Assembly: GCA_021811385.1 (NCBI GenBank)
Contig: JAJZPC010000024.1
Span: 1-33,662 of the forward strand
From: Deltaproteobacteria bacterium
GTDB taxonomy: Bacteria > Desulfobacterota > Desulfobulbia > Desulfobulbales > Desulfurivibrionaceae
Direction of reading: 5' to 3'
Length of the DNA: 33,662 nucleotides
Position numbers and translations under genes: made by a program. The notes under the pieces were generated by a model. The model saw only the letters and a list, made by a program, of their open reading frames with translations, did no database searches and had not been told where the DNA came from. Positions within the stretch are counted from its first letter, which is position 1; each line of letters starts with the position of its first letter. Shown in pieces: positions 1 through 33,662 of this stretch.

Positions 1-95
1 GGGCAAGGGGGTGGGTGAAGGTGCCAACTAACCTCGCCCTGGGCAGAGTTCCCCCTCACCCCAACCCTCTCCCGCCAAGGGAGAGGGAGTCAAGC
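1..95. repeat. GC-rich intergenic repeat, copy 1 (left of hicAB)
   Basis: This non-coding stretch contains a G-rich segment (GGGGGTGGGTGAAGGTGC) followed by C-rich DNA and a short hairpin in which CCCTCTCCC pairs with GGGAGAGGG (70-88). The same arrangement in the same orientation occurs at about 745-872, on the other side of hicAB. This kind of sequence is common as dispersed intergenic repeats in high-GC proteobacteria. The left end is cut by the window edge. Confidence 0.6.
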
Positions 96-422
96 CTGCG
101 TCGCCTCTTTAATGACTTTTGCCGCCCACTGGTTAAGACTTTTACCTGCAAGCGCCGCAGCTCGTAACGCTGCGGCGTGTACCTCCGGCGGCACCCGCAA
201 CATAAGCTTGCCGGATGCCGGTTTCTGCGGTTCTCTCCCGATCTTTTCACAGGTTTCGATGTAGTCATCAACCGCTTCTGCAAAGGCGGCATGCAACTCT
301 TTTACTGTATCGGCATGAAACCCGACGATATCGTGGATGCCCGCTATATGGCCGACAAAGATATCATCGCGTTCGTCAAACTCAATCCGGGCCGCATATC
401 CCTTGTAGTTCATAGTGTTCAT
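90..422 (-). CDS. hicB: HicB-family antitoxin
   Basis: This 110-residue protein matches HicB antitoxins. The N-terminal half has the partial RNase H-like fold seen in the family (YKGYAARIEFDERDD, then a GFHADTVKEL segment and a helix with AEAVDDYIETCE). The C-terminal 40 residues look like a ribbon-helix-helix DNA-binding segment (LMLRVPPEVHAAALRAA, then GKSLNQW). HicB would neutralise HicA and repress the operon. Its ATG overlaps the hicA stop in an ATGA junction, so translation is probably coupled. An in-frame ATG nine bases downstream (413) is an alternative start. The 3' end runs into the flanking repeat. Confidence 0.9.
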   Translation of the reverse strand: MNTMNYKGYAARIEFDERDDIFVGHIAGIHDIVGFHADTVKELHAAFAEAVDDYIETCEKIGREPQKPASGKLMLRVPPEVHAAALRAAALAGKSLNQWAAKVIKEATQA

Positions 423-673
423 TCTTTTACCCCCGCCGCCAGAAGAAAGGCTCTGGCATCTTCAACCTGATAGGGCTTTGCATCCTTTGAAGGATGCGGC
501 CTGTGGAAGGTGCCAACCGTACTGTTGATTACAAACCGTACCCGAGAACCACGACCTTCGATGGTTTCCGCACCAAGCGCAACAAACAAAGCCTCGATAC
601 GGTTCCATTCCACGGTTTTACATGTCGGAACCGCCAAAATTGCCTCAAGCGTTTTTTTGTGCTTACTGTTCAT
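419..673 (-). CDS. hicA: HicA-family mRNA interferase toxin
   Basis: This 84-residue protein is the usual HicA size and lies directly upstream of hicB, the standard toxin-first order. HicA toxins have a double-stranded-RNA-binding-like fold and cleave mRNA. Visible features are the N-terminal helix (KHKKTLEAILA), the strand region GRGSRVRFVINS and the HRPHP motif near residue 58. The more familiar GSH motif reads GSR here; from memory, many proteobacterial HicA proteins carry GSRVRF plus FHRPHP, so I do not treat this as inactivation. The start is the only ATG. It lies about five bases from a probable -10 box, so the transcript may be leaderless. Confidence 0.9.
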   Translation of the reverse strand: MNSKHKKTLEAILAVPTCKTVEWNRIEALFVALGAETIEGRGSRVRFVINSTVGTFHRPHPSKDAKPYQVEDARAFLLAAGVKE

Positions 674-678
674 GTCTT

Positions 679-729
679 ATGATAGCGAAACATCGCTCAA
701 CATGCAATCATATTTTGATAGCACTATCA
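679..729 (-). promoter_or_regulatory. Probable hicAB promoter with palindromic operator candidates
   Basis: On the minus strand TTGCAT (702-707) is followed after 17 bases by TATCAT (679-684), a reasonable sigma-70 promoter. The -10 box ends five bases before the hicA ATG, so transcription should begin at or next to the start codon. A perfect 14-bp palindrome, TGATAGCACTATCA, lies at 716-729, and its half-site recurs as TGATAGC next to the -10. These are plausible HicB operators by analogy with autoregulated hicAB operons. The operator role is inferred. Confidence 0.5.
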
Positions 730-744
730 GAAAAAGCGGGAGGA

Positions 745-872
745 CGACTCCCCTCCCTCAACGGGAGGGGCAGGGGGTGGGTGAAGGTGCAGACCTGCCT
801 CACGTTTCGCGACCTCCCCCTCACCCCGCCCCTCTCCCGCAGGTAAGCGTAGACTCCGGGGGGAGAGGGAGT
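745..872. repeat. GC-rich intergenic repeat, copy 2 (right of hicAB)
   Basis: This is a second copy of the repeat at 1-95, in the same orientation: the GGGGGTGGGTGAAGGTGC segment is at 773-790 and the CCCCTCACCCC and CCTCTCCC parts follow. Unlike copy 1, the terminal hairpin is interrupted by about 17 bases containing AGGTAAGCGTAGACTCC. Together the two copies bracket hicAB. Confidence 0.6.
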
Positions 873-902
873 CTTTCTATAAACTCCACCTTGCTTCCCC
901 AC

Positions 903-941
903 AAAAAAACCGGCGGTTCGGAATATTCCGAACCGCCGGTT
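903..941 (-). terminator. Rho-independent terminator after the HAF-repeat gene
   Basis: A perfect 34-bp palindrome (908-941, centred on GAATATTC) is followed on the minus strand by seven T residues (909-903). It lies about 70 bases past the stop of the HAF-repeat gene and is part of the duplicated hook-gene tail. Confidence 0.85.
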
Positions 942-990
942 CAGGCAGGAGACCTGGGGTGTGACTATTACCGCTTGATGTTGATCAAAT
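903..990 (-). repeat. 88-bp direct repeat A: duplicated flgE tail plus terminator
   Basis: This segment aligns without gaps to 2293-2380 with, by my count, 12 mismatches in 88 positions. It contains a terminator hairpin and, at 970-990, the codons for LINIKR and a stop, the exact C-terminus of the FlgE hook protein encoded further right. Similarity continues weakly for about ten bases beyond 990. No other hook-gene sequence is visible here, so this is a relic fragment. Confidence 0.85.
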
Positions 991-1008
991 AAACCAGCAC
1001 CCCCACAC

Positions 1009-2106
1009 CTACTGGACTACTGGCGTCAACAGAAACGCATGTGACTTGTCGCCAATCGTGCCCACCCCAACGATCTGCCCCATGTCATTAATGGCATTTG
1101 CGTCAACCAACTTCAAACTTGATCCCGGTGCGATCAGGCTGTTCAGGTCAATCATGACGCCTCCATCCCAAAGGACGGCGATGTTGTTGTTTGCCCCAGG
1201 GATACTACCGGCAAACCCTACTATCTGGCCCACGTTGTTGATGCCGTACGCACTGCTACGCGTGACGCCCGGAAGGGTAGCGAGGTCATTCATGGTGCCA
1301 TCAGCCCAAAGAATGGCATGCGTGGTGCCTAAAGCGTCAACGGCCGACCCCACCACCTGCCCCGCGTTGTTGATGCATCTTGCCTCGCTAATAGTGCTAC
1401 GACTAAGCGTGCTCCCCGGGAGAACACCAAGGTCGGTCATGCCCTCGAGTCCATTCCATAGTACCGCGTGCTGAACACTGGTATCGTTGGGCAGATTGGA
1501 GCTGCCCACCACCTGGCCCGCATTGTTGATACTGGTAGCCGAACTGTGCCCGCTAATCCCGTACCAGTTCCCCAGATTAGTTCCTGCGTATTGACCAGAC
1601 AAAATGTATGCATGAGTATAGGGGCCCGACCAAAATTTAACCGTCCCAACCGCCTGGCCCGCATCGTTGATGGCACAAGCACCGCTAGACGACTTGCCGG
1701 CCCTGCCCCCAGGGCCTATATCAGTCATGACGCCATTTTTCCAGAGAAAGGCGTGAACCGTGAGGAGATTGGGGTTGGTAAAGTAGGTCCAAGAGTCTCC
1801 CACCACTTGACCCACATTGTTAATGGCATAGGCCCTGCTGTACTTGCCTCCAAATAGGGTACCGAGGTCGGTCATCGTACCATTCTGCCAGAGGAAGCCA
1901 TGCCGTACGGCCCAGTTAGCGTCATAGGTATGCCCAACCACCTGGCCCGCGTTGTTAATGCCGGCAGCGGCACTATGCGTGCCCCCCATAGTACCAAGAT
2001 CGGTTAACGTGTAGCGCACCTCCGCATGCGCTGGACCAGCGACAAATGCGACTACCACCCACATTGCAAAAACCAGATAACAGAACAGACCGTTTTTTTT
2101 CTCCAT
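1009..2106 (-). CDS. Secreted HAF-repeat (probable extracellular repeat) protein
   Basis: The predicted 365-residue protein starts with a clear signal peptide (MEKKNGLFCYLVFAMWVVVAFVAG, cleavage probably after AHA at residue 28). It then has seven repeats of about 45 residues marked by INNAGQVVG-type motifs, with alternating HAFLW.NG and MTDLGTL segments. These are the hallmarks of the HAF family of extracellular repeat proteins, whose function is unknown; a beta-propeller-like fold is my inference. The chosen ATG (2106) has a GGGGGGG stretch six bases upstream; an ATG at 2184 in the same frame would bury the signal peptide. There is no C-terminal sorting motif. The gene is bounded by duplicated hook-gene tails. 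Confidence 0.8.
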   Translation of the reverse strand: MEKKNGLFCYLVFAMWVVVAFVAGPAHAEVRYTLTDLGTMGGTHSAAAGINNAGQVVGHTYDANWAVRHGFLWQNGTMTDLGTLFGGKYSRAYAINNVGQVVGDSWTYFTNPNLLTVHAFLWKNGVMTDIGPGGRAGKSSSGACAINDAGQAVGTVKFWSGPYTHAYILSGQYAGTNLGNWYGISGHSSATSINNAGQVVGSSNLPNDTSVQHAVLWNGLEGMTDLGVLPGSTLSRSTISEARCINNAGQVVGSAVDALGTTHAILWADGTMNDLATLPGVTRSSAYGINNVGQIVGFAGSIPGANNNIAVLWDGGVMIDLNSLIAPGSSLKLVDANAINDMGQIVGVGTIGDKSHAFLLTPVVQ

Positions 2107-2291
2107 TCGCATCCCCCCCATCAGATCGTTAGTTACGGTGCAGATAACGCGGCGTGCCCCACCCCTGCCACAATTCGCCACCATCCATGGTGTACATCTG
2201 TACCCAAAATCGCCTTTACGAAAAACCTACCCGACAAAAGGAGCGCAAGCAAGACAAAATATCAGACGCGCTTGAGCCTGTCAAAAAAACC

Positions 2292-2330
2292 AAAAAAAAC
2301 CGGCGGCCCGGAATATTCCGAACCGCCGGC
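2292..2330 (-). terminator. Rho-independent terminator of fliK-flgD-flgE
   Basis: The hairpin CCGGCGG..CGGAAT/ATTCCG..CCGCCGG (2300-2329) is followed on the minus strand by eight T residues. Two arm positions form U-G pairs in the transcript. It lies about 28 bases after the flgE stop codon. Confidence 0.85.
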
Positions 2331-2380
2331 TAAGGCAGGAGACTTGGGCTAAAAAGCTTACCGCTTGATGTTGATCAAAT
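2293..2380 (-). repeat. 88-bp direct repeat B: native flgE tail plus terminator
   Basis: This is the partner of the repeat at 903-990, 1390 bp away in the same orientation. Here the LINIKR-stop codons are the real end of flgE and the hairpin is its terminator. The interval 2107-2291 between the HAF gene and this repeat has no gene that I can support. Confidence 0.85.
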
Positions 2381-4793
2381 CCGCCAGCATCTCGTCGGTG
2401 GTGGTAATGATCTTGGAGTTGGCCTGGAATCCGCGCTGGGTGGTGATCAGCTTGACGAACTCCGCGCCCAGATCGACGTTGGACTGTTCCAGCGAGTTGG
2501 GCGAGATCGTGCCCAGGCCGTTGGTTGCAGGCGGACCGGTGATGGGTGCGCCGGACTCACTGGTTTCCCGGAAGATATTGCCGCCCTCCTTGCTGAGCCC
2601 GGCCAGGTTGTTGAAGCTGGCCAGCGCCACCTGGGCCCTTTCCAGAACCTGTCCGTTGGAGTAGTTGCCGGTGATGACCCCGTCGGTATCCACGGAAACC
2701 GACTGCAAAAAGCCCGCGGCAAACCCGTTCTGATCCTGAAAGATGGTGGTGGAGCTGTTGGCGTACTGGGTGGTGGACAGCGCCTCGGTGCTGAAATTGA
2801 TGCTCATCGTGTCCCCGACCAGACTGCCATCCTCGCCGCTGGCATCGGCGGCAATGGTGGTGAATGTTGCTGCACCAAAAGGAGATGCGTTATCAAGAGG
2901 TGCCCCCACCGGAAAATCAGGATTTGTTATCGAGGTGATTTCCAGCTGGCTGTGATACCCGGTGGCGGCAACCTCATCGGCCACCCGGTCGGTGAGCACC
3001 AGACGCCCCGCGCCATCAACGGACGCTTCGGCTTGAAACGTATCTTCCAGCCAGGTAAGCAGATCCTGCATGGTGGGAGGACTGTTGGGTGTGGTGAGGG
3101 GCGGGCCAAAGTTGGTACCCACCGTAAAAGTTGCGGCAACAACCGGTGTGCCATCTCCACGAAATCCGTCAAAAGTCAGAACATCCGTAGCAGTGAGGGC
3201 GACCCCCGCACTGTCGAACACGCTGGTCAATGGCGTACTGTCATTGATTGGCGTTGAGCCACCAGAAGTAGTCACAGCCCGGGCCGTGGAGACCACCTGC
3301 TGTTTCGCGGTGGTGATATTAAAGGTATTGGTGGTGGCGTCGCTGACGCCAAAGGGATTCACCCCGGCGCTGAAGGTAAAGGTGGTCACGGCCAGGCCGC
3401 TGGCGCCGCCGGTGGCATCGGTCATCTTGATCCGCCCCATGGCGTCGATGGTGGAAGTGACATTGAAGGTGGTATCCAGGACATCGAGCAGATCCTGAAT
3501 CTTGTCGGTGGCGGCAAGGGTATAGGTGCTGTTCACCGCGGCCCCGCTGTTATCATAGCCGGCAAAGGTCACCACCGCCGGAGTACCGGTGTCGACCAGG
3601 GTGCCGGCGCTGTCATACACCGTATTCCAGAGGGTTTCCTTGGTGATGGGCGTCGAGGTTCCGGCGGTGGCATAGGCTGCGCCACCGCTGACCAGAATCT
3701 GACTGACTGCGGTGGCCTGACCGCTGTACCGGGCGCCGAGATTGAGCTCGATCATCTGGTTGGTCGTAGCGCCGGTGAAGTTCGCGGCAAAGGAGTAGTA
3801 CTGGTCCGTATTGCCCAAGGTAAGCAGATTGGTGCTCTGGGCCGGGTCCACCTCGGCGTCGGGCGGCACGTTCCAGGCGGTGATATTGCTGATGGCACCG
3901 GAGGTGGAGAAATCCAGCACCCCATAGAGCAGGGCGCCGGCGCCCTTGTGGTTCTGGTAGTTGTAGGTGGTATCCGGGGTGTAGATGGAAGCCTCGTCGT
4001 TGGTGCCGTCCAGGGCGCCGGTGGTATCACGGCCGGTGGTCAGCATCCGGTTGTCCTCGCTGGGTTCGCAGGTGACCAGAAACTCCCACTGGTTATCCTC
4101 GGTGGTGCGGTCGAAATAGACGGTGAGGTCATGGCTCGCACCCACGGAGTCATACACCTTGATGGCGGTGGTGTACTCATAGGCCGCGGCGTCGATGGGA
4201 GAGGCGGGCACGGGCAGCGCGGGGTTGGTGCCGTTCCAGGCGTCGAACAGACGCTGCTCGGTGGTTTCATTGTTCTTCCGGGAATCCACGTTGGCTATGA
4301 CCTGGATACCGGTGGTTGCAACCGGGGGGGTGGTCTTGCCGAGATTGATGTCGCCGATGGTGCCCTGCCGCTCGCCGGAGGTGGTGTCCAAGGTCCACCC
4401 CTGGACAAAGTTGCCGGTGGGATTGACCAGATAGCCTTCCTTGTCGAACCGGAATTCTCCTGCCCGGGTGTACATATCCGCCTCGGCGCTGCCTGAGGCC
4501 CGCAGCATGAAGAAGCCCTGGCCGCCGATGGCCAGATCGGTGGCGGTGGAGGTGGACTCGAACGAGCCCTGGGCAAAGATGCCGTCGATGGTGGTCATGG
4601 TCACACCGCGTCCGACCTGGGCCGCGCCCGCGGCAGTGGCCACGCTCTGGGACAGTACATCCTGGAAGGTGGCTCGGCTTGATTTGAAGGCGATGGTGTT
4701 GACGTTGGAAACGTTATCACCCAAAACGCTCATGGCGTTGCCCATGGTGCTGAGACCACTGATACTTGCGTACAACGAACTTGAAACACCCAT
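2358..4793 (-). CDS. flgE: Flagellar hook protein FlgE, long form
   Basis: The 811-residue product is a hook protein, about twice the length of E. coli FlgE. The N-terminus (GVSSSLYASISGLSTMGNAMSVL... to about residue 100) has the rod/hook signature with DNVSNVNTIAFK. The C-terminus (about 762-811) has the conserved SNVDLGAEFVKLITTQRGFQAN segment and ends LINIKR. The extra length lies in the surface-exposed middle. Residues about 378-482 and 511-640 look like two copies of one insertion domain: each has STPI, then a VYDSAG/VFDSAG segment, VTFAGYD/LTFDGFR, a QDLL..L..TF stretch, a D..GR...TD strand and a terminal NPFG/SPFG. A strong Shine-Dalgarno (AGGAGGT, six bases before ATG) fixes the start. 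It is last in the fliK-flgD-flgE unit. Confidence 0.96.
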   Translation of the reverse strand: MGVSSSLYASISGLSTMGNAMSVLGDNVSNVNTIAFKSSRATFQDVLSQSVATAAGAAQVGRGVTMTTIDGIFAQGSFESTSTATDLAIGGQGFFMLRASGSAEADMYTRAGEFRFDKEGYLVNPTGNFVQGWTLDTTSGERQGTIGDINLGKTTPPVATTGIQVIANVDSRKNNETTEQRLFDAWNGTNPALPVPASPIDAAAYEYTTAIKVYDSVGASHDLTVYFDRTTEDNQWEFLVTCEPSEDNRMLTTGRDTTGALDGTNDEASIYTPDTTYNYQNHKGAGALLYGVLDFSTSGAISNITAWNVPPDAEVDPAQSTNLLTLGNTDQYYSFAANFTGATTNQMIELNLGARYSGQATAVSQILVSGGAAYATAGTSTPITKETLWNTVYDSAGTLVDTGTPAVVTFAGYDNSGAAVNSTYTLAATDKIQDLLDVLDTTFNVTSTIDAMGRIKMTDATGGASGLAVTTFTFSAGVNPFGVSDATTNTFNITTAKQQVVSTARAVTTSGGSTPINDSTPLTSVFDSAGVALTATDVLTFDGFRGDGTPVVAATFTVGTNFGPPLTTPNSPPTMQDLLTWLEDTFQAEASVDGAGRLVLTDRVADEVAATGYHSQLEITSITNPDFPVGAPLDNASPFGAATFTTIAADASGEDGSLVGDTMSINFSTEALSTTQYANSSTTIFQDQNGFAAGFLQSVSVDTDGVITGNYSNGQVLERAQVALASFNNLAGLSKEGGNIFRETSESGAPITGPPATNGLGTISPNSLEQSNVDLGAEFVKLITTQRGFQANSKIITTTDEMLADLINIKR

Positions 4794-4835
4794 GTCCCTA
4801 CCTCCTGTTTCCTTGCTCTCTGATTTTACCCGGCA

Positions 4836-5504
4836 TCACTGAACTACCAGGATATCGCCGACATTCATCGTTACAGTCTTATCCACCGTTACCTGGGCCA
4901 CGCCGCCGTCGAAATTCACGCCGGTGACCTTCCCGGTTGTCCGGTAATCAACATCAACCTCCTGCCCCAGGGCATTCATGGCCTTGACAACGTAGGTGTA
5001 CTGTCCATCAGGCACCACCGTGCCGCTGGGGGTTTTCGCATCCCAACTCAACTCGTGCACGCCGGAGGCGGCATACCCGAGATCCGCCGTATCCACCATG
5101 CGGCCTGCCGCATCGTAAATCTCCACCTTGCAGGAATCAGCGGCGTCAGCCAGGGTGTACTCGGTGGTGGAAACAGCACCCGCCACCACGCCCATGGTGT
5201 TGCCGGTCCCCTGCACCTCCTTGCCGATCAGGGTCAGAAGCTGGAGATTGTTCTGCGAGGTCTGGTACTCAAGCAGTTTCTCCATGTTGTCGGACATCTT
5301 CATGGTGGCTTCCATATTGGAAAACTGGGCGAGCTGGGAAGCCATTTCCGTGCTGTCCATGGGCTCCAACGGATCCTGATGCTGCATCTGGGTGATGAAC
5401 AGGGTCATGAAATCGCTGCGATCCAGGGTTTTCTTGCCCACGGTCTTCATGGTCGTGGTGTCCTGGGTGGGCAGGGTCGCGGTGGTGCTTGCTGTGGTGG
5501 TCAT
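4836..5504 (-). CDS. flgD: Flagellar hook assembly scaffold protein FlgD
   Basis: This 222-residue protein has the FlgD N-terminal signature (residues about 27-70: DRSDFMTLFITQMQHQDPLEP followed by MASQLAQFSNMEA). The second half is an Ig/tudor-like beta region, with a FlgD Ig motif around DAAGRMVDTADLG and a WDAKTPSGTVVPDGQYTY stretch. FlgD caps the growing hook and is needed for FlgE polymerisation. The gene lies between fliK and flgE, which fits one hook-building transcript. A GAGGA Shine-Dalgarno precedes the ATG, and the gap from the fliK stop is 20 bases. Confidence 0.95.
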   Translation of the reverse strand: MTTTASTTATLPTQDTTTMKTVGKKTLDRSDFMTLFITQMQHQDPLEPMDSTEMASQLAQFSNMEATMKMSDNMEKLLEYQTSQNNLQLLTLIGKEVQGTGNTMGVVAGAVSTTEYTLADAADSCKVEIYDAAGRMVDTADLGYAASGVHELSWDAKTPSGTVVPDGQYTYVVKAMNALGQEVDVDYRTTGKVTGVNFDGGVAQVTVDKTVTMNVGDILVVQ

Positions 5505-5524
5505 GATTTTTTCCTCGCTCGTTC

Positions 5525-7318
5525 TCAGGCAAACAGATCAACGCCGTTTTCACGGCCAATTCCGGGCTGCGCCCGCTGATAAAGAATATCCTCGGGCAGA
5601 TCCGCCAGGGTTGTCCTCCGCTGGCCCGCTCCTTTTTCCAGCGAAGCCGCCTGGAACTGCTGCCAGGCTTCGTTGCCGCCATTATCCTTGTTCAAGGAGA
5701 CCATGCATTCGCCCAGGGTGAACCCCTGTTTTTCCATGTTTTCCTTGAACTGCTCCAGATTGCTTTCCAGCACCTCCTTCACCTTGGAATTCTCCATGGC
5801 AAAGGATACCGCCACCTGATTGTCGCGCACCGTCATCTCCACCTTGACCTCGCCCAATTCCTTGGGATAGAGCTTGAGGACCAGATGATGCTCCTGGTTG
5901 CGCAACCCCTGGAGCACGCCCTGGGAAAGCTGGGCGAAACTGTGCTGCTGGAGACCGTGGGGCAGGTTGGGGATATGCACAAAAGGCCGTGCCGCCTGGC
6001 TGGAAGCATCGGCGGCGACAGCCTCACCCTTGGCCGCGACAGCGGTTTCGGGCTGAAAAACAGTGCTGTTGTTCTCGGAAAAAAGTTCCCCACTGGCAAG
6101 GGCGCCCTTCCCGTCTTTTGCCGGCTGGCCGTCCCGGTCCATGGCAAGAACCGGTTCGGCGGTTTCCCCGTCAAGCAACGGTGCCGCGTCCGCATCCTGG
6201 GCGGAAAAAAGATCCTCCGTCTGGTCCAGCTTCTTCTCCAGGGCCACATCCGCGGCAATTCCCTTCTGCACCTTGACCTTGGAGAGATCCACGCTTTCCA
6301 TGAGTTTCTCAAAAACGGAAACCACCGCGCCCTGCACAGCGGCGGAGAGGCTCGGTCCCTTGGTTTCAAAACCGGACTTGGTCAATACCTCCTGGAGATC
6401 GGCGAGAAAGGAAACCGGATCCGCCTGCAATCTATTGGCTTTCACCTCGTGAACGGCCTGTTCCAGCATATTTTTCAGGCGATCCAGGGTAAGGGTCACC
6501 GGGGGGCCTGTCTCGACCAGACCTTCAATCTCCGGCAGCCGTTCGGGCAACAGGGCGCGCTGCAACTGCTGGGAAACCCCGGCATTGGCAAGAATATCCT
6601 GCAACTGCTCCGCTTCCGCCGCGGTGATGTCGGTAATTCCTTGCCCAGGCAGTTCCTTTAATCCGGCAAGCAGTTTTTGCAGGTCGAGGGTGTTGTCCCC
6701 CCGCACCGCCGCCTCGCTGATCCGGCTCACTTCGGGAACAGGCACGCCAAGGCGCTCAAGAAAGCTCTGCAGAAGCGGCAGATCGGTTTCCGGCGCGGTC
6801 ACGGGCACTTCATCCTGCAAGTTTTGAAAATGACGGGACAACGAGGAAAGAAAATCCGCCAGATTCAGCTTGCCGTCCTGATTTTTCATTTTTTCCATGA
6901 GCGTGGCCAGCTGGCTTTCGCTCATGCCGGCATCCGTGGCGATCTTCCGAAGCAACTCGGGATCGGGCACCGGGAATGACCATTCACCAGGCCCCAGCTT
7001 TTGGTCTCCCGCGTTCTTCTGGAGATCCTGAACAAACTGTCCCAGCAGAGCGGCCATGGTGGTGACCGACTCCTCTGTCCCTTCCTTCCGTGCAGAGGCG
7101 GCCGCGGACCCCTTCCGCTCAGCGGCGGAAGCAGCGGTCCCCTTGCCTTTTTGCATGCCGAGCAGATTGTTCTTGCCCCTCCGTTCCGTGGCCATCTTCT
7201 TTTCCATATAGTCGGAAAAGTTCGAACCGGCTTTCTTGCCGGCTGGGGTCTTCACTTCAACCGCCGCCGCTACCTGGGACTTGGGGGCCTGCACAACAGG
7301 GATCATGAGTGCGTCCAC
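5525..7318 (-). CDS. fliK: Flagellar hook-length control protein FliK
   Basis: The product (597 residues) measures hook length and switches export specificity. The C-terminal 110 residues hold the conserved Flg_hook domain, with LVLKLYPKELGEVKVEM followed by VAVSFAMENSKVKEVLESNLEQFKENMEKQGF. The rest is long, low in conservation and rich in Ala, Gln and Glu, as usual for FliK. I chose the GTG at 7318 because GAGGAG lies six bases upstream and because a sigma-54 promoter at 7393-7408 would start transcription near 7382. The in-frame ATG at 7384 would then have no leader. It leads the fliK-flgD-flgE unit. Confidence 0.9.
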   Translation of the reverse strand: MDALMIPVVQAPKSQVAAAVEVKTPAGKKAGSNFSDYMEKKMATERRGKNNLLGMQKGKGTAASAAERKGSAAASARKEGTEESVTTMAALLGQFVQDLQKNAGDQKLGPGEWSFPVPDPELLRKIATDAGMSESQLATLMEKMKNQDGKLNLADFLSSLSRHFQNLQDEVPVTAPETDLPLLQSFLERLGVPVPEVSRISEAAVRGDNTLDLQKLLAGLKELPGQGITDITAAEAEQLQDILANAGVSQQLQRALLPERLPEIEGLVETGPPVTLTLDRLKNMLEQAVHEVKANRLQADPVSFLADLQEVLTKSGFETKGPSLSAAVQGAVVSVFEKLMESVDLSKVKVQKGIAADVALEKKLDQTEDLFSAQDADAAPLLDGETAEPVLAMDRDGQPAKDGKGALASGELFSENNSTVFQPETAVAAKGEAVAADASSQAARPFVHIPNLPHGLQQHSFAQLSQGVLQGLRNQEHHLVLKLYPKELGEVKVEMTVRDNQVAVSFAMENSKVKEVLESNLEQFKENMEKQGFTLGECMVSLNKDNGGNEAWQQFQAASLEKGAGQRRTTLADLPEDILYQRAQPGIGRENGVDLFA

Positions 7319-7392
7319 GGAAAACTCCTCGCTGTATGATTGATCTCTTCTTCCCTTCGCGCCCGGTTGGAACGCGCTTGCCAATCAGCAAA

Positions 7393-7408
7393 AGCAAAAG
7401 GTGTGCCA
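7393..7408 (-). promoter_or_regulatory. Sigma-54 promoter of fliK-flgD-flgE
   Basis: The minus strand reads TGGCAC-ACCTT-TTGCT, a full match to the -24 element and a good -12 element, with the GG and GC pairs at the required spacing. Transcription should start near 7382, giving a leader of roughly 64 bases before the fliK GTG. The NtrC-type regulators encoded at 15-21 kb are the likely activators; this link is inferred. Confidence 0.85.
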
Positions 7409-7599
7409 CGCCAAAATCACACAAACATAAAATCAATATAACACTGAATAAACAAAGAGTTAAACAACACGACAAAATAGAGACACACACCGAAATGAAC
7501 CCCATGAGCCGCAAGGGAGGAAAAGAATTCCCCCATGCAAAACAGACCAGAGGAAGAGAAAGCAGGGTTGGGCAAGAATTGCCGGGAGATGCACTGAAT

Positions 7600-7626
7600 C
7601 CCCCTCCCCACTTGCGGGGGAGGAGG
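7600..7626. repeat. Short C-rich/G-rich hairpin of the intergenic repeat type
   Basis: CCCCCTCCCC and GGGGGAGG flank ACTTGC within the 0.5-kb gap between fliK and motE. It resembles the hairpin part of the repeats beside hicAB. The rest of 7409-7663 shows no gene. Confidence 0.4.
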
Positions 7627-7663
7627 AAAATGATGCTATTCTTCCAGAAAAAATATACAAGAA

Positions 7664-7768
7664 CCCTTCGACAAGCTCAGGGTGAACGGTTGTTATCTTG
7701 AAACCATCGACCTTTTCCGTTCGTGGTGCTCCCTTCGACTTCGCTCAGGAGAGCCCTGTCGAACCACA
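7664..7768. repeat. Palindromic CCCTTCGACAAGCTCAGGG intergenic repeat
   Basis: The left arm CCCTTCGACAAGCTCAGGG followed by TGAACGG is matched by an inverted, partly degenerate arm (CCGTTCGTGGTGCTC and then CTCAGGAGAGCCCTGTCGAACCAC). A better preserved copy lies at 32687-32762. From memory this core is a widespread dispersed intergenic palindrome in many bacterial genomes. It lies between the motE terminator and the fliK promoter. Confidence 0.75.
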
Positions 7769-7823
7769 AGCAAGGCTTTTGCAGGAGCCTCCAACACATA
7801 TTGTTGTCCGCCAACATCCCAGA

Positions 7824-7860
7824 CAAAAAAAGCCCCTCCGGTTAGACACCGGAGGGGCTG
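7824..7860 (-). terminator. Rho-independent terminator after motE
   Basis: AGCCCCTCCGGT (7831-7842) and ACCGGAGGGGCT (7848-7859) form a perfect 12-bp stem with a 5-base loop. On the minus strand it is followed by seven T residues. It ends the long flgB-to-motE transcript about 20 bases after the motE stop, so fliK needs its own promoter. Confidence 0.9.
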
Positions 7861-7880
7861 AAAAAATCAAACAACACTAT

Positions 7881-8375
7881 TCAGGGCAAACCAAGAAGCC
7901 TGCTCACCCGCACCGCCTTGTCCTGGGCCAGCTTGGGAATAATCTTCGCCACTGCGTCCGTCTTCATGGCCCGCAGGATTTCCACCGCCTCGTCATCCTC
8001 CATCTTGTCGAGCAGAGGGGCCACCTTGGACGGGCTCATGGCGCTGTATATCTTGATCAGGTTCTTAAACTGCTGATCCTTGCCCTTGCCTGCCCCGCCG
8101 AGCTGCCCCTTGAGTTCTTCCTGTATGGCATTGAGTTTGGTGAATTTCTCGTCCACTTCCTTGTTCAGGGCGGAGAGTTCCTTCTCCTTCTCGGCCAGCG
8201 CCTTTTCCTTTGCAGCCAAGGCATCTTCGCGCTCCTTCAACTTGGCGGAAACGGAGACCTCCTGGGATGTGAGTCTGCTGGGAGGGGGCTCCTCGGTAAA
8301 GGCAGGGATGGCCGCCACCAGAGGCAACAGCACAATGAGACTTGCTATGAGGTATCCGCGGTTGCGTTTTTTCAT
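7881..8375 (-). CDS. motE: MotE-like periplasmic protein with MgtE-N/FliG-M-like domain
   Basis: This 164-residue protein begins with a membrane anchor or signal sequence (residues about 7-26, IASLIVLLPLVAAIPAF), has a highly charged coiled coil (about 42-95, repeated KEKALAEKEKEL) and ends in a compact helical domain (IYSAMSPSKVAPLLDKMEDDEAVEILRAMKTDAVAKIIPKL). That domain is the MgtE N-terminal/FliG middle-like fold. Proteins of this layout are encoded next to fliJ in many flagellar operons; alphaproteobacterial MotE chaperones the periplasmic motility protein MotC. The symbol is by family resemblance, and the exact role here is inferred. It is the last gene before the terminator. Confidence 0.75.
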   Translation of the reverse strand: MKKRNRGYLIASLIVLLPLVAAIPAFTEEPPPSRLTSQEVSVSAKLKEREDALAAKEKALAEKEKELSALNKEVDEKFTKLNAIQEELKGQLGGAGKGKDQQFKNLIKIYSAMSPSKVAPLLDKMEDDEAVEILRAMKTDAVAKIIPKLAQDKAVRVSRLLGLP

Positions 8376-8410
8376 GATCCTGTCCGGGGTTCGATGCCCC
8401 TTGTTCCTGC

Positions 8411-8860
8411 TCAGTGGAGATTGCCCTTGCGACCGAAACGAAGCACCATCTGCTCATCCGCCTCGTTCTGTTCTTTTTTCAACAGGGCCAGCAGGAATTT
8501 CTGATAATCCCGCTCCCTGGCCTTTTCCATAACCTTCTTATCCCGCATCTTGCCTGCCAGCTCTTCCCTGGCCTGGACAACGGCACCCTGCTGGGCTTCC
8601 ACCAGGGCATGCCCAGCCTCGATCTCCTGCTCCTTGCGGAAGATGCCTTCCATGAAAAGAGCAAAAACCGGGGCCAACATCTGCCGGTGCTTCTTTTCCT
8701 CAAACTCGGCAATCAAGTCCTGCCGCTGTTGCTTCAGCTCGGCAAGACGGAACTTATGCTCCTCAAGGAGGGTGAGTTCCCTGGCCAATTTCTGCTGGGC
8801 AAGCTCCTCCAGATTACGCCGCAGGCCAAGAACCGTTTCAAGCCTGAAATGATACGCCAT
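8411..8860 (-). CDS. fliJ: Flagellar export protein FliJ
   Basis: The 149-residue product is almost entirely an alpha-helical coiled coil, starting with the family opening MAYHFRLETVLGLRRNLEE. FliJ is the stalk-like soluble component of the flagellar type III export apparatus and works with the FliI ATPase and FlhA. Sequence conservation is low in this family, so the call rests on length, coiled-coil character, the N-terminal motif and its place right after fliI (12-base gap). A GGGGGAG Shine-Dalgarno lies close to the ATG. Confidence 0.9.
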   Translation of the reverse strand: MAYHFRLETVLGLRRNLEELAQQKLARELTLLEEHKFRLAELKQQRQDLIAEFEEKKHRQMLAPVFALFMEGIFRKEQEIEAGHALVEAQQGAVVQAREELAGKMRDKKVMEKARERDYQKFLLALLKKEQNEADEQMVLRFGRKGNLH

Positions 8861-8872
8861 TGCTCCCCCTCA

Positions 8873-10213
8873 TCATTTGACCGGGCCGGGAACGGTCTGC
8901 CCCTCACCGGCAAAAATCGCCGCCAGCTGTCGACCGCTTTCGGCAAAGGAAACCTTTTCCTCCACCGGCTGTTTGAGATAGCCGTTCAACCGGTCGATCA
9001 TGGCGATGGCGCTGTCGATCTTCGGGTTGCTGCCCTTGGCATAGGCACCGATGTTGATCAGATCCTCGGAACGGCGGTAGGTGGCCATGACCTCCAAGAA
9101 TCTGCGGGCGACGAGCACCTGCTCCCTGGGCACCACATCGGTCATGCACCGGCTGACGCTGCCCATGACCTCGATGGAGGGATAATGTCCCTGGCTCGCC
9201 AGGTCGCGGCTCAGCACGATGTGGCCGTCCACGATGGAGCGCACCGCGTCGGCGATGGGCTCGTTCATGTCGTCGCCCTCCACCAGCACCGTGTAGATGC
9301 CGGTGATGCTCCCCTTGCCCATGCAGGTGCCGGCCCGCTCCAGCAGTTTGGGGAGCTGCCCGAACACCGAGGGGGTATAGCCGCGCGAGGTGGGCGGCTC
9401 GCCGATGGCCAGGCCCACCTCGCGGCTGGACATGGCGAAACGGGTGACGGAATCCATCATCAAAATGACGTCGCGGCCCTTGTCCCGGAAAAATTCCGAG
9501 ATGGCCGTGGCAAGATAGGCCCCGCGCATCCGCACCAGGGGCGGCTGATCCGAGGTGGCCACCACGACCACGGAACGGGCCAGCCCCTCGGGGCCGAGAT
9601 CCCGCTCGATAAAATCCTTCAACTCGCGGCCACGCTCGCCGATCAGGGCGATGACGCTGATGTCCGCGGCGGTATGCCGGGCGATCATGCCGAGCAGGGT
9701 GGACTTCCCCACCCCGGACCCGGCGAGAATCCCGATACGCTGCCCCTTGCCCAGGGTCAGCAACCCGTTGATCGCCCGCACCCCCACATCCACCGGCTCA
9801 AGGATGCGCTCCCGCTCCATGGGATTTAAGGGCTCGGCGTAGAGGGGATACTGGGCCTCGGGCCGCAACGGACCCTTGCCGTCCATGGGATTGCCCAGGC
9901 CGTCGATAACCCGGCCCAGCAGGGACTCGGCCACCGGCACCCCGGCCTGCCCGCCCACCAGCCGGATGGCGCTGCCCGGCTCAACCCCGCGCATCTCGCC
10001 CAGAGGCATGAGCAGCACCCTGCCTTCGCGAAAGCCGACCACCTCGGCCAGCACCGTGCTCTGATTCTTGAAAACCGAGACCTCGCAGATACTGCCCACC
10101 GGAATCCCGGGCCCCAGACTCTCCAGAACCATGCCGATGACCTGATTCACCCGGCCGCCCACGCTTACCAGCGAGGTATCCTGGGCAACCTGGAGGCAGT
10201 GGGAAAGGTTCAT
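8873..10213 (-). CDS. fliI: Flagellum-specific ATPase FliI
   Basis: This 446-residue protein is a RecA-like rotary-type ATPase of the flagellar type III export system. Walker A is AGSGVGKST (residues 164-172) and Walker B is DVILMMDS (about 248-255). The FliI-typical segments GLGNPMDG, TSDQPPLVRMRGAYLATAI and SSREVGLAIGEPPTSRGYTPSVF are all present. It lies between fliH, its regulator, and fliJ. The Shine-Dalgarno AGGA lies within the tail of a degenerate heptanucleotide repeat that fills the fliH-fliI gap. Confidence 0.97.
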   Translation of the reverse strand: MNLSHCLQVAQDTSLVSVGGRVNQVIGMVLESLGPGIPVGSICEVSVFKNQSTVLAEVVGFREGRVLLMPLGEMRGVEPGSAIRLVGGQAGVPVAESLLGRVIDGLGNPMDGKGPLRPEAQYPLYAEPLNPMERERILEPVDVGVRAINGLLTLGKGQRIGILAGSGVGKSTLLGMIARHTAADISVIALIGERGRELKDFIERDLGPEGLARSVVVVATSDQPPLVRMRGAYLATAISEFFRDKGRDVILMMDSVTRFAMSSREVGLAIGEPPTSRGYTPSVFGQLPKLLERAGTCMGKGSITGIYTVLVEGDDMNEPIADAVRSIVDGHIVLSRDLASQGHYPSIEVMGSVSRCMTDVVPREQVLVARRFLEVMATYRRSEDLINIGAYAKGSNPKIDSAIAMIDRLNGYLKQPVEEKVSFAESGRQLAAIFAGEGQTVPGPVK

Positions 10214-10221
10214 GGAATATC

Positions 10222-10258
10222 CTATACGCTGTAAGCTGACAGCTATCAGCTATCAGTA
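10222..10258 (-). repeat. Heptanucleotide tandem repeat (TAGCTGA) at the fliH-fliI junction
   Basis: On the minus strand the junction reads as seven-base units: TTACTGA, TAGCTGA, TAGCTGT, CAGCTTA, CAGCGTA, TAGGATA. The first units encode the last residues of FliH and its stop codon. A related array (TAGCTGA, AGACTGA, AAGCTGA) lies at 26668-26703. Confidence 0.7.
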
Positions 10259-10983
10259 ATGTCCGCAGCCATGGCCGCGAGAAAGGCCTGTTCAACCGCG
10301 GCATACAGCCTGGCCTTGCAGGTTTCCAGGGTGGCGTCGATCTCGCCGAAATCCGTTTTCAGAAAACAGCCGCCCACGGCAATGTTCGGATCCTCCACAA
10401 GCTGGATCCGGTTCTTGCCCTCGATGAGCCGGGAATCCTCCAGGCTCGCCTTTTTCAACCGGCCGAAATCATCGCCATGCAGATGGATCTGCACCGTGGA
10501 GTTTTCCACCACGAATTCCATGGCCTTTTTGAGACAGGCTTGGATAACCAGGGGATTCACGGAAACCTCATGGTAGACCAACCGGTCCACCATGGAAGTG
10601 ATCAGGGCGAGCATGCTCTCCTCATGCTGCTTCAAAACCGCTTCCCGCTCTCCATTCAGGGCGGTAAACAACCCGGCAAGCTCTTCCCGCTGCTTCTCGT
10701 ACCGGGCCAGCCCCGCCGCCTTGCCTTCGGCTTCCCCCTTGGCAAACCCTTCGGCGTAGGCCTCGTCTTTGAGTTTATCCGCCTGCTCCCCGGCCTGGCG
10801 AATGATCTCCGCCGCTTCCTCCATGGCAATCTCCTGTGGAGATTTGCGCCGCTCGCGCTCCTTGGTTTCGGCGCTGCCCGGCATGCCCTGCCAGAAGTCC
10901 TCAAAGGAAAGGAACTCTTCCGTTTCCAGGCTTGGCGCGGTCTGCACCGTGGAATCCTGCTGCAATTTGATAACCTTAGACAA
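10246..10983 (-). CDS. fliH: Flagellar assembly protein FliH
   Basis: The 245-residue protein is the peripheral-stator-like regulator of FliI. It has an acidic, proline-poor N-terminal region, a long helix rich in Glu, Ala and Lys (AEIIRQAGEQADKLKDEAYAEGFAKGEAEGKAAG) with the GxxxG-like spacing typical of FliH, and a C-terminal domain with VNPLVIQACLKKAMEFV and DPNIAVGGCFLKTDFGEIDATLETC. The start codon is TTG: it overlaps the fliG end by 8 bases, and GAGGA lies five bases upstream inside the fliG coding end. The last codons and the stop are made by a TAGCTGA heptad repeat. Confidence 0.92.
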   Translation of the reverse strand: MSKVIKLQQDSTVQTAPSLETEEFLSFEDFWQGMPGSAETKERERRKSPQEIAMEEAAEIIRQAGEQADKLKDEAYAEGFAKGEAEGKAAGLARYEKQREELAGLFTALNGEREAVLKQHEESMLALITSMVDRLVYHEVSVNPLVIQACLKKAMEFVVENSTVQIHLHGDDFGRLKKASLEDSRLIEGKNRIQLVEDPNIAVGGCFLKTDFGEIDATLETCKARLYAAVEQAFLAAMAADITDS

Positions 10984-12001
10984 ATTCGTCCTCGCCGCCG
11001 CCGCCGCTCATGAGCTGGATCTTGCCTTCCTGCTCCAAACGCTTGGCGATCTTGATGATGGACTGCTGGGCAGCCTCGACATCCTTTACCCGGGTCGGCC
11101 CCATGATCTCCATGTCTTCCTTGAGCATTTCCACGGCCCGGGAAGACATGCAGCCGAATATCTTGGTCTTGAGTTCCTCGGAAGCGAGCTTGAGGGCCAG
11201 CTTCAGGTCGTCGGTGCTGACCTCCTTGAGAATCGCCTGGATGCCACGATCGTCCACGCTCAGCAGATCCTCGAAGACGAACATGAGCCGGCGGATCTCA
11301 TCGGCCAGGTTTTCGCGCTGTTCCTCAATCCCTTCGAGGATAGACGCCTCCAGGCCACGATCGGCATTGTTCAGGATTTCGGCCACGGCCTCCACCCCGC
11401 CGAGACGCTGGCCTTCCATGCCTTCGACGGAAAGCAGCTCCTCCTGCAACACCCGGTCGACATCGACAAGAATCTCGGGGCTTACCTTGTCGAGTTCCGC
11501 CATGCGCATCATGACTTCCACCTGGATATCCTCATTGAACTCCATGAGGATCTGCGCTGCCTGGGTCGGTTCCAGAACGGAGAGGACCAGAGCCACGGTC
11601 TGGGGATGTTCGTTGCGCAGGAAGTTGACCAGCACCTTGGGTTCGAGCTTGCGCGCCTTCTGAAAAAGAGTGAGCTTCCAGTCGGAGCGGATCTCTTCCA
11701 GAATCTCGCTGGCTTTGTCGCTGGAGAGCGCCCGCTTCAGAGCGCTTTCCAGCATCTCGTTGCCGGAAAGAAAGATGTCGGTGTCACCGGTGTCGGCCTT
11801 GAACTCATTGACCAGGGCGGTCAGATCGTCCTTATCGACCTTGTCGATCCGGGCCATCTGCCGGCCGACATGCTTGATGTCCTCGGGATCGAGCCTCTGG
11901 AAAACCTGGGCGGCAAAATCCTCACCCACGGTGAGCAGAAAAACCGCCGCTTTCTCCGGGCCGGTGAGGGATTCACCGCTCTTTTTTTCAGGCTTACTCA
12001 T
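10976..12001 (-). CDS. fliG: Flagellar motor switch protein FliG
   Basis: The 341-residue protein has the full three-domain FliG layout. The N-terminal FliF-binding part starts LTGPEKAAVFLLTVGEDFAAQVF, the middle domain includes NEHPQTVALVLSVLEP (an EHPQT motif), and the C-terminal torque domain (about 230-330) contains FEDLLSVDDRGIQAILKEV and LASEELKTKIFGCMSSRA with the charged residues that face the stator. It joins the MS ring to the C ring and sets rotation direction. Only a few bases separate it from the fliF stop, and it overlaps fliH by 8 bases, so the three are probably translated together. Confidence 0.97.
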   Translation of the reverse strand: MSKPEKKSGESLTGPEKAAVFLLTVGEDFAAQVFQRLDPEDIKHVGRQMARIDKVDKDDLTALVNEFKADTGDTDIFLSGNEMLESALKRALSSDKASEILEEIRSDWKLTLFQKARKLEPKVLVNFLRNEHPQTVALVLSVLEPTQAAQILMEFNEDIQVEVMMRMAELDKVSPEILVDVDRVLQEELLSVEGMEGQRLGGVEAVAEILNNADRGLEASILEGIEEQRENLADEIRRLMFVFEDLLSVDDRGIQAILKEVSTDDLKLALKLASEELKTKIFGCMSSRAVEMLKEDMEIMGPTRVKDVEAAQQSIIKIAKRLEQEGKIQLMSGGGGEDEFV

Positions 12002-12004
12002 GGA

Positions 12005-13618
12005 TTAGGCCTCTTCACGTAACCAGCGGCGCACCAGATCCGCGGCCCGGTCGGGATCGCTCTGGGCCAGGCGGTAAATCCGCTCCTGGTCGGTGAGCCC
12101 GCGCGGGGCCAGGGTAAGATCTTCCTCTTCCTCGCCCGCAACTCCGCCGACCGCGGGAACATGACCGGCCCGGGAGACGACTCCGCCGACATGGTGGGTT
12201 TCCAGCTGCTTGGCGGCAAGAAGCTTCAGGAAGGGCTTGATGACAAAGAGGATCACCAGAACCGCGACCAGCAGATAGACCAGAGGCATGGCCAGCCATT
12301 CCATCATTGCCCGGTATTTTTCCATGGCATCCGGCTCCGGCTCGGGAACAGAGGACAAGGCAAAGGGCAGGCTCGCCACTTCCACCTGATCGCCCCGCTC
12401 TTCGTTATAGCCAATGGCATTCTTGACCAATTTGTCCAAATTCCGCATTTCTTCAGCACTTCTCGGCACGTACTTTAGACTTGTCTTTCCATCCTTGTCA
12501 ACGCTCTTTTCGTAGGAACCATCAACCATGACGGCAATGGACAATTTTTTGACAGAGCCGCCCTTCTCCTGGGTGTGCTTGGTTTGCTTGCTGATCTCGT
12601 AATTCCGGGTAACATTGTTGCGGCTGTAACCGGCGGCGGCCGTTCCTTCCCCGCCCTCCTCGGCAAAGGTGGCAAGCTCGCCCTTGACGCCCGGGATCCC
12701 TTCGGGAGTCGGGCCGCCACGCTGATCGTTTTCCGTGAGCATCTGCTCGCTGCGCACCACCTGGGCCTCCGGATCAAAGATCTCCTCGGTCCGCTCGACC
12801 TTGTTGAAATCGATATCCGCGGTAACCCGCGCCCTGGCCCGGTTGACGCCGACCACCTCCTCCAGCATGGTTTCCACCTTCTGCCGCAGGGTGTCCTCGA
12901 TCTTAATCTGGTACTCCAACTGATTTCCGGTGAGCACCCCCTCGCCTTCGGCCTGTTTCCGGAAGAGCAAGCGGCCGCTGGTATCGACCAGGGTGATATT
13001 TTCCGTGGTAAGCCCAGGAACCGCGCTGGCCACCAGATTGACAATACTCTGAATCTCATGCTGGCTCAGCTTTTCCCGGCCGCGCAGCTTGACGCTGATC
13101 GAGGCGGTGGGGGGTTTTTCATCCTCGATGAATACCGACTCCTTGGGGGTGGCGATGTGCACCCTGGCCTCGACCACCTGCTGGAAATTCCGGATGGTTC
13201 TTGCCAGCTCTCCCTGCAAGGCCCGCTGGTAGTTCAACCGCTGGACAAAATCGGTCTGTCCGAAGTTCGTCTGGTTGAAGATCTCGAAACCGACGCCGCC
13301 GCCCCTGGGCAAACCCTCGCCCGCCAAGGTCAAGCGGACCTCGTACACCTGGGTGGCCGGAACCATGATGGCCCCGCCGTCCTCGGACAACTTGTACGGG
13401 ATGCGCTGGTCCTTGAGTTTCGCCACCACCTCGCCGGCATCTTCCTGGGTCAGCCCGGAAAAGAGAACCTTGTAGGAGGTTTCCTTGCTGGTGGTGGTCA
13501 GGGTCAACAGCCCGCCGACCACTACGGCGATCACCACGATGCCGAGCAGCTTCTGGGTCATGCTCAGGCCCTTGACGATTGAAGCGATCTGCTCAAGAAT
13601 TTCTTTTGGGGTAGCCAT
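12005..13618 (-). CDS. fliF: Flagellar MS-ring protein FliF
   Basis: This 537-residue protein has transmembrane segments at about residues 23-40 and 443-461, enclosing the large periplasmic ring-building region (YscJ/FliF signature LSEDGGAIMVPATQVYEVRLTLA, and GFEIFNQTNFGQTDFVQRLNYQRALQGEL). The cytoplasmic tail ends with ERIYRLAQSDPDRAADLVRRWL, the helix that binds FliG. FliF is the first structure assembled, the base for the rotor and the export gate. The ATG is preceded by AAAGGA. Just upstream lies a perfect 7-bp inverted repeat, TCCTAAA/TTTAGGA, next to the ribosome binding site. Confidence 0.97.
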   Translation of the reverse strand: MATPKEILEQIASIVKGLSMTQKLLGIVVIAVVVGGLLTLTTTSKETSYKVLFSGLTQEDAGEVVAKLKDQRIPYKLSEDGGAIMVPATQVYEVRLTLAGEGLPRGGGVGFEIFNQTNFGQTDFVQRLNYQRALQGELARTIRNFQQVVEARVHIATPKESVFIEDEKPPTASISVKLRGREKLSQHEIQSIVNLVASAVPGLTTENITLVDTSGRLLFRKQAEGEGVLTGNQLEYQIKIEDTLRQKVETMLEEVVGVNRARARVTADIDFNKVERTEEIFDPEAQVVRSEQMLTENDQRGGPTPEGIPGVKGELATFAEEGGEGTAAAGYSRNNVTRNYEISKQTKHTQEKGGSVKKLSIAVMVDGSYEKSVDKDGKTSLKYVPRSAEEMRNLDKLVKNAIGYNEERGDQVEVASLPFALSSVPEPEPDAMEKYRAMMEWLAMPLVYLLVAVLVILFVIKPFLKLLAAKQLETHHVGGVVSRAGHVPAVGGVAGEEEEDLTLAPRGLTDQERIYRLAQSDPDRAADLVRRWLREEA

Positions 13619-13658
13619 GTTGTGTTCCTTTCCTAAAAGTTTAGGAGCCCTTACTGAG

Positions 13659-13727
13659 TAACCATCGCCGCCTACGCTGTTTCGCTACGGCTTCGCATGC
13701 CGCTTGCGGCTTTCCATGCAACGGTTA
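13659..13727. repeat. Inverted-repeat-bounded spacer between fliE and fliF
   Basis: TAACCATCGC (13659-13668) is matched by the inverted copy GCAACGGTTA (13718-13727) with two mismatches. The interior carries a further hairpin (GCCGCTTGCGGC). The right arm contains the fliE stop codon. This insert is unusual inside an otherwise tightly packed operon. Confidence 0.5.
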
Positions 13728-14024
13728 GAGCTGCATCCTCATGACCTCACGGTACGCGTCAATGACCTTCTGCTGCACCCGGGTCATCATCCGAAAGGAG
13801 ATGCCCGATTTTTCCATGGCGATCATGGTTTCGTGGATATTGGCGTGTTCGCCCGCGGCAAGCCCTTTTACCAGCAGATCCGCTTCCTGGCTCTGGCCGT
13901 TCACCTCGGCGATGGAGCGGCTCAAAATCTCGGAAAAGCCGGTGGAAGCACCACCCGGCGTTGCCGGGGACTTCAGCTGGGACAATCCGGGCAGGCTGAC
14001 CGGCTGCATGGTTACTTCTTTCAT
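13725..14024 (-). CDS. fliE: Flagellar hook-basal body complex protein FliE
   Basis: The 99-residue protein has the FliE layout: a variable N-terminus, then FSEILSRSIAEVNGQSQEADLLVKGLAAGEHANIHETMIAMEKSGISFRMMTRVQQKVIDAYREVMRMQL, in which the last 60 residues are the conserved helical region. FliE connects the MS ring to the proximal rod. It has a GGAGGT Shine-Dalgarno. Its stop codon is the first triplet of an imperfect inverted repeat that separates it from fliF. Confidence 0.93.
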   Translation of the reverse strand: MKEVTMQPVSLPGLSQLKSPATPGGASTGFSEILSRSIAEVNGQSQEADLLVKGLAAGEHANIHETMIAMEKSGISFRMMTRVQQKVIDAYREVMRMQL

Positions 14025-14086
14025 CTCTACACCTCCAATTGCTCACGATTTGCGGCACAATGGGCCGCACCATTTCCAACCCGCAA

Positions 14087-14524
14087 CTACCTGCCGATCT
14101 CCAGGGCCTTGAGCGCCATATTTTTGACAGAGTCCAGGGCCGTGACATTGGCCTCATAGGAACGCCGGGCGCTCATCATGTCCACCATCTGCTCGGCCAC
14201 GTTGACGTTGGGAAAGCGGACAATCCCGTTGGCATCGGCGTCCGGATGCGATGGATCGTAGACCTCCTTGAACGGCGCCTTGTCCTCGGAAACCTGCACC
14301 ACCTCGACCTTGCGGAGCCGCTCGGTGGTGGAGTTGAGCGCATCCTGAAAGTTCACCCCTTCCACCGGCTTGGCCGCGAAAACCACGGACTTGGCCTTGT
14401 ACGGCCCGCCTTCCATGGTCCGGGTGGTATTGGCGTTGGCCAGATTCATGGCCGCGATGTTGAGCCGGGCCCGCTCCGCCTTGAGGGCGGAGCCGCTGAT
14501 CTGCATGGCGGTTAACGTATCCAT
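14087..14524 (-). CDS. flgC: Flagellar proximal rod protein FlgC
   Basis: This 145-residue protein starts with the rod-family helix (MDTLTAMQISGSALKAERARLNIAAMNLANANTTRT) and ends with the typical AEQMVDMMSARRSYEANVTALDSVKNMALKALEIGR. A DPSHPDADANGIVRFPNVN loop, usual in FlgC, lies near residue 95. It lies 3 bases after flgB with a GGAGGT Shine-Dalgarno. Confidence 0.95.
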   Translation of the reverse strand: MDTLTAMQISGSALKAERARLNIAAMNLANANTTRTMEGGPYKAKSVVFAAKPVEGVNFQDALNSTTERLRKVEVVQVSEDKAPFKEVYDPSHPDADANGIVRFPNVNVAEQMVDMMSARRSYEANVTALDSVKNMALKALEIGR

Positions 14525-14527
14525 TTA

Positions 14528-14914
14528 TTACTTACCTCCCTCGTCAATGGCATAGCGCAGTCCATCGAATTTTTTCCCGATGCTCTTGGCGATGACCTGG
14601 AACATCAGCTGGTTTTCAGCCATCTTCACCATCTCCTGATCCAGGTCCACCGGCCGTTTCTCGCTGGCGAACTCCCTGGTTTTGCCGGCTTCCATGGAGT
14701 CAAGCTGCATGTGCCCTTTATTGGTGAGCGCCAATTCCCCCTGGCCGCTCATCACACTCTCCATGACCTTGGCAAAATTAAAATCCTGCCCCATATACCC
14801 CGGGGTTTCATAGTTGGCGACATTGGACTGAATGAGCCCCTGCCGCTCCTGCCGCAGACTGAGCGCCTGGCGCATGGTTTCGATATTGCCGTCGAACAAT
14901 TTATTTATGGGCAT
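14528..14914 (-). CDS. flgB: Flagellar basal-body rod protein FlgB
   Basis: The 128-residue product matches FlgB. It has N-terminal KLFDGNIETMRQALSLRQERQGLIQSNVANYETPGY and a C-terminal KRPVDLDQEMVKMAENQLMFQVIAKSIGKKFDGLRYAI segment. The ATG at 14914 is chosen because AAGGAGG lies five bases upstream. The frame is open further left, but a sigma-54 promoter 43-58 bases upstream would place the transcript start just before this ATG. It is the first gene of the basal-body operon. Confidence 0.95.
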   Translation of the reverse strand: MPINKLFDGNIETMRQALSLRQERQGLIQSNVANYETPGYMGQDFNFAKVMESVMSGQGELALTNKGHMQLDSMEAGKTREFASEKRPVDLDQEMVKMAENQLMFQVIAKSIGKKFDGLRYAIDEGGK

Positions 14915-14956
14915 GCCATCCTCCTTTTCGGGATCGAACAACTTACCCAATATCAA

Positions 14957-14972
14957 TGCAAAAACAATGCCA
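14957..14972 (-). promoter_or_regulatory. Sigma-54 promoter of the flgB-motE operon
   Basis: The minus strand reads TGGCAT-TGTTT-TTGCA, with the invariant GG and GC pairs correctly spaced and one deviation (T for C) in the -24 box. Predicted start is near 14946, about 32 bases before the flgB ATG. No sigma-70 promoter of similar quality is seen. Confidence 0.85.
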
Positions 14973-15122
14973 ACCACAAACATTTCTCACCACGAGGAAG
15001 GGCGCGCGCGGAAACCGGCTGTTTTCACAAAAGGGAAGGAAGCACAAGAAGGGGCGCGGCCGAAGAAAAAATTCACGGCCTGGCGCGGGGAATCACAAGA
15101 TAACCTGCTGGAATAAAACAAG

Positions 15123-15156
15123 AAAAAAATTACCCGACGCAAAAGAACCTGCGCCG
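15123..15156 (-). terminator. Possible terminator after the flrC-like gene
   Basis: On the minus strand CGGCGCA and TGCGTCG form a 7-bp stem with one G-U pair, followed after a few bases by seven T residues. It lies about 20 bases after the response regulator stop codon and upstream of the flgB promoter. The stem is short, so confidence is moderate. Confidence 0.5.
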
Positions 15157-15177
15157 CCGTCCACCGAACCACAACCC

Positions 15178-16620
15178 TTAATCGATCATGCCCTGGGAAC
15201 GGTATTCATGCAGTTTATTGCGCAGGGTGCGAACACTGATCCCGAGAATCTCGGCCGCATGTGTCCGATTATTGTCGTTTGCCTGCAAGGCCTGCAGGAT
15301 CATTTGACGCTCAACCTCGCGCAAGGTCTGCGCCCCGATCTCCAGGGCCGCGGAGGTATTGGCCGCCGCCACCGCGGAATGGCCCGATGCCGGGGCGACA
15401 ACAGCCGCCACGGGTTCGATCATGGCCGGCGGCTCGACATCGTCCCAAAAATCCCACAGCTCAAGCTCACGCCCCTGGGAGAGGAGCATGGCCCGCTCAA
15501 TGAGATTTTCCATCTCCCGCACATTGCCCGGCCAGTCATAGTCGGCAAATCTGGCCCAGACGGCCGCGGATGGGCTCTTCACCGGTTTGCCGTATTGCGC
15601 CGCATACTTGCGGATGAAAAAATCGACCAGCGCTCCGACATCCTCCCGCCGCTCCCGCAGGGGAGGTAATTTAAGGGGGATGACGTTTAAGCGGTAATAG
15701 AGATCCTGCCGGAAGGTGCCTTCCTTCACCGCCTGTTCCAAATCACGGTTGGTGGTGGCCAGCACATGCACATCGATCTTGAAAGGAGCCCTGCCCCCGA
15801 GCCGGTCCACCTCTTCCTCCTGCAGAACCCGCAGAAGTTTGGCCTGAAGATGCAAGGGGATCTCGCCGATCTCGTCCAGCAGCAGGGTGCCGGTGTCAGC
15901 CAGCTCGAACTTGCCTTTCTTGGTGACAATGGCCCCGGTGAAGGCCCCCTTCTCATGGCCGAACAACTCGCTTTCCAGAAGCCCTTCCGGCAAGGCGGCG
16001 CAGTTCAGGGCCACGAAGGGGCCGTTGCGCCGATCGCTTTCCTGATGGATAAAGCGGGCAAAAACCTCCTTGCCGGTTCCGGATTCCCCGAGGATGAGCA
16101 CGGTGGCCTTGCTGGAGGCAACGCTTCTGGCCCGGGCCATGAGCTGCAGCAGCTTGGGGTTCTGACCGATGATCGGCTTCTCAAGGGGCTGCGTTTCCCC
16201 GGTCTTCGGTGGTCCCCCGACCCTTGCGGCCGGTTGCCCCAACCTGCGGCCAAGGGCAAAAACCCTGGCCACCGTCTCTTCAATAACCTCCACGGGAAAC
16301 GGCTTTAACAGATAATCAAAGGCCCCCTGCTTCATGGCCTCCACCGCCGTATCCACCGTGGCGAACCCGGTCATGATCACCACCGGCAGTTCCGGGCGCA
16401 GCGCCTTTATTTGCCGCAGGAGCTCAAGCCCATCCATGCCCGGCATCTTTATATCGGTAACCACCAGGTCCGGCGGAGTTCTCCCGATCATCTCCAGGGC
16501 CATCTGGCCATTTTCCGCAACCGCGACCTCATGCCCATTGCGGCTCAGCGCCTCAAAGAGGGCAACGCGCATGTTCTGCTCATCATCAACAATCAGGATT
16601 GTATGCGTTTGTTCAGGCAT
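15178..16620 (-). CDS. Sigma-54-dependent response regulator, FlrC/FleR-like
   Basis: This 480-residue protein has three parts. The receiver (1-120) has the acidic pair DD (12-13), phospho-acceptor D56 (VTDIKMPGMDG) and K107. The AAA+ domain has Walker A GESGTGKE (178-185) and an intact GAFTGA loop (225-230) for sigma-54 contact. The C-terminus has a Fis-type helix-turn-helix (AAEILGISVRTLRNKLHEY). It is a standard NtrC-type activator and, lying between the kinase gene and the flgB operon, is the likely activator of the class of flagellar genes with sigma-54 promoters. The ATG at 16620 overlaps the kinase end by 8 bases; an ATG at 16632 is also possible. Confidence 0.9.
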   Translation of the reverse strand: MPEQTHTILIVDDEQNMRVALFEALSRNGHEVAVAENGQMALEMIGRTPPDLVVTDIKMPGMDGLELLRQIKALRPELPVVIMTGFATVDTAVEAMKQGAFDYLLKPFPVEVIEETVARVFALGRRLGQPAARVGGPPKTGETQPLEKPIIGQNPKLLQLMARARSVASSKATVLILGESGTGKEVFARFIHQESDRRNGPFVALNCAALPEGLLESELFGHEKGAFTGAIVTKKGKFELADTGTLLLDEIGEIPLHLQAKLLRVLQEEEVDRLGGRAPFKIDVHVLATTNRDLEQAVKEGTFRQDLYYRLNVIPLKLPPLRERREDVGALVDFFIRKYAAQYGKPVKSPSAAVWARFADYDWPGNVREMENLIERAMLLSQGRELELWDFWDDVEPPAMIEPVAAVVAPASGHSAVAAANTSAALEIGAQTLREVERQMILQALQANDNNRTHAAEILGISVRTLRNKLHEYRSQGMID

Positions 16621-17770
16621 CGGCTCTAGCATTCTTTTTAGGGCTGGTTTCTGTTCCCGACCCGGACTCCGCAGGCAACAATACCCTGAAGGTTGTCCCC
16701 CGGCCCGGTTCGCTCTCCACCTCGATCAATCCGTGATGCGCCTCGGCAATGGCATGGCTGTTGGCCAGACCCAGCCCTCGGCTCCTGCCCTTGGTGGAGA
16801 AAAACGGATCAAATATCTTTTGCAGATTTTCCGGGGCAATCCCGGCCCCACGATCCTGCACCCTGATTTCCACCAGGGCGCCATGCTCCCTGTCCGGCGG
16901 CAGCACCCGCAGGCCCAAGGAAAAAATCCCGCCCACAGGCACGCTTTCCATGGCATTCAGGCCGAGGTTGAGCAGGAGCTGTCCCAACAGGGTCTGGTCC
17001 CCGAGCAGATATGCCTGCTCCGCTTCAACCCGGCTTTCCATGAGTATACCATGCTCTCCGGCCATTTCACGGAGAGTTTCCATGCTTTTTTCGAAGAGCG
17101 GAACCATATCCAGCACCTGCATGCGCGGGAGCGGAAAACCGGAAAAGGTGACGAAATTGTCCAGCAGATGATGCATGGTCCGCACCGCCCCCAGCATCCG
17201 GGCCGCGACCCGTTCATTGTCGGGGTCACCTGCCAGCTCCCGCTTGAGAATGGAGGCATACAGCTCAAGGCTGCCCAGGGGGTTCTTCAACTCCTGGCTC
17301 ATGGCCTCGGCCATCTCCTGCATGGCGGCAAAACGCTTACTCCGGTCGAGATGCATCTCCATCAGGGCCGGAAAGGTCACATCCTCCAGGGAGAGAAAAA
17401 AACCGGCCACATGCAAAAATGGGCTCTGCAAATCGTTGCGGCTGATGAGGATGCAGCGTTTTTCCGCCCCCTCGGCCGATGCCGGCAACTCGCAAAGCAG
17501 ACGCCCCCCGGAAAGACTTAGGGCCGCGAGCTCATGGGTCAGGCCGAATTTCTGGGCAAGCAGTCCCCAGCAGGTTTTATTCTGGAGCGAGGATCCGGCC
17601 AGGCCGAGAAGCTGGGAGCCCTTCCGGTTTACCGCCAGCAGATTCCCCTGCCGGTCGGCAAGCAGGATCGCGCCCGGCAGACTTTCGATCATGGCAAAAA
17701 AGAATTCCCGCAAATGCTCGGGAGTATCAAAGGTTGCTTGCGCCATCAGACGTTCCGGCCCGGGCGACAT
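16613..17770 (-). CDS. PAS-domain sensor histidine kinase (FlrB/FleS-like) with His-to-Gln in the H box
   Basis: The 385-residue soluble protein has a PAS domain (about 20-130, AMIESLPGAILLADRQGNLLAVN), a dimerisation helix region and a HATPase_c domain. The ATP-binding motifs look intact: N box LNLGLNAME (267-275), DRGAG (306-310), FDPFFSTKG (320-328) and GLGLANS. In the H box, where the family has H-E-L/I-R/K-N/T-P-L, this sequence has SQELKNPL: Gln159, codon CAG at 17294-17296, replaces the phospho-accepting His. There is no transmembrane segment. The pairing with the downstream regulator is inferred from the 8-base overlap. I chose the ATG at 17770, after the end of the TPR gene; 17746 and 17830 are alternatives. 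Confidence 0.85.
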   Translation of the reverse strand: MSPGPERLMAQATFDTPEHLREFFFAMIESLPGAILLADRQGNLLAVNRKGSQLLGLAGSSLQNKTCWGLLAQKFGLTHELAALSLSGGRLLCELPASAEGAEKRCILISRNDLQSPFLHVAGFFLSLEDVTFPALMEMHLDRSKRFAAMQEMAEAMSQELKNPLGSLELYASILKRELAGDPDNERVAARMLGAVRTMHHLLDNFVTFSGFPLPRMQVLDMVPLFEKSMETLREMAGEHGILMESRVEAEQAYLLGDQTLLGQLLLNLGLNAMESVPVGGIFSLGLRVLPPDREHGALVEIRVQDRGAGIAPENLQKIFDPFFSTKGRSRGLGLANSHAIAEAHHGLIEVESEPGRGTTFRVLLPAESGSGTETSPKKNARADA

Positions 17771-17786
17771 GTGCTTGTTTCCGCTT

Positions 17787-19877
17787 TCACCGGGCAACCT
17801 TCCTCGTTTTCCTTCCCAGATCGATTTCAATCTGGTTCAGGATACTTTTCGCCTTTTTCTTGAGAAGCTCGTCCGGCCCGGCCTGCGCCTTCTGGAGATG
17901 CCCCCGCCCCTTCTCCACCTCCCTGGTCTTGCTGAACAGATCCCCCAACTGCAGATGAATCTGTTGGGCGGCCTTGGTGTCCTTGGGCATATCGCCGTTG
18001 ACTCCGGCCAGGTACGCAGCGATGGCCGCCCGGGAATCCGCGCCGGCCAATCCGTCGCCGAACTCCCGGTACCAATCCTGCAAGGCTTCCGGCCCCAGCC
18101 ACTGGTTCTTCTGGGCGCGGGCAAGAACCTCGATTCCCTCGTCATACATGCCGAGGGTGGCCAGCATCCGCAACCGCGCCTCCACATAAACCTTTATTTT
18201 TGCCGGCACCGGCGAAACCGTGGTTGCCTTGGCATACCAGGCAAGGGCTTCTTTCTTTTTCCCCTGGGCCTCGTTGAGCTTGCCGGTCAAGTAATGGAAC
18301 TCCCCGAGATATTCCGTCTCCCGATAGATCTCCTGCACATAGCGGAGCAGCCTGTCGGCCGCGGCCAGATTTTTCTGGAGAAGATAGACCTCTGCCCTCC
18401 GGCTGTAGAGATCGGCCTTGTCTTCATCGGACAGAGGCAGCCCCTGGGCCCGGAAATAGACCGCGGAGGCCTGATCGAGCAAGGACAACGACTCGAGCGC
18501 CTGGCCGACCACATAGAGAAAGCGCCCGTTGTCCAGATCTTTGATATGGCGGTATTCGGCAAGATACAACTGATAGAGCTTGTCGTATTCCTTTCGGGCC
18601 AGAAATCCCTCCCCGAGATAGAGCAAGATCTTGCCGGAAAAATTTTCCTTTTTCCCGGCGCCCCCCCCTGCCTTGTCATGGTGCAGATAGCTCCAGCCGA
18701 TATCCGCGGCGGATTCAGCGTTATTGCGGGCCTGATACCGGAGAAACAGCGCGCGCCGTGCATCCTGAACAATGGGATCATCTGGATATGCTTCAATTGC
18801 CGCGAGAAACGGCTTGTCGCCCTCGGGATCGGTCAGGTCCGCGGCGTGCAGACCCTTCACCGCGTTCCGTTCCAGGTTATCCATGAACTCGGCCCGCCGG
18901 AACCGCGCCAGCACAGCGATCCGGTCCTCACGGGTGTCGTCTTCGAGAATCCGCTCGTAGAGCTTCAGGGCCGTCATCCCATTTCCGCCCCGCAGGTAAC
19001 TCTCGCCCAGCTCAAAAAGGATCTCCCCCCGGTCGGAAGCATTCTCGGCCAGGTTCAGATAATGAAACAGCGATCTCCTGGCGTCCTCCTCCTTGCCCAC
19101 CCGCAGATAGACGTAACCAAGCTTGCGCAGCAGTTCAGGGTTGCGGTGGTGGTAGTCCGGGTATTTTTCAAAAAGCGTGGCAAAGGTTTTCAAGGCCCCG
19201 ACAGGATCCTTGCTGGCGGCCATGAGCTCACCCAACCCCATCAGGGCCTTGGCCTTGATCTCCTCATCGCCGGACTCGGAAACCTTTGTATAGATATCCA
19301 GGGCTTCGGCCACCCTGCCTACGGCAAAGAGCGTGTCCGCCTGCGCCAGCCTGGCCCGGTCCGTCAGGGGGGAATCGGGATAGCGCTGGAGGAAAAGCTT
19401 GAAATAGATGAGCGCCTCGCGATAAAACCGCATGCGGTAATGGGCGTAGCCGACCTCGAAATACGCCTCTGCCGATCGTTTCGACTTTGGAAAATCAGCG
19501 CCATACCTCCGGAAAATATCGCGAACCTTATCCCACTGGGGCGTTGGGCTCTGGAGGGCCAGCTGCTTCAAGTTTTGGGCTGCCTGCCAAAGCGCTTCCT
19601 CCGCCTGCCCAGCGTCGCGGAATTTTTCGTAGTACCGCTGATACGCGGAAGCGGCCTTTGCCAAATCCCCGCCCTTTACCGCATCCACCGCCTCCTGCCA
19701 GACCTCGGCCGGGGTCTCCACTGGAACCGCAACTTGCGCTGGAGGCGGGGGCTTCGACTCGGCCGCCTCCTTGGCCCAGCCCTGTCCCGGCAGAACCCAC
19801 CCCGCGAGAAGGCCGAAACCGAAAAGAATGCAGAACGGCAGGGCACGCGGGAAATGGGATAACGGGCTGTTTTTCAT
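17787..19877 (-). CDS. Exported tetratricopeptide-repeat protein, function unknown
   Basis: The 696-residue product starts with a signal peptide (ALPFCILFGFGLLAGWVLPGQGWA). Nearly all the rest consists of TPR-like helical pairs, for example AEAYFEVGYAHYRMRFYREALIYFKLFLQRYPDSPLTDRARLAQADTLFAVG and similar units spaced 34-40 residues apart. The function cannot be read from the sequence; a periplasmic scaffold or outer-membrane assembly role is typical of such proteins. It lies between the FlrA-like regulator and the kinase, on the same strand, with 17 bases to the kinase start, so it is probably co-transcribed with flagellar regulators. The ATG at 19877 has GAAAGGA upstream; a start at 19952 would displace the signal peptide. 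Confidence 0.75.
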   Translation of the reverse strand: MKNSPLSHFPRALPFCILFGFGLLAGWVLPGQGWAKEAAESKPPPPAQVAVPVETPAEVWQEAVDAVKGGDLAKAASAYQRYYEKFRDAGQAEEALWQAAQNLKQLALQSPTPQWDKVRDIFRRYGADFPKSKRSAEAYFEVGYAHYRMRFYREALIYFKLFLQRYPDSPLTDRARLAQADTLFAVGRVAEALDIYTKVSESGDEEIKAKALMGLGELMAASKDPVGALKTFATLFEKYPDYHHRNPELLRKLGYVYLRVGKEEDARRSLFHYLNLAENASDRGEILFELGESYLRGGNGMTALKLYERILEDDTREDRIAVLARFRRAEFMDNLERNAVKGLHAADLTDPEGDKPFLAAIEAYPDDPIVQDARRALFLRYQARNNAESAADIGWSYLHHDKAGGGAGKKENFSGKILLYLGEGFLARKEYDKLYQLYLAEYRHIKDLDNGRFLYVVGQALESLSLLDQASAVYFRAQGLPLSDEDKADLYSRRAEVYLLQKNLAAADRLLRYVQEIYRETEYLGEFHYLTGKLNEAQGKKKEALAWYAKATTVSPVPAKIKVYVEARLRMLATLGMYDEGIEVLARAQKNQWLGPEALQDWYREFGDGLAGADSRAAIAAYLAGVNGDMPKDTKAAQQIHLQLGDLFSKTREVEKGRGHLQKAQAGPDELLKKKAKSILNQIEIDLGRKTRKVAR

Positions 19878-19959
19878 GAGTCCTTTCACGGGGGTCGGAG
19901 TCAGGCGCTGTTGCCGCATACCAGGGGACGCCACCGAAGAGAAAAGGCGCACCTTTTTT

Positions 19960-21342
19960 CTACGCCTCGGCAGAAGATGACACCAACTTGAATCGTTTCA
20001 TCTTCTCGATAAGGGTGGTCCGGTTCACATTCAAAAGGCGGGCGGCCCTGTTCTTGACCCAGTCCGTTTGCTCAAGGGCTTGCAGAATCAAACGTTTTTC
20101 GAACTCAGCCAGCACGTCATTGAGAAAAAATCCCTCCCCGGGAAGTTCCTCAACCTGCTCAACCGGTCCGGTTCCCGCCTCCAGCAAACGCTCCGGCAGG
20201 TCAGCCACGGAAAGCACATCGCTGCCGGCGAGGATCACCATGCGCTCCAGCATGTTCTCGAGCTCCCGGACATTGCCGGGCCAAGGATAGCGTGCGAGCC
20301 GGGCCATGACCTCGTCCGCCACCCCCTTGATTTTTTTCTTCCGGAGCCGGTTGAACCGGGCCACGAAATGCTCGACCAGCAGAGGGATATCCTGGAGCCG
20401 CTCCCGCAGGGGGGGCGCTTCGATGGGAATAACATTGAGGCGGTAATAGAGATCCTCGCGGAAACGCCCGGCCTGCACCTCCTGCTCAAGATCCCTGTTG
20501 GTCGCGGCAACCACCCGGAAATCCGAACTGATGGTCTTGGTGCCGCCGATCCGCTCAAACTCTTTTTCCTGGAGAACCCGCAGCAGTTTCACCTGAAGCA
20601 TGGGGCTCATCTCGGAGATCTCATCAAGGAAAACCGTGCCCCCGTGGGCCAGCTCAAAGCGGCCGAGCCGGGTCCGGATCGCGTGGGTAAAAGCCCCTTT
20701 TTCGTGGCCGAACAGTTCGCTTTCCAGCAGCTCGCCGGGAATGGCCCCGCAATTCACCGGCACAAAGGGACCGGCGCCGCGCACCCCTTCATAATGAAGG
20801 GCCTGGGCGATAAGCTCCTTGCCGGTGCCGGATTCGCCCCGGACCAACACGGTGGTTTCGGCATCGCAGACTTTTTTGATCAGGGAGAATACCTGGCGCA
20901 TGGCGCTGCTGTTGCCGATGATGGCCGCGCACCCCTTTTCGGTCTTTGCCTGGGCCGGGACAACTGGAGAAACCCGCAGGCTGACGCCTGCCTTTTCCAG
21001 GGCGCCATCAAGGCGGCTTGCGCCCACCGGCGCCTCAAGATAATCGACAGCCCCGGCCTGCAAGGCGAGAACCGCGTCAGTGACCGAAGGTTCGCTGGCC
21101 GCCACGATCACCGTCACCGGGGAAGCGCCATCCTGAAGCTCTCCGAGAAAGGAGGCATGGGGCAAAAGCGAGGACACGGCCAGGAGGATCGCCTGGCACT
21201 GGTTTGCCTCGAGCCAGCGCCGGGCTTCGGCCTCGGAACGGACAACAGCCAGGGCCAGGTCTTTTTTCTGAAGAGCCTTGACCAGCTCGGAAGAACGGCC
21301 GGAAGAATCGAGCAGCAGAAGGAGCAGGGGATTGTGCGTCAT
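19960..21342 (-). CDS. Sigma-54-dependent transcriptional regulator, FlrA/FleQ-like, with degenerate receiver and GAFTHA loop
   Basis: The 460-residue protein has a receiver-like N-terminal domain (1-120). The acceptor Asp position reads Ala (AILLAVSS, about residue 55) and the usual Lys is missing (YLEAPV), so it is unlikely to be phosphorylated. The AAA+ domain has Walker [10 protein letters not shown] (168-176) and a GAFTHA loop (216-221) instead of GAFTGA. A Fis-type helix-turn-helix ([21 protein letters not shown]) closes the protein. FleQ/FlrA master regulators share this layout of a non-phosphorylatable receiver. It is upstream of the TPR-kinase-regulator genes on the same strand. Whether it binds c-di-GMP, as FleQ does, cannot be told here. 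Confidence 0.85.
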
Positions 21343-21401
21343 ACCACCTTCATGAATACTGTATCGTTTTATTTTAATAAATTTCAGAGCTTATGTTCTT
21401 T

Positions 21402-21431
21402 TGTATACATTATTCAGAAAAAAAGTGTCAA
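21402..21431 (-). promoter_or_regulatory. Sigma-70 promoter candidate for the flrA-like gene
   Basis: The minus strand has a perfect TTGACA (21426-21431), an 18-base spacer and TATACA (21402-21407). The expected transcript starts about 55 bases before the ATG at 21342. The surrounding 200-bp divergent intergenic region (21343-21542) is AT-rich, unlike its neighbours, and must also hold the ftsE promoter. A TATATT box near 21446 is the best candidate for that, without a convincing -35. Confidence 0.5.
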
Positions 21432-21542
21432 TTTTTTTTCACATGCTATATTTTATCAATAATTATTGGAATGTTATCTATTTTTACAGCCTGGCCGCCA
21501 TCCGGAGGGTGTTGCCTCCTTCCGGCCGACAAAGGTTTTCAC

Positions 21543-22271
21543 ATGCCGAGAGACGCAAGCACGGACAAGCCCCTGGTTGAGCTGGTAAACGTCACCAAGA
21601 TCTATCCGCCCGACATTATCGCCCTGGAAGACGTTTCCCTGCGGATTTACAAGGGAGAAATCCTTTTTCTCACCGGCATGAGCGGCGCGGGAAAAACGAC
21701 GCTGATCAAACTGATCTGCTGCCTTGAAAACCCCACCCGCGGCGTCATCGAGGTGGCCGGGCGCGACCTTTCCCGGATCAGTCCGGCCGGGGTCCAGCGC
21801 ATGCGTCAAAAAATCGGCGTTGCCTACCAGGAGTTCCGGCTCCTGGAAAAACAAACCGTCCTGCAAAACATTGCCATGGCCATGGAAGTGACTTACGCAA
21901 GCACCAAGGCCATCCACGCCAGAGTCGACGAACTGCTGGCCCTGCTCAATCTCTCCGACAAGCGGGACAAGCTTGCCGGCGAACTCTCCCGCGGGGAACA
22001 ACAGCGGGTGGCCCTGGCGCGAGCCGCCGCCAACGGACCAAGCCTGCTGCTGGCCGACGAGCCGACCGGCAACCTTGATCCGGTGGCAACGGAGTTGGTC
22101 ATCAATCTCTTCCGGCACCTGAACGAGAAAAACGGCTCGACCATCGTCGTCGCCACCCATGATCCCTCCATTTACGCGGAAACGGAGCACCGGGTGATGA
22201 TGTTGAGCAACGGGCAACTTTCCGCCCACCCCAACCGCGCGCCGCGACAGATCGATCTTTTTGAAGCGTAA
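21543..22271 (+). CDS. ftsE: Cell division ATP-binding protein FtsE
   Basis: This 242-residue ABC ATPase has Walker A GMSGAGKTT (45-53), a Q-loop at YQEFRLLE (Gln96), signature LSRGEQQ (148-154; usual form LSGGEQQ) and Walker B LLLADEPTGNLDP (168-180). The short size, the YQEFRLL segment and the following ftsX and envC genes identify FtsE rather than a LolD-type ATPase. FtsEX is a membrane complex at the septum that drives EnvC to activate cell-wall amidases. The ATG at 21543, preceded by AAAGG, is chosen; the 50 upstream in-frame codons look non-coding. Confidence 0.93.
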   Translation: MPRDASTDKPLVELVNVTKIYPPDIIALEDVSLRIYKGEILFLTGMSGAGKTTLIKLICCLENPTRGVIEVAGRDLSRISPAGVQRMRQKIGVAYQEFRLLEKQTVLQNIAMAMEVTYASTKAIHARVDELLALLNLSDKRDKLAGELSRGEQQRVALARAAANGPSLLLADEPTGNLDPVATELVINLFRHLNEKNGSTIVVATHDPSIYAETEHRVMMLSNGQLSAHPNRAPRQIDLFEA

Positions 22272-22331
22272 CCGCCGCCAGCCCCAGCGCTTTACGGACG
22301 AAACCGCTTTCCTTTCAAGGAGTACCGGACG

Positions 22332-23219
22332 ATGCAGTTTCTGGCTTACATTCTGCGCCAAACAGGAAAAAATCTCAGGCAAACATGGGGAACGCAGGTC
22401 ATGACCCTGCTGACCGTGACCCTCTCGGTGCTTATCTTTGCCTTTTTCTTTCTCATCTACACCAACATGATCCGGGCCAGCCAACGGCTGGGAGACGATG
22501 TCCGCCTCATCGTCTATCTGGACCAGGAGGTCACGGAGCAGATGCGGCCAGGCATCGAAAAAAAGATTCGCGAGTTCGGTCCGGTGGAAAAAATTGTTTT
22601 TGTCTCCCGGGCCGAGGCTTTTTCCCGGCTCAGCGCCCAACTGGACAAGGAGAAAGACGTGTTGGCCGACCTGGGCCCCGACTTTCTCCCCCCCTCCATT
22701 GAAGTGTACCCCCTGAAAAACCTGCATGATCTCACCAAGATCAGCCAGTTTTCCGACTTCCTCCTGAGCCTGCCCCACGCGGCCAAGGTCCAGTCCGGCA
22801 GCGACTGGCTCCGGCGCTTCGGCTACTTCACCAATCTTCTTCGGGTCGTGGTCCTGCTGAGCGGCGGATTACTCATCATCACCATGACCTTTATCATCTC
22901 ATACACCCTCCGGCTCACCGTGCTTTCCAGACAGGGCGAGCTTGAAATCCTCAGGCTGCTCGGCGCCACCAGCGCCTATATCCGTCTGCCCCTTCTCCTC
23001 GAAGGCATGATGCAGGGCTTCCTGGGCTCAAGCCTGGGACTCACCGCGCTGTATTTCCTGTATCAATATATTGCCAGCCGGTTCAGCGGCCCGGGCTTTC
23101 TCAGACTCTTTGACTTCGCCTTCTTCCCTGTGGAACTCACGGGCGCCATCCTGCTGGCCGGTGTTGTGCTCTGCACGGCCGGCAGTCTTTTCTCAATCCG
23201 CAGATTTATCCGTATCTGA
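22332..23219 (+). CDS. ftsX: Cell division membrane protein FtsX
   Basis: The 295-residue protein has the FtsX arrangement. There is a first membrane segment after a short cytoplasmic start (about 22-46, WGTQVMTLLTVTLSVLIFAFFFLIYTN), a periplasmic domain of about 120 residues containing VYLDQEVTEQM and PPSIEVYPLKN, and three further membrane helices (about 170-200, 220-245, 265-290). The motif LEILRLLGATSAYIRLPLLLEGM is the usual FtsX coupling region. It follows ftsE by 60 bases, with AAGGAG before the ATG, and precedes the EnvC gene by 3 bases. Confidence 0.93.
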   Translation: MQFLAYILRQTGKNLRQTWGTQVMTLLTVTLSVLIFAFFFLIYTNMIRASQRLGDDVRLIVYLDQEVTEQMRPGIEKKIREFGPVEKIVFVSRAEAFSRLSAQLDKEKDVLADLGPDFLPPSIEVYPLKNLHDLTKISQFSDFLLSLPHAAKVQSGSDWLRRFGYFTNLLRVVVLLSGGLLIITMTFIISYTLRLTVLSRQGELEILRLLGATSAYIRLPLLLEGMMQGFLGSSLGLTALYFLYQYIASRFSGPGFLRLFDFAFFPVELTGAILLAGVVLCTAGSLFSIRRFIRI

Positions 23220-23222
23220 CGC

Positions 23223-24503
23223 ATGATTTCCATTTTTCGCCGCCCATACCTTTCCGTCTGCGCCGTGACGCTGACCCTGGCCATCTGCCTTGGCCGGAGC
23301 ATTTGTCCGGCAGCGGAAGCGCCCCATGTGGACGCCAAGATCGCCGAGGAACAGAAGAAAATTCAGCGGCTCAAGCAAGGCATCGAAGAACAGAAAACCA
23401 GGGTTCAAACCACCAAAAAACAGGAAAGTTCCCTGCTCACGGAGTTGGACCGGTTGAACGGGCATATCCAGAAAGAGGGCGACAAGCTCAGCAGCCTCAA
23501 GAAGGAATTGAGCAAGCACGAACAGCTCATGGCGGCCAAACAGGATGAGGCTGCCCAGGCAAAAAACGCCAAGGAACAAGCGAAGATCCACATCAAAAAA
23601 CGGCTCAACTCATTCTACCGCATGGGGGAGATCGGCATGATGAATGTCATCTTTTCCACCAGCGAACTGCCCGATCTTCTTGCCTTTCGCGAGTATTTCG
23701 ACGCCCTGCTCAAACGGGACCAGGACGTTATCCGGGAATACCGGGATAAGGTGGAGGCGCTGGAGAAGGCGCAGGTCGATCTCCACCAGGAAAAACAAAC
23801 CCTGGTCGAAACGATCTCCAAGGTCAAAGGCCAGGAAGAGCAGCTCGCCTCCACCCGCGAGGAAAGAATGCGGTTGCTGCAAAAGGTGAAAACCGAGAAA
23901 AAACTGTATCAGATGGCGCTTACAGAACTCGAAGGGGCGGCGGACAGGCTTACCGACACCCTGGAGCAGCTCAAGACCGAAGCGGCCAAAGCCCGCAAAA
24001 AAGAAATTCACCCCAAGGAAACCAAATCGGCCACCTCCAAAAAATCCCCCCAGGGAAATCTCGGCTTTGCCGCCCAGAAGGGCCGCCTCGCCCCACCGGC
24101 GCCGGGCACGGTTACAACCCTGTTCGGCAAGAGCGTCCAGGCAAAATTCGGCATTACCACCTTTGCCAACGGCATTGACATCAAGACCGCGCCGGGCACG
24201 GAAATCACCGCCATCTACGACGGCAAGGTCATCTACGCCAAATTCCTGCGGGGCTATGGCAACCTGCTCATCATCGACCATGGCCAGCAATATCTCAGCC
24301 TTGTCTCCCGTGCGGCGAAATTCTACAAAGAGGAGGGCGACACGGTCACCAGGGGTGAGGTGGTTGGCGTCATGAGCGACCAGGAAGGCTTGCTGGGCGA
24401 GGGGCTCCATTTCGAGATCCGTCACGGAACGACACCGGAAAATCCCCTGCTTTGGGTAAACAACGCCAGGCTCACCATCAAGGCGACCCCAAAAACACCC
24501 TAG
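23223..24503 (+). CDS. envC: EnvC-type murein hydrolase activator (degenerate LytM domain)
   Basis: This 426-residue exported protein has a signal peptide (cleavage near residue 30), a long coiled coil (about 38-265) and a C-terminal LytM/M23 domain (about 295-420). Active M23 enzymes have an HxxxD and an HxH zinc motif. Here the first reads A315-N-G-I-D319 and the second reads G394-L-H396, so two zinc ligands are missing. EnvC proteins lack the zinc site and activate amidases instead of cutting peptidoglycan, and this fits with ftsEX 3 bases upstream. The coiled coil would contact FtsX. It probably acts at the division septum to allow daughter cell separation. Confidence 0.9.
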   Translation: MISIFRRPYLSVCAVTLTLAICLGRSICPAAEAPHVDAKIAEEQKKIQRLKQGIEEQKTRVQTTKKQESSLLTELDRLNGHIQKEGDKLSSLKKELSKHEQLMAAKQDEAAQAKNAKEQAKIHIKKRLNSFYRMGEIGMMNVIFSTSELPDLLAFREYFDALLKRDQDVIREYRDKVEALEKAQVDLHQEKQTLVETISKVKGQEEQLASTREERMRLLQKVKTEKKLYQMALTELEGAADRLTDTLEQLKTEAAKARKKEIHPKETKSATSKKSPQGNLGFAAQKGRLAPPAPGTVTTLFGKSVQAKFGITTFANGIDIKTAPGTEITAIYDGKVIYAKFLRGYGNLLIIDHGQQYLSLVSRAAKFYKEEGDTVTRGEVVGVMSDQEGLLGEGLHFEIRHGTTPENPLLWVNNARLTIKATPKTP

Positions 24504-24531
24504 CGGGCTCCTTGCCGGCGCAGATAAATCA

Positions 24532-24560
24532 TTGTTTCCCACCACGGAACGTGCTAAAAT
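24532..24560 (+). promoter_or_regulatory. Sigma-70 promoter candidate for ctpA
   Basis: TTGTTT (24532-24537), a 17-base spacer and TAAAAT (24555-24560) lie about 70 bases before the ctpA ATG. The leader contains a small inverted repeat (TCCCAA/TTGGGA) and a clear AAGGA ribosome binding site. The protease may thus be expressed separately from ftsEX-envC. Confidence 0.5.
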
Positions 24561-24629
24561 AAAGGCTATTTTCACCATTACAGACAACATCCCAATCCTG
24601 ATTTGGGAATTTTCGGTTAAGGACCAGGC

Positions 24630-26006
24630 ATGAAAAGCTCGACAAAACGGTTGGTTATAAGGAATATCGCTGTCTCCCTCTGTGTAGCCACCGGCTCGTT
24701 GCTGGCCTGGAATTATTCGACCGTCACCGCGACAACCCAGGACGTTTACGAAAACCTTGAGGCGTTTTCCAGGGTGCTCAATCTGGTCCAGGAAAATTAT
24801 GTCGAGGAAGTGGACAGCGAGAAGGCCATCGAAGGGGCGATCAAGGGCATGCTCAATTCCCTGGACCCCCATTCCTCCTACATGAAGCCCGACGACTTCA
24901 AGGAGTTGCAGGTAGAGACCCAAGGGAGCTTCACCGGCATCGGCATCGAGATAACCATGAAGGACAACATCCTCACGGTTGTTTCTCCCATCGAGGGAAC
25001 TCCTGCCTTTGCCAAGGGGCTCAAGGCGGGCGATAAGATCGTCAAGATCGGCGACGAGCAGACCCAGGACATGAGCCTCATGGAGGCGGTAAAACGGCTC
25101 CGCGGCCCCAAGGGCTCGGAAGTGACCATCTCCATCCATCGCAAGGGCTGGCCCGACATCAAGGAGATCACCCTGATCCGCGACATCATCCCCATCCACA
25201 GCGTCAAATCCAGGATGCTGGAACCGGGATACCCCTATATCCGCATCATCAACTTCCAGGCCCAGACCACGGCCGATTTCAAAAAGGCGCTCACCGACCT
25301 GGAAAAGGAAGGAAAGATAAAAGGGCTTATCGTGGATCTTCGCAATAATCCGGGCGGGCTTCTCGACCAGTCCGTGAAGATTGCCGACATCTTCATCGAC
25401 GAGGGCGTGGTTGTCTCCACCAAGGGAAGGATCAAGGAGCAAAACTCCATCTTCTACGCCCGCGACAACAGCCCCAAGTACAAATTCCCCTTGGTGGTAC
25501 TGGTCAACGAAGGCAGCGCCAGCGCCTCGGAGATCGTGGCCGGCGCGTTGCAGGATCACAAGAAAGCGGTGATCATCGGCGCCCAGACCTTTGGCAAGGG
25601 ATCGGTGCAGACCATTATCCCCATGGACAACGGCGCGGGCCTCAGATTGACCACGGCCAGATATTACACCCCCAGCGGCCGCTCGATCCAGGCGACGGGC
25701 ATTACTCCGGATATCGTTGTTCCCTCCCCCACCTCCCTGTCAGTGGAGAACGACGAGAAAGAGGATGACCAGGACAAGAAACCCAAATACCTGCGGGAAA
25801 AAGACCTGAAGCATCACATCGGCAACGGCCTGAAGGAAGACGTGACGCAGAAAGAAGAGAAACCCAAGACCGAGGAAAAACCGAAATCCAAGGTAAAGAC
25901 CCAAACGACCAAGGAAAAGTCGGAGCCCGAGGATATGAGCAAGGATCAGCAGTTGAACACCGCGCTCACGCTGCTCAAGGGGTTGAACGTTTTCGGCAAG
26001 AAATAA
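24630..26006 (+). CDS. ctpA: Carboxyl-terminal processing protease (S41 family)
   Basis: The 458-residue protein has an N-terminal membrane anchor or signal (about 10-27), a helical N-domain with LDPHSSYM, a PDZ domain (about 95-170, with FTGIGIEI and AGDKIVKI) and the S41 catalytic core. Ser298 (NEGSASASE) and Lys323 (TFGKGSVQ) are the predicted Ser-Lys dyad. The last 80 residues are a charged, lysine- and glutamate-rich linker followed by a short C-terminal helix. Such proteases act in the periplasm, often on cell-wall hydrolases or their regulators, which fits its position after envC. The gene ends just before a bidirectional terminator. Confidence 0.94.
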   Translation: MKSSTKRLVIRNIAVSLCVATGSLLAWNYSTVTATTQDVYENLEAFSRVLNLVQENYVEEVDSEKAIEGAIKGMLNSLDPHSSYMKPDDFKELQVETQGSFTGIGIEITMKDNILTVVSPIEGTPAFAKGLKAGDKIVKIGDEQTQDMSLMEAVKRLRGPKGSEVTISIHRKGWPDIKEITLIRDIIPIHSVKSRMLEPGYPYIRIINFQAQTTADFKKALTDLEKEGKIKGLIVDLRNNPGGLLDQSVKIADIFIDEGVVVSTKGRIKEQNSIFYARDNSPKYKFPLVVLVNEGSASASEIVAGALQDHKKAVIIGAQTFGKGSVQTIIPMDNGAGLRLTTARYYTPSGRSIQATGITPDIVVPSPTSLSVENDEKEDDQDKKPKYLREKDLKHHIGNGLKEDVTQKEEKPKTEEKPKSKVKTQTTKEKSEPEDMSKDQQLNTALTLLKGLNVFGKK

Positions 26007-26051
26007 AGACGACGGACAGATCCGACTCAGCCTTGACGGCTGATTTGACGC

Positions 26052-26084
26052 AAAAAAAGGAGAGGCTCAGCCCTCTCCTTTTTT
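26052..26084. terminator. Bidirectional terminator between ctpA and the fumarase genes
   Basis: AAAAAAAGGAGAGG and CCTCTCCTTTTTT form a stem flanked by A and T tracts, so it can terminate on both strands. The last codons and the TGA stop of the fumarase beta gene (26067-26069) lie inside the hairpin. Confidence 0.88.
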
Positions 26085-26660
26085 CTTTGCTCCGGCAACC
26101 AGCGCGTAGTAGTCACGCCCCTCCAGGTCATTGATCACCACGGCCGGGAATTTTTCCACCTCGAACCGGAACAGGGCTTCCGGCCCGGCATCATCAAAGG
26201 CAACCAACTCGGCCTTTTTCACGCATTTGGACAAGAACGCCCCGGCCCCGCCGATGGCGGCGAGATACACAGCGCCGTGCGCAAGCATGGCCTGGCGCAC
26301 CTCGGCAGAGCGGGCGCCCTTGCCCATGGTCGCGGCAAGCCCAAGGGCAAGCAAGCGCGGGGTATAGCTGTCCATCCGATAGCTGGTGGTGGGGCCTGCC
26401 GCGCCGATTACCCGGCCGGGCCGGGCCGGACTCGGCCCGACATAGTAAAGCAGCTGGCCCGCCAGATCCACCGGCAGCTCCTTTCCCTCATCCAGCAAGG
26501 CGCAGAGCCGGCGATGGGTCTGATCCCGGCCGGTATACAGCGTCCCGCTCAAGCTTATCAGCTGACCCGCCTGAAGCGAGGCCAACGCCTCTTTGGTAAA
26601 CGGCAAAGAGACCTCGATCAGGTTATCAAAAAAAGCAGGTTCACCACGCAGTAACGACAT
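26067..26660 (-). CDS. Class I fumarate hydratase (or tartrate dehydratase) beta subunit
   Basis: This 197-residue protein matches the C-terminal half of class I (Fe-S) fumarases. Visible motifs are SLSGTLYTGRDQTHRRL, YYVGPSPARPGRVIGAAGPTTSYRMDSYTP and the GGAGAFLSKCVKKAELVAFDDAGPEALFRFEVEKFPAVVINDLEG stretch. It is complete for a separate beta subunit. With the alpha subunit it would interconvert fumarate and malate. L(+)-tartrate dehydratase subunits look alike and cannot be excluded. It lies 49 bases after the alpha gene, and the gap is a degenerate heptad repeat that may supply the GAGGA ribosome binding site. Confidence 0.9.
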   Translation of the reverse strand: MSLLRGEPAFFDNLIEVSLPFTKEALASLQAGQLISLSGTLYTGRDQTHRRLCALLDEGKELPVDLAGQLLYYVGPSPARPGRVIGAAGPTTSYRMDSYTPRLLALGLAATMGKGARSAEVRQAMLAHGAVYLAAIGGAGAFLSKCVKKAELVAFDDAGPEALFRFEVEKFPAVVINDLEGRDYYALVAGAKKKGEG

Positions 26661-26667
26661 AATCGGG

Positions 26668-26703
26668 ACAGTCCTCAGCTTTCAGTCTTCAGCTACCAGC
26701 CTT
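26668..26703 (-). repeat. Heptanucleotide tandem repeat between fumarase alpha and beta
   Basis: The minus strand reads AGGCTGG, TAGCTGA, AGACTGA, AAGCTGA, GGACTGT: five seven-base units of the same consensus as at the fliH-fliI junction. It fills most of the intergenic gap. Confidence 0.7.
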
Positions 26704-26709
26704 CGGTTT

Positions 26710-27546
26710 TTACAAAACGATTTCCTTGTGCCGATGGGCATGGCACTGGATGTTGATTGCCACCGGCAGGCTGGCGATATGGCAGGGAAAGACCTCCATA
26801 TGCACGGCCAGGGCCGTGGTGATCCCGCCAAAACCATGAACCCCCTGACCCTGACCATTGATCTCCCGCAGCATCCTCTCTTCAAGGGCAGCCACGTCCT
26901 CCCGCTCGCTTCTCTCGCCGACCGGCCGCAGCAGGGCCTTTTTCGCCAGCAAGGCCGCCTTTTCAAAAGAGCCGCCAAGGCCAACCCCGACGACCATCGG
27001 CGGGCAAGGGTTAGAGCCCGCGGCCAGCACCCGGTCGATGACATGGCGCACCACCCCTTCCGTGCCTGCGGCAGGAGGGAGCATGACCAGACTGCTCATG
27101 TTCTCGCTGCCGCACCCCTTGGGGAGAAAACGAATGGTGATCCGGTCGCCCGGCACCAGCTCCAGATGTACGACCGCCGGGGTATTGGTCCCGGTATTCT
27201 TGCGGGTCAGGGGATCACAGACCGATTTGCGCAGGTAGCCCTCTTCATAGCCGAGCCGCACCCCCTCCTGCAACGCCTCGTTCAGATCGCCCCGGATGTG
27301 GACTTCCTGGCCGAGTTCAAGAAAAAGGATGCCGGTGCCGGTATCCTGGCACACCGGAATCCGATCCCGGCTGGCGATATTGGCATTGGTGAGGAGAAGC
27401 TCCAGGATATTCCCGGCGAGTTCTCCTGTTTCCCGGTCGCGCGCGGCGAGCAGGGCATCCAGGATGTCCGGCTCCAGGTCGTGGGCCGCGGCAATGGCCA
27501 GATCGCGCACGGCCTGGCGGATCTCGTTGCTGTCAATCTCTCGCAT
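26710..27546 (-). CDS. Class I fumarate hydratase (or tartrate dehydratase) alpha subunit
   Basis: The 278-residue protein is the N-terminal, iron-sulfur-binding half of class I fumarases. Three cysteines at roughly the family spacing are the likely 4Fe-4S ligands: Cys66 (PVCQDTG), Cys181 (SNPCPPMVVGVGLGG) and Cys268 (NIQCHAHRH). Motifs RKNTGTNTPAVVH and PKGCGSENMS bind substrate in known members. It heads a two-gene unit with the beta subunit and would serve the TCA cycle, running in either direction. The start has little Shine-Dalgarno, and a palindromic element lies directly upstream, so promoter placement is unclear. Confidence 0.9.
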   Translation of the reverse strand: MREIDSNEIRQAVRDLAIAAAHDLEPDILDALLAARDRETGELAGNILELLLTNANIASRDRIPVCQDTGTGILFLELGQEVHIRGDLNEALQEGVRLGYEEGYLRKSVCDPLTRKNTGTNTPAVVHLELVPGDRITIRFLPKGCGSENMSSLVMLPPAAGTEGVVRHVIDRVLAAGSNPCPPMVVGVGLGGSFEKAALLAKKALLRPVGERSEREDVAALEERMLREINGQGQGVHGFGGITTALAVHMEVFPCHIASLPVAINIQCHAHRHKEIVL

Positions 27547-27571
27547 GGTTTAGAAACACTCAACGATTGGG

Positions 27572-27722
27572 GATGGCTAAGCAAAAATCGTCAGATACAA
27601 GGCGCGCAAATTTCGAGGAATGAGGCGTACCCCCGTACGCCGCAGTGACGAGATAATGCAGCGCAACGCGGTAGCTGGCGACTTTTCGGAGTCTCGCTGG
27701 CTCGCTTACCTGCGACGCCATC
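27572..27722. repeat. Large palindromic intergenic element between pilZ and fumarase alpha
   Basis: The outer arms GATGGC..GCAAAAATCGTCAGATAC (27572-27598) are matched inversely at GTAGCTGGCGACTTTT and GCGACGCCATC (27671-27722). A perfect hairpin GGCGTAC-CCCC-GTACGCC lies at the centre. The right arm is split by about 24 bases. From memory, similar elements (CGCCAG, GGCGTACG, CTGGCGACTTTT) are dispersed in deltaproteobacterial genomes. The right end overlaps the stop codon of the PilZ gene. Confidence 0.65.
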
Positions 27723-28311
27723 AAGGATTGAGCCTGCGGTTGCGCAACGCCAGGCTCTGTTGCTTGAAGGTATGCTGGATGATTTTTTCCCGGTCTTCAT
27801 CAAGCAGAAACACAAACTCCAGGGCAACCCGGAATTTGCAGCCGGACTCTTCCTCTTCGGAAGCCGGATCGCAGGCAATCACCCTGCCGAAGGAATAGAC
27901 ATAGGTATAGGACGGGAGCAGAACAACATGGATCTCCACAATCTCGTCCAGCCTAGCGGGCGCATCGCTGCAAAAGGCGATGCCATTGGCGCTGATGTTG
28001 GCCTTGCGCATGACCAGGGCGTCCAAGGGGCTTTCCCCCCCTCTGGCCTGCTTCAACATGATGTTCATTTTGTTGTCCAGATGCTGCAAAAAATCAGCCA
28101 GATCCGCGTCCCGCTCCCGCAACTTGGCCAAGGCGCTCTGGGCGCCGATGAACATCTGGATATCGGTAAGGCCTTCCTGGTTATAAGGAGAGATCCCCTG
28201 CTGAAAATCATCGGCAACAGCCTGCATCTTTTCCGCGGAAACCGGATGAATGGCCAGCATTATCCTGTCCGTGACCCGAACCGACTGTCTGCGATTTAAA
28301 CCGTCCGTCAT
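27721..28311 (-). CDS. PilZ-domain protein (probable c-di-GMP receptor)
   Basis: This 196-residue protein opens with RRQSVR (residues 7-12), matching the RxxxR c-di-GMP motif but placed at the N-terminus. A helical, charged insert of about 90 residues follows (to NKMNIMLKQARG). The beta-barrel part has ANISANGIAF, matching (D/N)xSxxG, and LDEIVEIHVVLLPSYTYVYSFGRVIAC. This split arrangement, with the RxxxR far from the barrel, suggests a YcgR/PilZ variant. It could link c-di-GMP to motility, given the flagellar genes in the window, but its neighbours are metabolic. Its stop codon lies in the palindromic element. Confidence 0.72.
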   Translation of the reverse strand: MTDGLNRRQSVRVTDRIMLAIHPVSAEKMQAVADDFQQGISPYNQEGLTDIQMFIGAQSALAKLRERDADLADFLQHLDNKMNIMLKQARGGESPLDALVMRKANISANGIAFCSDAPARLDEIVEIHVVLLPSYTYVYSFGRVIACDPASEEEESGCKFRVALEFVFLLDEDREKIIQHTFKQQSLALRNRRLNP

Positions 28312-28391
28312 GTCTGCCCCCTACCCAGTCAAATGGTACCCTAGAAGACAGCGGAAAAATCCGCCGTCTCCCGCAAATCGGAAGAATGGCC

Positions 28392-29240
28392 TCAGCCCTT
28401 GCCCTGCTTGAGCAGATCCTCCACCTCACCCTGCATGACAAAGCTGTGCTCCGCATCCGGATACACGCCGCCCTTCACCTCATCCCGAAAAGCGGCGACA
28501 CCCCCGGCGATCTGGGGGGCCAAGTCAGCATACCGCTTCACGAAGCTGGGCACAAACTTTTCAAACATGCCCAGCAGATCGTTGATTACCAGCACCTGGC
28601 CGTCGCACTGCGGTCCGGCGCCGATGCCGATGGTGGGGATAGGGATGCTTGCGGTGATGGCCCCGGACAGCTTATCGGGGATGCATTCCAGCACCAAGGC
28701 AAAGGCTCCGGCCTCGGCCAGCCCCTTGGCCTCGGCCAGCAGCCGCCGAGCCGATTCTCCATCCTTCCCCTGCACCTTGTAGCCGCCCAACGCTCCGGCG
28801 GTCTGCGGGGTCAGGCCGATGTGGCCCATCACCGGAATCCCGGCCCGGACCATGGCCGCCACGGTCTCGCAGATCTCAAGGCCTCCCTCGACCTTCACCG
28901 CGTCGCACCCCGCCTCCTTGAGGAAACGGCCGCCATTGGCAATGGCCTCCCGCTTGTCGACCTGGTAGGAAAGAAAAGGCATGTCGCCCACCAGCAGCGC
29001 CCGCTCCACCCCGTGCTTGACCGCCCGGCAGTGGTGCAGCATCTCCTCCATGGTCACCGGCACCGTGGACTCATAGCCAAGGAGCACCATGCCCAGGGAA
29101 TCGCCGACCAGGACGATTTCGACCCCGCTCCGGTCCAGGAGCCGGCCGAAGCTGGCGTCATAGGCCGTCAGCACGACGATTTTCTCCCCGGCCTCCTTCA
29201 GATTGATGATGTCCCGGACTGTCAGTTTTTTTCCGATCAT
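28392..29240 (-). CDS. panB: 3-methyl-2-oxobutanoate hydroxymethyltransferase
   Basis: The 282-residue product is ketopantoate hydroxymethyltransferase, the first committed step of pantothenate (coenzyme A) synthesis, using methylene-tetrahydrofolate. Family landmarks are present: VGDSLG with metal ligand Asp47, VGDMPF with Asp86, VKVEGG with Glu118, GHIGLTPQ, and the catalytic Glu185 (LECIP), with IGIGAGPQCDGQVLV near residue 205. The length is normal. It lies 33 bases after ruvB in the same direction. No other pantothenate gene is nearby. Confidence 0.96.
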   Translation of the reverse strand: MIGKKLTVRDIINLKEAGEKIVVLTAYDASFGRLLDRSGVEIVLVGDSLGMVLLGYESTVPVTMEEMLHHCRAVKHGVERALLVGDMPFLSYQVDKREAIANGGRFLKEAGCDAVKVEGGLEICETVAAMVRAGIPVMGHIGLTPQTAGALGGYKVQGKDGESARRLLAEAKGLAEAGAFALVLECIPDKLSGAITASIPIPTIGIGAGPQCDGQVLVINDLLGMFEKFVPSFVKRYADLAPQIAGGVAAFRDEVKGGVYPDAEHSFVMQGEVEDLLKQGKG

Positions 29241-29273
29241 ATGCGCCTCTCTTTGTTTCCCTGCCCTGCCGCC

Positions 29274-30323
29274 CTAAAAAGGCAGAGTGGCAACCTCGCC
29301 GTTGCACGGGTCCGCATCCTGCCTGCGGGTAAAAGGCCTGCCGAAATGGGCATACGCCGCCTGGGTCGCCATCCTGCCCCGGGGGGTGCGCATCAAGAGC
29401 CCCATCTGGATGAGGAAGGGCTCGTAGACATCCTCCAGGGTGGTCTTCTCCTCGCAGGCCATGGTGGCCAAGGTTTCCAACCCGATGGGCCCGCCCTGGA
29501 ACTTGTCGATGATGGTGAGCAGAATCCGCCGGTCCATCTCGTCGAGCCCTTCCTGATCCACGCCCAGCATGGTCAACGCCTCGTCCGCCACCTTGGCCGT
29601 GATCTTGCCCTGCCCCTTGACCTCGGCGAAATCCCGCAGCCGCTTGAGCAGCCGGTTGGCTATCCTCGGGGTGCCCCGGGAACGGCGGCCGATTTCCAGG
29701 GCGCCGCCCTCATCCATGGGCACGCCCAGCAGGGAGGCAGACCGTTTGACAATGGTCACCAGCTCGGGGGGCGAATAGAAATCAAGGCGCAGCACCATGC
29801 CGAAGCGGTCGCGCAAGGGCGGGGTCAACAGGCCGGTGCGGGTTGTCGCCCCCACCAGGGTAAAACGGGGCAGATCCATCTTGACGCTGCGCGCGCCGGG
29901 CCCCTGGCCGATGACCAGGTCCAGCTGATAATCCTCCATGGCCGGATAGAGAATCTCCTCCACCACATGGTTGAGGCGATGGATCTCGTCGATGAAGAGC
30001 ACATCGCCTTCCTGGAGACTGGTAAGGATGGCGGCCAGATCGCCGGGCCGCTCGATCACCGGACCGGAGGTAACCCGGATATTGGCGCCCATCTCGTTGG
30101 CAATAACGTAGGCGAGGGTGGTCTTACCAAGACCTGGAAAGCCATGAAAAAGCACATGATCCAAGGCCTCGCCCCTGGCCTGCGCAGCCTTGATCGCGAT
30201 GGAGAGATTGCTTTTGAGCTGCTCCTGGCCGATGTACTGGTCAAGCAGCTTGGGGCGCAGCGCATGATCCGCGGGCTCGACCTGCTCGGCCACCGAGGAA
30301 ACCAATCGTTCTTCGTGATTCAC
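29274..30323 (-). CDS. ruvB: Holliday junction branch migration ATPase RuvB
   Basis: This 349-residue AAA+ protein has Walker [10 protein letters not shown] (61-69; usual form GPPGLGKTT), Walker [10 protein letters not shown] (107-115), sensor region [20 protein letters not shown] and the C-terminal winged-helix part with [23 protein letters not shown]. It drives branch migration with RuvA. The start is GTG and overlaps the ruvA stop as GTGA, so translation is probably coupled. The last few residues ([11 protein letters not shown]) are variable. Confidence 0.97.
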
Positions 30324-30937
30324 ACCAGGGCCCTCAAGGTCTGACGGAGCAATTCTTCAAGCCGCAGGGCAGCAAAGCCCTCTGCCCCGGCTTGTTGCCG
30401 CACCAAGGCCAGCGCCTCCCTGGCCCGGGGTGCGGGATAACCGAGATTGAGCAGGGCGGAAATCGCATCGTGCACCCGCTCGTCCTCTCCCGGCAGGGTA
30501 AGGGCGGGGGAAGCGGCGGACAACGCCTCGGGCACGAACCGCACCTTGTCTTTCAATTCCAGGCACAGCCGCTCCGCGGTTTTCTTGCCCACCCCCGGCA
30601 GCCGGGTAAGCCGGGCCAGATCGTCGTGCAGGATGGCGCGGGCCATCTCCGCCGGAGAGATTCCGGCCAGGATATGCATGGCCACCTTGGGCCCTATGCC
30701 GGAGACGGTGTTCAGCAACTGGAACATCTCCTTTTCCGTGGGCTCGAGAAAACCATAGAGATTGAAGGCATCCTCGCGCACCACCGTCTGGATGTGGAGA
30801 AAAACCTCCTCCCCCTCCCCCGGCAACCGCGCCTGCCCGCTCTGGGGGAAGAACACCTCGTACCCCACCCCGCCCACATCGACAATGAGGGATTCGGGGA
30901 GTTTTTTAAACAGCATTCCTCGCAGGCAGGCAATCAT
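30320..30937 (-). CDS. ruvA: Holliday junction DNA-binding protein RuvA
   Basis: The 205-residue product has the OB-fold start ([28 protein letters not shown]), two helix-hairpin-helix segments ([17 protein letters not shown] and [22 protein letters not shown]) and the C-terminal domain III that contacts RuvB ([20 protein letters not shown]). I chose the ATG at 30937 because it matches the universal MI.xLRG start; an in-frame ATG ten codons upstream adds an atypical extension. It overlaps ruvB by 4 bases. It is separated from ruvC by a repeat-bearing 435-bp gap, unlike the usual tight ruvCAB order. Confidence 0.96.
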
Positions 30938-31008
30938 GATAGACTCGCAAAAAGGGAAAGATCCCACATGTCAGTGACACTAAATCAAATGGCTACAAAT
31001 TTACAACC

Positions 31009-31099
31009 GTTGTAATCGCGGCAGTATGCGATTTCAACAATCATGATGGGGTCTATTATGGAAGAATTTTGTTGAAATCGCAACAACCGCGATTTCAAC
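31009..31099. repeat. Two tandem hairpins built from GCGATTTCAAC
   Basis: The 11-mer GCGATTTCAAC occurs at 31028-31038 and 31089-31099 on the plus strand. Its inverted copy GTTGAAATCGC occurs at 31071-31081 and, with one mismatch, at 31009-31019. They form two hairpins with loops of 8 and 7 bases, about 60 bases apart, in the ruvA-ruvC gap. I could not assign a function. Confidence 0.65.
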
Positions 31100-31241
31100 G
31101 GTTATTGCTGCGGAGCTTGTGATGCTATGTAGTGGACCTGTGGCCTTCTGAGGCTATGACAAAACCATCAGCTTTGACAAGAAGAGAAGTAAAAAGCCTG
31201 TGCGCGCGCAATCTATCAGTAAATCTGGTCACTCATCTTTT

Positions 31242-31379
31242 CCGGTAAGCGTTCACCAGTGCCACAGATGCGCGTGTCAATGGTCGGCAGAAGTGCCGAC
31301 AAAGAGGTCTGCGAAGTGTGCTATTGCACATGAGCAGGCCGATGACAAAGCAGATGTGGTGCTGGTGGACGCTTACCGG
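31242..31379. repeat. 138-bp element with 18-bp inverted ends, joined to the ruvC stop
   Basis: CCGGTAAGCGTTCACCAG (31242-31259) is repeated in inverted form as CTGGTGGACGCTTACCGG (31362-31379) with one mismatch. The interior has no convincing gene: a 60-codon plus-strand frame across it lacks a ribosome binding site. The size and inverted ends suggest a miniature, non-autonomous mobile element, and no target-site duplication was recognised. The right end encodes the last codon and TAA stop of ruvC. The remaining gap DNA (30938-31008 and 31100-31241) shows nothing I can name. Confidence 0.6.
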
Positions 31380-31873
31380 TGATTGGCCCGGCAGATGGCC
31401 ACGGCCAGGGCGTCGGCCGCGTCCTGGCTGGGCGAGGCGACAAGCTTGAGCAAAACCCGGACCATCTGCTGCACCTGCTCCTTCGGCGCCTGACCGTACC
31501 CGGCCACCGCCTGCTTCACCACCGTGGGGCTGTACTCCTCCAGGGGCAGTCCATGCTGCCTGGCGGCCAGGAGCAGCACCCCCCTGGCATGGCCGAGCTT
31601 CAAGGCCGAGCGGGGATTGATGGCGGTGAAGATATCCTCCACCCCGGCCAGCTGCGGCTTATGGGCGGCAATGACCTCGCGGATGCCGTCGTAGATCTCT
31701 TCAAGCCGCTCGGGAAACGGTTTTTTCTCCGAGGTCCGGATCACCCCGCAGGTGACAAAGGTCAGGGCGTGGCCCTGGCAATCGATCACCCCGTAGCCGG
31801 TGGCCCGGGAACCGGGATCGATCCCGAGGATGCGGACGGTTTGGGGTCCTGCCTTGGCTTTGCCGAGGATCAT
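31373..31873 (-). CDS. ruvC: Crossover junction endodeoxyribonuclease RuvC
   Basis: This 166-residue nuclease cuts Holliday junctions in the RuvABC resolvasome. Catalytic acidic residues are visible at Asp19 (ILGIDPGSRATGYGVID), Glu79 (LAGVEDIFTAINPRSALKLGHARGV) and the DAADALAVAICRANH motif near the C-terminus. It begins 3 bases after the yebC stop. The last codons (HR-stop) are part of the inverted end of the 138-bp element, so the natural C-terminus may have been altered; only a few residues after the final motif remain. Confidence 0.95.
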   Translation of the reverse strand: MILGKAKAGPQTVRILGIDPGSRATGYGVIDCQGHALTFVTCGVIRTSEKKPFPERLEEIYDGIREVIAAHKPQLAGVEDIFTAINPRSALKLGHARGVLLLAARQHGLPLEEYSPTVVKQAVAGYGQAPKEQVQQMVRVLLKLVASPSQDAADALAVAICRANHR

Positions 31874-31876
31874 ATC

Positions 31877-32626
31877 CTAGGAAATCTTTTCCATCAACGC
31901 ATCGGGGATATCGAAGTTGGCATGCACCTTCTGCACGTCATCGAAATCCTCCAGATTGTCGATGAGCTTCATCAAGGAAATAGCCGTCTTCTCCTCGGCC
32001 ACCTCAACGGTGTTCTTGGGGATCATGGAGATGGAGGCCTCGACAAAGGTGACCCCGGCCTTCTCCAAAGCCTCCCGCACCGTGTTGAAATCCTCGGGCG
32101 CGGTCAGCACCTCGAAGATATCGCCGTCATCGACAACATCCTCGGCTCCGGCCTCCAGGGCCAGCTCCAGAAGCTTTTCCTCGTCCATCGCCCCTTTTTC
32201 CACCACCATGGAGCCCTTCTTGTCAAACATGTAGGAAACGCAGCCCGTCTCGCCCATGTTGCCGCCGGACTTGCCGAAGAAGAAGCGCACCTCGCCCACG
32301 GTCCGGTTCCGGTTGTCGGTGAGGCAGTCAACCAAGATAGCCACCCCGCCCGGCCCGTAGCCTTCGTAGGTGATCTCCTCGTAGTTCGCCCCTTCCAGCC
32401 CGCCGACCCCCTTCTTGATGGCCCGCTCGATATTGTCCTTGGGCATGTTCACGGCCCGGGCCGAGATAATGCCCGCGCGCAGACGGGGGTTGGCCTCGGG
32501 GTCGCCTCCGCCCATGCGGGCAGCCACGGCGATCTCCTTGGCAATCTTGGTGAACATCTTGCCGCGCTTGGCATCCTGCGCGCCTTTCCGATGTTTGGTA
32601 TTAGCCCATTTTGAATGTCCGGCCAT
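31877..32626 (-). CDS. yebC: YebC/PmpR-family (TACO1) regulatory protein
   Basis: The 249-residue protein shows the family signature from its first residues: [32 protein letters not shown]. It continues with [31 protein letters not shown] and [28 protein letters not shown]. Family members act as DNA-binding regulators or, as shown for the mitochondrial homologue TACO1, in translation. It is the first gene of yebC-ruvC, a common arrangement. The ATG at 32626 has AGGA close upstream; an in-frame ATG eleven codons earlier is not the family start. Confidence 0.95.
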
Positions 32627-32664
32627 GATCCTTTTTCTCCTAAAAATTAAACAGTACAAGTGAA

Positions 32665-32803
32665 GAATAATGGACTCGCAACAACTGCCCTTCGACAGGC
32701 TCAGGGTGAACGGACATCAACCTCATTATGACATTCCGTTCGTGCTGAGCTTGTCGAAGCACCTGTTTGAAGGAAATTCCAAGTTGTTACGAGTCCATCA
32801 TTC
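32665..32803. repeat. Nested palindromic element between rlmE and yebC
   Basis: The outer arms (32665-32686 and inverted 32782-32803) share GAAT.ATGGACTCG.AACAACT. Inside them is a copy of the CCCTTCGACAGGCTCAGGG palindrome (32687-32713, inverted at 32736-32762). The right outer arm contains the rlmE stop codon. The inner core is also found at 7664-7768. Confidence 0.75.
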
Positions 32804-33466
32804 TGCCTTCGGCATCTTCTTAAAACCCATCCCCAGCACAAAAACCTCGCGGCTTTCCGGACGGGAGCTTTTCGGTTTCACTATCTTGGTCAGGTTGAAA
32901 TGGGGGCGAACCTCATCCACAAACGATTTGAAATCCTCGCCCTCAAACACCTTGCAATAAAAATTGCCGCCCACCCGCAACATCTCCTGGGCGATGGCCA
33001 GAACCCGCCGGGAAAGATCCAGCGAGTGCTGCTGATCCGCCCATTTGTTGCCGGTGGTGCGCGGAGCCATGTCGCTGATGATCACCGCGAACTCCGGGCA
33101 GATAGCGCGCACCTTGTCCAGCACCTCGGCGGTCATGATGTCGCCGTGCAGAAAGGTAAACTTACCGCTGTGCCCCTTGGTGTTGATCTGCCCGAAGTTG
33201 AGGTCAACCCCCACCACCAGCCCCTGCGGGCCGACAGCCTGGGCCGCGTACATGGACCAGCTGCCGGGCTGACAGCCCAGATCGAGCACCGTGTCGCCCT
33301 TTTTCAGCAGCCCGTGCTTGAGTTGGGCCTCCTCCAGCTTATACACCGAGCGGGCGGGATAGCCTTCCTTCTTGGCCTTTTTGAAGTAATGATCCTGAAC
33401 TTCTTTCACAGGCCTGCCGCCTTGGTTGGGGTCTGCACCGTTTCCGTGGTGCTCCGCAAAAAACAT
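32798..33466 (-). CDS. rlmE: 23S rRNA (uridine-2'-O)-methyltransferase RlmE (FtsJ)
   Basis: This 222-residue Rossmann-fold methyltransferase methylates a uridine of 23S rRNA in the 50S subunit. The SAM site is VLDLGCQPGSW. The K-D-K-E catalytic set is seen as the Lys in ARSVYKLEE, the Asp in VIISDMAP, the Lys in FYCKVFEG and the Glu in SRPESREVF. The start is uncertain: ATG 33466 has no clear Shine-Dalgarno; GTG 33409 begins right at the conserved part (KEVQDHYFKKAKKEG); and an ATG at 33634 with a G-rich stretch upstream would add an unlikely Cys- and Pro-rich extension. The TGA stop lies in an inverted repeat. Confidence 0.92.
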   Translation of the reverse strand: MFFAEHHGNGADPNQGGRPVKEVQDHYFKKAKKEGYPARSVYKLEEAQLKHGLLKKGDTVLDLGCQPGSWSMYAAQAVGPQGLVVGVDLNFGQINTKGHSGKFTFLHGDIMTAEVLDKVRAICPEFAVIISDMAPRTTGNKWADQQHSLDLSRRVLAIAQEMLRVGGNFYCKVFEGEDFKSFVDEVRPHFNLTKIVKPKSSRPESREVFVLGMGFKKMPKAE

Positions 33467-33662
33467 CGTTGAAAAGCGGTTATATTTAGCCTGTTTATCG
33501 CTTCTTGACAAGCAGAATCCCCAGGCGAATGAACCCGGCGTTTCCGGAAGCGGCAGGGGATATGGCGCGGAGCAGCAGCGTTGGATTGACAGACAAGGCG
33601 GCAGGGAGCAAAATAATATAAATGAGGACTGCATCCCCCCCCTTTTCCAGGGTTGACAATCA
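33467..33662. other. Upstream region of rlmE to window edge
   Basis: No gene, repeat or clear promoter is recognised in these 196 bases. The rlmE frame is open through most of it, but the encoded residues do not resemble the family. Confidence 0.4.

Follow-up and report, generated by a model that had tools for sequence, protein, structure and literature searches.

How did a HAF-repeat gene come to lie between two copies of the tail of the flagellar hook gene flgE, each copy ending in a terminator? The locus is part of a window of 33,662 nucleotides, the whole stretch of DNA that was analyzed, which is contig C44 of a draft genome (2.6 Mb, 75 % complete, 108 contigs) whose close relatives are uncultured Desulfobulbaceae/Desulfurivibrio-like bacteria. 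This genome is labelled G000 in our comparisons with the other genomes of the family (n = 26). The rpoB gene of the bin (L187, G000:C89) sits on a very long branch among the relatives of the genus and was therefore unusable as a species marker; its contig is probably a contaminant. Read on the minus strand, the gene order of the locus is fliK, flgD, flgE, inner tail with terminator, HAF, outer tail with terminator, a dispersed repeat, hicA, hicB, a second dispersed repeat and the contig end (Table 1). The repeats that bracket hicAB are GC-rich (CCCTCACCCC...CTCTCCCGC; window 1-87 and about 750-870) and occur in many copies scattered through genomes of the genus. An earlier note on this DNA had offered two readings of the arrangement: either a tandem hook-gene copy was lost and replaced, or recombination at the flgE tail brought in the HAF gene, which thereby gained a ready-made terminator.

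Table 1. Coordinates of the features of the flgE-HAF locus within the window.
Feature	Position	Strand	Basis
hicB antitoxin	90-422	-	Pfam HicB; 94.5 % amino acid identity to the gene beside flgE in G023
hicA toxin, ancestral right-hand neighbour of flgE	419-673	-	Pfam HicA_toxin; adjoins flgE in G023
Outer copy: stranded flgE tail, stop, spacer, terminator	903-999	-	Repeat alignment; closest orthologue is the G013 tail, 89/102
Terminator 2, now downstream of HAF	907-942	-	Hairpin, -31.0 kcal/mol
9-bp joint, HAF stop codon to stranded flgE tail (novel junction)	1000-1008	-	Sequence; flgE identity ends at TGCTGG
HAF-repeat gene (370 aa; predicted beta-propeller with probable signal peptide)	1009-2121	-	TIGR02913 E 1.9e-60, DUF3466; mechanical ORF start 2184
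Promoter-like TTGACA-17-TATTTT, TG before second hexamer; possible HAF promoter	2256-2284	-	10/12 matches; chance alone would give 1.4 such sites in the stretch scanned
Inner copy, joined to flgE: final flgE codons with stop, spacer and terminator	2293-2389	-	Repeat alignment; 93/97 identical to G018 orthologue
Terminator 1 (flgE)	2298-2331	-	Hairpin, -28.7 kcal/mol
flgE, flagellar hook protein, 811 aa, intact	2358-4793	-	Pfam FlgE_D2, Flg_bbr_C; TIGR03506
Recombination breakpoint in flgE	4665-4671	.	Sites shared with G018 on one side and with G019 on the other

The two copies form a direct repeat of 97 bp that aligns without gaps at 82/97 identical positions (85 %), in the same orientation and with a start-to-start spacing of 1390 bp. 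The earlier note had described the repeat as 88 bp at about 86 %, equally oriented, 1390 bp apart and enclosing the HAF gene, a description that holds apart from the slightly different length and identity. The similarity is far above chance, as no other ungapped alignment of the outer copy within the window exceeded 42/97 (mean 24.1, sd 4.3). Upstream of TGCTGG the identity drops to background, which agrees with the claim that the outer copy carries no other hook sequence. On the minus strand, each copy consists of 32 nt of the flgE end (29/32 identical), a 27-nt spacer (18/27), a terminator stem (28/31) and a T run (7/7). Within the flgE end, the last 23 nt, comprising six whole codons and the stop, are identical at all 23 positions; the contrast between this coding block (0/23 changed) and the spacer (9/27 changed) is significant (Fisher p = 0.002). 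Both hairpins are strong intrinsic terminators, with z about -7.

In near relatives, the flgE end is followed by a variable spacer that contains a CCCAGGTCTCCTGCCTG-like core and then by a CCGGCGGTTCGG...CCGCCGG hairpin with a run of T's. Across the 26 relatives, the unit was found nowhere but at the flgE 3' end; a second copy is present only in this genome, where the search suggested earlier returned two copies, both at the flgE-HAF locus. Many copies unlinked to flgE, which the earlier note had named as the mark of a dispersed element, were found neither in the genome nor in the relatives, and a dispersed repeat or REP element is thus ruled out.

The gene between the copies matches NCBIfam TIGR02913 (HAF_rpt) with 200.5 bits in six stretches, compared to a cut-off of 22.65, and also Pfam DUF3466. 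The N-terminus shows a hydrophobic helix (10-27) followed by AHA-E, both in the sequence and in the structure model, and is probably a signal peptide. With a pLDDT of 84, a pTM of 0.84 and structure matches to propellers, the model confidently predicts a beta-propeller, and the protein would probably be secreted. Like other HAF repeat proteins, the protein has six HAF repeats and probably a signal peptide, and it ends after the last repeat (...AFLLTP), as aligned homologues do; it differs from them in having no PEP-CTERM-like anchor and in being the only member found in this bacterial family, since the gene is missing from all 26 other genomes searched. Its reading frame closes with its own stop codon (TAG, 1009-1011), 9 bp short of the outer copy, and differs from that of the stranded flgE codons, which rules out a fusion of HAF to the flgE tail. 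The promoter-like site in Table 1 directly follows terminator 1.

Within the class, HAF occurs in 13 of 258 genomes, the window genome included, and its distribution is patchy. The best homologue in the phylum sample is 49 % identical, and a search for a donor in class and phylum gave none above this value among the main matches. Furthermore, HAF is poorer in GC (0.55, GC3 0.63) than flgE (0.61, GC3 0.77). Homologues exist on plasmids (<45 % identical), and a viral carrier was rejected after viral contigs had been searched for relatives and none was found. Judged from distribution and composition, HAF is foreign to this family of bacteria.

The novel segment has a length of about 1.29 kb and contains one gene, HAF; a recombinase gene was sought in it, and HAF was the only gene recognised. 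These results bear on the idea that a small or decayed element integrated site-specifically at the flgE 3' end, with the two tails as attL and attR. The 23-bp identical block amid diverged sequence does resemble an att core and the end of the gene would have been restored, but the insert has no recombinase-like gene, the unit does not occur away from flgE in the 26 relatives, HAF has no relatives in the viral contigs and the inner tail is near-identical to that of G018, which carries no such element. We therefore regard this explanation as highly improbable.

The ancestral state of the site can be read from the relatives. The earlier note had proposed a search of related genomes for an empty site, and such a site was found in G023, where flgE and its terminator are followed by hicAB and then by a convergent second hook-like gene, flgE2. 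Positions 92-584 of the window match G023 at 90 %, and traces of hicB are present in the flgE-flgE2 interval of G018, G015, G014, G024 and G012. The outer copy continues into GTGGGG-AAG, which also follows the terminator of G018 and of G025. The inner copy lacks this continuation and runs into sequence that is absent from every relative compared. Because the relatives show the order flgE tail, terminator, hicAB, the outer copy keeps the ancestral right-hand neighbour.

The same synteny bears on a chimeric assembly of the metagenome bin, which we consider very unlikely. The bin is a draft of 108 contigs, 75 % complete, and at least one contig is probably foreign (the long-branched rpoB), yet both ends of the locus have their expected neighbours, flgE on one side and hicAB, as in G023, on the other. 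Moreover, the HAF-tail joint does not fall on the only long word shared by the two copies but 9 bp ahead of it, and even a misjoin at that word would require a genuine flgE tail behind HAF.

In most relatives, flgE2 (e.g. G018:C14:74838-76718) is found 0.4-2.4 kb downstream of flgE, in convergent orientation and with about 40 % identity to it. No flgE2 was seen in this draft, in which the contig stops short of the gene. A tandem, near-identical flgE in the same orientation was found neither in this genome (75 % complete) nor in any other genome of the family, so that the search for a second flgE proposed earlier yielded only this convergent gene. The idea of a lost tandem hook-gene copy thus loses ground: a duplicate of flgE, either the genome's own or imported, would once have lain downstream, and HAF would have replaced all but its tail. 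Such a history accounts for a tail and terminator beside the ancestral neighbour, and a second copy that was imported or old would be as diverged as an orthologue; against it stand the absence of any tandem copy in the family and the need for a copy gain, a copy loss and a HAF gain. A recent duplicate of the genome's own gene would not combine 15 % divergence with an unchanged coding block, which also disfavours a recent in-genome duplication followed by drift. Overall, we consider a lost tandem copy unlikely.

The divergence between the two tails is itself informative. They differ at 15/97 sites (15 %), and G000 typically shares about 85-90 % nucleotide identity with G018, G009, G013 and G019 over 1-kb tiles; the difference between the tails is thus about equal to that between species of the genus. 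In a tree of the tails, the inner copy groups with G018 (80/77) and the outer copy with G013 (64/84), both with weak support. A clade of inner and outer tails is disfavoured, although short of rejection for tails of this shortness (p-AU 0.07). For flgD, G019 is a close relative, but the outer tail shows no special closeness to it, which counts against the explanation favoured below. Since the stranded codons are unchanged (0/23) and the spacer is not (9/27), the copies probably diverged as the ends of two working flgE genes. Decay after an old in-place duplication is disfavoured, because drift should have struck codons and spacer alike. These data are consistent with orthologous tails that stem from two lineages, one tail having been orphaned recently.

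Signs of allele exchange are also present in the body of the hook gene. Informative sites switch sharply at the breakpoint (82:27 vs 24:146), a contrast reached in 0 of 5000 shuffles, with site classes that were picked after the identity table had been viewed. On one side, flgD (4836-5504) groups G000 with G019/G023 (100/100), and a grouping with G018 is rejected (p-AU 1e-4). On the other side, flgE 2390-4540 groups G000 with G018/G009/G013 (100/100), and the part 3800-4540 groups it with G018 alone, with rejection of the background branching seen in most C29 segments (p-AU 3e-4). As site classes and trees change sharply within flgE, alleles were exchanged in the hook gene, and the flagellar operon is, as judged from these trees, a mosaic between species of the genus. 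Sites joining G000 with G019 return around 2780-3490, so that the putative imported tract is not uniform as far as the 3' end and more than one tract may be involved. G018 could also have been the recipient of the exchange, and HAF may have been inserted in an event other than the one that left the mosaic breakpoint.

The breakpoint further bears on an integration of a circular molecule that carried a short flgE tail, a terminator and HAF, through one crossover within the tail, the route suggested for Rhs tips (PMC2935791). Such a circle would produce the observed order and would give the inner and outer tails separate origins, and the identical 23-bp block could hold the crossover. Homology would, however, extend over only about 100 bp at 85 %, and the breakpoint at the other end of flgE would be left unexplained. 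This origin of the locus seems quite unlikely to us.

The two ortholog-grade tails, the native neighbour of the outer one, the foreign HAF gene and the mosaic flgE, all visible in the sequence comparisons, are best accommodated by a recombination scar with a foreign HAF gene and a stranded allele (probability about 0.6). The incoming DNA would have come from a different lineage of the genus and would have held flgE with its terminator and, downstream, HAF; it would have recombined homologously inside flgE, where the breakpoint near 4665 is observed. The far, non-homologous end of this DNA would have been joined illegitimately within the last codons of the resident flgE. The resident hook gene would thus have been replaced save for its last 8-9 codons, stop and terminator, a remnant stranded and still attached to hicAB. 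The stranded terminator would now close the HAF transcription unit, with terminator 1 still closing flgE, and the stranded tail would have no role beyond terminating HAF. We assign a lower probability to the stricter claim that one single event of this kind made the whole locus; a common event behind all features, its direction and the expression of HAF are what we infer from the arrangement. No donor with the order flgE-HAF was found, which counts against this account. In outline, the second reading of the earlier note is supported, as HAF is absent in 26/26 relatives, an empty site exists and the outer terminator is placed to close the HAF unit. A simple insertion into one tail is less apt, as the two tails look like alleles of different species and flgE is mosaic, which points to an allele exchange with a stranded remnant.

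A core flagellar gene would have served as the anchor of this process, which would be a case of homology-facilitated illegitimate recombination (HFIR) or of 3'-end displacement. In the laboratory, HFIR combines one homologous end with one illegitimate end at 3-10 bp of microhomology, and about 1 kb is inserted and deleted; it is known in S. pneumoniae, A. baylyi, P. stutzeri and E. coli (PMC3240628). Of the features expected for these processes, a homologous crossover on one side is seen at 4665-4671 and in the trees and would be tied to the HAF event, and a remnant of the 3' end of the displaced gene is seen as the outer tail on its ancestral neighbour. At the HAF-tail joint, the six bases TGCTGG match in register and fall within the range reported for HFIR (PMC3240628). 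The next three (TTT for CGG) match no flgE examined and do not fit a clean microhomology joint, and the joint as a microhomology junction is suggestive only. As reconstructed, the locus would resemble HFIR in the pairing of one homologous with one illegitimate end at short shared bases and in an insertion coupled to a comparable loss in the recipient; in contrast to HFIR in the laboratory, it is read from sequence alone, its anchor is a core flagellar gene and what disappeared from the recipient would be another allele of that same gene.

Newcomer genes with displaced 3' remnants next to them are also known from T6SS effector loci of Vibrio cholerae (PMC5361080) and from rhs loci (PMC2935791). 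The likeness of our locus to T6SS effector and Rhs C-terminal tip displacement lies in a laterally acquired module beside a conserved anchor, with the 3' part of the older gene shunted downstream. Here, however, there is no effector-immunity logic, the remnant comprises only 8-9 codons and a terminator, and the newcomer is an unrelated, predicted secreted propeller. A closer parallel to the scar is offered by the sister species G018 (L154, G018:C14, about 73847-74640), in which the flgE terminator is followed by a different hicA-hicB pair; behind this pair, before flgE2, stand the final ~22 codons of an old hicB (ALAGKSLNRWAAKVIKEAAQV, stop). This arrangement reads as a parallel scar at the same spot. 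In G009 (L036 8910-10754) and likewise in G013 (L037), the flgE-flgE2 interval carries a gene for a 614-aa sulfatase-family (PF00884) protein. As judged from these genomes, the interval turns over.

A literature search on a hotspot adjacent to flgE returned nothing specific. Tentatively, and with more doubt than confidence, the flgE-flgE2 interval might be a standing gene-capture spot in the genus. The hook gene would then repeatedly serve as the homology anchor that traps linear foreign DNA (toxin-antitoxin pairs, the sulfatase-family gene, HAF), each event would leave a short 3' remnant of the displaced gene, and the strong hook terminator would be re-used to insulate the newcomer.

The event belongs to a known kind and is a fairly ordinary gene capture. 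Its value lies in a readable scar of one such capture in an uncultured lineage of the sulfur cycle, in which the two ortholog-grade tails, the native neighbour and the foreign gene together allow the event to be reconstructed. The parallel scar in the sister species suggests repeated use of the spot. Short duplicated gene tails with terminators can mark inter-species recombination, rather than duplications or mobile elements.
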